Shown here piece after piece: positions 1 to 64,000 of a stretch of DNA of 64,000 nucleotides. The stretch is from an uncultured Saprospiraceae bacterium (GTDB taxonomy: Bacteria; Bacteroidota; Bacteroidia; Chitinophagales; Saprospiraceae). The stretch is taken from positions 62,001-126,000 of the forward strand of contig CALSOU010000008.1 of NCBI GenBank assembly GCA_943788055.1, written 5' to 3'. The translations under genes were made by a program, and so were the position numbers. The notes below the pieces were generated by a model. That model was not told the DNA's origin. It did no database searches and was given only the letters and a program-made list of their open reading frames with translations. How positions within the stretch are numbered: the first letter of the stretch is position 1; every line of letters starts with the position of its first letter.

Positions 1-715
1 AAATAACCTCCTTGCCAAAATCCGACAAACCGCCCTTGTCTATTCCATGAGCAGATCCTCCCAGCTCGTTATCAAAAAAATGAGTGGGACCCAGCATGCG
101 CATTCCCATATCATACAATTTTCCGAGATTTTCAATCTTTCCTTCAAGGCAATGACCTCCTTCTGCTCCTAAAAAAGCACCAACGTGTCTTTTATCTTTC
201 TTTCGATCTTTAAGAAATTCTTGAAAATCAGTCTTAGTGCCAACTAATCTGAAGTATTCATTCTTTTTTGCTGCTTTTTGAAGTTGCTTACATTGATATT
301 TTGCGCGACCAAATAAACTAAACCAGGCATACAGCGGCCTGCCTTGACCAATGACTAAATTGGTAATCCGGTCAGAATCACTACCATTATTATCAAAATT
401 CAAATTATCAGGAGATTTTGTCACCATAGTGAATGCTTGAAAAGCCACATTACCTTTCTGCAATCGCGGAATATCCACATGTCCAAAATCATGCTCAGTA
501 TTCATATTGCGTTGCCACATTAAGGCATCACAATGAAGATCTGCAACAAATTCCAAGCTATTGTATAACTCAACGGATCGATCAGTAAACGCATACGGTT
601 TTTCCAAAATCGTCGGATTAAAATCTGTATCAACCTTATCTGCTACGAATACCACAACGATTGTTACACCAATAATGATTAGCAAAAAAAGCCCAAGAAT
701 TATTTTCTTTACCAT
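1..715 (-). CDS. Membrane dipeptidase, peptidase family M19 (C-terminal part outside window)
   Basis: Translating the minus strand from the ATG at 713-715 gives 238 open codons that run off the left edge. Residues 4-24 are a hydrophobic segment (signal anchor or signal peptide). The motif DLHCD at residues 59-63 matches the metal-binding D-x-H-x-D of renal-dipeptidase-type M19 enzymes, and a later GAEGG carries the glutamate that bridges the two zinc ions in this family. M19 enzymes hydrolyse dipeptides, often with D-residues, and are usually 350-400 aa, so roughly a third of the protein is missing here. The N-terminal hydrophobic segment suggests a periplasmic or membrane-anchored enzyme. 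It is transcribed away from the lipoprotein gene at 1163. The family call is firm; the substrate is unknown. Confidence 0.85.
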   Translation of the reverse strand, partial: MVKKIILGLFLLIIIGVTIVVVFVADKVDTDFNPTILEKPYAFTDRSVELYNSLEFVADLHCDALMWQRNMNTEHDFGHVDIPRLQKGNVAFQAFTMVTKSPDNLNFDNNGSDSDRITNLVIGQGRPLYAWFSLFGRAKYQCKQLQKAAKKNEYFRLVGTKTDFQEFLKDRKKDKRHVGAFLGAEGGHCLEGKIENLGKLYDMGMRMLGPTHFFDNELGGSAHGIDKGGLSDFGKEVI

Positions 716-1162
716 ATTTACATTGTGTATCACGTTATGAGATATGGACTACCTTCGTCTAGTAGTCAACAATTCATAAATTTAGAAATTCTATCTGTTA
801 TCAGCTTTAATCAGTAGAGTCATAAAAATAAAAACGAGTTAAATCCTCTCAGTTAGAAACCTTCAACTGCCAAACATGATCAAAAATAGTAGGGTAAAAC
901 GTAGACTTATTCTCATAATGATGTCGTTTGAGCATTGGATTTTACCGAATAAATGACTAGACCACATTGATAGCATTCTTTTCGCAAATAAGAATTCTAA
1001 ATAGAACTACTTACATTTCTATGGAGATGTTCTAGGGAAAACTATTTTTGCTAGAATTCAATTATAATAATATTGATCTGAAGAAGGTAGTCAGATTGGA
1101 CAAAAGGGTGCCAGTAGACGTATATTTATCTTAAAATACTTGAAAATATTATCAAAGAAACC
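716..1162. other. Intergenic region between divergent genes
   Basis: About 450 bases of AT-rich sequence separate the divergent M19 dipeptidase and lipoprotein genes. I see no coding frame, RNA gene or strong hairpin. The only element I can support is the promoter-like pair listed separately at 1096-1128. Confidence 0.5.
1096..1128 (+). promoter_or_regulatory. Candidate Bacteroidota-type promoter for the lipoprotein gene
   Basis: TTG at 1096-1098 is followed after 22 bases by TATATTTA at 1121-1128, one base from the TAnnTTTG -7 consensus of Bacteroidota primary sigma factor promoters. The start codon at 1163 lies 34 bases downstream. Sequence match only. Confidence 0.4.
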
Positions 1163-1822
1163 TTGAAGAATCTCACTTATGCATTAGTCTTAGCTGTGCT
1201 TTCAAGCAGCTGTATGACATCACATATTTTCGAAGAAGCTCAGACTATTGGCGAAGGCAATCATGCGGTATCTGGATCTTTAGCAAGAGGCGTTTTTAAA
1301 CCAGAGCCACTTGTCATTGATCAAATGTCAAATCTTTATTTGGATAATGACATCGGAACAGCTAGGTTTCATTATACATATGGTATTGGCGAACATACTG
1401 AAATTGGAATCGGTGCAGATCTACCTATTGGTTTCAGAGCGCATTTCAAACAAGAATTTAATGTCAAAAATGTCCATCACGTTCACGGTCTAAAGGTTGA
1501 CCTTTTTGCCCCACTAATTTATTATGCACAGGATATAGGAGAGCATCCGATTTTCGGATTCGCCCCTTCATACATTTATACTTATCGACATGATGACCTG
1601 CTGTCCTTTTCAACAAATGTTACTTTGCAGGCATTCCAAACCCAAGAGCGCTCATTTGGACTACCAGGAATAACTACAGGAATCCATGTGGGAGACCAAT
1701 TAAAATTCACTGCAGGAGTTGGGTATTTCAATAATTTCGGATACCTAAGTGCTGCGTCTATTCAATTCTTAACAGTTGAAGCCGGATTCAAATACGACTT
1801 GATAGGTAAATCGAGTAAATAA
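1163..1822 (+). CDS. Predicted lipoprotein, unknown function, possible beta-barrel-like fold
   Basis: This is a 219-residue protein starting at TTG; the next in-frame Met is residue 18, inside the apparent signal peptide, so TTG is the more credible start. Residues 1-16 are a lipoprotein-type signal and LSSSC places the acylated cysteine at residue 17. The mature part alternates short amphipathic strands rich in Gly, Tyr and Phe (for example TRFHYTYGIGEH-like segments and a C-terminal EAGFKYDL), which resembles small outer-membrane beta-barrel proteins. I do not recognise a named family. The next gene begins 36 bases downstream on the same strand, so the two may be co-transcribed. A promoter-like motif lies upstream at 1096-1128. 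Confidence 0.6.
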   Translation: MKNLTYALVLAVLSSSCMTSHIFEEAQTIGEGNHAVSGSLARGVFKPEPLVIDQMSNLYLDNDIGTARFHYTYGIGEHTEIGIGADLPIGFRAHFKQEFNVKNVHHVHGLKVDLFAPLIYYAQDIGEHPIFGFAPSYIYTYRHDDLLSFSTNVTLQAFQTQERSFGLPGITTGIHVGDQLKFTAGVGYFNNFGYLSAASIQFLTVEAGFKYDLIGKSSK

Positions 1823-1858
1823 GGAATCATTAAACCACAGGCTAGGAATGATACAATT

Positions 1859-3022
1859 ATGAACATCAAAGAAATCACACCAATAATTAAAGGTTTCTCC
1901 CTTCAACAGATTCCAATATCTGTTTGTATTCAGCTTTCTGACTTCATTGGAGAGCTCGAGTCAATTGGCAAAACTCAACTACAGCAAATTCAGAATATAC
2001 CTCCGAAGTTAGATTTGGGAATAAATGAAATTCGAAAATTAGAACTCGATCAAGATGTAATTTCAGCAGAAGTCTCACTGTCAAGCAATTCGAAAAAAAA
2101 ACATATACCAAATATCGATCAACTCCTACTTGATTTAGTTCTTCCATATGATATAATCGAGCAAAAAATTCAATTAAGTCTGCCCCTAATAAAGACAAAA
2201 ATTGAAAGCAATAAAATACTTAATACGGTTATCAATCCTATCCTTAGGCAGATTTTACAGACAAACGAAGTAAAGCTTGAGAATGTCATCCAAGAAAAAC
2301 TAAACCCTATCCTTAGAGAACCAAGTAAAATAATAGGACTATTATCTAGGGAACAAGAATTAATATTGGGAGACATTGTGCGTCAATTGGATTATGAAAT
2401 CCATAATTGGAACATTGAAAACGATGATCAAAATACATTGATTAGTTGTGCTTTGAGTATTTCAAAATTGAATGACTTTCAAAAGATCAACCAAATCAAA
2501 TCTCTTTTCAAGCTCGACAAATCCCAGCTTATCCCTTTAATTCTAGATAAGATAAATAGCGCTATCATGTCCAAAGTTGAACAAGATGTGATCTTGACAC
2601 AAATCAAGATACCGGAGGTAAATACGCTTCTGATCTATGGGAAGGCTACTGCCATGAATGTTCAAAAGGAATTTGAAATAGAAACCAAGATCATTTTTGA
2701 CAAAATTAGCCAAGAAATAAGCCTTAGAGTACTTGACTTAAGAATTGAGGGAGGATTTTTAGTACGAAAAGGCTTCAATTTGGTAAAGCCTAAAATAAAG
2801 TCAATGATTGAGTCTACTGCAATTGTTTCCCTCAAGGATCTTTTGGACACAGCGGATTTACCAATCTTTTCAGTAGATGAACTAGTTAATTACAATCTTA
2901 CAATAGCTAATCTAAGAATTCACTCGCTAGAACTCGATTCAGATACTGATGTATGGAACTTGGAAGTTGAAATTGATTCTGGAACTTTCGAAATAAAAAG
3001 GAATTCCAAAACACATGACTAA
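1859..3022 (+). CDS. Hypothetical protein of 387 aa, possibly DUF4403-like
   Basis: This is an open frame with an ATG start and normal local codon use, 36 bases after the lipoprotein gene. No signal peptide or membrane segment is visible. The sequence is rich in Ile, Leu, Lys and Glu, with long amphipathic stretches around residues 80-180 and a C-terminal third of alternating beta-type segments (EVEIDSGTFEIK). This loosely recalls DUF4403-type proteins, which contain tandem lipid-binding-like beta modules, but those normally carry a signal sequence, so the resemblance is weak. The position behind a lipoprotein gene suggests a shared envelope-related role (inference). It ends 30 bases before the convergent marC-like gene, and a short hairpin (GTATCT/AGATAC, 3049-3067) lies at the junction. 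Confidence 0.55.
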   Translation: MNIKEITPIIKGFSLQQIPISVCIQLSDFIGELESIGKTQLQQIQNIPPKLDLGINEIRKLELDQDVISAEVSLSSNSKKKHIPNIDQLLLDLVLPYDIIEQKIQLSLPLIKTKIESNKILNTVINPILRQILQTNEVKLENVIQEKLNPILREPSKIIGLLSREQELILGDIVRQLDYEIHNWNIENDDQNTLISCALSISKLNDFQKINQIKSLFKLDKSQLIPLILDKINSAIMSKVEQDVILTQIKIPEVNTLLIYGKATAMNVQKEFEIETKIIFDKISQEISLRVLDLRIEGGFLVRKGFNLVKPKIKSMIESTAIVSLKDLLDTADLPIFSVDELVNYNLTIANLRIHSLELDSDTDVWNLEVEIDSGTFEIKRNSKTHD

Positions 3023-3052
3023 GCATTGATATTTGCCCAAAGTTGCTAGTAT

Positions 3053-3676
3053 CTAATAAGAAGATACCAATGTAATGATTCCTCCTACGATATACTCAAC
3101 AGCAATAGCCATTACCAGAAACCCCATAATTCTTGATATTGCCTTTATTCCCGAGTGACCTAGAATCCGAAAAAGCAAGGGAGCACTCTTCAAGATCAAG
3201 AATATTACTAATCCAGCGAAGACAACGACTCCTGCTATTAGTCCGCGTTCTTCAATGCTATCATACTCAGCAAAAAGACTAATTAATAAGGATATACTAC
3301 CGGGACCTGATAGCATGGGCATAGCCATTGGTGTAAAAGAAATATCTTCTTTGTCTCTTGCTTCATCCTTCACCTTCTTCCCTACTCTATTTCGTTCAAA
3401 ATTGCCATTCAATAAACCAAACCCCGAATTAAATATCACCAATCCACCTGCTATTCGTAGTGAACTCAGAGTGATTCCAAAAAAACTAAGGATATAGCTA
3501 CCAAAAAAGAAAAAGCTCAACAATATTATCACAAAGTATAAACTTATCATCAAAGCTGAACCATTACGCTCTGCAGAAGTATAAGAGGGTGTAAGAGCTA
3601 AATAGACCGGTATTGCCCCCAAAGGATTCACTACTGAAACTAGTGATGCAAAAACAAGGATAAATAATTCAAGCAT
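3053..3676 (-). CDS. MarC family (UPF0056) integral membrane protein
   Basis: This is a 207-residue polytopic membrane protein. The N-terminus, with VNPLGAIPVYLAL at about residues 16-28, is the family signature, followed by a long run of hydrophobic helices and a central soluble loop (RNRVGKKVKDEARDKED region), then PMLSGPGSI, another conserved MarC motif, and three more helices. About six membrane spans are expected. MarC was named from a multiple-antibiotic-resistance locus, but a role in resistance has not held up and the physiological function is unclear. The start codon overlaps the 3' end of cmk by 8 bases, so the two genes form a translationally coupled pair. Confidence 0.85.
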   Translation of the reverse strand: MLELFILVFASLVSVVNPLGAIPVYLALTPSYTSAERNGSALMISLYFVIILLSFFFFGSYILSFFGITLSSLRIAGGLVIFNSGFGLLNGNFERNRVGKKVKDEARDKEDISFTPMAMPMLSGPGSISLLISLFAEYDSIEERGLIAGVVVFAGLVIFLILKSAPLLFRILGHSGIKAISRIMGFLVMAIAVEYIVGGIITLVSSY

Positions 3677-4352
3677 CTTCTCGTATTTGTTTCTCTATTA
3701 TATTCAAAATATACTCCAATTGATCTTCTTGCGATAATTCGGAATTGTCGATCAAGAGTGCGTCATCAGCCTGCTTGAGAGGTGAATCCTTACGATTACT
3801 GTCGATGTAATCTCTCTCTTGTAAGTTACTTTGCACAAACTCAAGACTACCTTCAATACCCTTTTCCTGCATCTCAGCATATCTGCGATTTGTACGAATA
3901 TCCAATTTGGCAGTGAGAAAGAATTTTACATCAGCATCAGGGAAAACAACCGTTCCGATATCGCGTCCATCCATGATGATAGATTCCGTTTTGGCAAATG
4001 AGCGCTGAATCTCAACTAACTTACTTCTCACTTCACTAATCTTAGCCACTTGACTAACAAGTGCGTTGACTTCTTTTGTACGTATTTTGTCTGAAACATC
4101 CTCGCCATTGAGAAGTATAGTCTGCCCTTTCTCAGTCTTTGAAAATTGGATGTTAATACTTTCTAGTGCTTCAGCTACTTGCTGATGATCTTCGATGTTC
4201 ACATCATTGCGAATACAAAACAACGTAACGGCGCGGTACATTGAACCAGAATCAATGTAGATTAGACTCAACTCTTTTGCAACATCTTTTGATACTGTGC
4301 TTTTGCCACAGGCTGAATGCCCATCCACTGCTATTACAATTCGTTTATTCAT
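3669..4352 (-). CDS. cmk: Cytidylate kinase
   Basis: Phosphorylates CMP and dCMP with ATP in pyrimidine nucleotide metabolism. I chose the ATG at 4352 (MNKRIVIAVDG) over an upstream TTG at 4382, because the extra codons would be encoded by a terminator hairpin and its T-tract. From this start the protein is 227 aa, normal for the family. The P-loop GHSACGKST covers residues 11-19; the Cys variant is common in Bacteroidota. DSGSMYRAV at residues 34-42 and DGRDIGTVVFPDAD are the conserved CMP-binding segments. The marC-like gene overlaps its 3' end. The strong terminator immediately upstream means cmk needs either read-through or a promoter I could not identify. Confidence 0.93.
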   Translation of the reverse strand: MNKRIVIAVDGHSACGKSTVSKDVAKELSLIYIDSGSMYRAVTLFCIRNDVNIEDHQQVAEALESINIQFSKTEKGQTILLNGEDVSDKIRTKEVNALVSQVAKISEVRSKLVEIQRSFAKTESIIMDGRDIGTVVFPDADVKFFLTAKLDIRTNRRYAEMQEKGIEGSLEFVQSNLQERDYIDSNRKDSPLKQADDALLIDNSELSQEDQLEYILNIIEKQIREDA

Positions 4353-4357
4353 AGACC

Positions 4358-4393
4358 AAAAAAAAAAGCGGCTTCTAATCAAAAGAAACCGCT
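4358..4393 (-). terminator. Rho-independent terminator between the DUF2795 gene and cmk
   Basis: On the minus strand AGCGGTTTCT pairs with AGAAGCCGCT (10-base arms 4384-4393 and 4367-4376, one unpaired position), followed by a run of ten T (4358-4367). The T-tract ends only 5 bases before the cmk start codon. Confidence 0.8.
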
Positions 4394-4441
4394 ATTTACG
4401 TTTATTTTATCAAATACCAATCGGCATTTATAACAGTTTGC

Positions 4442-4663
4442 TTAATATTCGTCTTCGTTAAAAAGGAAATCATCTTTTCTCGGATAATCGGGCCAGATAT
4501 CTTCCATAGTCTCATAAATCTCGCCTTCATCCTCCATCGCCTGCAAGTTTTCAATTACTTCCAATGGTCCTCCCGAGCGAATCGCATAATCAATCAATTC
4601 ATCTCGTGTCGCTGGCCATGGAGCATCCTCTAGATGATGCGCTAATTCGAGTGTCCAATACAT
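4442..4663 (-). CDS. DUF2795 domain-containing small protein
   Basis: This is a 73-residue acidic protein beginning MYWTLELAHHLEDAPWPATR, with the conserved core (EDAPWPATRDEL, GGPLEVIENLQ) of the DUF2795 family that is widespread in Bacteroidota. The C-terminus is a strongly acidic tail (NEDEY). Its function is unknown, and the fold resembles small helical DNA- or protein-binding modules only by general expectation. It stands as a single-gene transcript: a good promoter lies at 4732-4761 and a terminator at 4358-4393. Confidence 0.8.
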   Translation of the reverse strand: MYWTLELAHHLEDAPWPATRDELIDYAIRSGGPLEVIENLQAMEDEGEIYETMEDIWPDYPRKDDFLFNEDEY

Positions 4664-4731
4664 GTAATATAATATTTAATTTGTTCAAACGCATAAACCC
4701 TCGATCAACAAAAGGGTTCCCAAATATGGTG

Positions 4732-4761
4732 CAAAACTATCAAAAATTTGAAATTAAGCAA
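4732..4761 (-). promoter_or_regulatory. Bacteroidota-type promoter for the DUF2795 gene
   Basis: On the minus strand TTG (4759-4761) is separated by 19 bases from TAGTTTTG (4732-4739), an exact TAnnTTTG -7 box. This predicts a leader of about 60 bases. It lies inside the 3' end region of queA's downstream flank, so the small gene is transcribed independently. Confidence 0.55.
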
Positions 4762-4776
4762 TTCAGGGAGCTGTTT

Positions 4777-5841
4777 TTAGATTATCAACATAGCATCACC
4801 ATAGCTATAGAAGCGATATTTCTCTTTTATCGCCTCTTGATATGCTTCCATGATTAATTCAATTCCACCAAATGCAGAAGCCATGATCACAAGACTTGAT
4901 TTCGGTAAATGAAAATTAGTCAGCATACAGTCTGCTATAGAAAACTCATGTGGAGGATACACAAATAAATTCGTCCACCCTTCTGCCTTCTTTAGGTTGT
5001 TAGTAGCACTAACAGCAGATTCGATTGATCTCATACTCGTCGTACCCACGGCACATACTCTCTTCCGATTTGCTTTAGCTTTATTTACTGTATCAGCACA
5101 AACTTGGTCTATTTCAAAATATTCAGCATCCATTTTATGCTTGCTTAGATCTTCTACATCAATACTCCGAAATGTACCTAGTCCAATGTGTAAGGTAACT
5201 TCGGCAAAATTGACTCCTTTAATCTCCAATCGCTTCATTAACTGCTCACTAAAGTGTAATCCAGCTGTTGGCGCAGCTACCGCACCTAACTTCTTAGCGT
5301 AAACTGTTTGATAACGATCAAAATCTAACTTTTCTGGTTCACGATCAATATACTTAGGAAGTGGTGTGTTACCTAAGGACTTCAAGATAGTTTTAAACTC
5401 CTCGTCTGGACCTTCGAAAAAGAATCTAATTGTTCTACCTCTGCTTGTGGTATTATCAACTACCTCAGCAACTAATACTGAATCACCGTTTGTATCAGTG
5501 AAGTACAGCTTATTTCCAACTCTGATTTTTCTCGCAGGATCGACTAAAACATCCCATAATCTAGATTCGTTGTTTAATTCTCTTAAAAGAAATACTTCGA
5601 TCTTAGCACCGGTCTTTTCCTTTGTACCAAATAATCTAGCTGGGAAAACTTTGGTGTTATTAAAAATTAGCACGTCTTCCTCATCGAAATAGTCCAATAC
5701 ATCTTTGAAGATTTTATGCTCAATTTTTCCTGTCGCACGATCAACGACCATTAGTCGTGATTCATCTCTTTCCTTGGCGGGATACTGAGAAATTAATTCT
5801 GGTGGTAATTCAAAATCAAACCTGGATAATTTAGTTCTCAT
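4777..5841 (-). CDS. queA: S-adenosylmethionine:tRNA ribosyltransferase-isomerase QueA
   Basis: Transfers and isomerises the ribosyl group of S-adenosylmethionine onto preQ1-modified tRNA to form epoxyqueuosine in the queuosine pathway. The 354-residue length matches the family. Visible signatures are [17 protein letters not shown] at the N-terminus, [22 protein letters not shown], a HIGLGTF segment and the C-terminal [19 protein letters not shown]. It starts at the ATG at 5841, and a TAnnTTTG-type motif lies about 55 bases upstream. No other queuosine genes are in the window. The reading frame is intact. Confidence 0.95.
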
Positions 5842-5896
5842 ATTATTTTCTTCATTAAACTTTTAAGATAGAAATCTACTATTTCCTTAAGGCGTG

Positions 5897-5904
5897 CAAA
5901 AATA
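5897..5904 (-). promoter_or_regulatory. Candidate -7 promoter element for queA
   Basis: TATTTTTG on the minus strand is an exact TAnnTTTG match 55 bases upstream of queA. I cannot identify a convincing -33 TTG at the proper spacing. Confidence 0.4.
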
Positions 5905-6016
5905 ATAATTTCCACGACATGCAGGCTTCTAACAAGATAGCCTTCTCAAAATATTCTGTTCACGCCTTTTCAACTGACTTTCATCGAAAAAAGTTTTTCA
6001 TCCGTAAAACAAATCC

Positions 6017-6024
6017 TACCTTCG
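6017..6024 (+). promoter_or_regulatory. Candidate -7 promoter element for the ABC permease gene
   Basis: TACCTTCG differs at one base from TAnnTTTG, and a T-run at 5994-5998 could serve as the -33 element. It sits inside the N-terminal extension of the longest open frame, which supports translation starting downstream at the GTG at 6039. Confidence 0.35.
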
Positions 6025-6038
6025 AAAAAAAGTATCAA

Positions 6039-7283
6039 GTGCTCCTAAAAGTCTTATATGAAAGTATTGTGCAGGGATTGCATCAGCTAACTGCAAATAA
6101 GTTGCGCACCTTCTTATCACTACTTGGAATAACGATAGGTATATTTAGTATCGTTTCCGTTCAAAGTGCCATTGACTCTATGAAAGTCAGTGTTAAAAAC
6201 AGTTTCAATGAATTGGGAAGCGATGTCGTATACATTGATCGAAATCCATGGGATGAAACGAACGATGACAATTTTCGTATTTATGAAAAATTCCCTGAAC
6301 CTAACTATAAAGAATATCTAGAACTCGAAGAGCGTCTTGATCTTGCAAAGTATATTTCTTACTGTGGCTTTTCCAATGGCTCCGTTATCAAATATCAAAA
6401 TTCAAGTATCGAAGGAGCCTTTATTATGGGCCCAAGTTTTGACTATGCTTCGGTACAAAATATCAAATTCAAGTCTGGTCGATGGTTCACCAACAACGAA
6501 TACAATACCGCAAGTAATAAGCTTATTTTAGGTGCGATCCTAGCTGATGAATTGTTTCAAGACATTAATCCAGTTGGAAAATATGTTAGACTATACGGTT
6601 CAAAATATCAGGTTATTGGCGTTGTCGAAGAAAACGGAGATAACCTTTTTAGTCCAATTCCGTATGACATTGCATCTATTATCCCCCTAACAAATCTCAA
6701 AAACTACATCAATATAAATGATGACAGAAATGGACGCATTGTAAGCGCCAAAGCTAATGATGGTGTGACCTTAGATGAGTTGAAAGACGAAATCATCGCC
6801 GACTTACGAGCGATCAGACAAATCAGACCGATCGAACAAAACAACTTTTTTGTCAATAATATCTCAATGCTTGATGGAATTATCAATGATGTATTTGGGA
6901 AAATGACAATCGTAGGTTATATCATAGGTATATTCGCTTTAATCGTTGGACTTTTCTCGGTCGCCAATATCATGTTTGTATCTGTAAAGGAACGCACAAA
7001 TCTCATAGGTATTAAGAAGGCGCTTGGCGCAAAAAGAGCAGTTATATTGTTGGAAATCCTCACGGAAGCAGTTATTCTTTGTATCGTTGGAGGATTTATG
7101 GGACTATTTATGGTACTAGGAGTATTAAAAGTTATTGCGGTTGTAAGCAGCTTCGCAGTAGGACTCACTTTCTGGAATGGAGTCTATGGCGTTGTCATCT
7201 CAGTTATTACTGGCATTCTAGCCGGTTTGGCACCAGCATTAACTGCTAGTAAAATGGACCCAGTGGAAGCTATGCGGGCTTAA
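6039..7283 (+). CDS. MacB/FtsX-type ABC transporter permease
   Basis: This is the membrane subunit of a lipoprotein-release or macrolide-export type ABC transporter. The architecture is one N-terminal membrane helix (LRTFLSLLGITIGIF region), a large periplasmic MacB-type core, then three C-terminal helices of the FtsX domain including SVKERTNLIGIKKALGAKR, the cytoplasmic coupling segment. The longest frame starts at the ATG at 5919, but its first 40 residues are basic and unlike the family. Homologues normally begin just before the ESI...NKLRTF motif, which fits the GTG at 6039 and a promoter-like box at 6017. No ATP-binding subunit is encoded nearby, so the partner ATPase must lie elsewhere. 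From GTG the protein is 414 aa. Confidence 0.85.
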   Translation: MLLKVLYESIVQGLHQLTANKLRTFLSLLGITIGIFSIVSVQSAIDSMKVSVKNSFNELGSDVVYIDRNPWDETNDDNFRIYEKFPEPNYKEYLELEERLDLAKYISYCGFSNGSVIKYQNSSIEGAFIMGPSFDYASVQNIKFKSGRWFTNNEYNTASNKLILGAILADELFQDINPVGKYVRLYGSKYQVIGVVEENGDNLFSPIPYDIASIIPLTNLKNYININDDRNGRIVSAKANDGVTLDELKDEIIADLRAIRQIRPIEQNNFFVNNISMLDGIINDVFGKMTIVGYIIGIFALIVGLFSVANIMFVSVKERTNLIGIKKALGAKRAVILLEILTEAVILCIVGGFMGLFMVLGVLKVIAVVSSFAVGLTFWNGVYGVVISVITGILAGLAPALTASKMDPVEAMRA

Positions 7284-7465
7284 GGCCCAAAGGGATAGAC
7301 TATTAAAAAAACTTGATTACTACCCACAATTGAACTCTCAAAAACACGTCCAATTAATAACTGTGTTTCTACTCTAAAAAATATACATACCTTTCAATAC
7401 TTATATTTCCACCGAAGTAAAAAGAAAGAAGCGTATAAATAAGTAGGAAAGGTCTAGTCAGGGCA

Positions 7466-7496
7466 TAAAAAAACCCACTCCAAATGGAGCAGGTTT
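7466..7496 (-). terminator. Rho-independent terminator after rplT
   Basis: On the minus strand AAACCTGCTCC pairs with GGAGTGGGTTT (one mismatch) around the loop ATTT, followed by a T-run. It lies 25 bases after the rplT stop codon. Confidence 0.85.
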
Positions 7497-7520
7497 CATA
7501 TTTTGAATAATCAGTAAAGA

Positions 7521-7865
7521 TTACTTTACTTTTGCAACAATCGATTTAAACACTTCAGGATTGTTCATCGCTAAATCAGCTAAAACCTTTCTGTTTAAAG
7601 TGATATCGCTTTTACTTAGTGCATGCATGAACTTGCTGTAAGACATTCCCTCTTGACGAGCTGCTGCATTAATTCTAGCAATCCAAAGTCTTCTGAACGC
7701 ACGCTTTTTATTTCTTCTGTCTCTGAAAGCATATGTAAAAGCTTTCTCAACCGCATTTTTTGCAACGGTATACACATTACTACGTGCACCGAAATATCCT
7801 TTTGCGGAATTTAGGATTTTTTTTCTTCTTTTTCTAGATGCTACTGCATTTACAGATCTAGGCAT
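7521..7865 (-). CDS. rplT: 50S ribosomal protein L20
   Basis: This 114-residue, strongly basic protein begins [18 protein letters not shown] and carries the conserved [20 protein letters not shown] and [14 protein letters not shown] segments of L20, an early-assembly 23S rRNA-binding protein. It is the last gene of infC-rpmI-rplT and ends before a strong terminator. In several bacteria L20 represses this operon by binding a leader structure. Here a stable hairpin overlaps the end of rpmI about 85 bases upstream of the rplT start and could take part in such control (inference). Confidence 0.97.
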
Positions 7866-7950
7866 GATGATAGTTTTTGTGATAAACGGGATTAATTCTT
7901 TTATTAATTCTTCAGTCCGCTTTATCGTGTTAAAATTATTATCTAATTGT

Positions 7951-7979
7951 GTAAGATAGCTTATTCAAGCCTATCTTAC
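7951..7979 (-). promoter_or_regulatory. Stable hairpin at the rpmI-rplT junction
   Basis: On the minus strand GTAAGATA pairs with TATCTTAC and, past one bulged G, GCTT pairs with AAGC, leaving a GAAT loop. The 5' arm contains the last codons and stop codon of rpmI. There is no T-tract afterwards, so it does not look like a simple terminator. It could be an RNA processing site, an mRNA stabiliser or an L20-responsive element. Confidence 0.55.
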
Positions 7980-8168
7980 GCATAGTAATCTTTTGATTCT
8001 CGGCTCATCGGCTGGAGAGACTACGGCAGAACCTCTTAGTCTAAGCTTAGCTTTGTTTGACTTATTTCTCATCATGTGAGATGTGTAAGCCTGAAATCGC
8101 TTCACTTTACCAGAACCTGTAAGCTTGAATCTTTTCTTCGCACTTGAGTGCGTCTTCATCTTTGGCAT
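7971..8168 (-). CDS. rpmI: 50S ribosomal protein L35
   Basis: This 65-residue basic protein begins [21 protein letters not shown], the L35 signature, followed by [14 protein letters not shown]. It is a component of the large ribosomal subunit. It lies 105 bases upstream of rplT and 135 bases downstream of infC. The gap to infC holds both a terminator and an exact TAnnTTTG promoter box, so rpmI-rplT probably has its own promoter. The C-terminus (RLLCVR) is a little unusual; the codons for it form one arm of the hairpin at 7951-7979. Confidence 0.96.
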
Positions 8169-8203
8169 AATACCTTATTTATAAGTCAATTTTTAAATGG
8201 CTG

Positions 8204-8231
8204 CAAAAGTACATAATCATCTAGATACAAA
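8204..8231 (-). promoter_or_regulatory. Candidate promoter for rpmI-rplT
   Basis: TACTTTTG (8204-8211, minus strand) matches TAnnTTTG exactly, and TTTG (8228-8231) could be the -33 element, although the 16-base spacer is shorter than usual. The -33 element would be the tail of the infC terminator T-tract. Confidence 0.45.
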
Positions 8232-8264
8232 AAAGAAAACAGACAGTTAAAATTAACTGCCTGT
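8228..8264 (-). terminator. Rho-independent terminator after infC
   Basis: On the minus strand ACAGGCAGTTAA pairs with TTAACTGTCTGT (12-base arms with one G-U pair, 2-base centre), followed by a T-rich tail that includes six T. It splits infC from rpmI-rplT. Confidence 0.75.
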
Positions 8265-8303
8265 CCAATTTATCTTTAATTCAGTAAATCTGTCTCTACA
8301 AAT

Positions 8304-8888
8304 TTACTTACCTTTCTTCTTAGGTGATATCATTACGATCATTCTTCGGCCTTCCATTTTAGGAAGTGACTCAGCAGCACCATAGTCTTCCAGTTCCTGC
8401 AAAAACTTTAACAATAGTAATTCTCCTCGATCTTTAAATACTATAGTACGTCCTTTAAAAAATACGTAAGCCTTGACTTTAGCTCCGTCCTCAAGGAATT
8501 TCTGTGCATGTCGCAATTTGAAATCGAAATCATGCTCATCGGTATTGGGGCCAAACCGAATTTCCTTAATGACTGTCTTACTAGTTTTTGCTTTAAGTTC
8601 TTTCTCTTTCTTCTTTTTCTGATAAAGAAACTTTTGGTAATCTATAATCTTACAGACGGGTGGCTCTGCCTTTGGGTTAATCTCCACTAGATCAAGAGCT
8701 AACTCGTCAGCCCATCTCTTTGCTTCGCGTGTATCATAGATTCCAGGCTCTAGTTCCTTGCCTACTGCTTCACTGATTTTATCAAAGTTGTTGCCTACCA
8801 ATCGAATCTTTGGGACTCTAATACGCTCATTAATTCTTAGTTGAGGTGTTTTGTCAACGGGAGCGCGATAATTTTTTCTTTTTGCCAA
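8304..8888 (-). CDS. infC: Translation initiation factor IF-3
   Basis: Binds the 30S subunit, prevents premature joining of 50S and checks start-codon pairing. The 194-residue protein shows the N-domain ([50 protein letters not shown]), the lysine-rich linker ([15 protein letters not shown]) and the C-domain ([33 protein letters not shown] ending [10 protein letters not shown]), in family order. It starts at ATG; the AUU start used in enterobacteria for autoregulation is not seen. It heads infC-rpmI-rplT, but a terminator separates it from rpmI. Confidence 0.97.
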
Positions 8889-9039
8889 ATGCTTTTATTT
8901 TGTTTTAAAATTGTATCAAATTCGCTAGAGATTTATCTCTTACGAATATTGAAAATCTATTTCGTCTCTGTAAAAGTAATCAATTAATCAATTGTTACTT
9001 GCTATTTCATTTTCTTTACAAAGCTGAACTACTGAATAC

Positions 9040-9079
9040 AAAACGAGAAAACGCAAATAAGTTCGCATCTTCTCGTTTA
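9040..9079 (-). terminator. Terminator after clpC
   Basis: On the minus strand AAACGAGAA pairs with TTCTCGTTT, with an inner GCG/CGC-type pairing. A short T-run follows. It begins 13 bases after the clpC stop codon. Confidence 0.6.
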
Positions 9080-9091
9080 ATACTTAATAAA

Positions 9092-11638
9092 TTACTTTGT
9101 TATATCCTCCTCTGAAGCGCTTGCCTTCGGAGCTTTTATCATCAATCCATCTTTACTCTTGTTCATAACAGCTTCCAATTCTGTACCAGCAACTGGATTA
9201 TTATTCAAAATGAATTCTGCCAACGGATCTTCAATATATTTCTGAATTGCTCTATTTAAAGGTCTTGCTCCAAACTGCGGATCAAATCCTTTTTCTGATA
9301 CAAATTCCTTGGCGGCTTTCGTAAGCTTAAGCTTATAATCCATCTCTTCCAGACGCTTGTAGAGATCGTTCAATGTTATATCAATAATCTTGAAAATGTC
9401 ATCTTGACTCAAGCTATTGAATATCACAACATCGTCAATTCTATTTAAGAATTCAGGCGAGAACGTTCTTTTCAAGGCATTCTGAATAATTGCTCTAGAA
9501 TCACTATCTGCAGCTTCTTTTCTCGATTGAGTCGCAAAACCAACTCCTTGACCGAAATCTTTCAGCTTTCTAACACCAATATTGGAAGTCATAATAATCA
9601 AAGTGTTTTTGAAATTCACTTTTCTACCCATACCGTCTGTAAGCTGCCCGTCATCAAGAACCTGCAGCAGAATGTTATAAACATCTGGGTGCGCTTTCTC
9701 GATCTCGTCCAATAGTACAACAGAATATGGCTTTCTTCTAACTTTTTCCGTCAATTGACCACCTTCTTCATACCCCACGTATCCTGGAGGAGCACCGATC
9801 AGTCTACTGACTGAGAATTTTTCCATGTACTCACTCATGTCAATACGAATAAGTGCATCTTCAGAATCGAACATATATCTAGCAAGAGCTTTGGCAAGTT
9901 CTGTTTTACCAACACCAGTCGGACCCAAGAATATAAATGAACCGATAGGCTTTGAAGGATCCTTTAGTCCTACTCTATTTCGCTGAATTGCTTTGGTGAT
10001 TTTACTAATTGCTTCATCTTGACCTATTATCATTTTCTGTAGGTCCTTGTTCATTCCAACAAGCTTGTTGGATTCACTTTGAGCAACTCTCTTGACAGGA
10101 ATTCCTGTCATCATTGCTACTACTTCAGCAATATTTTCATCATCAACTGGATAGCGTTTAGTCTTGGATTCTTCTTCCCACTTTATCTTTGCATCTTCGA
10201 GCGATCGAATCAACTTTGACTCTTGATCTCGCAAGTCTGCAGCTTTCTCATACTGCTGATTCTTAACAGCTTGATTCTTCTTCTCCTTAATTGTCTCTAT
10301 GTCCTTCTCATACTTCTCGATATGCTCAGGTACATGGATATTCTTCAAGTGTGTTCGAGCTCCAGCTTCGTCAAGAATATCGATCGCTTTATCTGGCAAG
10401 AATCTATCGCTAATGTATCTTTCACTCAACTTGACACATGCCTCAATAGCCTCTTCCGAATAGTTAACATTGTGAAATTCTTCATATTTCCCCTTGATGT
10501 TATTCAATATGTGAATAGCTTCTTCAGGTGAAGGTGGATCTACAACTACTTTTTGGAATCTACGATCTAGTGCACCATCTTTTTCGATATGTTGTCTGTA
10601 CTCATCCAATGTGGATGCACCGATACATTGCAATTCTCCTCTTGCTAGCGCTGGTTTGAAAATATTAGACGCATCAAGTGAACCAGTTGCACCACCTGCC
10701 CCTACAATCGTGTGAATCTCATCGATGAAAAGAATCACGTCGCGAGATTTCTCAAGCTCATTCATGATAGCCTTCATGCGCTCTTCAAATTGTCCACGAT
10801 ATTTTGTACCAGCTACAAGTGCTGCCATATCTAACATCACAATTCTCTTATCGAACAGCGTTCTAGATACTTTCCGCTGCATTATTCTGAGAGCAAGACC
10901 TTCAACAATTGCTGTTTTACCAACGCCAGGCTCTCCAATCAGAATAGGATTATTCTTTTTTCTTCTACTTAATATTTGAGAAACTCGCTCTATCTCATTT
11001 TCTCTTCCGATAATCGGATCAAGCTTACCCTCATCAGCTAATTTGGATACATCTCTTCCGAAATTGTCGAGAACCGGAGTTCTTGACTTTGCACTGCCAG
11101 ACTTTCGGTAGGATTCACCCGAGTCACCTCCTTCAAACGGTGCATCTGAATCTGAAGGGGTCTCATCTACGAATTCTGAAAATCCAGATTCACTTTCTTG
11201 ACTAACAAACTCTAGTTCTGCTTTAAAACTGTCGTAATCAAGATCAAAATCTGTCAATATTCTACTTGCTAAATTATCACCATGTTTTAAAATAGATAGC
11301 ATCAAGTGCTCAGGTGCAATCTCTTCATTTCTAAAGGTCTTTGCCTCCAAAAGCGTAACCTTCAAAACCTTTTCCGCTTGCTTGTTCAAAGGAATATTTC
11401 CCACATTCAGTGCTGCACTATCTGTGAGGCGTTTTGGTGTAGACTCTTCTATTTTATAAGTCAATTCTACAAGGTCGATTTCAAAAGAATCCAAAACTTT
11501 CACTGCTAGGTTATCATTATCTTTAATTAAGCCTAAAAGCAAGTGCTCTGTCCCGATATAATCGTGACCTAAACGTATCGCTTCTTCCCTACTCAGGGAT
11601 ATAACTTTCTTTACTTGGAATGAAAATCTTTTGTTCAT
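9092..11638 (-). CDS. clpC: ATP-dependent Clp protease ATP-binding subunit ClpC
   Basis: Hexameric AAA+ unfoldase that feeds ClpP. The 848 residues show two Clp N repeats (about 1-145), an acidic Ser/Gly/Glu-rich linker (about 145-185), AAA domain 1 with Walker A GEPGVGKT at 235-242 and Walker B VILFIDE at 301-307, a middle domain with a UVR motif ([16 protein letters not shown], about 461-476), AAA domain 2 with GPTGVGKT at 572-579 and LLDEIEKAH at 642-650, and the D2-small domain. UVR plus length distinguishes ClpC from ClpB and ClpA. An AAAGGAG ribosome-binding-like sequence directly precedes the ATG, which is unusual in this phylum. clpP is not in the window. Confidence 0.95.
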
Positions 11639-12145
11639 ACTCTCCTTTCTACTACTACAATAATATACTTAAAAATGCTGTCTTTCAAATCAAAACACAT
11701 TAAATTACTTAAAAATTATGCCATGATTTTTTATCTGCTAATATGTCCGAAATATCAATTTTCTACGAACAGACTGACAGTATTCTTACAAGTAAAACGA
11801 TATATTGACACAAAAAGATTCGATTTTAACTCGTAATTAACTACAAGCTTTACTAGATTGTAATCTAAATTGCTGTGCTTTTGTTCGCACTTCTGCCGAT
11901 TTGTTGACGGAAGATCTGCTGCTAGCGACATGGTACTTTACTCTATACGCTTCCATAAATACAGTAGATTATGATCGAAAGCATCTCAAATAAAAACTCC
12001 AAGACAATAAAGTCAGATATAGCAGACATTGAGACAATCTGACCAAGAAATATTACATAGATTCAAGATTTTTGAATACTTTGGTTTCTTTGAAAAGAGT
12101 TTTATGTATGTGCTTGTGGAGCAAATAGGCTAATACTGAGAATAA
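11639..12145. other. Intergenic region between divergent clpC and STAS genes
   Basis: About 500 AT-rich bases separate clpC (minus) from the STAS protein gene (plus). It must hold promoters for both directions. I see no coding frame, RNA gene, long repeat or clear TAnnTTTG box that I would defend. Confidence 0.4.
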
Positions 12146-12517
12146 ATGAAATATAGTTTAGACAAGCGCGAGAATTACACGGTCTTCAGTTTAGAGGAAG
12201 ACAATCTCAATTCATTAATTTCACCTTCATTGAAAAGTGAGTTTGTATCCTTTAGAAACGAGGGTGTCAAAAACTTGGTCTTTGACTTTGCAAAAGTAAA
12301 ATACCTTGATAGTTGGGGCCTTAGTGCTATTAGAACTGCAAACAGAGTTTGGAAAGGGTATGGATCCTTTGTACTCTGCCAAATCAATGCTCCTATCATA
12401 ATGCGTTTAATCAAGATATCTAATATTGAGTCAATACTATCTATCTGCGATACTTTAGAAGAAGCAATTGATCTCGTATTAGCAGAGGAGTCAGAACGTC
12501 AATACATAATGGATTAG
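12146..12517 (+). CDS. STAS domain protein (anti-sigma factor antagonist-like)
   Basis: This 123-residue single-domain protein has the STAS order: strand pair at the N-terminus, NLVFDFAKVKYLDSWGLSAI at about residues 43-62, then a helix and GSFVLCQIN. STAS antagonists of the SpoIIAA type are switched by phosphorylation of the second Ser in the D-S-S-G loop. Here the loop is D55-S56-W57-G58, so that acceptor position is Trp. It may therefore act without this switch, or through S56. The stop codon is followed directly by the rnz start, indicating co-transcription. No sigma factor or kinase partner is adjacent. Confidence 0.8.
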   Translation: MKYSLDKRENYTVFSLEEDNLNSLISPSLKSEFVSFRNEGVKNLVFDFAKVKYLDSWGLSAIRTANRVWKGYGSFVLCQINAPIIMRLIKISNIESILSICDTLEEAIDLVLAEESERQYIMD

Positions 12518-13444
12518 ATGTCTTCTCAAGTAACCATTCTAGGCAGCAACTCAGCGGTTTCCGTTCACGGTCGATTCCCATCAGGACAAGTCGTTCAAAT
12601 TGAAGAGCACCAGATCTTAATTGATTGTGGTGAAGGCACCCAATTTAGAATGAATGATTATGGGATCAAAAAATCGAAAATTAATACCATTCTGATCACA
12701 CATCTTCATGGAGATCATGTTTTTGGACTACCCGGATTATTGACTTCTTATCAACTTGCTGGGAGAAAAGCACCATTAACCATTTTAGGTCCCAAGCCTA
12801 TTCAAAAATTTCTAGATATTAACCTTGGTGGGACCGGTCATTTCATAGATTACCCTCTAGAAATCATTGAACTAGATTTCAAAGACATCAAAGCACAGAA
12901 ACTCACTGAGGTTATAGAATTAAAAAACGCTTGTATTGAGGCTTTTGAACTCGTACATCGCATCGACTGTATTGGTTATCGCGTACGTGAAAAGACGAAA
13001 CCATACAAAATTCGTCAGGAATTCTTGGACAAGTATAATCCAACTGTTCGAGAGATCAAACGAGTAAAAAAAGGATTAGACTATACTCTAGAATCAGGAG
13101 AGGTAATTTCAAATGCTAACTGCGCTCTTCCACCTGAAGCTCCAAGATCTTATGCGTATTGCTCAGACACGCTATTCCATCCACCATTGATGGACATCCT
13201 AAGAGGTACAACTACAATTTATCATGAAGCAACTTATTTAGATGAACTTCAAGCAAAAGCGAGAGATCGCTTCCATTCGACAGCAAGCGAAGCAGGAGCT
13301 ATTGCTAAAGGAGCAAAAGCTGAACAACTAATTCTAGGTCATTTTTCTAGCAGATACAAAGATCTACAGCCATTTAATTCTGAGGCAGAAGCAGTTTTTA
13401 AAAATGTAAAAATAGCGGTTGAAGGCAAGATTTTTGAAATTTAA
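12518..13444 (+). CDS. rnz: Ribonuclease Z
   Basis: A tRNA 3'-end endonuclease of the metallo-beta-lactamase fold that removes 3' trailers from tRNA precursors lacking encoded CCA. The 308 residues show GSNSAVSVHGRFPSGQ at the N-terminus, the zinc motif THLHGDH at residues 61-67, PPEAPRSYAYCSDT (metal-binding Asp), TIYHEATY and the C-terminal GHFSSRY. Length and motifs fit the short bacterial form. It starts one base after the STAS stop codon. It is a fitting neighbour for the tRNA-Lys gene downstream, which lacks an encoded CCA, although nothing shows they are linked functionally beyond that. Confidence 0.95.
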   Translation: MSSQVTILGSNSAVSVHGRFPSGQVVQIEEHQILIDCGEGTQFRMNDYGIKKSKINTILITHLHGDHVFGLPGLLTSYQLAGRKAPLTILGPKPIQKFLDINLGGTGHFIDYPLEIIELDFKDIKAQKLTEVIELKNACIEAFELVHRIDCIGYRVREKTKPYKIRQEFLDKYNPTVREIKRVKKGLDYTLESGEVISNANCALPPEAPRSYAYCSDTLFHPPLMDILRGTTTIYHEATYLDELQAKARDRFHSTASEAGAIAKGAKAEQLILGHFSSRYKDLQPFNSEAEAVFKNVKIAVEGKIFEI

Positions 13445-13696
13445 AACACTTGCTTTTATTCGCAAACTACAATGTCAGAAAGAACATTGCGGAGCTGAAA
13501 TCAGCTTGCAAAATAGAAGAGAATAGGATTTTTATCCCTTCATTATTAGTACTTGAAAAATCTACGACTGTAGTGAGAAAGTCTATTTATTCTGAATGTC
13601 AATCGGTTATATCTCTTTTCACAAATACTATCTCCAAATCTTTGATGATTTTTAAAAAATCCTTTTAAATTTTAAGTTTTTAATAGAAGAAGGTTC

Positions 13697-13704
13697 TATA
13701 TTTG
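13697..13704 (+). promoter_or_regulatory. -7 promoter element of tRNA-Lys
   Basis: TATATTTG is an exact match to the Bacteroidota TAnnTTTG consensus, 27 bases before the mature tRNA 5' end, with a T-rich -33 region at about 13672-13680. Confidence 0.65.
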
Positions 13705-13730
13705 TGCCGCGTTTGCAAAAACGGCATGCC

Positions 13731-13803
13731 GATCGCTTAGCTCAGTTGGTAGAGCAACGCCCTTTTAAGGCGTGGGCCCTGGGTTCGAGCCCCAGAGCGA
13801 TCA
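13731..13803 (+). tRNA. trnK: tRNA-Lys (anticodon UUU)
   Basis: The 73-base cloverleaf has acceptor arm GATCGCT/AGCGATC with discriminator A, a D-arm containing AGCTCAGTTGGTAGAGC, anticodon stem ACGCC/GGCGT with loop CTTTTAA (anticodon TTT), and a T-arm with GGTTCGAGCC. CCA is not encoded. It stands alone between rnz and the convergent aconitase gene. Confidence 0.96.
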
Positions 13804-13938
13804 CTAAAAGCTCAGTCCTCATGGATTGGGCTTTTCTTATTTACGAGCTAACGATAATTAAAGATGTTGGAAATTTTGGCTCTTCAAACCAACTCAATTT
13901 AAGTTCCTTAATGCGTTTTGCTAAGATCAATACATAAT

Positions 13939-13967
13939 AAAAAAGCCCCTGAATATTGTCCAGAGGC
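13939..13967 (-). terminator. Rho-independent terminator after aconitase
   Basis: On the minus strand GCCTCTG pairs with CAGGGGC (one G-U pair) around a 9-base loop, followed by a T-run. It begins 33 bases after the acnA stop codon. Confidence 0.8.
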
Positions 13968-13999
13968 CTCTATATTGTTAGAAATCGAATAGGCTGAAA

Positions 14000-16267
14000 C
14001 TATCCTGCCATTTCCTCACGAATCTTATTTAAAGCACTTCCAGCTCTTACCCAAGCAATCTGCGCAGCATTGTAAGTATGTGCCACTTTGAAACTATCTT
14101 GACTACCATCTTCATGCGTTAAGACAACGGTAAGTGTTTCTCCTTCTGTCATCTGATCAAAATCTGGAATTGCAACTTGATCTTTTTCTTGAACCTTGTC
14201 GTAATCAGCTTTGTCAACAAAAGTTAAAGCTAACATCCCTTGTTTTTTGAGATTTGTTTCATGTATTCGAGCAAAGGATTTTACAATTACTGCATTTACG
14301 CCTAGGAATCTAGGCTCCATAGCTGCATGTTCTCTTGAAGAACCCTCACCAAGATTCTCTTCTCCAAAAACCACAGTTCCTATACCGGCAGATTGATACA
14401 ACCTAGCTGAATCCGGAACCGCCATATAATCACCTTTTTCAGCATTATATACTTTATTAGCCTCATCGTTGAAGTAATTTATTGCTCCTATGTAACAGTT
14501 GTTGGATATGTTCTCTAAATGCCCACGATAAGTCAACCAAGGACCTGCCATTGAAATATGATCAGTTGTGCATTTTCCTTTTACTTTGATCAAGACACGC
14601 ATTCCATTCATCCCCTGCTGTGTAATTGGACGGAAAGGAGTTAACAACTGCAATCTATCAGATTTTGGATCGACTTTAACTTCTACACCACTTCCATCTT
14701 CTACTGGAGCATTGAACCCTAGATCTTCTACATCAAACCCCTTTGGTGGTAGTTCATGTCCTGTTGGTGGATCAAGCTTTACTTCTACCCCAACCTTATT
14801 AGTCAGTGTATCTGTAAGCGGATTGAACCCTAATTTACCTGAAAGAGCAATAGCTGTAACTATTTCCGGCGAAGCAACAAAAGCATATGTGTTTGGATTT
14901 CCATCAGCACGCTTGGAAAAATTTCTATTAAAAGAGTGTAATATACTGTTCTTCTCTTTTTTGTCTGCTCCAGCACGGTCCCATTGACCAATACAAGGAC
15001 CACAAGCATTAGCAAATACTTTACCTCCCATCTTCTCAAAAACATCAATAAACCCATCACGTTCTATAGTAAATCGAACCTGCTCGGAACCAGGAGTAAT
15101 TGTTAATTGTGAGCCAACGGTTATACCTTTTTCCACCGCTTGTTTAGCAATAGAAGCAGCTCTTGATATATCTTCATATGAAGAGTTCGTACAAGAACCA
15201 ATTAGGCAGTATTCAAGGTCTGTAGGCCAACCATTTTCCTCTGCAGTTTCTTTCATTTTAGATACTGGAGTGGCTAAATCTGGTGTAAATGGTCCATTAA
15301 TTCTTGGTTCCAGCGTACTAAGATCAATTTCTATTACTTGATCAAAATGTGTCTCTGGATCATCATAACAAGCCTGATCACCTTTCAGATACTCAGAATA
15401 TTGCTGAGCTAAATCAGCCAAATCAGCTCTCTCAGTTGCCCTTAAGTATCTGTCCATACTGTCATCATAGCTGAATGTCGAGGTTGTCGCCCCTATCTCA
15501 GCTCCCATATTACAAATAGTACCTTTTCCAGTACATGATAAATTGATAGCACCATCTCCAAAGTACTCCACAATGGCACCAGTTCCTCCTTTGACGGTTA
15601 GGATTTCCGCAACTTTAAGAATCACATCTTTTGCTGAAGACCAACCACTTAGTTCTCCAGTTAATTTCACTCCTATAAGCTTAGGCATCTTTAATTCCCA
15701 TGGCATTCCCGCCATCACATCAACCGCATCAGCTCCACCAACACCAATTGCCACCATTCCCAATCCACCTCCATTTGGAGTATGAGAATCAGTACCAATC
15801 ATCATTCCACCTGGAAAAGCATAATTTTCAAGTACTACTTGATGTATAATTCCAGCACCTGGCTTCCAGAAACCTAATCCATATTTATTACTTACTGTAT
15901 CAAGAAAATCATAAACTTCGGAGTTGATGTCCATAGCCCATCTCAAATCCTGATCCGCCTCTATTTTCGCTTGAATTAGGTGGTCACAGTGCACAGTTGA
16001 AGGTACTGCAACCTTATCCTTACCAGCCATCATAAATTGCAATAAGGCCATTTGCGCAGTTGCATCCTGCATAGCGACTCTATCAGGTGCAAAAAAGACA
16101 TAGTCTTTCCCTCTTCTGTAATTTTGCAAAGGCGATTCAGGATGCAGATGCGTGTAAAGTATCTTTTCAGAAAGTGTTAATGGTCGATTAAGTACTTCTC
16201 GTACTTTCTTCAGTTTAGTTTCTAGTTGCTCATAATGAGCTTTGATCATACCGATATCAAAAGCCAT
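14000..16267 (-). CDS. acnA: Aconitate hydratase
   Basis: Interconverts citrate and isocitrate in the TCA cycle through a [4Fe-4S] cluster. The 755-residue length and the sequence ([40 protein letters not shown]) match the mitochondrial-type aconitase typical of Bacteroidota rather than the about 890-residue AcnA or AcnB forms. Cluster cysteines are visible in [10 protein letters not shown] and [12 protein letters not shown]. The swivel domain near the C-terminus carries [17 protein letters not shown]. The gene is monocistronic: a terminator follows it, and about 400 bases without genes precede it. The symbol acnA is used loosely for this clade. Confidence 0.95.
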
Positions 16268-16565
16268 ATAGTAATAGTTTATAGTATTTAAATGTTATAC
16301 AGTAAGCTTATGCTAATTGGAGCATAAAGTAACTATATTTTTTTGTTTTCTTGTCTCAAAGCGTTTGAAATTGTACATAAAGTTTAGCCCAGTAGTGATT
16401 TTTTTTTGAATAAAAAGAAACAGGAGTACTAATCAATAGAACGAGATTTTCAGTCAAAAGTTGAGCCTACTGATTGAAGATTCTTTTTCATTTCTTAAAA
16501 AAACTCACCAGACTTGTAGCTAATTCGCCATATACCTCAATTGGAGTCTAAACTACTTTTTTTTT
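16268..16565. other. Intergenic region upstream of aconitase
   Basis: AT-rich sequence with several homopolymer runs, including nine T just before the GC-rich block. No gene, RNA or clear promoter box could be supported. Confidence 0.4.
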
Positions 16566-16677
16566 AGGGCGTCCGGGCGCTACAATCCGCAGTTCGCCAT
16601 ACGACTCAGCCCCTCGCCAAAACACAAATCCTACGCGGGCTCACGCTCCGCGCGACTACTACTCATCGCTGACGCAG
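16566..16677. repeat. GC-rich intergenic block, candidate dispersed repeat
   Basis: About 112 bases that are much richer in G and C than the surrounding sequence, beginning directly after a T-run. The block contains GC-rich inverted segments such as CGCGG/CCGCG (around 16634-16652) and GGGCG-type motifs. The abrupt edges and composition look like an imported or mobile intergenic repeat. The last codons of the desaturase remnant run into it. Only one copy is present in this window, so its repetitive nature is an inference. Confidence 0.4.
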
Positions 16678-17646
16678 ACAAGCACTGTACTTAATACCAG
16701 TATGTTCAAAAGAACGGAAGATCAAAATATTACCGGGCATCGATTTTGCAATTTTTAACCAATCAGACCAGTTTATTTCGTTTTCATTCTGATTATTCAA
16801 TTGTCCTAATTCATAAATCGAAATCCATGGATATTGATGATGAAAACCGTGATAATTTGAAAAATAAAAAATATACTTCTCGGCACAGCTTGGAAATCGT
16901 ATAGTACGGCTATGATTATCTTGCTTAATAAAAGGAACTGGTTTAAGTTTCTCTTCTTCAATATGCTTCGAATCCAAGTGAGTATGCTGTGATAATAAAT
17001 ATGGGTCACTATTTATTACTCAAGAATATAAAAGCTGCCAATAGCCAAACCTTAAAGAATAATGTACCAAATACGATAATCAATACTAGACACACCATGA
17101 CAATCAAACCAACGCTCAAACGGTAATTTCGCTTCTTAGCTGGTTGAAAAAATTCACGATCTAGCTTTCTAACATTATAGAAGGTGGATACGACATAACT
17201 CATAGCAATCAAGGGTATCCAGTACTTCCAGCAGAAATCAACTATCGACCTTTGAGCTTTTGACATTTCTTCAAAAGACCCATTGGGAACTGTAGGGTCC
17301 ATTTCTCACCAACCCGTCCATTTATGGTGTGCTTGATGCACGTATTTCCACGAATAATAAGGCACAGGACAAAATATACTTGCTATATGTCCAAAAACAA
17401 ATGACAAGGTCTTATTAGGTAAAACAACTCCATGACCATTATCATGAATGAGAAGAATCACTGCAAAAAAGAAATACCTAAAACAACTTGTCCGATCAGC
17501 CAAAATACAATTTGATCTTGGATAGATAATACTATACCAAGTCCAGTAACAAATAATTGCCATAACAGAATTAGCAGGCCTAGAACATTGCGCTGGATAA
17601 GAGTCTTACTTCGAAAGGATGAACGAACTTCTTGTATTGTATGCAA
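16663..17646 (-). pseudogene. Fatty acid desaturase pseudogene
   Basis: Joined across three frames, the minus strand encodes about 328 codons of a membrane fatty acid desaturase. The histidine boxes are all present: HDNGH, HQAHH and HGFHH. The frame is broken three times: a shift near 17465-17480 at a T-rich tract between LIGQVVLG and FFAVILL; an in-frame TGA at about 17303-17305 after HHKWTGW; and a shift near 17000-17010 between FIFLSNK and DPYLLSQHTH. The apparent start is TTG. The 3' end runs into the GC-rich block. Families of this type introduce double bonds into acyl chains with di-iron chemistry. Three lesions argue for real decay rather than a single sequencing error. Confidence 0.8.
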
Positions 17647-17733
17647 TTGAGCCGAAGTTACAAATTAAAATATTCAATTGAAATAACTCAACTCGGATCA
17701 CTACTAAAATAATAATCCATTCTCTTATAAACT

Positions 17734-17769
17734 AAAAAGGAGCATCTCTGACATTGAGATACTCCTTTT
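17734..17769 (-). terminator. Rho-independent terminator after the first giant T9SS gene
   Basis: On the minus strand AAAAGGAGTATCTC pairs with GAGATGCTCCTTTT (one mismatch) around a 7-base loop and ends in a T-run. It lies 23 bases after the stop codon of the upstream T9SS gene. Confidence 0.85.
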
Positions 17770-17791
17770 ACCATATTGTGCAATTTCTGTT

Positions 17792-20700
17792 TTATCTAGA
17801 AATGGTTAGATCCCCTGAAATCGTTTCTGGGGTACCATCTTTGTATACTACGAATAATTGATAAACATATACTCCCGGATTTAGCTTTTCCCCCCTGAAA
17901 GTACCATCCCAATTAGGTCCTGTACCGTCTAAGGCAATATCTGTTGCTTCAAACATCTTCTCTCCCCATCTATTGTAGACCTGCATCAATGGCATTTCAG
18001 CAATTTCATCGTTAGGGAAAATTAAGAATACATCATTCACTCCATCATCATCAGGTGAGAAAATATTAGGAATGTACACTTGACGAACTTGTTCAACTCT
18101 AACGTCAATACAATCTTCAGTTGAACAGCCATCACCATACTCGACAAGCACGCATAGTCTTAAGTCTTCTTGAGGTGCAAAATCCAGCGTTGCGCAATCT
18201 ACACCTTGACAAAGAACTGTTCCGGTTGAGTCGGTCCAGACAATATTTGTTATTTCATTGACTGGTACATCTATATTGATTGAATATGAGTTACTATCAC
18301 CTGCGATAATACTTGTAGAACCTTGGATTCCAACAGGATTATCACCTGGCTGAATTAAAGTAATTACTTCACTGTAAGAACAACCGTTACCGTCAACTAC
18401 ATCGATTGTATAGTTAGCTCCCGGCAAATTTGCTACAGCATTTCCATTTATCAACTCATCGTTAACAAATATTGAGTATTCACCACTTCCATTATTAGCA
18501 GTTACCTCAATTGTACCATTCTCATCTCCTGGACAACTAGGATCCGTATACAACACATCTGCTGTCGGTGCTTCGAAAACATTTATGGTTATCACATCAC
18601 TATAGTTACAATTATCATTGAACAATAAGTACTCTATCTGATGCACACCTGGACCGACAATTATTGGATTAAAAAGTCCTGAATTATTAACACCATCACC
18701 TATCCAAGAGACTAGCTCATTTCCAGTAGCACCAGTTACGTCAACATTCAGTTGAACCGGCGCAGCAGAATCATCTAAACAAATATCTTCCTGATCCAAG
18801 AGATCAACATTTACTACTGGACATGCTAAAGTAGTACAATTGATACTAAATGATTCATCTCCACAAGCACATTCTGAAATAGCAATGATTTCAAAATCAA
18901 CATTTTCGTCAGGGTCAAGATCATCAACAGAGTACTCATTTGTTGCCTGCGTAACTACTTCATTTCCATCGACAAAAATTGTATACCCGGATGCACAAGG
19001 CACATCAGGCCAAGTAAAGCTTATTGAACTAGTAGTAGCATCGCAAGAGAACCCTGGATTAGGTAAAGTCAACTCAGGCTCCACAGTTACATTCTGAGAA
19101 AATGTTTCGCTATCGCAGCCAAATTCAGTCAATGTCAAACTTAAATCATACGTCCCAGCAAAATTAAACCATATCTTATAAGGACCAGGTTCTACTCCTG
19201 AAATATTTCCACCCGAAGTTGACCAATCGAATGTTGCTGCTGTATCAAAGCTTCCATCGAAATCTACGAAGAATGTATCAGTAACACAGATTACATCTTG
19301 GGTATTAAAAGATGACACCGGAGTCTGATTAACTGTCATAACGATAGTATCGTTAGATTCGCAGTTGTCTATCAAGTAGGTTAAATAAACCTCATGTATC
19401 CCAGGTCCAGCAGCAGCAGGGTCAAAATCTCCGTTTGCATTCACAGCAGTACCACTCCAAGTTAACGAAGCAGCAGGATCTCCTCCGATAGCTTCACCTG
19501 CAAGATTTATTGATGTTGTATTGTTATCCAAACAGAAAGACGTTTCGTCAGCCGTTATACTTAAAATAACGGGTGGGCAACTTGCAGCTTCACAACTAGC
19601 AAAAGTAGAAACGTCAGCGCACATATTGTTAGAAAATGCAGTAACCACAATTTCTACCACATTGCCAGGCTCAAGGCCATCAACGAAGTAACTAGTTCCG
19701 TTAATTGTATCTTGGACTTCACCATTAATGGTGATTTCATAGCCAGTAGCATTAACAACAGCATTCCAATCGAAAGTAACGTCATTGGTCTGAGAATTAC
19801 AGTCAATCAGTGGTGGTGTCAATTCTTCTTGTACAAGAATCGTCTCGGAATATACTTCTGAAGCACACCCCTCATTCTCTACGGACGTACTGATTGTCTT
19901 GAGACCTGGAGTCGACCAAGTTACCGTGTAGGGTCCATTTCCTGAACCTACTTCCGTACCATCTTCAAAATCCCATGCGAAATTTCCATTTGCAAATGTA
20001 CCTGTATAATTTATGTCTGCTTCATCTGTTATACAGATCGTATCTGTTGCATTAAAAGTACTTACTGGTTGCTCGAGAACTACGATAACAATACTTGAAG
20101 AATATGGACAATCAGTCACGTAATCTAAAACAATCTGATGTTCTCCAGGCGTTGCCGTGATTGGATCGAAAGTTCCAGCATCAGCATCAACAATCCCTGG
20201 TCCAGACCATGTCTGAACTGCATTATTATCAAACGGCATGATGACAGCATTTAGATCAACTTGCGCTGCTCCTGCATCTAAGCATATAGTATCTACAATT
20301 CCAATTGAAATATCCACTGGTGGGCAATTCTGCGCAATACATGTTATCGTGTCAGGAATATTAGGACAAAAGCCATTGTCAACAGCAATAACTTCAATAG
20401 TAACTTCATCATTTGGCGCTAAGCCTGTTACATTGAATGTACCTGTACCTTGATCAAAAACAGCTGTTCCTGGTGCATTTATTACATTCACAATATATCC
20501 ATCAGCAAGGTCGTCCCAGCTAAAACCAATAGAGTCAGTCGCTGAAGTACAATTTATAACCGGAGCTGCCAATGGCGTTACCACTTGAACCGAATCAACA
20601 AAAACATCACTCACACAAGTTCCCTGATTAACACTAACAGAAATTATCTTTTTTCCTGCCGTTGCAAATCCCACATCAAAAGGGCCTGCTGAATTAGCAT

Positions 20701-22600
20701 CTGCTCCTCCTATGTCTCCGCCACCAAAATTCCATGTATAATCTCCGTCTGTTATTACAGAACCATCGTATGTAATCTGCGCCAAATCTGTTATACAGAT
20801 TGTATCCGGTCCAACATAATTAGCTACCGGCTGGGCTAACAAATTAATTTCTTCACATATTTCTGGACTCAAACCACAACCATTGTCAGCAGTAACACAA
20901 ATTTCGTAGGTAGTATTAGGATTTCCATTTTCCCAATTGATTCCAATTGAAGTTCCTGTCAAACCACTAATCCCTAGATTTGTCGACGGTGTCACAGTCC
21001 ATATGTAATCTAAATTTGGATTTGCAGAACTTCCTAATTGATAAGTAACTGAATCCTGTATACATGGGTTTACAGCCCAAGTTCCCAGAGGTGGAGCCTG
21101 GGGTAAAAGATTATCGACGTTGACAAAAATTGGCGAAGAATTAAATTCACAAATCTCACCAAATTGCTCTACTAGAATCTGCAGGTAGTAAGTACCACCC
21201 TCAATCGGTGCAGGAAAACTCTCTGTGGTAATATTGAAATTTTCTGCGTTCTCTGTGAAAATAAGAACATTGTCTAAAAACAAATTATAAGTGATATTCG
21301 TGAAAGGCCCAGGATTAGGCACCACCCCAATCCAACTAAAGTTGAGCTGTCCATCGGAACAGATCGGATCTTGAAGTTGATTTATAACGTTTATGAACAC
21401 TAATATTACCTGAACAGTTGAATCACAACCATTTTGATCGGCATTAGGGCACTGTACTAGAACTCCTTGAGTTGGCGTACTTTGGGTGAAAATTTGATCA
21501 CAAACCTGATATGTAGCGAAGGCCCCATCATTACATACGGTCACTTCTATACTTTCAGGAGGTTGCAGATCATTTTGAATCACGTTAACCACTTGCATGT
21601 AATCACAACTATATGTCGCATCTTCCGCCATATGTGTACTAAGACCGGGACCTGTAATTGGGGGGCCGAGCCATCCTGGAGGTCCAGATGTAGGGAATTC
21701 CCCTTCACAAACCTCAAAATCTTCAAATACCTCATCAGCTACTTGCACAACTTCGACAGTCTGGCAATATACATCTGAGGAATCACAGGCTGTGTATGCG
21801 AAACCGCATATTTCATAAAATCCTGGACTAGAAAAATTAACAATTACAGATGATTGACCCTCTTCAGAGATTATACCGTCTGGAAAATCAGTTGTGGGAG
21901 GATCAATAGTCCAATAGTAATCAATTGCACCACTTCCATCTGGGGAATCTACTGAAAAAGTAATATCACCTCCTAAGCATACTTCTTGACCAGTTAAAGG
22001 CGGATCAAATGAAGATCCATCAAAAAGCTCACTAACACCTAACGGATCATCAACTAAATACTCACCAAGTCCCTGAAGTATTGTGAATTCAACTGTACAA
22101 GCTGAACCAGCAAAACCATCCACAAAAATGACGTATGTATTACCAGGAATAAAATCATTGCTACCAAATTGTACAACACCGGTATTAGCTCCCCCATCGC
22201 AATCAACAACAGTCTCAAAAGAGCAATCTTCATAAATACCGTATTGTATTCCTTGTACTTGGTTACCTCCTCCGTCAGGCACAGACGTACAATCATAAAT
22301 AAAGAGCTCGATCTGTATATTATTTGTAGAAGCTACAAATGAAAACCAAAAGATATTATTAGATGTGGAATTAGTTCCCGGACATAAGGGTGATGGTTGC
22401 GGACCACCTGTATTACCAGAAGTCATCTGTAAACAATAACTTTGAAGCTCATCAATTGTACATAACACCGGAGCATCATCACAAAAATCAGTAGGAGGTT
22501 GCCCCACGTCACCGGTGCACTGAGCATCCACTGAATGGCTAAAACCACTCATTAAAAGAAGTAGTATTACTATAGAAAAAAACTGTAAAACTTTCCTCAT
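17792..22600 (-). CDS. Giant secreted protein with PKD, FN3-like and Ig-like repeats and a T9SS type B sorting domain
   Basis: The best start is the ATG at 22600, which opens a clean signal peptide (MRKVLQFFSIVILLLL...DAQC); the frame extends upstream to 22645. The mature protein of about 1600 aa starts with a carbohydrate- or PPC-like module (WFSFVASTNNIQIELF). It then carries a composite super-repeat of an Ig-like unit (TWSGPGI), a PKD-like unit (FAWDFEDG) and an FN3-like unit (TFDWNAVVNATGYEI), seen about three times with drift. Near the C-terminus is a SprB-type repeat (SCPGDENGTIEV...NGCSYSEV), then the gliding-motility-associated sorting domain (FSPDDDGVNDVF, VYNRWGEKMFE, NPGVYVYQL). 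T9SS type B substrates are exported across the outer membrane and anchored or released; the ligand is unknown. Confidence 0.88.
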   Translation of the reverse strand: MRKVLQFFSIVILLLLMSGFSHSVDAQCTGDVGQPPTDFCDDAPVLCTIDELQSYCLQMTSGNTGGPQPSPLCPGTNSTSNNIFWFSFVASTNNIQIELFIYDCTSVPDGGGNQVQGIQYGIYEDCSFETVVDCDGGANTGVVQFGSNDFIPGNTYVIFVDGFAGSACTVEFTILQGLGEYLVDDPLGVSELFDGSSFDPPLTGQEVCLGGDITFSVDSPDGSGAIDYYWTIDPPTTDFPDGIISEEGQSSVIVNFSSPGFYEICGFAYTACDSSDVYCQTVEVVQVADEVFEDFEVCEGEFPTSGPPGWLGPPITGPGLSTHMAEDATYSCDYMQVVNVIQNDLQPPESIEVTVCNDGAFATYQVCDQIFTQSTPTQGVLVQCPNADQNGCDSTVQVILVFINVINQLQDPICSDGQLNFSWIGVVPNPGPFTNITYNLFLDNVLIFTENAENFNITTESFPAPIEGGTYYLQILVEQFGEICEFNSSPIFVNVDNLLPQAPPLGTWAVNPCIQDSVTYQLGSSANPNLDYIWTVTPSTNLGISGLTGTSIGINWENGNPNTTYEICVTADNGCGLSPEICEEINLLAQPVANYVGPDTICITDLAQITYDGSVITDGDYTWNFGGGDIGGADANSAGPFDVGFATAGKKIISVSVNQGTCVSDVFVDSVQVVTPLAAPVINCTSATDSIGFSWDDLADGYIVNVINAPGTAVFDQGTGTFNVTGLAPNDEVTIEVIAVDNGFCPNIPDTITCIAQNCPPVDISIGIVDTICLDAGAAQVDLNAVIMPFDNNAVQTWSGPGIVDADAGTFDPITATPGEHQIVLDYVTDCPYSSSIVIVVLEQPVSTFNATDTICITDEADINYTGTFANGNFAWDFEDGTEVGSGNGPYTVTWSTPGLKTISTSVENEGCASEVYSETILVQEELTPPLIDCNSQTNDVTFDWNAVVNATGYEITINGEVQDTINGTSYFVDGLEPGNVVEIVVTAFSNNMCADVSTFASCEAASCPPVILSITADETSFCLDNNTTSINLAGEAIGGDPAASLTWSGTAVNANGDFDPAAAGPGIHEVYLTYLIDNCESNDTIVMTVNQTPVSSFNTQDVICVTDTFFVDFDGSFDTAATFDWSTSGGNISGVEPGPYKIWFNFAGTYDLSLTLTEFGCDSETFSQNVTVEPELTLPNPGFSCDATTSSISFTWPDVPCASGYTIFVDGNEVVTQATNEYSVDDLDPDENVDFEIIAISECACGDESFSINCTTLACPVVNVDLLDQEDICLDDSAAPVQLNVDVTGATGNELVSWIGDGVNNSGLFNPIIVGPGVHQIEYLLFNDNCNYSDVITINVFEAPTADVLYTDPSCPGDENGTIEVTANNGSGEYSIFVNDELINGNAVANLPGANYTIDVVDGNGCSYSEVITLIQPGDNPVGIQGSTSIIAGDSNSYSINIDVPVNEITNIVWTDSTGTVLCQGVDCATLDFAPQEDLRLCVLVEYGDGCSTEDCIDVRVEQVRQVYIPNIFSPDDDGVNDVFLIFPNDEIAEMPLMQVYNRWGEKMFEATDIALDGTGPNWDGTFRGEKLNPGVYVYQLFVVYKDGTPETISGDLTISR

Positions 22601-22709
22601 GCGATCTTTTCTAGATTGTTTAAAATAAGTCAGTAAAAGTAACAATTAGATTTAAAAAAAGAGAAATATTTGGTTTTATTTCAATGTGCAGCAATTTATC
22701 GTCGGCTTA

Positions 22710-25700
22710 TCATCTTATTACAGTAATATTTCCTCTTATCATCTCTGTTTTACCATTTACCATCTGCAATCTAGCCAGATAGACAAAAACACCTTCTTGC
22801 ACCTTCTGTCCTCGATGGGTTCCGTCCCAACTGAGACCTTGACCCGGAACAAAATCCTGATCTGAAAATACTTTAGATCCCCATCTATCATAAATATCAA
22901 AAAAGAGTACCTTTTCAACATTTCTTGAAGTTGATATTGAGAAAACATCATTAACTCCATCATTATTCGGAGTAAATGTATTTGGGATATAGAGATTAAT
23001 ATCTTCTTTTACTCTAATAATTACTTGATCTTCCGCAGTACACCCCTCTATATCAACAATTTCAATTCTAACTACCATATTCGTAGGAGGTACAAATTGG
23101 AACTCCAAACAGTTGTTACAGTCGATAATACCAGATGGATCCCATTCAACATCGACTATTTCATTTTCAGGAATACTTAACACAGCTTGAAGATTAACAT
23201 TTTCTCCAAGATTAACTAACGTATCATTCCCAAGGTTTACTTTAAAACTCCGTTCTAATCCAAGCCATATTACTGTATCAAGTACGCAACCAAAACTATC
23301 TTTAACTGTAAGATTATAAACATTCGAAGTCAACTCATCAAAGTACCCTAACTCGGTAAATGAACTTCCTTCAAATGAATAACGGTACGGCTCTACTCCT
23401 CCATTAACGTCAAGAACTTCAATAACACCATCTTCAAAACCTTGGCACGTTTGTTTATCTACTGCTGTAATAATTGATTCTAGTGTAGACTCTTCCACTA
23501 TTATCTCAATCGAATCTCTTTTGACGCACTGATTTTTAGAATTTTGAATTGTAAGTACATAGGTGCCAACTCCATCAATTTCAGGCACTAGTGATTCACC
23601 CCCCAAATTAATCATACCATCTTCTGTACTCCAATTATATATAAATTCCTGACCTTCAGACGATCCTAAACCAGAAATCGAGACATTATTAATATCACAT
23701 AGTATTCGTCCAATCTGTTTTAGCTCCACTGTTGGAGCTAATGTATCAACATTGACTTCAATTGAGTCAAGTCCGCTGCAGCCATTACCCCCTAAGACTT
23801 CTAAATAGTATGTTCCTGCTTCAGAAGTAATGATCGAATCTGCTTCTGAGAAAAGACTATTTGGGCCAGTCCAAATAACAGATTCATCATCTTCGATCGC
23901 TACTCCACGTAGAGTTATACTTAAAGATTCGCAATTAATATCGCTCGACTTTACAATGTCAAAAATGGGTTGTGCTGGCACGTCTTTAACCTCAATCGTT
24001 GCATTTGCAGAGCAACCATTTGGACCCACTACCTCTATAAAGTAAGTTCCCGCTTGATCTGTCAATGTTGATGGACCTATTGAATCAAAACCATTTGGAC
24101 CCATCCAACTGATCGTCGCACCGTCAGTCATAGTAATTGCAGATAGCTCTATCGCTGAACCATCGCAGGGTAAGGTATCATTAAAAACAACTAAGTCTGG
24201 AATTACAAAATCCTCTAAAACTTCAACTGAATCTACCTTTACGCAACCATTCCCTCCTGTTACAGTCACCAGATACATTCCTTCATCCTCAACAATTGGA
24301 GACTGTAAATTACTAGTAAAATTTGGTCCTTCCCATTCGTAGGTTGACTCAAAATCACTATTTGTAAGAAGTATGCTACTTTGTTCATTATTACAATCTA
24401 GTGTATCTGCTACCAATGAAAAAGTTGGGGATTCAATATCTTGAAAAACTTCTACCTGCCAATTTGTAATGCATTCATTTTCAGCAATGCCAGAAAAAAA
24501 GTATATCCCTGGATTAGATAAAATGATAGACAGAACGCTATCTGCAAACCCTAATGGACCAGTCCAATTTGAACTAATGAGATCTTTATCTGAAGATATT
24601 TCTATTTGCGTTGATTCTTGGTTACATGTCAACGTATCAGGAAGAATCAGAAAATCCAGTTTTGCTGCAACTGTGTCAATGAAAACAAATGCAGTATCTC
24701 TTGAAATACAGCTATTTGCAGCGACGCCTGTAAGAATATATTCACCGGGCTCGACAGCTGCATTAAAATTTGAAGTAGAGCTAAAACCGCCTGGTCCTGT
24801 CCAAGAATAATCGACTCCAGGGGTTATCTCTAAAACGTCAATACTAGTTTCAACTTCTCCGCAGAATAGTGTATCACCAATTGCTTCAAAATCAGGATAT
24901 GAGCCAGTAAATGGCAAGTTTAGAGTAATAGAATCTGAACAACCATTTTGACCAGTAACGATAAAGGTATAGTCACCAGGAATATCCACAGTAATTACTG
25001 GGTCATCAAAGATATTGTTAGGGCCTTTCCAAATAAAAGTGACATTTGGCGTTGTGGTAGAACCTGTTAGTATTGCTTGAGTATTAACGCAATCCAGATC
25101 ATTTGAATAAGAAACCGAAATTTCTGGAAGAGAATTATCCTGACTCACATTGATAGTGCCAGAATTTGTACAATCATTTAAACTAGTCACTGTCACTGCA
25201 TACTGACCTTGCTCGGATATCAATGGTGCGGGTAGTGAAGAAATAAATCCCGAAGGTCCAGTCCATGCATAGATGTCATTGGAAGAGGAAGAAGAGGCCT
25301 GCAAAATGAGAGAATTCTGTCCACAGCTAAATTCCTGATCTTCAATAAATAGATCAGGAATTTCAAGGTCTTGCACAACTTCAATAGAATCATAAGAAGT
25401 ACATCCATTTTCAATACCCTCAGCCATCAAATAATACATTCCCGGTTCTTCGACATGCGCGATTAGATCAGAACTTGTATAACCTGTTGACGAAGTCCAA
25501 AATAAATTGCTAATACCGACACTACTAGACTGAATCTCAACGGAATCTACAATGCAATTCAACTCATCATTAACACTAAGATCAAGATTGATAGGTAAGG
25601 TATCGACAGTTACCAGGTAGTTGTATTGCCTAAAGCAATTATTTTCGTCAGCAACGGTAAGAGAATATTCCCCAGGAGTCAGATTTTCAACAATAGAGTC

Positions 25701-28088
25701 CGAAGAAGTAAAACCACTTGGGCCAATCCAAGAATAGGTGAAATCTGAGCTAGCAGTTGTTATTATTCTAGGATTGTCATTTAGACAGGTAAGAGGGAAA
25801 ATAGTGTCATTAACGGAAGGAACTTCAGTATCAAACTCTAAAGAATAGTCAAATATTTGGGTACAACCCTCCTCCGAATAGACAAAAGCAGAATAAGTAC
25901 CAGATACCTCAACGACTATATCTTCAACATTAGAAATAAAACCATTTGGACCAAACCATTCAACTGAATCAATAAAAGCTTGGTTATCTATGGGGTTTAG
26001 AAAAACTGTAGTATTTGGATTATTGCAGTCAATTATATCGGACTGAAATGGTGCCACATTTGGTAAATTAATGAAATTTTCTTCGACATTGAATGAATCA
26101 ACAGCTTGACAACCTTCGGAGATAATGGATACATAATGCATACCAGTTAGTTCCGTGAAAATTGATGTTCCCGAAAGGATATCATTATTTGGCAATGTCC
26201 ATTCAACAAAAGCATTTGGATCTGCAATTGCAATGGAAACCATTGCGGATTCATTTGGACAAAGAATGTCTTCGAAATTCAAATTGTAATCTAATTCGTC
26301 AGAAGTCCCAGTAAGTTCTATAGAGTAGTTTCCGACACAACCAAAAGCATCAGTCGCAGACACAAAATAAGTTCCAGCTTCAGACACAATAGGGTTTTTT
26401 CCGGAAAACGTAAATCCATTGGGACCATTCCATTCATAACTGAGTGCATTGGAGGTAGCATCAACTTCGATGATAATTTGAGGTTGCGAACACGAAATAC
26501 TTTCTGCACTCAACTGCAGGATAGGGACATCACCTGCTTGATTGATTACAACTGATTCGGAAGCTATACAGCCAGTTATAGCCTCAACAGTTACGGTATA
26601 GATTCCCGGAAAATTCACTTCAACATTTTCTAAATTCGACGTGAAGTTATTTGGGCCAACCCATGAAAAGTTTTGAATCGCACTTGTAGAACTAAAATCA
26701 ATCTCTACGGACGAATTGACACAGGTAAGCGTCCCTCCAGTTAAAACAATATCTGGAACATTTGCATCAACTAAAACCTGGATTGAGTCAGTGCTTACAC
26801 ATAATCCATTAGTAATCGTAAGAATATAAATTCCGCCTTGGTTAACAACTGCCGTCTCCTCATTTGTAGGGCTGACAAAACCACCACCAATCGTTGTCCA
26901 CTCAAAAACACTGTAGCTACTAGTGCTAGAACCAGAACTACTCAATGATAACTCAGAATCGGTACAATTAAGCATGGTGGAATTTGCTGAAATCACTGCT
27001 TCAACAGTCACTGTCTCTAAATTTAGAATATATAGGCTATCGCATCCATTCGATTGAGGGAGTACGATTTCGTATTGATCTGCTGCCGAATAAACATTAC
27101 CTCCATACTCATAACCAGTGCCTTCACAAATTGTCACATCCAAAATCAGCGTCTCTGGTGGTTCTTGTAATAATAATGTCACACAATCCTGATTGAGACT
27201 GCCACAAATCGTAGGATTCATACTTTCGACGGCTGTGACAAGTTGTTCAAAAGTACCGGATTCGAAAATCGGTATACTATCTATGTCATCAAGATGTAGC
27301 GAAAAGCCACAGACTTCATAATTACCTGCGGGATAACTAGTCATGTCAATTATGTCATCGATATATAGTATTGTTTCACCTTGTCTTACAACATACAGAA
27401 ATTGATAATCATCAGAAGGTTGTCCATTCTGAAAACTAGGAATTAGATCAATGCTATCAGATTCAGGAATACAAATACTGATTTCATTTGATTCAAATTC
27501 TCCAGGATCTGCCTCGCAAATGTTACAATCTAAGCCAGAGTCATCACAAAAGAAAATAGTTGCATCCCTTAAAACACCGAGGTCGAATAGTGCGTTGTCG
27601 AGAATCTGAAGACTCCATATACCATTTATTGATCCTTGATCAAAATTCTCAAGACATCCCAAGTATGGGTGATATGACCCACTATACTCACCAAGAATAC
27701 CCCATGGTTGATCGTTATTCCATGTTTCGCTGAATCCTACATCAGGACTCCCTGCTGAGCCACAAGGCACAAATAATACCTCCCAATCTGTAAATGAAGT
27801 ATTTCCAAAAGATCCCGAAGGCCCTATTAGAGTAATACTCTGACCAGATGGTGAAGTTAAATCAATTGTCAAGTCCCCAACTTGCTGATGTTCAAATTCA
27901 AGATAGATTCCACATACACCCTGAGTGCCATCAAGATCTGGATTAGTAGAACCCTCTACGATAAAGTTTGCTGTAACTGGAGATAAATCAGGAATGTCAA
28001 TCTGCTCTGATATAGAGCATTGTGCTAGGCTTGGCCTTACTTGTATTAGCAAAGCAAATAGAAATAGGAAAATAACCTGTAATTTCAT
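22710..28088 (-). CDS. Giant secreted protein with P-domain, about 15 Ig-like repeats and a T9SS type B sorting domain
   Basis: The 1792-residue protein opens with a signal peptide (MKLQVIFLFLFALLIQVRPSLAQC). Next comes a proprotein-convertase P-domain-like module (about residues 30-185: GVCGIYLEFEHQQVGDL, DLTSPSGQ, GIWSLQILDNA). A Cys-containing spacer is followed by about fifteen divergent Ig-like repeats of about 80 aa, each with a first Cys near the start, a Y/F-x-W-x-GP-x-GF core and a G-x-Y-x-V-T-V segment ending in NGC. A SprB-like repeat (CQGFEDGVIEV) and the sorting domain (FTPNNDGVNDVFSI, IYDRWGSKVF) end it. The role is probably adhesion or surface structure (inference). It lies 109 bases upstream of the previous giant gene. 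Confidence 0.87.
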   Translation of the reverse strand: MKLQVIFLFLFALLIQVRPSLAQCSISEQIDIPDLSPVTANFIVEGSTNPDLDGTQGVCGIYLEFEHQQVGDLTIDLTSPSGQSITLIGPSGSFGNTSFTDWEVLFVPCGSAGSPDVGFSETWNNDQPWGILGEYSGSYHPYLGCLENFDQGSINGIWSLQILDNALFDLGVLRDATIFFCDDSGLDCNICEADPGEFESNEISICIPESDSIDLIPSFQNGQPSDDYQFLYVVRQGETILYIDDIIDMTSYPAGNYEVCGFSLHLDDIDSIPIFESGTFEQLVTAVESMNPTICGSLNQDCVTLLLQEPPETLILDVTICEGTGYEYGGNVYSAADQYEIVLPQSNGCDSLYILNLETVTVEAVISANSTMLNCTDSELSLSSSGSSTSSYSVFEWTTIGGGFVSPTNEETAVVNQGGIYILTITNGLCVSTDSIQVLVDANVPDIVLTGGTLTCVNSSVEIDFSSTSAIQNFSWVGPNNFTSNLENVEVNFPGIYTVTVEAITGCIASESVVINQAGDVPILQLSAESISCSQPQIIIEVDATSNALSYEWNGPNGFTFSGKNPIVSEAGTYFVSATDAFGCVGNYSIELTGTSDELDYNLNFEDILCPNESAMVSIAIADPNAFVEWTLPNNDILSGTSIFTELTGMHYVSIISEGCQAVDSFNVEENFINLPNVAPFQSDIIDCNNPNTTVFLNPIDNQAFIDSVEWFGPNGFISNVEDIVVEVSGTYSAFVYSEEGCTQIFDYSLEFDTEVPSVNDTIFPLTCLNDNPRIITTASSDFTYSWIGPSGFTSSDSIVENLTPGEYSLTVADENNCFRQYNYLVTVDTLPINLDLSVNDELNCIVDSVEIQSSSVGISNLFWTSSTGYTSSDLIAHVEEPGMYYLMAEGIENGCTSYDSIEVVQDLEIPDLFIEDQEFSCGQNSLILQASSSSSNDIYAWTGPSGFISSLPAPLISEQGQYAVTVTSLNDCTNSGTINVSQDNSLPEISVSYSNDLDCVNTQAILTGSTTTPNVTFIWKGPNNIFDDPVITVDIPGDYTFIVTGQNGCSDSITLNLPFTGSYPDFEAIGDTLFCGEVETSIDVLEITPGVDYSWTGPGGFSSTSNFNAAVEPGEYILTGVAANSCISRDTAFVFIDTVAAKLDFLILPDTLTCNQESTQIEISSDKDLISSNWTGPLGFADSVLSIILSNPGIYFFSGIAENECITNWQVEVFQDIESPTFSLVADTLDCNNEQSSILLTNSDFESTYEWEGPNFTSNLQSPIVEDEGMYLVTVTGGNGCVKVDSVEVLEDFVIPDLVVFNDTLPCDGSAIELSAITMTDGATISWMGPNGFDSIGPSTLTDQAGTYFIEVVGPNGCSANATIEVKDVPAQPIFDIVKSSDINCESLSITLRGVAIEDDESVIWTGPNSLFSEADSIITSEAGTYYLEVLGGNGCSGLDSIEVNVDTLAPTVELKQIGRILCDINNVSISGLGSSEGQEFIYNWSTEDGMINLGGESLVPEIDGVGTYVLTIQNSKNQCVKRDSIEIIVEESTLESIITAVDKQTCQGFEDGVIEVLDVNGGVEPYRYSFEGSSFTELGYFDELTSNVYNLTVKDSFGCVLDTVIWLGLERSFKVNLGNDTLVNLGENVNLQAVLSIPENEIVDVEWDPSGIIDCNNCLEFQFVPPTNMVVRIEIVDIEGCTAEDQVIIRVKEDINLYIPNTFTPNNDGVNDVFSISTSRNVEKVLFFDIYDRWGSKVFSDQDFVPGQGLSWDGTHRGQKVQEGVFVYLARLQMVNGKTEMIRGNITVIR

Positions 28089-28123
28089 ATGCTACATAGT
28101 ATGCACGATTAAACTATCTGAGT

Positions 28124-28166
28124 TTAGAAGAAATAAAAGAACAAATTGCTCTCCTATTTCTTCTAA
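28124..28166. repeat. Perfect 12-base inverted repeat between two giant genes
   Basis: TTAGAAGAAATA (28124-28135) and TATTTCTTCTAA (28155-28166) are perfect complements 19 bases apart, in the gap between the 28235-34633 gene and the 22710-28088 gene. On the transcribed minus strand no T-run follows the stem, so an mRNA processing or stabilising hairpin fits better than a classical terminator. Confidence 0.6.
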
Positions 28167-28234
28167 AAAACAAATTACATCAAGTTCACAAGACTATCTA
28201 GATAACTGCACTAGCAGTATTTCTTGCTTTAGGC

Positions 28235-31200
28235 TTACCTGTAAATCGTGACATCTCCTTGTATCAGTTCTACATCTCCGTTCTCAAATACTATTTCAGC
28301 GACGTAAACGTAAACACCTTGTTGGACCGATCCATCTTTGAATCTTCCATCCCAACCAAATTCAGGGTCATTTGGAGGAAAGCTTTCTAAGCCAAATACT
28401 TGTTCTCCCCATCGATCATAGATCCTGAAGAAATTAACCTCCATCAAATCTTCACCTCCCTGAATAAAGAAAATATCATTTACTCCATCATCGTCTGGAG
28501 TAAAGACATTTCCGGTATAGGAATTGTTAACTTTTACAACTCTTATAGTTATGCATGTCGAATCAACGCATCCATCACTACTTGTTGCAAATACACATAC
28601 TTCTTTGTTACTAGTTAATTCTACTTGGTAAGTCAAACATTCTGGACCTTCACACACAATTGAACCATCAACCGTCCAAATCGCTGCTTCTAAATTTTGA
28701 ATACCCGTACTTACGTCTAAAGAAATTACTGTATCCGCGACATTTTGAAGTAGTAAATCTCCTCCCAAATCAATTGTAAAAGCTTCGGGATCAACTATAG
28801 TTATCACTTCCTCTCCAGTACATAAATTCTGATCTTGCACTTGCACAGTATACGTTCCTGCACCTAAATTTAAAAATGCATCAGCATCGAGCCATGTAGC
28901 TCCATTATCAAGTGAATATTGATAAGGACCTTGTCCACCAAATCCATCCGCTAAAATAACACCTGTATTTTCCCCTTGACAGAAAGGATCTTGTCCTTCA
29001 AGTGTCAAATCAGGAAAATCTGTGTTTCGAGTTACAATCACAGAATCTAAGTCTGAACATAAATTCTCATCAATTACCTCTAACATATAAGTTCCTTCTT
29101 CATCAACAACAACGATAGGATCGTTGGCGTTATCAACACTGATACCTTTTGTTTCTGTCCAATTGAAACTCAAATTATTTCCAATAGAGTTATTTGTTCC
29201 AATTTCAACTTCAAGTAAATCACAATTAAGCATTTTATCATCACCAGCTACGGCAGTAGGCAATGGCTCAATTACAACCTGAACTTCCGAAAAATCATCA
29301 GTACACGGAGCAGTTGCTATTAAATCATAACGGAAAGTATATGTACCTACCAGTTCGTTACCAGTATTAAACGTACCAGCATTTGCATCAAAGGCGCCTG
29401 GCAATGAAGGATCTGCTGATATCTCACTCCATGCGCCATCTGCATCTTCCCCATCTAGTAAATCAGCCAAAGAAACTTGCTCATCTGCATTAAGACAGAG
29501 TACAATAGGTCCAACTGAAATTCCTGGATTAGGAGGAGCAATAACTTCAATTTGTAAAGTCTCTGTTGAATCACAGTTTTCCTTAGGGTCTTCAAGATTA
29601 AAGCTTAATGTGTAGATTCCAGGTGTAGCATTAGCAGGGTCAAAAATTGCTCCGGCTAATACTGCTCCTTCGCCATCTTCCACATTCCAAAATCCATCCT
29701 CAGAAGTGACTTTATAGTCATTAAGATTTAATGTAGCATCACCTTGGCATACTGCATCAACATCACTTAACTCTAAACTTGGACATAGGCATTCATTTAC
29801 TTCAACGAGCATTGTATAAGCTTGATCTTCACAAGGTGAAATCGCAATTGACGTCTCATAGGTAAATGTATACAATCCCGGTAGCACTCCTTCAAAGTCT
29901 ACATTATTAAGATCTGCCAAATTCACACCAGATCCGTCAGTGTCTGTCCAGAATCCATTTGATCCCGTCACAAGACTATTAAATGACACAACTGATTCAT
30001 TGTCGCCGTTTGTATTATTACAAATAAAATAGCTTGGTGCCACTGAAGCAGAAGGAGTGTCTGAATTTGTAACCGTAATTTGCGCTGTCCCAGAACAGCC
30101 ACCCGCATCGTATACCGTCACAGTATAAGTGCTATCTGTCGAAACCGTGACCACCTGAGTATCTCCTAGAGCTCCCCAGTCATAAGTATCGTATCCCTGA
30201 CCAGCGTCTAGCTCAATAGGTGTATTGTCACACATTTGATTTTCTCCAGTAATCGAAGGAAAAAGTTGTGTAGATTCTATCACTACCATGCTAGTATTAC
30301 CCGTACAACCATTTACATCAGTTACGACCACTTCATAAACACCTTCTTGATCGACCTCGATAGTCTGATCAGTACCTGCTGAATTTCCATTAACAATCCA
30401 ATTGATTTGATCGTATCCATCCTCTAAGGATATAAACACGGAGCTATTTGTACAAAAAGACGCCGTATCGCTAGTAGTAACTGGACTTGGAGGAGTAAAT
30501 TGAGAAACATCTACAAGAACTTCTCCTTCGCAACCGTTGCTATCTGTAACTATAATGTTACTATTTCCAACAGCGTTGACATAAAATGGATCATTAGTCA
30601 TATTGGTAATATCTACACTACCATTGTTATCTACATCAACTTCATAAAGGTCGTAACCAGCTTCAGGAGTAATAAGAACGGAGTCTCCTGGACAAAATAC
30701 CTGATCTCCGGAGAAAGATGGCATCGGATTTGCATCTAAAAGAATATCGATTACAGCTGTACCTTCACAACCTTCAGAGTCAGTAACGGTGACAATATAT
30801 GTTCCTTCTTGTGTCACTTCAAACGTCTGACCAGTGGAGTTATCTTCCCATATATATGAAATATATCCTGCTCCTGCATCGAGCAAGAGGTCATCCCCTG
30901 GACAAAAAGAAGTCTTACCACCTTCTCCCGTAATCGTGGCAGTCGGAAGAGGGTTAATTGTTATAGTCTTAACTTGTTCTCCTGTACATCCTCCTGGATC
31001 AGTTACCGTTACCGAATAATCTCCAGCATCACAAACCGTTATTACTTGCACAGTATCTCCATTTGACCATAGATATTCAGCATATCCATCTCCTGCATTT
31101 AAGTCGGAACAAGCTTGAGGGCATAATGACGTATCTCCTTGGACATTTGGAACTAAGAAATCCTGAATTTCCACTTCAACGCTCGCGTTGGTTGAACAAC

Positions 31201-34200
31201 CATTAGTATCAAACACGGTCACTGAAACTGTACCTGGAGTTTGAACGAGTGCTGTATCTGCAGTACTTATTACATCACCTGCTGCATTTATCCATTCATA
31301 ACTTTCAAAATTACTTCCAACATTCAATATACTAGAAGAGCCTTCGCAGAAAGTAGAAGATCCGCCAATTGAAGCGGAAGTTGGAGGGAATGGGTTTACT
31401 GTAATTGCGCCTACTCCAGAACAACCTGCACTGTTTGTAACAGTCACGAAATAAGTACCAGGATCCACTAAAATTGAATCCTCAGCTGACCCGTTTTCCC
31501 ATTCGTAAGTCTCAAAATCTTCAGTTGTCGAAATAAATACCATTTCTCCCTCACAGAGTCCTTGTGGTGCTGAAATTTCAGGCTCAGGAGAAGCAATCTC
31601 TTCAATAAAAATTGAATCCACTTTTAAACAATTAATAATAGGGTCTGTGACTTCAAGAACGTAATACCCTGTTTCGTTGGCTACGATGTTAGCACCGTTT
31701 AGCGTATTTCCGTTTGGTGTTGTCCAAGCAAAATTATACACAACGCCAGGTTCTCCTAGAACGGCTGCCGCAGATATGTCAATAGACTCGCCTGGGCAGT
31801 ACTGTCCTCCATCAGGTATCGACGAAATGAATAATTGAGGTTCGTTAAACACATCAACTATAAATTCAGTATCACCTGTACATCCATTATCATCTGTGAC
31901 TTCCAATGTTACGGTATAATCACCTGAAGGTAGACCATTTCCATCCCAATCAAGTACCTGATTTGTAGAATTATTTGTCCCTTCACCCATCCATTGAAAA
32001 GTATAATTAGGTGTACCACCTAGAGGTGAACCGTTAATTGTCGTCAATGGAAAATCCGGGCACAACAAAGTATCACCGTCGATCTCAACGTCAAATCTTG
32101 GATTTATGGTTAACGTAACGTCATCGGTAGATGTACATCCATTAGCATCGGTTACAGTTACAGTGTAAGTGGTAGTAATGTTTGGCGATGCAGTTGGATT
32201 CGCAATATTATCCAATGAACTATTACCCCAATCATATGTGAAGTTTCCATCTCCACCAACTGCAGTAGGTGATCCACCTAACATGAACTCACCTTGGGCA
32301 CAACCATCTATAGGTGCTCCAGCATCAACTTCTATTGCAGGTAGTACAGTAACTGGAACAAGAGAAGGGAGTCCAAAACAACCTTCTTCAGATATGGCAG
32401 TTACCATATAATTGACAATTTGAATCGTTGTTGTATTATTTGTTAAAGTCTGAGTAATGAATTTACCAGAACCGTCAGACCAACCAGTTACATTGTTGTT
32501 TGGTGGATCAATTACCCAAGAGAATTGTATATCTCCTGCTTGGTCCGCTGTTAACGTGATGTTGGTAACTTCACCTGAACAAACCACATCCATGAGTGGA
32601 TCTACTATCGGACCAATACAACAATTCAAAACCGAATTTTTTACTGTTGGAATATCATCAGCACAAACCGAAACCCCGCCTGTCCATGATCCTGTTTCTC
32701 CATCTGAAGTTGTATAGACTTTAATTGATGTATCTGTTATTTGTGGATCTTCAGCATCACAACCTTCAAAATCTAATGTTGTCAAATCGAAGCAGACAGA
32801 CCAAGGTCCTTGATTACCATTACAGCCAGATCCTGAACCCCAATCGACATTTGGGTGTCCAGATGCACCGCCATCAGCAGGATTCCAAGCATACCATCCG
32901 GGAGGCATAATCTGTCCGGCAACAATTCCAGTACCTGGACAATCTGGTTCCGTGAAATGGCACATGTCTATAATTCCGTCACCGTCAAAATCACCCACCG
33001 ATTTTGTTGCATTTGGAGGCGGTAATGTTGTATTATAAGTAACATCTGTATACCAACCCCAAGTAGAACCGTAAGCAGGTTGATTTACCCCTGAATTTGA
33101 TATCGGCATACCTGTTCCTGAGAAAGACGAAGGATCCCAAGCTGGACCAAATATCGGAATTATTCCTTGTAGCCATTGACATCCGTTAACATTGCTCGCA
33201 GACGTATAGCTATCAATATTGTAACAAAAACTTACAACTTCAGCAGGCTGGTAAGGTCCATCCAAAGGTGATCCTAAAGATGTTCCTGTTACTTCGATCC
33301 CAGATTCTAGAACACATTGACTAGGATCATCAAGCATTAGCATACATAGGTCAAACTCACCACCATCTCCGTATCCATTACTTACTGCTATGAAAATTGT
33401 AGCATTTGAAGGTATAAAGTTATTTACAATCTCTGCGTTTCCTCCTGCTCCTGTCACACAAGTTGATTGCTCTACAAGTCCACTACAAGTACCTGAAAAA
33501 ATCTGAACTGAAGGTGCTTCAATTTCAAGACTATTAACAGTAACTGTAAGTAAAGACGCTGCTGCGTCTGAGGTAAAAGTAAACCAAACCACTTCCTCTG
33601 TAGCAAAATTACAGCCTGTAAGACCAGGTTCAGGAGAAGCTAAAATATTACATCCAGGAACGCATGTGTAAGCTGTATTATTTGAGTTCATTCCATTTAC
33701 AAATTCAGCTACATCACACGTATTATTCTCAGAGCAACCTGGCGGAGGCCCACTTTCAGTAACACATAATTGGAAATCTCCTTCATCTCCAGCAGCAGTA
33801 CCTATGTAGACAACATACGTATTTCCGGGCACTACACCTTGGAAAGTGATGGCATCGGTCGTAGGAGGTCCACAATATGCATCTGTTGCTAAGACTAAAC
33901 TTCCATTACAATCAGGATTCCACTCACCTAAAACAACTACAACATCCCCGGGAAGATTTATATTATTTAAATCTATTGTAACCGATAGATTACCAGGAGA
34001 AACTGTAAATTCGTAGAATACATCGTTTTCTGGAATAATACTACATCCAGGAATTGAATTAAAATTATTAGTTGCAGCAATAGTCGTTCCATTTGTACAA
34101 GTACCATTGGGAGTCACAACCTCTGCATCACATGTTTCATCGTTAGGAGGGCCTGCAACAGGAACAGGATTATCTACGCAAACCTGCAAAATACCTTCAG

Positions 34201-34633
34201 CTGGATTACCAACTCCGTCAGCAAGGTTAACTACGAGATAATATGTTTGCCCAATAACGAGCCCTGAGAAATTGATAGCATCCAACCCAGCAGTTGCAAA
34301 TCCACAGTCTAATTGACCTGCCGAAGCAAAATCACAAGGAGTAGGGTCAAATTGCAAAAGTGTAACATACACATCATTTACCTGACCATTAACTGCTATA
34401 TCTACATCTGGACCCTGGGCCACAAACGTAAACCACACATTTGGTGCTGTCGGCGCAGGGGCACAATCCCCATTAGCCAGGTCAAAAGTTGCCATTGTAT
34501 TATCAGCTACAGTACATGATCCATCCAGTAAAGTAATAGCAGTCGGAGCTAAACAATCATTGTTTGCAGGCTGCGCATACATTGCAACTGAATACACCAT
34601 GAGAATCATACCTATTAGTATACTTTTTCTCAT
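28235..34633 (-). CDS. Giant secreted protein (2132 aa) with PPC-like and PKD/Ig-like repeats and a T9SS type B sorting domain
   Basis: The signal peptide MRKSILIGMILMVYSVAMYAQ is followed by three PPC-like modules (about 25-440; NVWFTFVAQGPDVDI, GQTYYLVVNLADG, DVFYEFTVSPGNL). Next is an unclassified Trp- and Gly-rich module (about 440-660; YQPAEVVSFCYNID, DWGSGSGCNGNQGPWSVCFD). A long series of PKD/Ig-like units follows, each with a YEW- or YIWED-type core and a G-x-Y-x-V-T-V-T-D-x-x-GC ending. Near the C-terminus are a SprB-like repeat (FCQGENTGVILADGFGG) and the sorting domain (FTPDDDGVNDIFFI, IYDRWGEQVF, QQGVYVYVAEI). It is a surface-exposed or released T9SS substrate; function not assignable. 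A leader hairpin lies at 34657-34711. Confidence 0.87.
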   Translation of the reverse strand: MRKSILIGMILMVYSVAMYAQPANNDCLAPTAITLLDGSCTVADNTMATFDLANGDCAPAPTAPNVWFTFVAQGPDVDIAVNGQVNDVYVTLLQFDPTPCDFASAGQLDCGFATAGLDAINFSGLVIGQTYYLVVNLADGVGNPAEGILQVCVDNPVPVAGPPNDETCDAEVVTPNGTCTNGTTIAATNNFNSIPGCSIIPENDVFYEFTVSPGNLSVTIDLNNINLPGDVVVVLGEWNPDCNGSLVLATDAYCGPPTTDAITFQGVVPGNTYVVYIGTAAGDEGDFQLCVTESGPPPGCSENNTCDVAEFVNGMNSNNTAYTCVPGCNILASPEPGLTGCNFATEEVVWFTFTSDAAASLLTVTVNSLEIEAPSVQIFSGTCSGLVEQSTCVTGAGGNAEIVNNFIPSNATIFIAVSNGYGDGGEFDLCMLMLDDPSQCVLESGIEVTGTSLGSPLDGPYQPAEVVSFCYNIDSYTSASNVNGCQWLQGIIPIFGPAWDPSSFSGTGMPISNSGVNQPAYGSTWGWYTDVTYNTTLPPPNATKSVGDFDGDGIIDMCHFTEPDCPGTGIVAGQIMPPGWYAWNPADGGASGHPNVDWGSGSGCNGNQGPWSVCFDLTTLDFEGCDAEDPQITDTSIKVYTTSDGETGSWTGGVSVCADDIPTVKNSVLNCCIGPIVDPLMDVVCSGEVTNITLTADQAGDIQFSWVIDPPNNNVTGWSDGSGKFITQTLTNNTTTIQIVNYMVTAISEEGCFGLPSLVPVTVLPAIEVDAGAPIDGCAQGEFMLGGSPTAVGGDGNFTYDWGNSSLDNIANPTASPNITTTYTVTVTDANGCTSTDDVTLTINPRFDVEIDGDTLLCPDFPLTTINGSPLGGTPNYTFQWMGEGTNNSTNQVLDWDGNGLPSGDYTVTLEVTDDNGCTGDTEFIVDVFNEPQLFISSIPDGGQYCPGESIDISAAAVLGEPGVVYNFAWTTPNGNTLNGANIVANETGYYVLEVTDPIINCLKVDSIFIEEIASPEPEISAPQGLCEGEMVFISTTEDFETYEWENGSAEDSILVDPGTYFVTVTNSAGCSGVGAITVNPFPPTSASIGGSSTFCEGSSSILNVGSNFESYEWINAAGDVISTADTALVQTPGTVSVTVFDTNGCSTNASVEVEIQDFLVPNVQGDTSLCPQACSDLNAGDGYAEYLWSNGDTVQVITVCDAGDYSVTVTDPGGCTGEQVKTITINPLPTATITGEGGKTSFCPGDDLLLDAGAGYISYIWEDNSTGQTFEVTQEGTYIVTVTDSEGCEGTAVIDILLDANPMPSFSGDQVFCPGDSVLITPEAGYDLYEVDVDNNGSVDITNMTNDPFYVNAVGNSNIIVTDSNGCEGEVLVDVSQFTPPSPVTTSDTASFCTNSSVFISLEDGYDQINWIVNGNSAGTDQTIEVDQEGVYEVVVTDVNGCTGNTSMVVIESTQLFPSITGENQMCDNTPIELDAGQGYDTYDWGALGDTQVVTVSTDSTYTVTVYDAGGCSGTAQITVTNSDTPSASVAPSYFICNNTNGDNESVVSFNSLVTGSNGFWTDTDGSGVNLADLNNVDFEGVLPGLYTFTYETSIAISPCEDQAYTMLVEVNECLCPSLELSDVDAVCQGDATLNLNDYKVTSEDGFWNVEDGEGAVLAGAIFDPANATPGIYTLSFNLEDPKENCDSTETLQIEVIAPPNPGISVGPIVLCLNADEQVSLADLLDGEDADGAWSEISADPSLPGAFDANAGTFNTGNELVGTYTFRYDLIATAPCTDDFSEVQVVIEPLPTAVAGDDKMLNCDLLEVEIGTNNSIGNNLSFNWTETKGISVDNANDPIVVVDEEGTYMLEVIDENLCSDLDSVIVTRNTDFPDLTLEGQDPFCQGENTGVILADGFGGQGPYQYSLDNGATWLDADAFLNLGAGTYTVQVQDQNLCTGEEVITIVDPEAFTIDLGGDLLLQNVADTVISLDVSTGIQNLEAAIWTVDGSIVCEGPECLTYQVELTSNKEVCVFATSSDGCVDSTCITIRVVKVNNSYTGNVFTPDDDGVNDIFFIQGGEDLMEVNFFRIYDRWGEQVFGLESFPPNDPEFGWDGRFKDGSVQQGVYVYVAEIVFENGDVELIQGDVTIYR

Positions 34634-34656
34634 ACTTATTCTTTTTAAATATAAAA

Positions 34657-34711
34657 GGGAAGGCTTAATCTCGAATCAACGCTAAGGTAACTATTTATTA
34701 AGAACCTTCCC
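34657..34711 (-). promoter_or_regulatory. Leader hairpin or attenuator-like element before a giant T9SS gene
   Basis: On the minus strand GGGAAGG and CTTAAT pair with ATTAAG and CCTTCCC (13 base pairs with a 2-base bulge) around a 27-base loop. A T-rich stretch (TTTTATATTT) follows, then the start codon 23 bases after the stem. The form is that of a terminator located inside the leader, which suggests attenuation or mRNA protection. Confidence 0.5.
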
Positions 34712-34989
34712 AACCATTAAATCTATAAATTATTGCAAAAAATCTCATAAATTTGAATAGTACCACTTATAAGAATTACAACCCATTGATTATCAATAAC
34801 TTAATCATTGATCTCTTGAGACTACCACCGCTAATTTGCATCTTAATTTCAGGTAGCAATATCCTATCTACGATTGAAATATATCTTTAGCAAGACAATT
34901 TATATGATCGAGTAAATTGTGATCTATTTTCAAGAGCTGCACACCATAAAAATCATAAAAATAATTATAATCGAAGTAGCCTCCCTAAT
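34712..34989. other. Intergenic region between giant genes
   Basis: AT-rich sequence with only short inverted segments (for example ATCAAT/ATTGAT near 34795-34815). No gene or RNA could be supported. The promoter for the 28235-34633 gene is probably here, but no clear TAnnTTTG box was found. Confidence 0.35.
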
Positions 34990-35026
34990 AAAGAAAGAGC
35001 CTCATCTTCATTGACAAGGCTCTTTT
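34990..35026 (-). terminator. Terminator after the PKD-metalloprotease gene
   Basis: On the minus strand AAAGAGCC pairs with GGCTCTTT around a 16-base loop that has an inner TCA/TGA pairing. A T-rich tail (TTTCTTTATT) follows. It lies 26 bases after the stop codon at 35052. Confidence 0.7.
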
Positions 35027-35051
35027 AGAAAATTTCTTTTTGAGTTGGGTT

Positions 35052-38000
35052 CTAATCAATAATCAACTTCAAGAGATAACTCTCATACTTAGAACTCAAT
35101 GTGATCAGATATAAACCTGATGGATACTGATTATCGAAATGGTACGTGTTCATGCCTTTCTGAAGAGTTACCAACCTACTATCAATTTGTTGTCCTAAAG
35201 TATTTGTGATGCCTAACAACATTTCGTCACTGATATTGGTCACAATTTCTACGAAAAACTGACTTCTAGCTGGTACAGGATAAACTTTACAGGAAAATTC
35301 CATACTCTCCTCTATACCAACCGTCAATATTTGCACTAGTTGAGAAATTGTATCTACACAATTTGACCCCCCATCAATAATCATAGTAACTAAATATTCT
35401 CCTGGGTCTGAATAAACATGCGTAGGATTATCTTCAGAACTAGTTGCCATATCTCCAAAGTCCCAGAATACATCACCTCCAATGTTTGAAGAATTTGTAA
35501 ATTCAGCTGAATTTTGTGATACCGAAAATTCAAAATTAGCAACTGCTTCCTCATTTACAATTGCAGCATCAGCAATTTGAATTGTATCTGAACCGAAATT
35601 ATTATTGACTATTAACTCTACCGCATAAGTACCACTGTTAATATAGCTTACAACTGGATTCTGCTCCGAAGAAAAAGCAGGGTTACCTCCTTCGAAAGTC
35701 CATAGCCATGTATCTACATCATCTTCTGATAAATCATTAAATTGAATTTCTGCTGGAGCGCAAACAAAATCATAATCAGAGCTAAATGCTGCATCCGGAT
35801 AAGCCGTAATCGTAACATTTTCAAAAAATGATACTGTGCCACATTCATTTGTCAAAGTCAGTTTAATTTCGTAATCTCCATCTGCAGGAAAAACCACATC
35901 AATTGACTCCGTATCAAATGAACCAGTAAATCCCTCAACAGTCCAAAGGCTTATATCATAGTTGCTAGATGAAAAAGAAAAACTACCATTTACTCCAATG
36001 ATTTCTTTACTAATGGTTGCATTTGGCAATGCTCCAACTTCAATATAATCTTGCAAATAGAATTCATCGCTTCCAACATCATTACTTGCAGTCAACTTAA
36101 CGTCATATATTCCAGTATTTTCGTAAACCACAATCGGATTCTGTTCTGTCGAAGTAGCAGGATTCCCACCTTCAAATTCCCAAAACCAACTATCAGTAGA
36201 TGATGTTGAAAGGTCTTCAAAAACTACTGTAAAAATAGTACAACCTTCAGTATCGCTTGCTGTAAAATTAGCCGTTGGTAGTGATGAAACATTTAGTTGA
36301 ATAGTGCTTGTGTCGCTTCCACAGTTATTGGTGGAAATCAATACTACTTCATAAGTTCCTTCGGCATCATAGATATGATTAGGGTTAATAAGGTTGCTTG
36401 TACTATTGTCTCCAAAGTCCCAATTATATGATACACCATTCGTTGTTAAGTTTTGAAAAATTACTTCAAGATTCGTAACATCAAATGAAAAGTCTGCATC
36501 TGGTACATCTTGTACTGAAATTAAGCTATTTTGTGTGAGTACATCTGTAAACGTGGAGTTTGACACTTCCAATACTACGTCATAAGTACCAGCACTTTCG
36601 TAAGTCACAATTGGATTTTGTTCCGTGGAAGATGTAGGAGATCCTCCCTCAAAAGTCCAAAACCAATTAGTAACATTAGCTGTCGAATTATCAGTAAACT
36701 GAACCTCTAACTCAGCACAGCCCGACGTTACATTAGCACCCATTCCAGCTTGAACTTCGGAAACTACTTGTACTATAGTCTCGACTACATCCGAACCACA
36801 ATCATTTGTTGTCGTTAATCTCACAGTATAAGTTCCGTCCTCAAGATAAGTATGAGTTGGATTCTCAAGATTACTTGTTTCACCATCTCCAAATTCCCAG
36901 AAATAGGAAGTTGAATTAGTTGATGTATTTGTAAAATTGTACTGCAACTGGTTGGCAGAGAAATCAAAACCTGCAGTTGGAATGTCTTGTACAGAAATAA
37001 AGCTCGTTTGTGTTAATACATCAGTAAAGGCCGAGTTTGATACTTCCAGCACTACGTCATAAGTACCAGCACTTTCGTAAGTCACAATTGGATTTTGTTC
37101 CGTGGAAGATGCAGGAGACCCTCCCTCAAAAGTCCAAAACCAATTAGTAACATTAGCTGTCGAATTATCAGTAAACTGAACCTCTAACTCAGCACAGCCC
37201 GACGTTACATTAGCACCCATTCCAGCTTGAACTTCGGAAACTACTTGTACTATAGTCTCGACTACATCCGAACCACAATCATTTGTTGTCGTTAATCTCA
37301 CAGTATAAGTTCCGTCCTCAAGATAAGTATGAGTTGGATTCTCAAGATTACTTGTTTCACCATCTCCAAATTCCCAGAAATAGGAAGTTGAATTAGTTGA
37401 TGTATTTGTAAAATTGTACTGCAACTGGTTGGCAGAGAAATCAAAACCTGCAGTTGGACCTTCTCCGACAACGATATAATCTACAAATACAATTTGATCT
37501 GACCCCTGTTCATTTACTACAGTCAGACTTACGTCAAAAGTACCTGCACTATTGTAAACTACAACGGGATTCTGTTCAGTTGAAGTCACAGGGCTTCCTC
37601 CTTCAAAAAACCAATTCCAAGAATCTACATTACTTGACGAGGCATCACTGAATTGAACTGTAAACGGAATACAGCCAGTTGTTCCAGATGCAGCTAGACC
37701 CGCAGTTGGTAAATTTGCAACCACAACTTCGCCAGTTACTGCACTATCTCCACAATCATTGGTCGCCGTAAGCGTAACAGCATATACACCATCAGCTACA
37801 TAAGTATGTGATGGATTTTCGTCTGTTGAAGTATTTGTATCACCAAACTCCCATAGATAAGTATTATCACCAGGTGTTTCATTTGTAAAATCAACGGTAT
37901 ATCCATTTTCAAAAGCACTAAAATCAGGATCAGGAACATCAAATACTTCAATATAGGATTCTTGTGTAAGTGTGTCGAAACCTTGCTCATTTTCTACTAC

Positions 38001-40718
38001 TAGTGTTACATCGAAAACTCCACTATTGTTATAAATCACAAGTGGATTCTCTTCTGTTGAAGTACTTGGTATACCGCCTTCAAAAGTCCACAGATATGAA
38101 TCAGTATTCGAACTACTTTGATTTATGTACTGAACGGTAAGCGAAGCACATCCACTACTTGACGTTACATCAAAATTAGCATTAGGTAATGTGGCTATCG
38201 TAATAATTTCTGTCGATTGAACAGATCCGCAATCATTGAATACAGTCAAGGTTACAATGTAACTTCCATCCTCATCGTAAACATGTATCGGATTCTCATC
38301 CGTGCTATTTTCGTTATCACCAAAGTCCCAAGCAAATGCCACGCCTCCCATTGAGTTATTAGTAAAAAACACTGTATTATCTGTAGTTGAGGAAGTAAAA
38401 GAAGCCACTGGCACATCGTTTACATCAATATATTCTTGGTAAGTATCAGATGCCGAACCTGCCGCATTAGATGCTATTAAGCTTACATCATATAATCCTT
38501 TCTGATTATAAACAACTAGAGGGTTTTGCTGATTCGAACTACTTGGAGTACCTCCTGGGAAACTCCAATTCCACGAATCTGGATTATTGCCAGATAAATC
38601 TTCAAACTGTACAGTCAGAGGAACACAACCTTCATTTATGTCGGAAGTAAATGCTACCAAAGGCGGATTCAATACTTGACAACTACTAGTTATCAGTATA
38701 TTGTCCAAGTATAAATTATTTCCGTAATCGGACTCATTTTCCAACAAGATCACGACGTTGCTGTCTCCATTATAAGCACTTAAATCAAGTTCTATGCAGC
38801 CGGAGGAATATGTGGATTCAATGCACCATTCTGTAGAATTAGTAGGAACAAAAGCTTGAAGCTGATCTGGCACAGTTGCAAAACTGCCGGAGCCATTTTC
38901 TTGACCAGTGAAGAGTGTAGTAGGAAAAGTTACTCCACCATTAGTTGAAATCTTTATTCTGAAAATATCAGAATTCGCCCCATTGTACCTTGCGTAGGCA
39001 TACTCAAGTTCCAAATTCACGTCTGTTCGACCAGAAAAATCAAGTACGGTGCTTTCTAGCCCATCTAAATCACCTACCCCATTGTTGTAATCATAGTTAT
39101 TTATCCAAGCAACGGTTGACTCTCCGCTTGAGCCCGGAACACTTGTACTTTCCCACGTAATCTGGTTATCGGGATTTGTAACATTCCAGTTAGTGAGTCC
39201 AGAAGAAAAGTCATCTGCAAGCACTACGTCTGTTCCAGAAAATGAAACATCAATAAATCCTGGGACTGTTACCATATCTGAACCAATACCATTTGTAGCA
39301 GTAAGAGTTACTGAATAAACACCAGGCGTGTTATATGTTACAATTGGCGATTCATCCGTGGAAGTTCCAGGTGTCCCACCTGGAAACACCCATAGCCAAC
39401 TCGTAGGTGAAGCGGTAGATTCATCGAAAAACTGTATTGTTGTACCAGGACAAATATCTGTCAAACTAGCTGAAAAAGCTGCCACTGGTGGCACAGGCGG
39501 AGCACATGCTGCCATACAATTAATACCATTGTAGTAACCCTCAATATCAGATATTGAAGCTGGGGACCATTGACTAACATTGCTTACGGATGGTGCCATG
39601 ATCCAACTTGATCCTGACGGGTCGTGTCCAGTCCCAGAAGAACTCACCGCATCAAAATTATGTCCAAGTTCATGTGCTACCATTACTCTCAAAAAATTAG
39701 CATTACTTGTAAAGTCCTCAAGTACTTGATATCTAAATGAACCGCATACAACTCCCACATAGGCTATGCCCACTGTCCCACTATTTCCATTGCTCTCTAT
39801 ATTTCTGTCAGTCCACAATTGTCCTACATCGTGTATTTCATCAAAGCCTGATGGATTACCATTTGCCCAATTTCTAAATGAAAACAATAAATCTCCCGCA
39901 TCAAGCGTACTTGACCACGGATCACAGGTTGAACAATCGCTAATCCATTGCTCATTAAGTTGGAACTGTAACTCATCTGCAAATTCATCGTCGTAATTCA
40001 TCTGCACATTGTTCATCACACCAACGTTGTGATTTGTTAATGTGGTTATGTTACTTCCATATTTCGTGTACATCAAGAAGTCACTAGCGGTAGAGACATC
40101 TACTTCATAACATAGTCCCACGCTAGTCATTTTTTGGGCATTTTGCATACCTTTTGTCTTAGCTTTCAGCTGACTACTTGCACAGAATTCTTCATCAGAA
40201 AATACTACATCATCGCCGTTGTATACTATATATAAATCGCTATCAACACCTGGAATTACATTGAAAAGTGGTTCAATAAAGCGATTACTACTTCCCTGTC
40301 CTTGCCAGAACCCATAAATAAAATCTTCTCCAAAGGTTAATCTAACTTCTGTTTCACTATTACCTAGTAAGTAGCCAGCATAAGGATAAACATTAAGCGG
40401 TTTATCAAGATAGCCAAGGCTAGGTGTATACACTTTTAAATTCTCTACCAAATGATGCTGTGGGAGTAACTGTATATCCCATGATTCACTCTCATCTATC
40501 TCCAATTCAAAGGAAGAGAAATACTGCATTTTTGATGCATCTTCCAAATAATCTTTATAGTCAAGCTTGACGATCTTGTAATTATTGATTTTCCCATCAA
40601 GGAATACATCGTACTCACTAGTATTGACTTCCGAAATTGTCTGGCTACTTAATACTTGCGATGACAAACTTCCCACGATAGTTAGTAAGCAGAATATACT
40701 TGTAATTATAAACCTCAT
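35052..40718 (-). CDS. Reprolysin-like zinc metalloprotease with about 15 PKD domains and a T9SS type A sorting domain
   Basis: The 1888 residues begin with a signal peptide (MRFIITSIFCLLTIVGSLSSQ). A propeptide-like region (about 25-200) precedes a metzincin catalytic domain with HELGH at 349-353, a later GHD (H365) and a Met-turn WIMAP (M374). The third His is 12 residues after the second rather than the usual 6. After the first PKD unit comes a jelly-roll or MAM-like module (about 495-680; FSSGLTNWNVTN, YLDNILI). Fourteen more PKD units follow, mostly alternating between a Cys-containing W-x-F-x-GG-x-P type and a W-D/E-FGD type, and two adjacent pairs are nearly identical. The C-terminus (VYPVPARSQFFVEI, GLYLITL) is the Por-type sorting domain. 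It is probably a secreted protease. Confidence 0.88.
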   Translation of the reverse strand: MRFIITSIFCLLTIVGSLSSQVLSSQTISEVNTSEYDVFLDGKINNYKIVKLDYKDYLEDASKMQYFSSFELEIDESESWDIQLLPQHHLVENLKVYTPSLGYLDKPLNVYPYAGYLLGNSETEVRLTFGEDFIYGFWQGQGSSNRFIEPLFNVIPGVDSDLYIVYNGDDVVFSDEEFCASSQLKAKTKGMQNAQKMTSVGLCYEVDVSTASDFLMYTKYGSNITTLTNHNVGVMNNVQMNYDDEFADELQFQLNEQWISDCSTCDPWSSTLDAGDLLFSFRNWANGNPSGFDEIHDVGQLWTDRNIESNGNSGTVGIAYVGVVCGSFRYQVLEDFTSNANFLRVMVAHELGHNFDAVSSSGTGHDPSGSSWIMAPSVSNVSQWSPASISDIEGYYNGINCMAACAPPVPPVAAFSASLTDICPGTTIQFFDESTASPTSWLWVFPGGTPGTSTDESPIVTYNTPGVYSVTLTATNGIGSDMVTVPGFIDVSFSGTDVVLADDFSSGLTNWNVTNPDNQITWESTSVPGSSGESTVAWINNYDYNNGVGDLDGLESTVLDFSGRTDVNLELEYAYARYNGANSDIFRIKISTNGGVTFPTTLFTGQENGSGSFATVPDQLQAFVPTNSTEWCIESTYSSGCIELDLSAYNGDSNVVILLENESDYGNNLYLDNILITSSCQVLNPPLVAFTSDINEGCVPLTVQFEDLSGNNPDSWNWSFPGGTPSSSNQQNPLVVYNQKGLYDVSLIASNAAGSASDTYQEYIDVNDVPVASFTSSTTDNTVFFTNNSMGGVAFAWDFGDNENSTDENPIHVYDEDGSYIVTLTVFNDCGSVQSTEIITIATLPNANFDVTSSSGCASLTVQYINQSSSNTDSYLWTFEGGIPSTSTEENPLVIYNNSGVFDVTLVVENEQGFDTLTQESYIEVFDVPDPDFSAFENGYTVDFTNETPGDNTYLWEFGDTNTSTDENPSHTYVADGVYAVTLTATNDCGDSAVTGEVVVANLPTAGLAASGTTGCIPFTVQFSDASSSNVDSWNWFFEGGSPVTSTEQNPVVVYNSAGTFDVSLTVVNEQGSDQIVFVDYIVVGEGPTAGFDFSANQLQYNFTNTSTNSTSYFWEFGDGETSNLENPTHTYLEDGTYTVRLTTTNDCGSDVVETIVQVVSEVQAGMGANVTSGCAELEVQFTDNSTANVTNWFWTFEGGSPASSTEQNPIVTYESAGTYDVVLEVSNSAFTDVLTQTSFISVQDIPTAGFDFSANQLQYNFTNTSTNSTSYFWEFGDGETSNLENPTHTYLEDGTYTVRLTTTNDCGSDVVETIVQVVSEVQAGMGANVTSGCAELEVQFTDNSTANVTNWFWTFEGGSPTSSTEQNPIVTYESAGTYDVVLEVSNSTFTDVLTQNSLISVQDVPDADFSFDVTNLEVIFQNLTTNGVSYNWDFGDNSTSNLINPNHIYDAEGTYEVVLISTNNCGSDTSTIQLNVSSLPTANFTASDTEGCTIFTVVFEDLSTSSTDSWFWEFEGGNPATSTEQNPIVVYENTGIYDVKLTASNDVGSDEFYLQDYIEVGALPNATISKEIIGVNGSFSFSSSNYDISLWTVEGFTGSFDTESIDVVFPADGDYEIKLTLTNECGTVSFFENVTITAYPDAAFSSDYDFVCAPAEIQFNDLSEDDVDTWLWTFEGGNPAFSSEQNPVVSYINSGTYAVELIVNNNFGSDTIQIADAAIVNEEAVANFEFSVSQNSAEFTNSSNIGGDVFWDFGDMATSSEDNPTHVYSDPGEYLVTMIIDGGSNCVDTISQLVQILTVGIEESMEFSCKVYPVPARSQFFVEIVTNISDEMLLGITNTLGQQIDSRLVTLQKGMNTYHFDNQYPSGLYLITLSSKYESYLLKLIID
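36574..37458 (-). repeat. Near-identical 477-base tandem duplication inside the metalloprotease gene
   Basis: Segments 36574-36981 and 37051-37458 (408 bases each, offset 477 bases = 159 codons) differ at only two positions, one of them changing Ala to Thr. The 69 bases between the matched segments are clearly more diverged from their counterpart. The unit encodes one pair of PKD domains. Confidence 0.92.
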
Positions 40719-40963
40719 ATATTTATAAAATTAATTATTTGATATTATTTAGAATCTCATAAATAGATACCTGCAATTGTACTTTAGCTGTTTCAACGCT
40801 AAAATAAGCAAATACACACATTATTCTTAAACATATATGTACATATTTTCATATTAGAGTTAGCTAATTGATGAATTAGATTTTAATATTTCCTTAAGAA
40901 GCAAAATTGCCAACACGATATGTCGATTATTTCCGTTATTTGATTCAGTAAACAAATATAAAC

Positions 40964-41518
40964 ATGCGAATAGCCCTTTTGTTCTTCTTAGTTATTAGCT
41001 TCTGTGCACAAGATCTTCACGCTCAAAAGAGAAGATCAAGTCCAGACGATTCCAAACGCCAATACGAATCTCTTCGAGAAAGACTTTTTGTAGGTACATA
41101 CATAAATACACCCAGTTTCGGTGGCAACTTCAACGGAACTGCTTTTCAAATGGGTGTGCAACCTTTTGCAGGATATCGATTTAATGAAATCATGTCCGCA
41201 GGTGTTGCCTTCAAATTTGACTACACATACTTCTGGGGAGGAGGAAACAGCGAATCTTTTACGGACTTCTCTGCCACGTCGTTCCTTCGTGCAACCCTAG
41301 CGGAAAGAATCATACTCCAAGTTGATGGTGGTTGGTATAGTAATCAGAGTTTTCTAACTGGCATTACAAAGCAACGTAATAATTTCCCAGTACTCTTTGT
41401 AGGAGGAGGGTATTCCTGGGGTAATACAGAGATCATTCTTGCCTTTGAGACACTGGGAAATCTGCAGTTCTACAGACTTCCCATTGAATACAAATTCGGT
41501 TTTCTTTTTGACCTGTAG
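40964..41518 (+). CDS. Predicted outer-membrane beta-barrel protein, unknown function
   Basis: This 184-residue protein has a signal peptide (MRIALLFFLVISFCAQDLHAQ) and a basic, charged stretch after cleavage (KRRSSPDDSKRQYESLRERL). It then shows about eight amphipathic beta segments (FVGTYINTPSFGG, GVAFKFDYTYFWGGG, ILQVDGGWYS, LFVGGGYSWGN) and ends in aromatic KFGFLFDL, consistent with insertion by the BAM complex. No named family is recognised. The gene is convergent with the TonB receptor gene, with only 5 bases between the two stop codons, leaving no room for a terminator in between. Confidence 0.65.
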   Translation: MRIALLFFLVISFCAQDLHAQKRRSSPDDSKRQYESLRERLFVGTYINTPSFGGNFNGTAFQMGVQPFAGYRFNEIMSAGVAFKFDYTYFWGGGNSESFTDFSATSFLRATLAERIILQVDGGWYSNQSFLTGITKQRNNFPVLFVGGGYSWGNTEIILAFETLGNLQFYRLPIEYKFGFLFDL

Positions 41519-41523
41519 TTGAC

Positions 41524-43965
41524 TTAAAACTTGGCAGTGACGCCCAGTAAAAAGTTAATAGTAGCTTGTGGAAATACTCCAGTCAAATTATACCTTCCAG
41601 TCCCTTCAGTTACTAGCTGAGGGTCACCAGTAACTAAGGATGGCTCGTTGGTTCTAAATCTATACACCCACCCATTCGAAACAAACTTTTGATTCAACAC
41701 ATTATTCACCTGTAAATTGACCGCGAAGTCTCGTAGTTTCCAAAACTTTGTCTTGTAGTTAAGCATCATATCTAGGTAAGAAAAAGCGTCAAGCTTAGCA
41801 AATTCACTTTGTGTATTGTCTAGATACTGCTCACCGACATACTTAAAATTCGCTTGTAAGGCAAAATTGTGCTTAGCGCCTTTGGGCGAAAGCCCCCATC
41901 TCGTAATTACTGTGTGTAGTTGTGACGGAGAATAGGCGATATTTCTATTTGTATGTACTACTTCGTCCTGTGTTCCGGTATCCCAATTGTCAACAGACTC
42001 AGTAAAATTCACAATCTTATTCTGACTGATAGTACCATTATAACCTAACTCAATTCTTGAAGTGGCTTTCGCCAAAAAACTAAGCTCCAAGCCGCGACGG
42101 TATGACTCAGGCACATTTACACGTATGGGCTCACCTACATCGCCGATCTTACCAGTTGGTATCAACTGATCCTCGTATTGCATATTGTAAAAAGTGACAT
42201 CGGCAGTCATTTTCTTAGATAAGTATGAATATCCTAGTTCGAGATCTCGCAATCTTTCAGGCGATGGAGTATTCTCAAAAAATGTATTGATATACTCGTC
42301 TCTGCTAGGCTCTCTGCTTGTTATACCGTAGAACGCAAAGAGCTTATGATTTTCATTTGGTATTATGCTTAATCCAAACTTTGGATTAAAGAATTGTAGA
42401 TTGTCATCAATATCAATTTCAACACGATCATCGTTAAACCCTTGGCCTGTATAATCCACAACACGATACTGTAGGTCTACAAAAGGATAAACCACATTCA
42501 AAATATTAAAATTGAATCTTGAGTAGATATTGGCTTCTCTTTTGACGGCCTCATTAAAGTAATAACGAGTTGCCTTTTCATTCTCTGTGAGGTCCGTTTC
42601 TCTCCATATTACATCTCCGAAATGATCCCCATTATACTGGTTCGCTCCACCTCCAAGCTTAAAACTCATCCATTTCACGTCATATTCGTAGGTTCCAATT
42701 ACCCCGTAGAACAAATTATCAAGCCATCGTTGAATGGCGATATCTCGCTCGACAACACTTGAGTCCAAGTTATAATCCTGCCAAAAAGCATCCTCCCGAA
42801 AATTCTCAAAATAACCTCTTCCCTGTGTGACATGACCCGTCAAATTCAGATTGGACCTCTTACCCAATTTTTTCTGATAAACTAGCTGGCCATGAGTTTG
42901 TCTATAATTATCTACTTCATCCGGATATGGTCCTTCATTTGGGTCGCTCTTTTGACCAGCAGTATTATATGTTCGGATTGAATCCAAATACTGGATCGGC
43001 AAGCCATTCCACGCTTGATATGTACGTTCACCACCAGAAAATACTGTCAACTTCAGCGATGAACCGTCAGTAATTCGACTTGCAGAAAGGTAATAACTAT
43101 TCAATCTAGAACTAGCTCTGTCAATATAACCTTCAGAAGCGATTCGACTATATCGAGCTTCTACAGAATACATATTATTTACTAATCCAGTACCAATGTG
43201 TGCTGATATCTTATTTGTACCAAAAGATCCGATTGCTGTATTTAAATTAGCAAATGAATTCTGTCTAAAATTATTCGTATTCATCTGCAAGGTTGCTCCA
43301 AATGCACTGGTTCCGTTCGTTGAAACTCCTACTCCTCGCTGTAACTGAATTGATTCCACATTTGTCAGAAAATCTGGCATATTGACCCAAAAAACCGATT
43401 GTGATTCCGAATCATTCAAGGGTACACCATTTATAGTAACATTAGTCCTTGAAGCTTCACTACCACGTACTCGTATACCGGTGTAACCTATCCCTGCTCC
43501 TGCATCAGAAGTTACAGTAACCGAAGGCTCCCAACGCAAAATGTATGGAACATCTTGAGCGACATACTTCTCCTCGATTTCTTCTTTATCGAGTTCTGAA
43601 TAGCTCAAGGGATCCCGAAACTCAGCTCTGGTCGCTTGAATTTCAACTTGATCAAGATCAAAAATTGTACCTCGAATTACAACTGGAACTATTAAATCTC
43701 TATCTACAACAATCTGGGTTTCTACTGATTGGTAGCCAATAAAACTAACCTTTAAGACATACTTTCCAGGCTTGACATCTTCAAGAAGGTAGGTTCCGTC
43801 TTGAATTGTAGCAGTGGCATAGTCAGAATCTAGAATAAAGACGGAAGCAAAATCTAAAGGTTCACCTTGCTCATTTACGACAGTTCCATGAATGTCATAT
43901 TGGGCAGATAATCCAATAAAAATAGATAAGAAGAGAAGTGTGAAAATTACTTTTTGAAAATTCAT
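41524..43965 (-). CDS. TonB-dependent outer-membrane receptor, predicted thiamine (or precursor) uptake
   Basis: This 813-residue protein has a signal peptide (MNFQKVIFTLLFLSIFIGLSAQ) and a carboxypeptidase-regulatory-like beta domain (residues about 23-105; IHGTVVNEQGEPLDFASVFI, VKPGKYVLKVSFIGYQSVE). A plug domain follows (about 115-235; YILRWEPSVTVTSDAGAG, GIRVRGSEASRTNVTINGVPLND) and then a 22-strand-type barrel ending in GVTAKF. TonB receptors import scarce ligands with energy from TonB-ExbBD. The leader carries a TPP riboswitch whose OFF structure would cover this start codon, so thiamine, its phosphate or a precursor is the likely ligand. THI-element-controlled TonB receptors are known from Bacteroidota. 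The ligand is inferred from regulation, not from the protein itself. Confidence 0.88.
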   Translation of the reverse strand: MNFQKVIFTLLFLSIFIGLSAQYDIHGTVVNEQGEPLDFASVFILDSDYATATIQDGTYLLEDVKPGKYVLKVSFIGYQSVETQIVVDRDLIVPVVIRGTIFDLDQVEIQATRAEFRDPLSYSELDKEEIEEKYVAQDVPYILRWEPSVTVTSDAGAGIGYTGIRVRGSEASRTNVTINGVPLNDSESQSVFWVNMPDFLTNVESIQLQRGVGVSTNGTSAFGATLQMNTNNFRQNSFANLNTAIGSFGTNKISAHIGTGLVNNMYSVEARYSRIASEGYIDRASSRLNSYYLSASRITDGSSLKLTVFSGGERTYQAWNGLPIQYLDSIRTYNTAGQKSDPNEGPYPDEVDNYRQTHGQLVYQKKLGKRSNLNLTGHVTQGRGYFENFREDAFWQDYNLDSSVVERDIAIQRWLDNLFYGVIGTYEYDVKWMSFKLGGGANQYNGDHFGDVIWRETDLTENEKATRYYFNEAVKREANIYSRFNFNILNVVYPFVDLQYRVVDYTGQGFNDDRVEIDIDDNLQFFNPKFGLSIIPNENHKLFAFYGITSREPSRDEYINTFFENTPSPERLRDLELGYSYLSKKMTADVTFYNMQYEDQLIPTGKIGDVGEPIRVNVPESYRRGLELSFLAKATSRIELGYNGTISQNKIVNFTESVDNWDTGTQDEVVHTNRNIAYSPSQLHTVITRWGLSPKGAKHNFALQANFKYVGEQYLDNTQSEFAKLDAFSYLDMMLNYKTKFWKLRDFAVNLQVNNVLNQKFVSNGWVYRFRTNEPSLVTGDPQLVTEGTGRYNLTGVFPQATINFLLGVTAKF

Positions 43966-44002
43966 TCCATTATTTTTTTAAAATATTAAAAATATGGAAA
44001 TG
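43963..44002 (-). promoter_or_regulatory. Riboswitch expression platform: start-codon sequestering hairpin
   Basis: On the minus strand CATTTCCAT (43994-44002) can pair with ATGGAATG (43963-43970), which contains the receptor start codon, with one bulged T; the AU-rich interior extends the stem. The same CATTTCC can instead pair over seven bases with GGAAATG (44030-44036), the 3' strand of aptamer stem P1. The two pairings exclude each other, predicting TPP-dependent translational repression. Confidence 0.65.
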
Positions 44003-44029
44003 ATATAACCAACAATACGTTCGTTACGA

Positions 44030-44098
44030 CATTTCCCTTGGCGGCATAACCCGCCCAGGTTCTGTGGGTATAATCTCAGCCTTTCGGCACCCCAAATG
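44030..44098 (-). promoter_or_regulatory. TPP riboswitch (THI element)
   Basis: The minus strand reads, in order, P1 CATTT, GGGGTGCC, a GAAA loop, GGCTGAGA, TACCC, GAACCTG, GGCGG/CCGCC, TTATGCC, AAGGGA and the closing P1 strand AAATG. CTGAGA, GAACCTG and the TGCC-AGGG region are the hallmark conserved segments of the thiamine pyrophosphate aptamer. The spacing is normal. The element lies 65 bases upstream of the TonB receptor start, and a promoter -7 box TATATTTG lies at 44130-44137. Confidence 0.95.
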
Positions 44099-44129
44099 AT
44101 TACATATCCAAAAGATATTGGATAGGACG

Positions 44130-44137
44130 CAAATATA
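44130..44137 (-). promoter_or_regulatory. -7 promoter element of the riboswitch-receptor transcript
   Basis: TATATTTG on the minus strand matches TAnnTTTG exactly, 31 bases upstream of the aptamer. A small hairpin (ATCCAA/TTGGAT, 44106-44123) lies between. The best TTTG candidate for -33 (44164-44167) is spaced 26 bases away, somewhat long. Confidence 0.55.
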
Positions 44138-44233
44138 GAACTATTTCATTATTTAATAGCTCACAAAAATGATCTTGAAATTTTGTTTTAAATTTTGTTG
44201 GACTTCGAAACATCATACCTCCTGCACTCAATC

Positions 44234-44770
44234 TTATAGGAAAGCACCTACAATATTTATAGCCTCTTGATTTCGTTCTTGCCCTACCCCCTCAACGATG
44301 GAATAAGGACTTCCAGTTTTAATAATATTCTCTAGATATATCTCAAAGAGTTCATCCAGATCGTTTTCACTTTCTCTCAAGTCATCAGACTCCCATCCTA
44401 AGTCAGGGCTGCATAATAAATACAAGTCTACTTCTTGCAAGCCTATCCATTCTTCAACAAACGGTTCACTCAAGCCATATTTCCACTCGTCCCAAATCCT
44501 TATTGTCAGAAGACAAGTATCTGAGATAACTACATTAAAATCTTGATTATTTATCGCAGCTAACTGAGATTGAAATTGACCATAAGCAATCTTTAGCAAG
44601 TCACTACGTTTGTATTGGCCACTATTTTCGGATAAATATTTTCGTGCAAACTCTTCAACAAGAAGTCCATTGTATTCTTTTGCCAAAATTTGTGATAAAG
44701 TCGACTTACCAGTACTTTCAGGGCCAGTGACTACGATATGTTTTTTATTGCTCATCCATAGTTTATTCAT
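44234..44770 (-). CDS. NadR-like P-loop kinase (AAA_28 family ATPase)
   Basis: This 178-residue protein matches the kinase domain of NadR (ribosylnicotinamide kinase). It shows the P-loop VVTGPESTGKST at about residues 13-24, EEFARKYL with its conserved acidic and Arg residues, VISDTCLLTIRIW (Walker B-like), DLYLLCSPDLGWESDDLRE and a C-terminal VEGVGQERNQEAI. The N-terminal NMN adenylyltransferase and HTH parts of full NadR are absent. The stand-alone form occurs in Bacteroidota, often near vitamin transporters. An alternative start is Met6 at 44755. It lies upstream of the TPP aptamer on the same strand, so the riboswitch does not control it directly. The substrate could be nicotinamide riboside, or thiamine given the neighbour; this is open. 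Confidence 0.8.
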   Translation of the reverse strand: MNKLWMSNKKHIVVTGPESTGKSTLSQILAKEYNGLLVEEFARKYLSENSGQYKRSDLLKIAYGQFQSQLAAINNQDFNVVISDTCLLTIRIWDEWKYGLSEPFVEEWIGLQEVDLYLLCSPDLGWESDDLRESENDLDELFEIYLENIIKTGSPYSIVEGVGQERNQEAINIVGAFL

Positions 44771-44800
44771 TGCAAAACATAATTACTAAGTTTACGTTTA
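44770..44800 (+). promoter_or_regulatory. Candidate promoter of the unknown protein-era-der gene series
   Basis: TTG (44770-44772), 20 bases, then TACGTTTA (44793-44800), one base from TAnnTTTG. A strong AAAGGAG ribosome-binding-like sequence stands at 44815-44821, just before the ATG at 44825. The TTG overlaps the start of the divergent kinase gene. Confidence 0.5.
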
Positions 44801-44824
44801 GAACCCTAAAAATAAAGGAGTTAA

Positions 44825-45409
44825 ATGCATACAATAGAACCGTATTTTAAGTGGAGAGATCTGTATATCGCATCAGAAGATACAGCTTCACCTTTTTATG
44901 GCACTACCTACAATGAGTTCAGCTTTACAAAAAAGATATACAATTACTTCATTCATCCTCAATGGGATAAATTTGGCTCATCGACACTTTACCTCAAGGT
45001 TCTTTTTGTAGACTACGATACAAAATACGCAATTATAGAATTAATTGGAGAGTGGAATGATTGTATTCACAATGACATAATGTTCCTCAAAAGAGACGTA
45101 ATTGACGCCTTAACAAAGCAAGATATCAAGCATTTCATACTAGTATGTGACAACGTTCTGAACTTTCATGGCTCGGATGATTGTTACTATGAAGAGTGGT
45201 ATGAAGACATAAGAGATGACGGAGGTTGGATTACTTGCATTAATACTTTTGATCACGTTCTCCAAGAAATGGAAATGGAAGGTCTTCAATATTACATGAA
45301 CGTAGGCATACAATTCAACGATGTAGCTTGGCGTGGAAAGCAACCGAAACATCTTTTTCAAGAAGTTCATTCTCGCCTTCACGGAGGCGTTCAACAACTA
45401 AGAAACTAA
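44825..45409 (+). CDS. Hypothetical protein upstream of era
   Basis: This 194-residue soluble protein is rich in aromatic and acidic residues (YFKWRDLYIASEDTASPFYG, DDCYYEEWYEDIRDDGGWITC). It has no signal peptide or membrane segment. I do not recognise a named domain. The stop codon (TAA at 45407-45409) is followed directly by the era ATG, so translation of the two is probably coupled. A good ribosome-binding-like AGGAG precedes its own start. Co-transcription with era and der suggests a role near ribosome assembly or general housekeeping, but that is inference from position only. Confidence 0.7.
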   Translation: MHTIEPYFKWRDLYIASEDTASPFYGTTYNEFSFTKKIYNYFIHPQWDKFGSSTLYLKVLFVDYDTKYAIIELIGEWNDCIHNDIMFLKRDVIDALTKQDIKHFILVCDNVLNFHGSDDCYYEEWYEDIRDDGGWITCINTFDHVLQEMEMEGLQYYMNVGIQFNDVAWRGKQPKHLFQEVHSRLHGGVQQLRN

Positions 45410-46303
45410 ATGCATAAATCAGGATTTGTAAATATTTTAGGCCGCCCAAACGTTGGTAAATCAACTTTATTAAACGCAATGATGGGCGAGCGGATGTCTA
45501 TCATTACAAGTAAACCACAGACTACACGACATAGAATAATAGGCCTCCTCAGCGGAGATGATTATCAAATTGTCTTCTCTGACACACCGGGTGTAATCTA
45601 TGACCCACACTACAAAATGCAGAAAGCGATGAACAGCTTTGCATATTCGACCCTTGAAGATGCAGATGTATTGCTGTTCGTGACAGACATTTATGAGAAA
45701 TACGATGATGATGATCCAATATTTGAGAAAATTAGGAATCTCCCAATACCCAAAATCCTACTGATAAATAAGCTCGATCAAATAACTCCAGAAAAACAGG
45801 CGAATCTTGAAGAATTTTGGGGACAACAAGACTACTTTCAGGATACTATTTATATCTCAGCCAAAGAAGATATTAATATCAAGAATTTAATTTTAACCAT
45901 TAAAAATCTCCTTCCTGAAGGTCCAGCATACTATCCCAAAGATCAGCTAAGTGATCGTCCTGAACGCTTTTTCATCAGCGAAATCATTAGAGAAAAGATC
46001 TTAGAACAGTACAAACAAGAAATACCCTACTCTTCCGAAGTCGTCGTTACAGAATTCAAAGAGAAAGAGCACCATAAAGGACCAATAGTTCATATCTTTG
46101 CAGAGATATATGTGTCAAGACCGACACAGAAATCAATCATTATTGGCAAGCAAGGTAAAGCGATAAAAGCTTTGGGAACAGAAGCACGGAAATCCATCGA
46201 GGCATTTCTAGAAAAAAAGGTGTTTCTTGAATTGTTTGTAAAAATCAAAGAAAACTGGCGAAACGACGAGAAGTGGTTAAAGCAGTTTGGATACAAAAAC
46301 TAA
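45410..46303 (+). CDS. era: GTPase Era
   Basis: A 30S-assembly GTPase that binds the 3' end of 16S rRNA. The 297 residues hold the G domain, with G1 GRPNVGKST at residues 11-19, DTPG (G3) and NKLD (G4), followed by the C-terminal KH domain (RFFISEIIREKILEQ, SIIIGKQGKAIKALGTEARK, the KH GxxG loop). Length and order are normal. It starts directly after the preceding stop codon and is followed 3 bases later by der, so two ribosome-assembly GTPases are encoded back to back. Confidence 0.97.
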   Translation: MHKSGFVNILGRPNVGKSTLLNAMMGERMSIITSKPQTTRHRIIGLLSGDDYQIVFSDTPGVIYDPHYKMQKAMNSFAYSTLEDADVLLFVTDIYEKYDDDDPIFEKIRNLPIPKILLINKLDQITPEKQANLEEFWGQQDYFQDTIYISAKEDINIKNLILTIKNLLPEGPAYYPKDQLSDRPERFFISEIIREKILEQYKQEIPYSSEVVVTEFKEKEHHKGPIVHIFAEIYVSRPTQKSIIIGKQGKAIKALGTEARKSIEAFLEKKVFLELFVKIKENWRNDEKWLKQFGYKN

Positions 46304-46306
46304 AAT

Positions 46307-47611
46307 ATGCCAAAAATTGTGGCTATCGTGGGGAGACCCAATGTAGGAAAATCAACACTTTATAATCGTCTTATCGGTGAACGCCAAGCAATTATCGATA
46401 ATGTCAGTGGAGTAACAAGAGATAGAATCTACGGTCCTTGCGAATGGAACGGAAGGCAATTTACTGTCATAGATACCGGTGGTTTCGTCAAGGGATCAGA
46501 AGATGTTTTCGAAGCAGCTATTAGATCGCAAGTTCAAATTGCCATAGAAGAAGCTGATATTATAGTGTTCATGACTGATGTCACTACAGGCATCACTGAT
46601 CTAGATGCTGATATTGCCGACATTCTTCGTAAAACAGATAAGACAGTTTTCCTTTCTGTAAACAAGGTTGACAATGCAACACGCCAACTTAGTGCTAACG
46701 AATTCTGGGGATTAGGATTCGAAAATACCTTTTTTCTCTCCGCAATTACAGGTAGCGGAAGTGGAGAATTACTAGATGCAATAACAGATTCTCTACCATC
46801 AGATAATGACGAACTAGATGACGATATTCCCAAAATATCTATCATAGGTCAACCGAATGTAGGCAAATCTTCATTGACCAATGCATTACTTGGAAAAGAA
46901 CGCAATATCGTAACGGATATCGCTGGCACCACAAGGGATGCAATACATGAACGTTTCAATAAATTCGGCAAGGATTTCTACATCATAGATACGGCGGGTA
47001 TCAGAAAGAAAGCTAAAGTCCATGAAGACCTTGAGTTTTATTCTGTAATGAGAGCTGTCAAGGCAATTGAAGAAAGCGACGTCTGTATTCTGATGATTGA
47101 TGCAACCAAAGGATTGACAGCTCAAGACTTGAGTCTTTTGCGCCTGGTTGAAAAAAGAAAGAAAGGCCTTGTTCTTGCAGTTAATAAGTGGGATCTTTTA
47201 GATAAAGAAACTAACACAGCGAGAGACATGGAAAATACACTTCGCGAAAAAATTGGCATGTTCACTGACATTCCGATAATCTTCATTTCGGCACTTGAAA
47301 AACAACGGATTCTGAAGGTGATGGAAATTGCTTTAGAAGTAGAAGAAAATCGAAGAAGACGAATCAAGACTTCAAAATTGAATGAAATTATGCTTGAAGC
47401 GATTGAGCGTGTACCTCCTCCTGCTCAAAGAGGACGGTTTATAACAATTAAATATGTCGTGCAACTTCCTACTCATTATCCAGCTTTCGCATTTTTCTGC
47501 AATAGTCCTAAATACGTGCGAGATGCTTATAAAGCTTACCTCGAAAATCAATTACGGAAGAACTTCAATTTCACTGGAGTTCCGGTAACCATTTTCTTCA
47601 GAGAAAAATAA
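46307..47611 (+). CDS. der: GTPase Der (EngA)
   Basis: A double-G-domain GTPase required for 50S assembly. The 434 residues contain G domain 1 (GRPNVGKST at residues 9-17, DTGG, NKVD), an acidic linker (SDNDELDDD), G domain 2 (GQPNVGKSS, DTAG, NKWD) and the C-terminal KH-like domain (RVPPPAQRGRFITIKYVVQ, FCNSPKYV). It is 3 bases downstream of era, and rfbC follows after 17 bases, so the run from 44825 to 49031 may be a single transcript. Confidence 0.97.
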   Translation: MPKIVAIVGRPNVGKSTLYNRLIGERQAIIDNVSGVTRDRIYGPCEWNGRQFTVIDTGGFVKGSEDVFEAAIRSQVQIAIEEADIIVFMTDVTTGITDLDADIADILRKTDKTVFLSVNKVDNATRQLSANEFWGLGFENTFFLSAITGSGSGELLDAITDSLPSDNDELDDDIPKISIIGQPNVGKSSLTNALLGKERNIVTDIAGTTRDAIHERFNKFGKDFYIIDTAGIRKKAKVHEDLEFYSVMRAVKAIEESDVCILMIDATKGLTAQDLSLLRLVEKRKKGLVLAVNKWDLLDKETNTARDMENTLREKIGMFTDIPIIFISALEKQRILKVMEIALEVEENRRRRIKTSKLNEIMLEAIERVPPPAQRGRFITIKYVVQLPTHYPAFAFFCNSPKYVRDAYKAYLENQLRKNFNFTGVPVTIFFREK

Positions 47612-47628
47612 ATCTAAAGCAACACTAC

Positions 47629-48180
47629 ATGGAGTATATCAAAACACCTTTTGAGGGACTTTACGTTGTTCAACCAAGAGTATTTGAAGACGATCGTGGA
47701 TATTTTTTTGAAATCTATAATAGAAATAGAGAACGCGATGCAAAGCTAAACTACAATTGGGTTCAAGATAACGAAGCTTTTTCAGAACGCGGTGTTCTCC
47801 GTGGTTTACATTATCAGACAGGAAGTTCGAGTCAAGCCAAGCTTGTTCGTGTTATCCAAGGTAGTGTTCAGGATGTGGTGGTGGATTTGCGTCCTCAGAG
47901 TAAAAGATATGGCCAGCATTACTCCATCATTTTAAGTTCTGAAAACAAAAAGCAGTTGCTTGTTCCTCGTGGATTTGCTCACGGGTACTTGGTAATATCA
48001 GAGGAGGCAATATTTGCATATAAGTGCGACAATTATTACAACAAAGCTGCAGAAGGTGGTTTACTTTTCAGTGATCCAGCTTTAGAAATTCCATGGTTAT
48101 TGGCTCAAAGTAGTTTTATTGTCAGCGAAAAAGATGAAGTACTACCCGTATTTGGTCAACATCTAGCTGTAAACTTATGA
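47629..48180 (+). CDS. rfbC: dTDP-4-dehydrorhamnose 3,5-epimerase
   Basis: Third step of dTDP-L-rhamnose synthesis for surface polysaccharide. The 183-residue cupin has the family motifs GLYVVQPRVFEDDRGYFFE, ERGVLRGLHYQ (the GLHYQ His is catalytic) and VPRGFAHGYLV. The length is standard. The stop overlaps the rfbD start by 4 bases. The first two pathway genes, rfbA and rfbB, are not in the window, so the pathway is split across the genome. Confidence 0.95.
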   Translation: MEYIKTPFEGLYVVQPRVFEDDRGYFFEIYNRNRERDAKLNYNWVQDNEAFSERGVLRGLHYQTGSSSQAKLVRVIQGSVQDVVVDLRPQSKRYGQHYSIILSSENKKQLLVPRGFAHGYLVISEEAIFAYKCDNYYNKAAEGGLLFSDPALEIPWLLAQSSFIVSEKDEVLPVFGQHLAVNL

Positions 48181-49031
48181 ATAGAATACTTGTAACTGGT
48201 GCCGCAGGTCAGGTGGGTAGTGCTATACGCTCTATTCATAATGGATACAAGCATGCTTTCTTTTTTACAGATCGTAAAGAACTAGATATAACTGATAAAA
48301 ATGCTGTGTCAGAATTCGTCAAGATTAACAAAGTTGATACAATTATCAATTGTGCTGCTTATACGGCAGTTGATCTAGCTGAAAGTGAAAAAGATCAATG
48401 TTTTCTCATCAATGAAAAAGCCGTAGGTTACCTAGCAGAGGCTTGCGCCCAAAATGGAGGATTGTTGGTACATATATCCTCAGACTACGTTTACCACTGC
48501 GATCACAATCAACCGATGAGTGAAAACAGCGCAACAAAGCCAAAAGGAGTGTACGCTGCATCTAAACTAGCTGGTGAACATCTTGCCCTAGCCAACTGCC
48601 CAAATACAATAATTCTAAGAACCTCATGGGTATACAGCTACGAAGGAAAAAACTTTGTGAAAACGATTGACAGACTTGCAAAAAATCGAGATCATTTGAC
48701 CATCGTAAACGATCAAATTGGATCTCCAACATATGCCTTAGATATTGCAAAAACTATTCTAGAGCTTTTGAAAATCTCCAATGAGAAAGAAATTTCCGGT
48801 ACTTATAATTTCTGCAATGAAGGATTCATAAGCTGGTATGATTTTGCTAAAGAAATTGTACGCTATAGGGCTTATCAATGTAAAGTAAATCCTGTTCCAT
48901 CATCTGCCTATCCTACCGCAGCAAAACGACCTTTAAATTCAAGGTTGGACACTTCTAAAATTCAGGGTCTTGGCATTCATTTAACGCCATGGGTCACTAG
49001 TCTACACAACTGTTTAGACATACTAAACTAG
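48177..49031 (+). CDS. rfbD: dTDP-4-dehydrorhamnose reductase
   Basis: Final NAD(P)H-dependent step of dTDP-L-rhamnose synthesis. The 284-residue extended SDR protein has the nucleotide-binding TGAAGQVG at about residues 7-14, DITDKNAV, NCAAYTAVD, the HISSDYVYH region, and the catalytic Tyr-x3-Lys in YAASKLAGE. LRTSWVYS follows, as in the family. The start codon lies within the last codon and stop of rfbC (ATGA overlap), indicating translational coupling. The gene is followed by 224 bases without a gene. Confidence 0.94.
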   Translation: MNRILVTGAAGQVGSAIRSIHNGYKHAFFFTDRKELDITDKNAVSEFVKINKVDTIINCAAYTAVDLAESEKDQCFLINEKAVGYLAEACAQNGGLLVHISSDYVYHCDHNQPMSENSATKPKGVYAASKLAGEHLALANCPNTIILRTSWVYSYEGKNFVKTIDRLAKNRDHLTIVNDQIGSPTYALDIAKTILELLKISNEKEISGTYNFCNEGFISWYDFAKEIVRYRAYQCKVNPVPSSAYPTAAKRPLNSRLDTSKIQGLGIHLTPWVTSLHNCLDILN

Positions 49032-49207
49032 ATATTATCAGATTAATTCCAAATGATCCTAGAAAATCCGAAAATGTCTCTTTAGAAGCAGGCGGTCCAT
49101 TGCTATGGCCTATTCAAAAACATTTTCATTAAAAAATGTATTTTTACTAGTAAGGTTAGTCATTTCGACCTCTTGTTTTTTTCAAGGTGCATATAGTAAA
49201 GTAAGCC

Positions 49208-49238
49208 TTGCGAGCGTTGTATTCTTGTATCACATTTG
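49208..49238 (+). promoter_or_regulatory. Candidate promoter of the T9SS gene at 49256
   Basis: TTG (49208-49210), 20 bases, then CACATTTG (49231-49238), one base from TAnnTTTG. Transcription would begin about 10 bases before the TTG start codon, giving a very short leader. Confidence 0.4.
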
Positions 49239-49255
49239 ACGTTAATTAACTGTTT

Positions 49256-51994
49256 TTGAAGAAATCACAATTTAAATATCTTTTAGTAGCACTTTTTGTT
49301 TGTGTCAGTTTTTTGGCGAAAGCCACACACAACAGAGCAGGCGAAATCACATATAAGGAAATAGGTGACTTAACTATTGAAGTTACGGTTACGACGTACA
49401 CAAAGGCAAATGGAACAATGGTTGATCGCGACTCAATTCTGATAGATTGGGGAGACTTAGAAACAGAGTTTTTGGAACGATCCAATGGTGGAGGCCAAAT
49501 AATTAGCAATAACGTCCGAAAAAATATATATAAAGGCATACACGTTTATCCGGGTCGTAATACCTATAAAATTTCCATGACCGATCCAAATCGAGTTGGT
49601 GAAATTCAAAATCTAAACTTTCCCAATTCAGAAAACATCAGATTCCACCTATTCGCTGTCTTTACTTTTACAAACCAAACATTCGATGGCCAGAATAGCT
49701 CCGTTATTCTACAGCAAGAACCTATCGATATTGCCTGTATAGGTGAACCTTTCATTCACATTCCAGCGGCATACGACGAAGATGATGATTCTTTGGTATT
49801 TGAACTCACAGTTCCATATGATGGAAATGGTGAGCAAATCGAAGACTACCAATATCCAAATGAGATAATTCCGACCAATAACAACTTTTCATTTAACACC
49901 ACTAATGGTGAAATCTTATGGGAGACTCCTCAAAAAACAGGCGAATATAATGTCGCGTTTCTAGTTAAAGAATATCGAAATGGTGTTTTGCTAAATACCA
50001 TGATTCGTGATATGCAAATCTTCGTATTGGATTGTGATAATAGTCCACCCTCTATAGAAGTACCAGATGAAATCTGCGTTGTAGCTGGCGAAACTGTCAA
50101 CTTTGACGTTATAGTTAATGATCCTAACGTCGGTCAGCAAGTGTTTCTTGAGGCAACAGGAGCTCCATTCGATTTCTTAATTAATCCAGCAACTATGACA
50201 GGGCCAGTCGGTTATGCTGACGTACCTTTTGTTGCAACTTTTAGTTGGACTCCTCGCTGTGAAGATATCTCCAATAATCCTTTTGAAATCGTATTTCGAG
50301 CAGTGGATGATTTCTTTCTTGGGACAAACTTCGTAACTGGATTGGCAGATCTTAAATCCACGCGTATTAAGGTTGTAGGACCTCCTCCGGAAAATCTTGA
50401 AGCAGAGGCAGATAATCAACGTATTCGATTGCGATGGGATCTACCCTATGCTTGTGAAAATACGGAAAATGACTTTTTTCAAGGTTTTACTATTTGGCGA
50501 GCTGAACAATCAATCGAAATTCCTCCGGACACCTGCGCACCAGGTATAGAGGGTAAAGGTTACGTGCAAGTTGGGAAAATTCAGCTTATAATTGAACCCG
50601 GCGAGTATGTATTTGAAGATTTTGAAGCGAAAAAAGGAAAAACCTATTGCTACCGTGTAGTAGCAGAATTTGCTAAGGTTAGTGCAGCAGGTTTTCCATA
50701 TAATTTTATTCAGTCACTGGTTTCAAATGAAGTCTGTCTACAGCTCGCTAGAGATATTCCGGTTCTGACAAAAGTATCAGTTCTTCAAACAGATAACAAT
50801 AATGGACTTATTCAACTTGAATGTATCAAACCTGATCCAGAAGCTCTTGATACAATCTTAAATCCTGGGCCATATAGGTATCAACTTCAAAGATCTAGCG
50901 GCACAAATGGAATTGATTTTAGTGATATTACAGGTGCTAGTTTCTCCACTGTTAATTTTGGTGACCCTCTTACTACATTTAGTTATACGAATACAGACCT
51001 AGATACGAGAACAATTGGGTACAACTATAGAATCGCTTTTTATGCTAATGGTGAAGATAATTTATATGATTATTCATCATCAAGTTCTTCTGTATTTCTG
51101 GAAGTGTTATCCGCAGATAAAGCAAATAAACTTAGTTGGGAGTCGTTTACTTCATGGAATAATGAACTCTACTACCTTTATAAATTCGATGGTAGCATCT
51201 TTGATTTGGTTGACAGTACAGCCACTACGGAATACACAGATGTTGGTCTCATCAATGGAATAGAGTATTGTTACTATGTAGAATCAAAAGGTTCCTATGG
51301 CATACCTGAGCTATCTCAAGTTATTCTGAACGATAGTAATGAATCCTGCGGAATTCCTCTAGATACGATGCCACCTTGTATTCCTGAACTTGAAGTATTT
51401 AATTCTTGTGATCAAGCGGATGAAACAATTCCAGAAGAAGCATTCGTAAATACCCTAAGTTGGAATCGAGTGGACTTGGCATGTGAAGGCAGCGACGATA
51501 TTGTGGCATATAATATCTATTTCAAATTTAACATTGAAGATAATTTTCTACTACTTGCAACTATAGATGACATACAGGTTGTAGAATTTGATCATAAACC
51601 GGAAATGGGATTAACCGCATGTTATGCAATTTCTGCAGTTGATAGTGTTGGTAATGAAAGTGATATTAGTCCATTTTTCTGTATTGAAGATTGTCCATCC
51701 TACATTCTTCCCAATGCTTTTACACCAAATGGAGATGGATCCAATGATTTCTTTATTCCTATATTAAATCGATTTGTTTCAAGTGTTCGATTTGAAGTAT
51801 TCAATGAGTGGGGGCAAAAAGTTTTTGAAACAAATGATCCTGAGATAAATTGGAACGGTACAAATTTCCAAAACTTACCACTCCACGATGGTGTTTATTA
51901 CTATACATGTGAAGTATTTCAAACAAGTGCTGTTCAAGGTGAACAGAGTTATGATTTCTTAAAAGGATTCATTCAAATTCTAAAATCTAATTAA
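49256..51994 (+). CDS. Secreted protein with FN3-like domains and a T9SS type B sorting domain
   Basis: This 912-residue protein starts at TTG, chosen because it opens directly into a signal peptide (KKSQFKYLLVALFVCVSFLAKA) and no upstream ATG is in frame. The region after cleavage (THNRAGEITYKEIG, SILIDWGD) resembles the conserved N-terminal module of many Bacteroidota gliding-associated proteins. Cadherin- or Ig-like modules and FN3-like modules (LRWDLPYACENTENDFFQGFTI, KLSWESFTSWNNE, NTLSWNRVDLACEGSDDIV) fill the middle. The sorting domain (ILPNAFTPNGDGSNDFF, VFNEWGQKVFE) ends it. The stop codon overlaps the ribE start by one base. Confidence 0.87.
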   Translation: MKKSQFKYLLVALFVCVSFLAKATHNRAGEITYKEIGDLTIEVTVTTYTKANGTMVDRDSILIDWGDLETEFLERSNGGGQIISNNVRKNIYKGIHVYPGRNTYKISMTDPNRVGEIQNLNFPNSENIRFHLFAVFTFTNQTFDGQNSSVILQQEPIDIACIGEPFIHIPAAYDEDDDSLVFELTVPYDGNGEQIEDYQYPNEIIPTNNNFSFNTTNGEILWETPQKTGEYNVAFLVKEYRNGVLLNTMIRDMQIFVLDCDNSPPSIEVPDEICVVAGETVNFDVIVNDPNVGQQVFLEATGAPFDFLINPATMTGPVGYADVPFVATFSWTPRCEDISNNPFEIVFRAVDDFFLGTNFVTGLADLKSTRIKVVGPPPENLEAEADNQRIRLRWDLPYACENTENDFFQGFTIWRAEQSIEIPPDTCAPGIEGKGYVQVGKIQLIIEPGEYVFEDFEAKKGKTYCYRVVAEFAKVSAAGFPYNFIQSLVSNEVCLQLARDIPVLTKVSVLQTDNNNGLIQLECIKPDPEALDTILNPGPYRYQLQRSSGTNGIDFSDITGASFSTVNFGDPLTTFSYTNTDLDTRTIGYNYRIAFYANGEDNLYDYSSSSSSVFLEVLSADKANKLSWESFTSWNNELYYLYKFDGSIFDLVDSTATTEYTDVGLINGIEYCYYVESKGSYGIPELSQVILNDSNESCGIPLDTMPPCIPELEVFNSCDQADETIPEEAFVNTLSWNRVDLACEGSDDIVAYNIYFKFNIEDNFLLLATIDDIQVVEFDHKPEMGLTACYAISAVDSVGNESDISPFFCIEDCPSYILPNAFTPNGDGSNDFFIPILNRFVSSVRFEVFNEWGQKVFETNDPEINWNGTNFQNLPLHDGVYYYTCEVFQTSAVQGEQSYDFLKGFIQILKSN

Positions 51995-52587
51995 TGTTTA
52001 CAGGAATTATTGAAGGTCAAGGAACAATAGTTAACTTTATCAAGGATCGAGATAATGTTACTTTCAGTGTAAAGTCATCATTAGCTCAACATCTGAAGAT
52101 TGACCAAAGTCTATCTCACAATGGTATTTGCCTTACAGTTGTAAAGATAGTTAATGATGTTTATGACGTTACAGCTATTGGAGAGACCTTAAACTTAACA
52201 GCTTCAAAAAGTTGGAAAATAGGCGATGTACTCAATCTTGAAAGAGCGGCTCAACTACATGCGAGATTAGATGGTCATATTGTACAAGGTCACGTTGACG
52301 GGGTAGGTAAAGTTATAGAAATACTGGATGAGAATGGTAGCTGGAGGTATACGATAAGTTACGATGAAAAACACGCTCCACTCATGATTTCAAAAGGTTC
52401 AATTTGTATAGACGGTGTAAGTCTCACAGTTATAAGCCCTTCTAGAAATCAATTTCAAATAGCAATCATTCCTTACACTTATGAGCACACAAGTTTCAAG
52501 CACTATGAAATAGGAACAGAAGTTAATTTAGAATTTGATCTAATTGGAAAATATATCCTAAGACAGCAGTTACTAAGTACTACATAG
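51994..52587 (+). CDS. ribE: Riboflavin synthase, alpha subunit
   Basis: Converts two 6,7-dimethyl-8-ribityllumazine molecules to riboflavin and a pyrimidine. The 197 residues are two lumazine-binding repeats: MFTGIIEGQGTI with SHNGICLTVV, and GHIVQGHVDGVGKV with ISKGSICIDGVSLTVI. Length and motifs are normal. The ATG overlaps the stop codon of the T9SS gene (TAATG), so it depends at least partly on translation of that gene. No other riboflavin genes are nearby. A bidirectional terminator follows. Confidence 0.95.
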   Translation: MFTGIIEGQGTIVNFIKDRDNVTFSVKSSLAQHLKIDQSLSHNGICLTVVKIVNDVYDVTAIGETLNLTASKSWKIGDVLNLERAAQLHARLDGHIVQGHVDGVGKVIEILDENGSWRYTISYDEKHAPLMISKGSICIDGVSLTVISPSRNQFQIAIIPYTYEHTSFKHYEIGTEVNLEFDLIGKYILRQQLLSTT

Positions 52588-52621
52588 TTTTTCTAAGTCT
52601 GACCTTCTTAGTCTGGGAAAA

Positions 52622-52664
52622 CAAAAAGGGAAACAGATCACATGATCAGTTCCCCTTTTCTTTT
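52622..52664. terminator. Bidirectional terminator between ribE and rpoC
   Basis: The arms at 52624-52640 and 52643-52659 are complementary over 17 bases with two mismatches and carry A-rich and T-rich outer ends (AAAAGGG, CCCTTTT), so the hairpin can stop both the plus-strand ribE and the minus-strand rpoC transcripts. Confidence 0.85.
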
Positions 52665-52682
52665 ATGTCTCACGGATGAGTT

Positions 52683-55600
52683 TTACTCCTCTAATTCTAC
52701 AACGTCTTCACTTTCATTCGCAACTTCTTCTTTTACTTTCACGAATAAGTTTTTACGATTGACAAGTCCAGTACCTGCTGGAATTAACTTACCTACAATT
52801 ACATTCTCTTTCAATCCTTCCAGATAATCTGTTTTAGCACTAATTGCTGCACTAGATAATACTTTAGTTGTCTCCTGGAAAGAAGCTGCAGAAATCCAAC
52901 TATAAGTACCCAATGATGATCTAGTAATACCTTGAAGCATAGGACTAGAAGTAGATGGTACTGCATCTCTAAATTCAAGAGGTTTCATATCATTTCGCTT
53001 CAAGTAAGAATTCTCCTCACGTATTTGACGAAGCGTGACTAACTCACCAGCTTTGATATTTGTAGAATCTCCGCTATCCATGATGAACTTTTTGTCGTAA
53101 ATCCAATCATTCTGTTTCAGAAATTCATACTTTTCTACACTTTCTCCCTCTAGAAATATTGTATCTCCAGCGTCCTCAATCTTCACACGTCTCATCATCT
53201 GTCTAACGATAACTTCGATATGCTTATCGTTGATTGATATACCCTGGGATCTATATACTTCTTGTATTTCATTTACAAGATATGACTGAACAGCAAATGG
53301 ACCTTTAATAAACAAAATATCAATTGGTGCAATTGCTCCGTCAGATAATCTCATACCTGCTCTCACGAAGTCACCTTCTTGAACTAAAATGTGCTTAGAA
53401 AGTCCAACAAGATACTTACGTTTTTCTCCAGTTCTTTCATCCAATACGACTACTTCTCTATTACCTCTTTTGATCTTACCAAAAGAAATGATACCGTCAA
53501 TCTCAGAAACCACCGCTGGATTTGAAGGATTTCTCGCTTCAAATAATTCAGTTACACGAGGTAGACCCCCTGTAATATCTTGGATTTTACCAAGTTTTCT
53601 AGGAATCTTGACAATCTTCTCTCCTGGTGAAACTTCAGCTCCATCTTCAATGGAAATGTATGCTCCCACTGGCAAGTTGTAACTCTTAAGTTCCTCTCCA
53701 CCTGGAGACATAATTCTGATTGTAGGTATTTTCTTTTTGTTCTTAGATTCTATCAACACCTTCTCTTCGAAACCAGTTTGATCATCTCGCTCTGTTCTGA
53801 AAGTAATACCTTCTTCAATTGAATCAAATTTAACAACACCTCCAAATTCAGAAATTATCAACGCGTTAAACGGATCCCATTCACAAATTACGTCCCCTTT
53901 ACCGATCATAGCTCCCTCTTTTACAGCGAGATTTGATCCGTATGGTATGTAGTTACTTTGAAGAATTCTACCTGATTTCTCATCAACGATCTTGATTTCA
54001 CCAGATCTTGAAATAACAACAGTTTCATCTTTCGACTTAACAGTCTTTACGTTATCAAATTCTAGTTTTCCTTCAAACTTCGACGTGATATCATTTTCGG
54101 CTTTTGTTACAGATGCGATACCACCCACGTGAAATGTACGAAGTGTCAACTGTGTACCAGGCTCACCGATTGATTGAGCAGCAATAATTCCCACTGCATC
54201 ACCTCTTTCAGTAATTCTGCCGGTTGCGAGGTTTTTACCATAACACTTTCGGCAAACTCCTTTTGTCGTTTCACAAGTTAAAACTGACCGAATATTAACA
54301 GATTCGATTCCTTCTTCTGCAACTAAAGCAGCTAACTCGGGAGTAATATACTGACCAGCTTCAATAATTACTTTGTCAGTTTTAAGCTCCGTTACATCAT
54401 GTAATGCGAATCGTCCTATGATTCTAGACCCAAGTGTTTCTACAATCTTATCATTCTCTTTAAGAGCGAAAGTTTCAATTCCTCTTAAAGTATCACAATC
54501 CTCTTCAATTATGATCACATCCTGAGCAACATCAACTAGTCTTCTTGTAAGATAACCCGCATCTGCAGTCTTCAAGGCTGTATCGGCAAGACCTTTTCTC
54601 GCACCGTGAGTAGATATAAAGTACTCTAGTACAGAAAGTCCCTCAAGGAAGTTTGCAAGAATTGGATTTTCAATAATTGCTGCACCTGTGTCACCAGATT
54701 TTCTTGGTTTAGCCATCAAGCCTCTTAACCCACAAAGCTGCTTAATCTGTGCTTGTGAACCACGAGCTCCAGAATCAAGCATCATATATACGGAGTTAAA
54801 TCCTTGCTTGTGTTCCGCAAGCTCTTTCATTAAGTTTTGCGTAATCGCATTATCTGCATACGTCCACTTGTCAATGATTTGGTTATATCTTTCACTATTA
54901 GTGATCAACCCCATATTGTAATTATCCCAAACCTCATCAACTTCAGTTTGAGCATTTACTAGCGTTTTTTCTTTCACAGACGGTGTAATCAAGTCACCTA
55001 AGTTAAAAGAAAGTCCACCCTTGAATGACCAGTAGAAACCTAGTTCCTTTATTTTATCAAGGAAATTAGCTGTTACTGTGAAACTTGTAAGGTTGATTAT
55101 TTTACTAATTACCTTCTTTAGATTCTTTTTTGTCAATAGATCATTGATATAAGGGACGGTCGGAGGTCGAGATTCATTAAGGAGTACTCGTCCTACAGTA
55201 GTATCTATAATCTCAGAAATAGCTTCGCCATTCTCATCGATATTATCAATCTTAACCTTGATCTGTGCATGTAATTCTATTACACCTTCATTAAAGGCAA
55301 TAACTACCTCTTCTGGTGAATAGAACTTCATTCCTTCTCCTTTAACTGCTAACTCCTTAGAGCTAGTTCTTACTTTCGTCAAGTAATATAGTCCTAGTAC
55401 CATATCCTGAGAAGGAAGTGTTACTGGTGAACCGTCTTGTGGATTAAGCATGTTGTGTGCTGAAAGCATCAAAACTTGTGCTTCAAGAATTGCTCCTTGG
55501 GAAAGCGGTACGTGCACAGCCATCTGGTCACCATCAAAATCGGCGTTGAATGCTCCACAAACAAGTGGGTGCAACTGTATCGCTTTACCTTCAACCAAAA

Positions 55601-56963
55601 CCGGCTGGAAAGCCTGAATTGATAAACGGTGAAGAGTTGGAGCTCTGTTTAGCATAACAGGATGCCCTTTCAATATATTTTCAAGAATTTCCCAGATTAC
55701 TGGTTCCTTTCTATCAACTAATTTCTTCGCTGATTTAACAGTTTTTACGATACCTCTCTCAATTAACTTTCTAATTACGAAAGGCTTGAATAGCTCAGCT
55801 GCCATTCCTTTCGGAAGTCCGCACTCATGTAATTTTAAGGTAGGTCCTACTACAATTACTGAACGACCAGAATAATCCACCCTTTTTCCGAGTAGATTCT
55901 GACGGAAGCGACCTTGCTTTCCTTTTAGTATATCACTTAATGATTTCAACGCTCGTCCACCTTCTGCTTTCACAGCGTTGGACTTACGAGAATTATCGAA
56001 TAAAGAGTCAACAGCTTCTTGAAGCATTCTCTTTTCATTTCTTAAAATAACTTCTGGAGCCTTAATCTCAAGAAGTCTCTTAAGACGATTGTTTCTTATA
56101 ATTACACGTCTGTAAAGATCATTAAGATCCGAACTAGCAAATCTACCTCCATCCAAAGGCACCAATGGCCTAAGTTCTGGTGGGATTACTGGTAAATATT
56201 GAATAATTGCCCATTCTGGTCTATTTTCCATTCTAGTTTGACCATCTCTGAATGCTTCAACAACTCTAAGTCTCTTGAGAGCCTCAGATTTTCTTTGTTG
56301 AGAAGTTTCATTTGCTGCTTGATATCTCAAGTCCGCTGCTAATTGATCAAGATCTTCTCGTTCCAAAAGATGCCCAACTGCTTCAGCACCCATCTTGGCG
56401 ATAAATTTATTTGGATCTGTATCATCAAGCATCTGATTTTCCTGTGGTAAACTGTCAAGAATTTCAAAGTACTCCTCTTCTGTCAAAAGAGTTTTTGCCT
56501 CAAGACCATCTACTTCTTTTAACCCTGGTTGAACAACTACGTATCGCTCATAGTAAATAACAGACTCAAGATTCTTTGAAGAAAATCCAAGAAGGTATCC
56601 GATTTTGTTTGGCAACGACTTAAAGAACCAAATATGTACTACCGGAACGACCAACTTAATGTGTCCCATGCGCTCTCTTCTAACTTTCTTTTCAGTTACT
56701 TCTACACCACATCGATCACATACGATCCCCTTGTATCTAATTCTTTTGTATTTACCACAATAGCATTCGTAATCCTTGACTGGTCCAAATATTCTTTCGC
56801 AAAATAAACCATCACGTTCAGGTTTATATGATCGATAGTTTATTGTTTCAGGCTTCAAGACTTCTCCAAAAGATCTTTCAAGAATCTCATCTGGAGAACA
56901 AAGACTGACAGTGATCGAATCAAATCGATTGTTTGCTTTGCTAAATTTCTTTTTTAATGTCAT
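52683..56963 (-). CDS. rpoC: DNA-directed RNA polymerase subunit beta'
   Basis: Largest subunit of RNA polymerase. The 1426 residues carry the N-terminal zinc ribbon (C67, C69, C82, C85), the RNA-exit and bridge elements, the catalytic [12 protein letters not shown] at about residues 473-484 (three Asp bind Mg2+), and the second zinc site [13 protein letters not shown]. The C-terminal acidic tail ([10 protein letters not shown]) is short. It starts at ATG 81 bases after rpoB. It is the last gene of the secE-nusG-rplKAJL-rpoBC cluster and is followed by a bidirectional terminator. Confidence 0.98.
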
Positions 56964-57044
56964 ACTTTTAGTATATGGTGAGTCAAGCTCAAAATGTGAC
57001 TCGAAAGTTAAAAAAGGTGTTCTAATTAATTCAAGTTCATTCTA

Positions 57045-60000
57045 TTACATGAACTTGACATCTAATGCTAAACCACGAAGCTCGTGTACTAGTACATTAA
57101 ATGATTCAGGTATATTTGGCTCTGGAAGATTCTCACCCTTCACAATTGCTTCATAAGCTTTTGCTCGACCTACAATATCATCTGATTTGATCGTTAATAG
57201 CTCACGGAGAATATTAGAAGCTCCAAAGGCTTCAAGTGCCCATACCTCCATTTCACCAAATCTCTGACCACCAAACTGTGCTTTACCACCCAACGGCTGT
57301 TGCGTAATAAGTGAATATGGACCAATTGAACGTGCATGCATTTTATCATCAACCATGTGAGATAATTTCAGCATGTAGATGACACCAACTGTTGCCTGCT
57401 GGTGGAAACGATCTCCTGTCTCGCCATCATACAAGTAAGTCTGGCCTAATGAAGGAAGTTTTGCCTTCTGAATCTGCACTTCAATATCATCCATTGAGGC
57501 ACCATCGAAAATAGGAGTAGCATACTTTACACCTAATTTCTTACCTGCCCATCCAAGTACTGTTTCAAATATCTGTCCTAAGTTCATACGAGAAGGTACA
57601 CCCAGTGGATTCAAAATAATATCAACTGGAGTTCCATCTGCCAAGAATGGCATATCTTCTTGCTTAACAATTCTAGATACAATACCCTTGTTACCGTGAC
57701 GTCCAGCTAGCTTATCACCTACTTTCAGTTTACGCTTTTTAGCCATGTACACTTTGGCAAGTTTCAATACACCAGCAGGTAATTCGTCACCAATACTAAT
57801 ATTGAACTTCTCACGCTTGTAACGGCTAATCTCCTCGTTAAGAGTAATTGAAAAATTGTGTAGTAGACGGCTAATCAATTTGTTTTTTGCATCATCTTTC
57901 ACCCAGCTGCTGTAATCAACTTCCGAGAAAACGAGGTCTTTGAAAACTTTAGCAGAAAACTTTGTTCCCTTAGGAATCAATTCCTCATTATAGATTGAAT
58001 TAACACCTTGCGAAACTTTTCCTTTCAGTAAGGTCATCAATTTATCTATCAACACTGTTCTCAGCTCATTTACAGCAACTGCATGTCTATCTTCAAGTCT
58101 ATTTAACAACTCTTTTTCCTGAACTTTTTGGAATTTATCTTTCTTAGCTCTTGCAAAAAGTTGCTTGCTTATAATTACACCTTTTGTAGACGGAGGCGCT
58201 TTCAACGAAGCATCTTTTACATCTCCAGCTTTATCCCCGAAAATTGCTCGTAAAAGTTTTTCTTCTGGAGTAGGATCGGATTCTCCTTTTGGAGTAATCT
58301 TTCCAATTAATATATCTCCTTCCTTAACCCATGCACCGACGCGAATAATTCCATTCTCATCAAGATCCTTAGTAGCATCCTCGCTTACATTTGGAATATC
58401 ATTGGTTAGTTCTTCTTCACCCAATTTGGTATCACGTATGTCAAGCTCGTAGCTTTCAATATGTAAAGAGGTAAAAATATCTTCTCGCACTACACGCTCC
58501 GAAAGTACGATTGCATCCTCAAAGTTATATCCCTTCCAAGGCATAAAAGATACCATTAGATTTTGCCCAAGCGCTAACTCTCCTTTTTCTGTAGCATAAC
58601 CATCACAAAGAAGCGACCCTTTGGTAACTCTATCTCCTTTCTTAACAATTGGCTTAAGGTTGATACAAGTTCCTTGGTTTGTTCGCAAGAACTTAATCAA
58701 TGTATAGCTCTTCACGTTGTCTGCGAACGAAACTAAATTTTCCTCATCAGAACGATCGTACTTAATCACAATTTCAGTCGCATCGACATATTCAACTACT
58801 CCTTCTCCCTCAGCATTTATTAACATTCTAGAATCACGAGCTACCTTACCTTCAAGGCCAGTTCCCACAATAGGAGAACTCGGCTTAACTAAAGGTACAG
58901 CTTGCCGTTGCATGTTTGAACCCATCAAGGCTCTGTTTGCATCATCATTCTCTAAGAAAGGAATCAAAGATGCAGAAACCCCAACAATTTGATTTGGAGC
59001 AACATCCATAAATTCTACTTCAGATGGCGTAAGGACAGGAAATTCACCATGTTCTCTACACTTTATTCTATCACTTAAAAAAGCTCCTTTTTCATTAATT
59101 TGCGAATTGGCTTGTGCAATTTTCTTAAAATCTTCACCTTCCGCAGATAGATACACTGCGTCTTCTTTAACTTCTACTTTTCCACCTTCAACTTTACGAT
59201 ATGGCGTTTCAAGGAACCCCATTTTATTAACCTTGGCATGTACACAAAGAGTAGAGATCAAACCAATATTTGGCCCTTCTGGTGTCTCAATTGTACATAA
59301 TCGACCGTAGTGACTATAGTGCACATCTCTTACCTCAAAACCAGCTCGTTCTCTAGATAAACCTCCTGGTCCTAAAGCAGAAATTCTTCTCTTGTGTGTA
59401 ATTTCAGAAAGTGGATTCGTTTGATCTAAAAACTGTGACAATTGAGAAGTACCGAAAAAAGAATTAATTACTGAAGATAAAGTCCTAGCATTAATCAAAT
59501 CAATCGGGGTGAAGACCTCATTATCTCTAACATTCATACGCTCACGAATAGTTCTAGCCATTCTTGCGAGACCAACACCAAACTGAGCATATAGCTGCTC
59601 GCCTACAGTTCTTACTCTTCTATTTGACAAGTGATCAATATCATCGAGTTCAGCCTTTTGATTCATCAAAGAAACCAAGTAACGAACTATAGAGATAATA
59701 TCCTCTTTAGTTAATACCAAAGTATCCAAGTCCTTTTCAACACCTAGCTTTCTGTTAATCTTATATCTTCCTACCTCTCCAAGATTGTATCTTTTATCTG
59801 AGAAGAAAAGTTTGTCAATTATTCCTCTTGCAGTTTCTTCATCAGGAGGATCGGTTCCTCTAAGCTGACGATAAATATGCTGAACTGCTTCCATTTCAGA
59901 AGAAGAAGGATCTTTCTGCAGTGTATTATATATAATACTGTAGTCTTCTTCGATATCCTCTTTTTGGAGAATTATTGAATCAACATCCGCTCCTAATATA

Positions 60001-60866
60001 TGCTGTACATTATCTTCATCAAGAAGTACATCTCTTTCAAGAATAATCTCGTTACGCTCAATAGTTACTACTTCACCAGTATCTTCATCAACAAAATCTT
60101 CAGTCCACTTACGTAGAACTCTAGCAGCTAGTTTTCTTCCGACAGATTTCTTAAGATTTTTTGCATTTACTTTAATCTCCTCAGCAAGACCGAAAAGATT
60201 AAGAATATCTTTATCTGAATCGTAACCAATCGCTCTCAATAACGTCGTTACCGGAAACTTCTTCTTTCTATCAATGTACGCATACATCACAGTATTGATA
60301 TCAGTTGAAAATTCCATCCAGGCTCCTTTGAAAGGAATAACCCTTGCGCTATGAATTTTCGTTCCATTGGGGTGGAATGTCTGAGAAAAGAAAACACCTG
60401 GTGATCTGTGCAACTGAGAAACGATAAGACGTTCTGCACCATTGATCACGAATGTTCCTTTCGGAGTCATGTAAGGAATATTTCCGAGAAATACGTCTTG
60501 AACAATTGTCTGAAAGTCAACATGCTCCTCATCATTACAAGATAGCCTCAACTTCGCTTTAAGCGGGACGCTGTAAGTAAGACCGCGCATCATACACTCA
60601 TCGATACTATACCGTGGTGGATCGATGAAATAATCAAGAAACTCTAAAACGAAAATATTTCGAGCATCTGTGATTGGAAAATTTTCTTGAAAAACGCGGT
60701 ACAAACCTTCGCTATTTCGATTTTCAGGTGTTGTGCCTAACTGAAAGAACTCACCGAATGATTCCAGTTGAATTTCTAGTAGGTCAGGATAAACATTAGG
60801 TAGTCGGATTTGCCCGAATTTTACCCTTTGTTCGTCCGCATATTGAACAGTTGCGTTTGAGGCCAT
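57045..60866 (-). CDS. rpoB: DNA-directed RNA polymerase subunit beta
   Basis: Second-largest RNA polymerase subunit, 1273 residues. The rifampicin-region sequence [20 protein letters not shown] with the following RISALGPGG keeps the Asp, His and Ser that are altered in resistant mutants, so the wild-type state is rifampicin-sensitive by this criterion. [12 protein letters not shown] near the C-terminus is the conserved active-centre lysine and arginine segment. The start is ATG. The 163 bases between rplL and this gene contain two hairpins (60918-60971). Confidence 0.98.
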
Positions 60867-60917
60867 TTGTTATTTGTTTATGTTCCTAAGAGATTGAAAC
60901 AATCAAGATAAAAAGAA

Positions 60918-60971
60918 GTTTATCCGTCATAAACGGCAATAGGCTTAGCAGGTTAAACACCTGACTAAGCC
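60918..60971 (-). promoter_or_regulatory. Two hairpins in the rplL-rpoB spacer
   Basis: On the minus strand GGCTTAG and CAGG pair with CCTG and CTAAGCC around a short loop (60942-60971). Directly after comes GTTTAT/ATAAAC around GACGG (60918-60934). Neither is followed by a T-run. In enterobacteria the same spacer holds an attenuator and an RNase III site; a similar role here is an inference. Confidence 0.55.
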
Positions 60972-61029
60972 AATATACCGTGATATTTTAGAATAAATCT
61001 TCTGTCATTAAAGAATGTGCGAGACTAAA

Positions 61030-61407
61030 TTATTTCAATTCAACTTGCGCACCTGCTCCTTCTAATGAAGCTTTTAACGCTTCTGCGTCAGCTTTAGGAA
61101 CAGCTTCTTTAATTACAGCTGGAGCTCCGTCTACTAATTCCTTAGCATCTTTCAATCCAACACCTAATAAGTTTTTAACTTCTTTAACTACAGCTAATTT
61201 TGCTGAACCAGCAGAAACTAAGTGTACATCAAATTCAGTTTTTTCAGCAGCAGCCCCGCCGTCTCCTCCTGCTCCAGGAGCAGCAACAGCAGCAGCAGCA
61301 GCTGCAGGTTCAATTCCGTATTCCTCTTTTAGGATGTCAGCTAATTCGCTTACATCTTTTACTGAAAGGTTTACTAATTGTTCCGCAATTTCTTTTAAAT
61401 CCGCCAT
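61030..61407 (-). CDS. rplL: 50S ribosomal protein L7/L12
   Basis: The 125-residue stalk protein shows the helical N-terminal dimerisation segment, an Ala/Gly-rich hinge (residues about 33-55) and the conserved C-terminal factor-binding domain ([27 protein letters not shown]). It recruits translational GTPases to the ribosome. It follows rplJ by 68 bases, a standard pairing because L10 holds the L7/L12 dimers. Confidence 0.97.
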
Positions 61408-61475
61408 GATTGGTCGTTTTTTAGTTTTAAATAATAATTATATAATAATTGCGTAAAGCTTGGAAGCCTACATTT

Positions 61476-62003
61476 CTAAGCACTTTTCTCTTCGAGTGCT
61501 TTCAACAAGCCAGATATAGTCTGACCACCACTTTGAAGCGAACCAACAAGGTTCTTGATAGGAGATTGTAGTAACAAGATTACGTCTCCAATCAAATCTT
61601 CTTTCGACTTAAGCGTGCTTAATACTTCAACCTGATCATCTCCTAAGAAAATATCAGAATCAATATATGCCGCTTTCAGAACAGGTTTTTCAGAAGTCTT
61701 TCTGAATTCCTTAATAATCTTAGCCGGAACATTCCCTACTTCTGAAAACATAATAGCCGTTGGGCCTTTCAATGCCTCTAGAAGAGGTGTGTAATTTTTT
61801 TCTTCAGCATTTGCTTGAAGCGCTTTTGCAGCAAGTGTATTTTTAACCACTTTCATTTCCACTCCTTTTTCAAAACACAGTGCCCTTAAGTTATTTACTT
61901 GAGCAACCGTTAGAGCGGAGGAATCAGTGATGTAGAAAAATGAACTCTCACTGAATTTTTCTTTTAGATCAGCAATTACTGCTGTTTTTTCTGCTTTTGT
62001 CAT
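61476..62003 (-). CDS. rplJ: 50S ribosomal protein L10
   Basis: Base of the ribosomal stalk. The 175 residues start MTKAEKTAVIADLKEKFSES and carry VAQVNNLRALCFEKGVEMKVVKNTLAAKAL, the rRNA-binding core, and a C-terminal helix for L7/L12 dimers. The start is 17 bases after rplA, too close for an independent leader of the kind that regulates rplJL in enterobacteria, so control by L10 at this point is unlikely here. Confidence 0.96.
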   Translation of the reverse strand: MTKAEKTAVIADLKEKFSESSFFYITDSSALTVAQVNNLRALCFEKGVEMKVVKNTLAAKALQANAEEKNYTPLLEALKGPTAIMFSEVGNVPAKIIKEFRKTSEKPVLKAAYIDSDIFLGDDQVEVLSTLKSKEDLIGDVILLLQSPIKNLVGSLQSGGQTISGLLKALEEKSA

Positions 62004-62020
62004 TATTCAGAGTTTTGAGT

Positions 62021-62713
62021 TTAATTAACAGATTTTACATCAACAGCAATACCTGGACTCATTGTTGAAGCCATAGTTAGAGACTTTACATACGTTCCTT
62101 TTGCTGTTGAAGGTTTCATTTTCACAATTGTTGAGATAAGTTCATTTGCATTTTCACTAATCTTCTCAGCAGAAAAAGAGACTCTACCTATAGTTGAGTG
62201 AATAATTCCGAACTTGTCAACACGGAAAGAAATCTTACCTCCCTTTACATCTTTAACGGCACTTGAGACATCCATTGTTACAGTACCAGACTTTGGATTA
62301 GGCATTAAGTTTCGAGGTCCTAAAATACGACCAACTCTACCGACTTTTGCCATAACTGTAGGCATGGCAATAACCACATCTACATCTGTCCAACCTTTAT
62401 TGATCTTATCTACATACTCATCTAGGCCAGCATAGTCAGCACCTGCCTCTAGAGCTTCAGCTTCTTTATCTGGTGTACATAGAACTAATACAGACTTGGA
62501 TTTTCCCGTACCATGAGGCAGAACTACAGTCCCTCTGATTGCTTGGTCAGCTTTTCTTGGATCAACACCTAATCTGATATGAACATCCACAGATGCATCA
62601 AATTTTGTGGTGTTAACTTCCTTGACCAAAGCCGATGCTTCACTGATTGAGTAAAGCTTATCAACCTCAACCTTAGCGTTAGCTGCCTTACGCTTTTTTG
62701 AAATTTTAGCCAT
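62021..62713 (-). CDS. rplA: 50S ribosomal protein L1
   Basis: The 230-residue protein has the L1 family segments [28 protein letters not shown], a [23 protein letters not shown]-type core and [15 protein letters not shown]. It binds 23S rRNA in the L1 stalk and in many bacteria represses its own rplKA mRNA. It lies 68 bases after rplK. Confidence 0.97.
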
Positions 62714-62781
62714 TTTAATAAATTTAAAGGTACAAACGCGGAAAATGGTCCGCTCCCTAGTTCAATAATTCGTTAAATCAA

Positions 62782-63225
62782 TTATGCCTCCCAAGGTGGA
62801 GTACCCGATACCGTGATCCCCATACTTCTAGCTGTACCCGCAACCATCTTCATTGCAGATTCAATTTTAAAAGCATTTAAATCAGGCATTTTGTCCTCAG
62901 CTATCTCCTTAACTTGGTCCCATGACACACTTGCCACCTTATCACGATTAGGTACTTTTGAACCACTCTTTATGCTTGCTTTCTCCAATAATTGGATAGA
63001 AGCAGGAGAAGTTTTAACAACAAAGTCAAAAGACTTGTCTTTATACACTGTAATAACTACAGGTAAAACCTTCCCAGCTTTGTCTTGCGTATCTGCATTG
63101 AAACGCTTACAAAACTCCATAATGTTCACACCTTTCGCACCAAGAGCAGGACCTACTGGAGGAGATGGGTTTGCTGCGCCACCTTTTACTTGCAATTTGA
63201 TTAAAACGTCGATTTCCTTTGCCAT
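62782..63225 (-). CDS. rplK: 50S ribosomal protein L11
   Basis: The 147-residue protein shows the Pro-rich N-terminal domain ([23 protein letters not shown]) and the rRNA-binding C-terminal domain ([31 protein letters not shown] followed by [10 protein letters not shown]). It takes part in factor binding and in stringent-response sensing. It starts 31 bases after nusG and lies in the conserved nusG-rplK-rplA order. Confidence 0.97.
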
Positions 63226-63256
63226 TCTATTTCAGAATTTTAGCTGTATAAATTAA

Positions 63257-63805
63257 TTATGCTTGTTTCTCTACTTGTATAAAGTTTAATTCCACTTCCG
63301 TACCACGTCCGAAGATTTTCACAATAACTTTCAATTTTTTCTTTTCTTCATTTACTTCTTTGATATCCCCTACGAAATCTTTGAATGGACCATCAATGAT
63401 CTTGACGGTTTCACCAACTATGTATGGTTCAATCATCGCCTCACCCATATCTTGAGAGGCATCCACTTTACCTAACATCCTATTAGCTTCAGACTGCTGC
63501 ATAGGGATCGGATTATTTTTACCTAGAAAGTGAATTACATTTGGTGAATTAACAATCGTTAAGATCATTTCACCAGAAAAACGACTTGGTATAGCCTCGA
63601 CGAGAATATAACCAGGAAGTATGTTTCTCTCCATTATAACCTTCTTCCCATTTCTAATTTTATAGACTTTTTCAGAAGGTACAATTATCTGCGTAATTAC
63701 TTCGGACCACTTGTTCCGTTGTATTTCTAACTCTAGTCTTTCTTTGATCTTCTTTTCCTTCCCACTAATCACACGCAGTGAGTACCATTTGGTTTCATCG
63801 CTCAT
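63257..63805 (-). CDS. nusG: Transcription termination/antitermination protein NusG
   Basis: Binds RNA polymerase and couples it to Rho or the ribosome. The 182 residues show the NGN domain (KWYSLRVISGKEKKIKERL, PSEKVYKIRNGKK, NILPGYILVEA) and the KOW domain (VKIIDGPFKDFVGDIKEVNEEKKK). The start is 7 bases after the secE stop codon, and rplK follows. The length matches the Bacteroidota form. Confidence 0.97.
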   Translation of the reverse strand: MSDETKWYSLRVISGKEKKIKERLELEIQRNKWSEVITQIIVPSEKVYKIRNGKKVIMERNILPGYILVEAIPSRFSGEMILTIVNSPNVIHFLGKNNPIPMQQSEANRMLGKVDASQDMGEAMIEPYIVGETVKIIDGPFKDFVGDIKEVNEEKKKLKVIVKIFGRGTEVELNFIQVEKQA

Positions 63806-63812
63806 ATGATTA

Positions 63813-64000
63813 CTAGTTTGCGTTTATCTGATATAGGAAACCATCCAACACTACATAACTTAGTACGGTATCCATCAAAAGGATAATCAAAGCAAGTATT
63901 ACTGTAGATACTAATACGACTCTTGCAGAAGAAAGCAATTCGGACATAGTAGGCCATGTTACGTTGTGTAATAACTCGTTATAACTCTCCTTTACGTATG
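63813..64000 (-). CDS. secE: Preprotein translocase subunit SecE (N-terminus outside window)
   Basis: Translation of the minus strand from the right edge gives YVKESYNELLHNVTWPT followed by MSELLSSARVVLVSTVILALIILLMD-type sequence and a TAG at 63813-63815. The short amphipathic helix with the conserved NVTWPT and one membrane span is the SecE core. SecE clamps SecY in the translocon. The window edge removes only a few N-terminal codons, and the position before nusG is the normal bacterial order. Confidence 0.93.
   Translation of the reverse strand, partial: YVKESYNELLHNVTWPTMSELLSSARVVLVSTVILALIILLMDTVLSYVVLDGFLYQINAN

Follow-up and report, generated by a model that had tools for sequence, protein, structure and literature searches.

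A TPP riboswitch that would hide the start codon of a predicted thiamine receptor gene in an uncultured Saprospiraceae bacterium

In the TPP riboswitch of Escherichia coli thiM, a strand of the aptamer frees the initiation region when TPP is absent, and bound TPP releases the strand that masks it. What is masked in thiM is a Shine-Dalgarno (SD) site. Bacteroidetes are described as lacking SD sequences, with initiation tuned by mRNA structure around the start codon (PMC6847099, available sections), and a riboswitch in these organisms should act on the start region itself. More generally, the accessible text of PMC2258182 describes a scheme of sequestor and anti-sequestor strands and gives translation attenuation as the most common mode outside Firmicutes. 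A counterpart within the phylum is OMthi (BT2390) of Bacteroides thetaiotaomicron, presented in the available part of a 2017 study as a predicted TonB-dependent thiamine receptor behind a TPP riboswitch (PMC5613172). The same part calls the mode of function of TPP riboswitches in Bacteroidetes uncertain, and reports that OMthi and pnuT operon transcripts showed no significant change with thiamine, whereas biosynthetic operon transcripts did fall (PMC5613172). The unchanged transcripts fit post-transcriptional control; the fall in the others indicates that transcript levels can respond too.

Here we describe a receptor leader of this kind in a 64,000-nucleotide stretch of an uncultured Saprospiraceae genome (the window, meaning the whole stretch analysed). 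Compared with the Rfam family RF00059, it shares the aptamer sequence, the structure and a 5'-leader position before a probable thiamine gene; it differs in missing the optional stem, which is absent between CUGAGA and ACCC in the covariance-model alignment, and its expression platform appears specific to the lineage. The switch logic is common to thiM and the window, with the difference that here the start codon itself would be masked, because the phylum is largely without SD sites; by eye, no AGGAGG-like site lies upstream. Like OMthi of the same phylum, the window gene is a predicted TonB thiamine receptor behind a TPP riboswitch, but it has neither pnuT nor tnr3 after it. The features are as follows.

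44234-44770, minus strand: NadR-like kinase (AAA_28) gene, directly upstream and adjacent, not part of the switch (domain match)
44130-44137, minus strand: TATATTTG, which resembles the Bacteroidota -7 promoter element (sequence; no good -33 partner seen)
44017-44104, minus strand: TPP riboswitch aptamer (THI element, RF00059; Rfam covariance model)
44094-44098, minus strand: P1 5' strand, CATTT (sequence and covariance-model alignment)
44030-44034, minus strand: P1 3' strand of the bound state, AAATG (sequence and covariance-model alignment)
44030-44036, minus strand: GGAAATG, aptamer 3' strand, predicted partner of CATTTCC when TPP is absent (folding and complement test)
44005-44027, minus strand: hairpin enclosed by the predicted TPP-free helix; the genus relatives L025, L032 and L148 have hairpins of other sequence in this position
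43996-44002, minus strand: CATTTCC, putative switching (anti-aptamer) strand (folding and shuffle tests; pattern in 4 of 4 genus genomes)
43994-44003, minus strand: 5' arm of the predicted OFF stem, TCATT, an unpaired T, then CCAT (bound-state fold)
43962-43970, minus strand: 3' arm of the predicted OFF stem, ATGGAATGA, which holds the start codon at 43965-43963 (bound-state fold)
41524-43965, minus strand: TonB-dependent receptor of 813 aa, predicted thiamine receptor (PF00593, PF07715, PF13715)

A first-pass annotation had claimed a TPP aptamer signature at this site, and the Rfam covariance model agrees: RF00059 matches 44104-44017 (minus strand; model positions 1-105, E 6.9e-8) at 54.4 bits, 0.1 bit over its gathering line of 54.3. 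The genome (2,995,115 bases, 96.85% complete) yields no other TPP match at E ≤ 1. The family's hallmarks, the conserved CUGAGA and ACCUG cores together with helices P1, P2 and P4/P5, are all present in the alignment and the sequence. Judged by these features, 44104-44017 is a real TPP riboswitch aptamer, and it would be expected to bind TPP. The segments on which the annotation built its switch lie on the minus strand exactly where it had placed them (GGAAATG at 44036-44030, CATTTCC at 44002-43996, ATGGAATG at 43970-43963), and AAATG is used in P1 as it had proposed, pairing at 44034-44030 with CATTT at 44098-44094. TPP matches were found in all four genus genomes analysed, three of them over the cut-off; the scores of the relatives are 59.7, 54.3 and 49.8, of which the last falls short of the line. 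Across the family, 124 of 150 sampled genomes have a match at E 0.01, and 49 exceed the cut-off.

The assignment of the downstream gene to thiamine uptake, also made in that annotation, is supported by gene context. TonB barrel and plug domains were found in its product, and a pattern scan of the 80 receptor relatives listed out of 585, mostly Bacteroidota by title, detected an ATG start preceded by a TPP aptamer signature in 76. The four misses comprise one locus with only 73 nt upstream (L035), two with an aptamer and no ATG start (L106 and L109), and one whose aptamer was detected by another search (L054). The closest named relative among the matches listed, from an uncultured Saprospiraceae bacterium, is 58% identical. 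Searches of the 96.85% complete genome returned no match for ThiC, TMP-TENI or TPK_catalytic and a single PnuC-family transporter, on another contig than the receptor; the organism therefore probably depends on thiamine uptake. The PnuC-family gene (G000:C9:104633-105127, L174) adjoins what looks by eye like an NqrA-like ORF, away from the receptor and the TPP match.

The kinase gene upstream is a recurrent neighbor: at 50 of 139 loci, including all four genus members, a homologue occurs no more than 1.5 kb upstream of the aptamer, in one case on the opposite strand. TPK_catalytic matched 0 of 150 family genomes in a search that does match Bacteroides ihuae and six other controls of 14. ThiL was detected in 148 of the 150, scoring above the cut-off in 140, and homologues of the kinase were present in 128. 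From position and absence, we speculate that the NadR-like kinase is a candidate thiamine kinase that would fill this gap by making thiamine monophosphate for ThiL. Elsewhere in the window, 17792-40718 (minus strand) holds four very long ORFs of 1617, 1792, 2132 and 1888 aa that appear by eye to encode repeat-rich secreted proteins, the first three of which presumably end in gliding-type C-terminal segments.

Folding models lead us to consider it probable that the riboswitch represses the outer-membrane thiamine receptor by concealing the start codon of its gene, with control presumably exerted on translation. When TPP is absent, pairing of GGAAAUG with CAUUUCC, which lies 27 nt downstream, would close an extended hairpin and dismantle P1; in this ON state, the extended hairpin would hold CAUUUCC off the start codon. 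When TPP is bound, P1 would be held together and CAUUUCC released to pair with AUGGAAUGA, so that the start codon would be buried (OFF). We infer the fold in the cell, the binding of TPP and regulation at the level of translation.

Constrained folding yields both of the states that had been described for the window. Folded freely at 37 °C, the leader (44124-43905) reaches -56.2 kcal/mol with GGAAAUG:CAUUUCC formed around the hairpin; with the aptamer imposed, its pairs entered by hand from the covariance-model alignment, the fold has -48.4 kcal/mol and the released strand is paired with AUGGAAUGA, burying the start codon, these being nearest-neighbor energies, which take no account of tertiary contacts, folding during transcription or ribosomes. 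Tight binding of the ligand could pay for the gap between the two. The three start-codon bases are predicted to be unpaired at 0.05, 0.07 and 0.02 with the aptamer imposed and at 0.27, 0.57 and 0.48 in the free leader, so the codon is closed, not open, in the fold that keeps P1. Forcing the ON helix gives 0.22, 0.63 and 0.56. The claim that the start codon is freed without TPP thus survives in direction, since the codon is more open than in the bound state, but its predicted release is only partial, to about half open.

The ON limb is the firm half of this model and the OFF limb the softer half. For the ON limb, the window's perfect 7-nt complement to the aptamer 3' strand is matched rarely in 300 dinucleotide shuffles (p 0.003), although on duplex energy alone the pairing reaches p 0.09. 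All four genus members have, at similar spacing, an extended hairpin in which GGGAAAT...ATTTCCC encloses a variable hairpin, and its inner stems have diverged. The whole extended hairpin has z scores of -4.39 in the window, -4.16 in L025, -3.50 in L032 and -3.39 in L148; the inner hairpin alone gives p 0.036, 0.012, 0.271 and 0.021, respectively. By longest perfect complement, three of the four members reach p 0.003, 0.007 and 0.013, and L025 reaches 0.16. A pattern scan of 398 family genomes recovered the ON element in 4 of 4 genus genomes versus 4 of 394 others, these four being three aptamer leaders (two identical) and one site that is not an aptamer leader; a backward control pattern matched 1 of the 398.

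Support for the OFF limb is strongest in the window. Opening the start region at 30 °C costs 7.2 kcal/mol in the free state and 12.2 in the bound state, a gain of +4.9 in a test that represents the bound state by the leader folded without its aptamer. None of 400 dinucleotide shuffles matched this gain at 30 °C, and sets of 200 shuffles at 20 °C and at 37 °C likewise contained no match. The occurrence of a segment able to pair both with an aptamer strand and with the start region is likewise unusual in the window (p 0.0075 with 400 shuffles; 0.049 in a 40-shuffle rerun), while the OFF stem alone is unexceptional for a leader so AT-rich (p 0.15 to 0.50 by three measures). Across the genus, the masking gain gives p 0.0025 in the window, 0.025 in L148, 0.08 in L025 and 0.95 in L032, where masking moves the opposite way (-2.9 kcal/mol). 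The joint ON and OFF test gives 0.0075 in the window, 0.17 in L148, 0.98 in L032 and 0.0075 in L025, the last value depending on adjacent bases and not on shared ones. The OFF stem is therefore less well conserved within the genus than its counterpart: L148 agrees, L025 leans the same way and L032 disagrees. In L025, a start-codon hairpin, CAUAUUAUAA:UUGUAAUAUG, adjoins the anti-aptamer strand and forms in either predicted fold, and the mutual exclusivity of the two stems is accordingly clearest in the window.

This uneven conservation bears on a different account of the locus, in which the ON hairpin and P1 do alternate and repression is exerted by another platform, through an independent start hairpin, Rho access or RNase access. 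The retention of the ON hairpin in all four genus members when the OFF stem is not kept (L032) would fit that account, as would the L025 start-codon hairpin that persists in both folds. We regard it as unlikely, given that in the window the two stems share the same seven bases at the joint p value above and that the masking gain lies beyond all 400 shuffles. Far less plausible still is the idea that the aptamer is real and the pairings downstream of it are chance products of an AT-rich leader. A T-rich leader does pair readily with the start region, and both the ordinary OFF stem and the duplex-energy value for the ON pairing leave room for this; against it stand the shuffle tests of the joint segment, the ON hairpin and masking, together with an ON element found throughout the genus at similar spacing.

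Transcription attenuation can be weighed in the same way. Here the hairpin GGGAAATG...CATTTCC followed by ATATTTTTAATATTTT would terminate or pause transcription when TPP is absent, a notion encouraged by the stability of the hairpin in the window (-15.7 kcal/mol), the T-rich stretch after it and a T-run a few bases past the element in L148. Such an arrangement would turn uptake on with TPP, opposite to the expected logic, and no T-run follows the element in L025 or L032; moreover, of the 57 TPP riboswitches covered in the available text of PMC12121620, 6 showed transcriptional activity, and Bacteroides contributed none of these. We therefore hold attenuation to be very improbable, and prefer masking of the start codon by the released CAUUUCC strand. 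A transcription terminator was rejected as a candidate feature: a scan of 43800-44300 found no terminator-like site (mean 0.3 in shuffles), and the T-runs after the element are not conserved. As to promoters, -7-like elements are visible by eye upstream in the relatives (TACTTTTG in L025 and L148, TAATTTTG in L032), and a sigma-70-type promoter scan found no promoter.

Several short ORFs lie in these leaders. In the window, a two-codon, out-of-frame ORF, ATG GAA TGA, overlaps the receptor start codon (43970-43962, minus strand), and ORFs of 18 codons in L032 and 12 in L148 end at or near the receptor start. In the four genus members, the first ATG falls 18-25 nt past the ON element. Across the wider set of leaders, short ORFs that stop at the receptor start show no enrichment (23 of 147, against an expected 24.6), and no support was obtained for pairing between the element and those ATGs; a leader ORF coupled to the receptor was set aside.

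That wider set was assembled from 172 loci, with 30 plus 60 of the 124 TPP-matching family genomes contributing. Dropping 18 loci without a receptor, aptamer or ATG and removing 4 duplicates gave 150, and taking out L145 (aptamer end unresolved) and two leaders shorter than 30 nt gave 147; seven aptamer ends that had been moved automatically were reset by hand. By duplex energy at p 0.05, the 5' aptamer strand is targeted in 24 of the 147 leaders and the 3' strand in 7, with about 7 expected by chance. By longest perfect complement at the same threshold, the counts are 14 for the 5' strand and 4 for the 3' strand, and three of those four are the genus leaders named above. The 3' strand thus stands at chance level across the 147, which makes the 3'-strand element a feature of the genus and not of the family.

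Many of the other receptor TPP leaders (L032-L111, L112-L171) do have a pyrimidine-rich strand before the start codon that is complementary to the aptamer. In the wider set, the partner with which this strand covaries is the 5' strand of the aptamer (P1 plus GGGGTG); in the window's genus, its complement is the 3' strand, GGGAAATG. In a search of the 75 nt preceding the start codon, a GGGG-pairing core turned up in 139 of 147 leaders, and the bases flanking the best core covary with the variable P1 strand across those 139 (z 5.2 by permutation). The signal is present in subsets (65 family leaders, z 3.6, reached by 1 of 500 permutations; 74 named loci, z 4.0) and after thinning to 105 non-redundant leaders (z 4.75) and to 75 with distinct P1 flanks (z 4.01), with 0 of 2000 permutations reaching either value; the loci share ancestry, and these permutation values are not exact probabilities. 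Clear cases by eye are L048, L073, L077, L097, L138, L141 and L169. A C-rich segment complementary to the GGGGTG strand often occurs about 20-50 nt before the receptor start in these leaders (L032-L111, L112-L171), and at several loci (e.g., L161, L139, L087 and L094) it sits by eye in a hairpin loop.

Masking was also tested in the wider set. A joint ON and OFF score reached p 0.05 in 17 of 147 leaders, with about 7 expected (40 shuffles each). Among 131 leaders, a set from which leaders longer than 180 nt, shorter than 30 nt or with long aptamers were excluded, masking on binding exceeded all 12 of the leader's own shuffles in 27, against 10.1 expected, and the mean rank was 0.438, where chance is 0.5. 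The bound-minus-free difference taken without shuffles has a median of zero over 147 leaders. The median and the mean rank together indicate that the masking effect is confined to a minority of leaders in this set. The general switching logic is thus probably wider than the genus, extending to part of the leaders, and the strand used in the window's genus is not.

It is possible, though somewhat less likely than not, that receptor TPP leaders of Bacteroidota share an SD-independent platform in which most pair the 5' strand, the window's genus having been rewired to the 3' strand. On such a platform, a pyrimidine-rich strand would perhaps pair with one strand of the aptamer's P1/P2 when TPP is absent and, once released, occlude the start codon. 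The 3'-strand pairing of the genus, which encloses a hairpin, might then be a case of a platform rewired beneath a conserved aptamer and a conserved target.

The aptamer class, the kind of target and the general logic, as in thiM, are already known. What appears to be new are two predictions drawn from the models: an expression platform specific to this lineage, and direct masking of the start codon in this phylum. The genus-specific switch was not found in the open-licence literature searched, and the accessible portion of PMC3766115 holds nothing on such a mechanism. The locus addresses the question of how a riboswitch blocks translation where mRNAs are without SD sites, and offers a compact model with named bases to mutate. 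Alongside it stands a comparative set of leaders that together carry a covarying anti-aptamer strand, among which one genus may have swapped the strand that is targeted.
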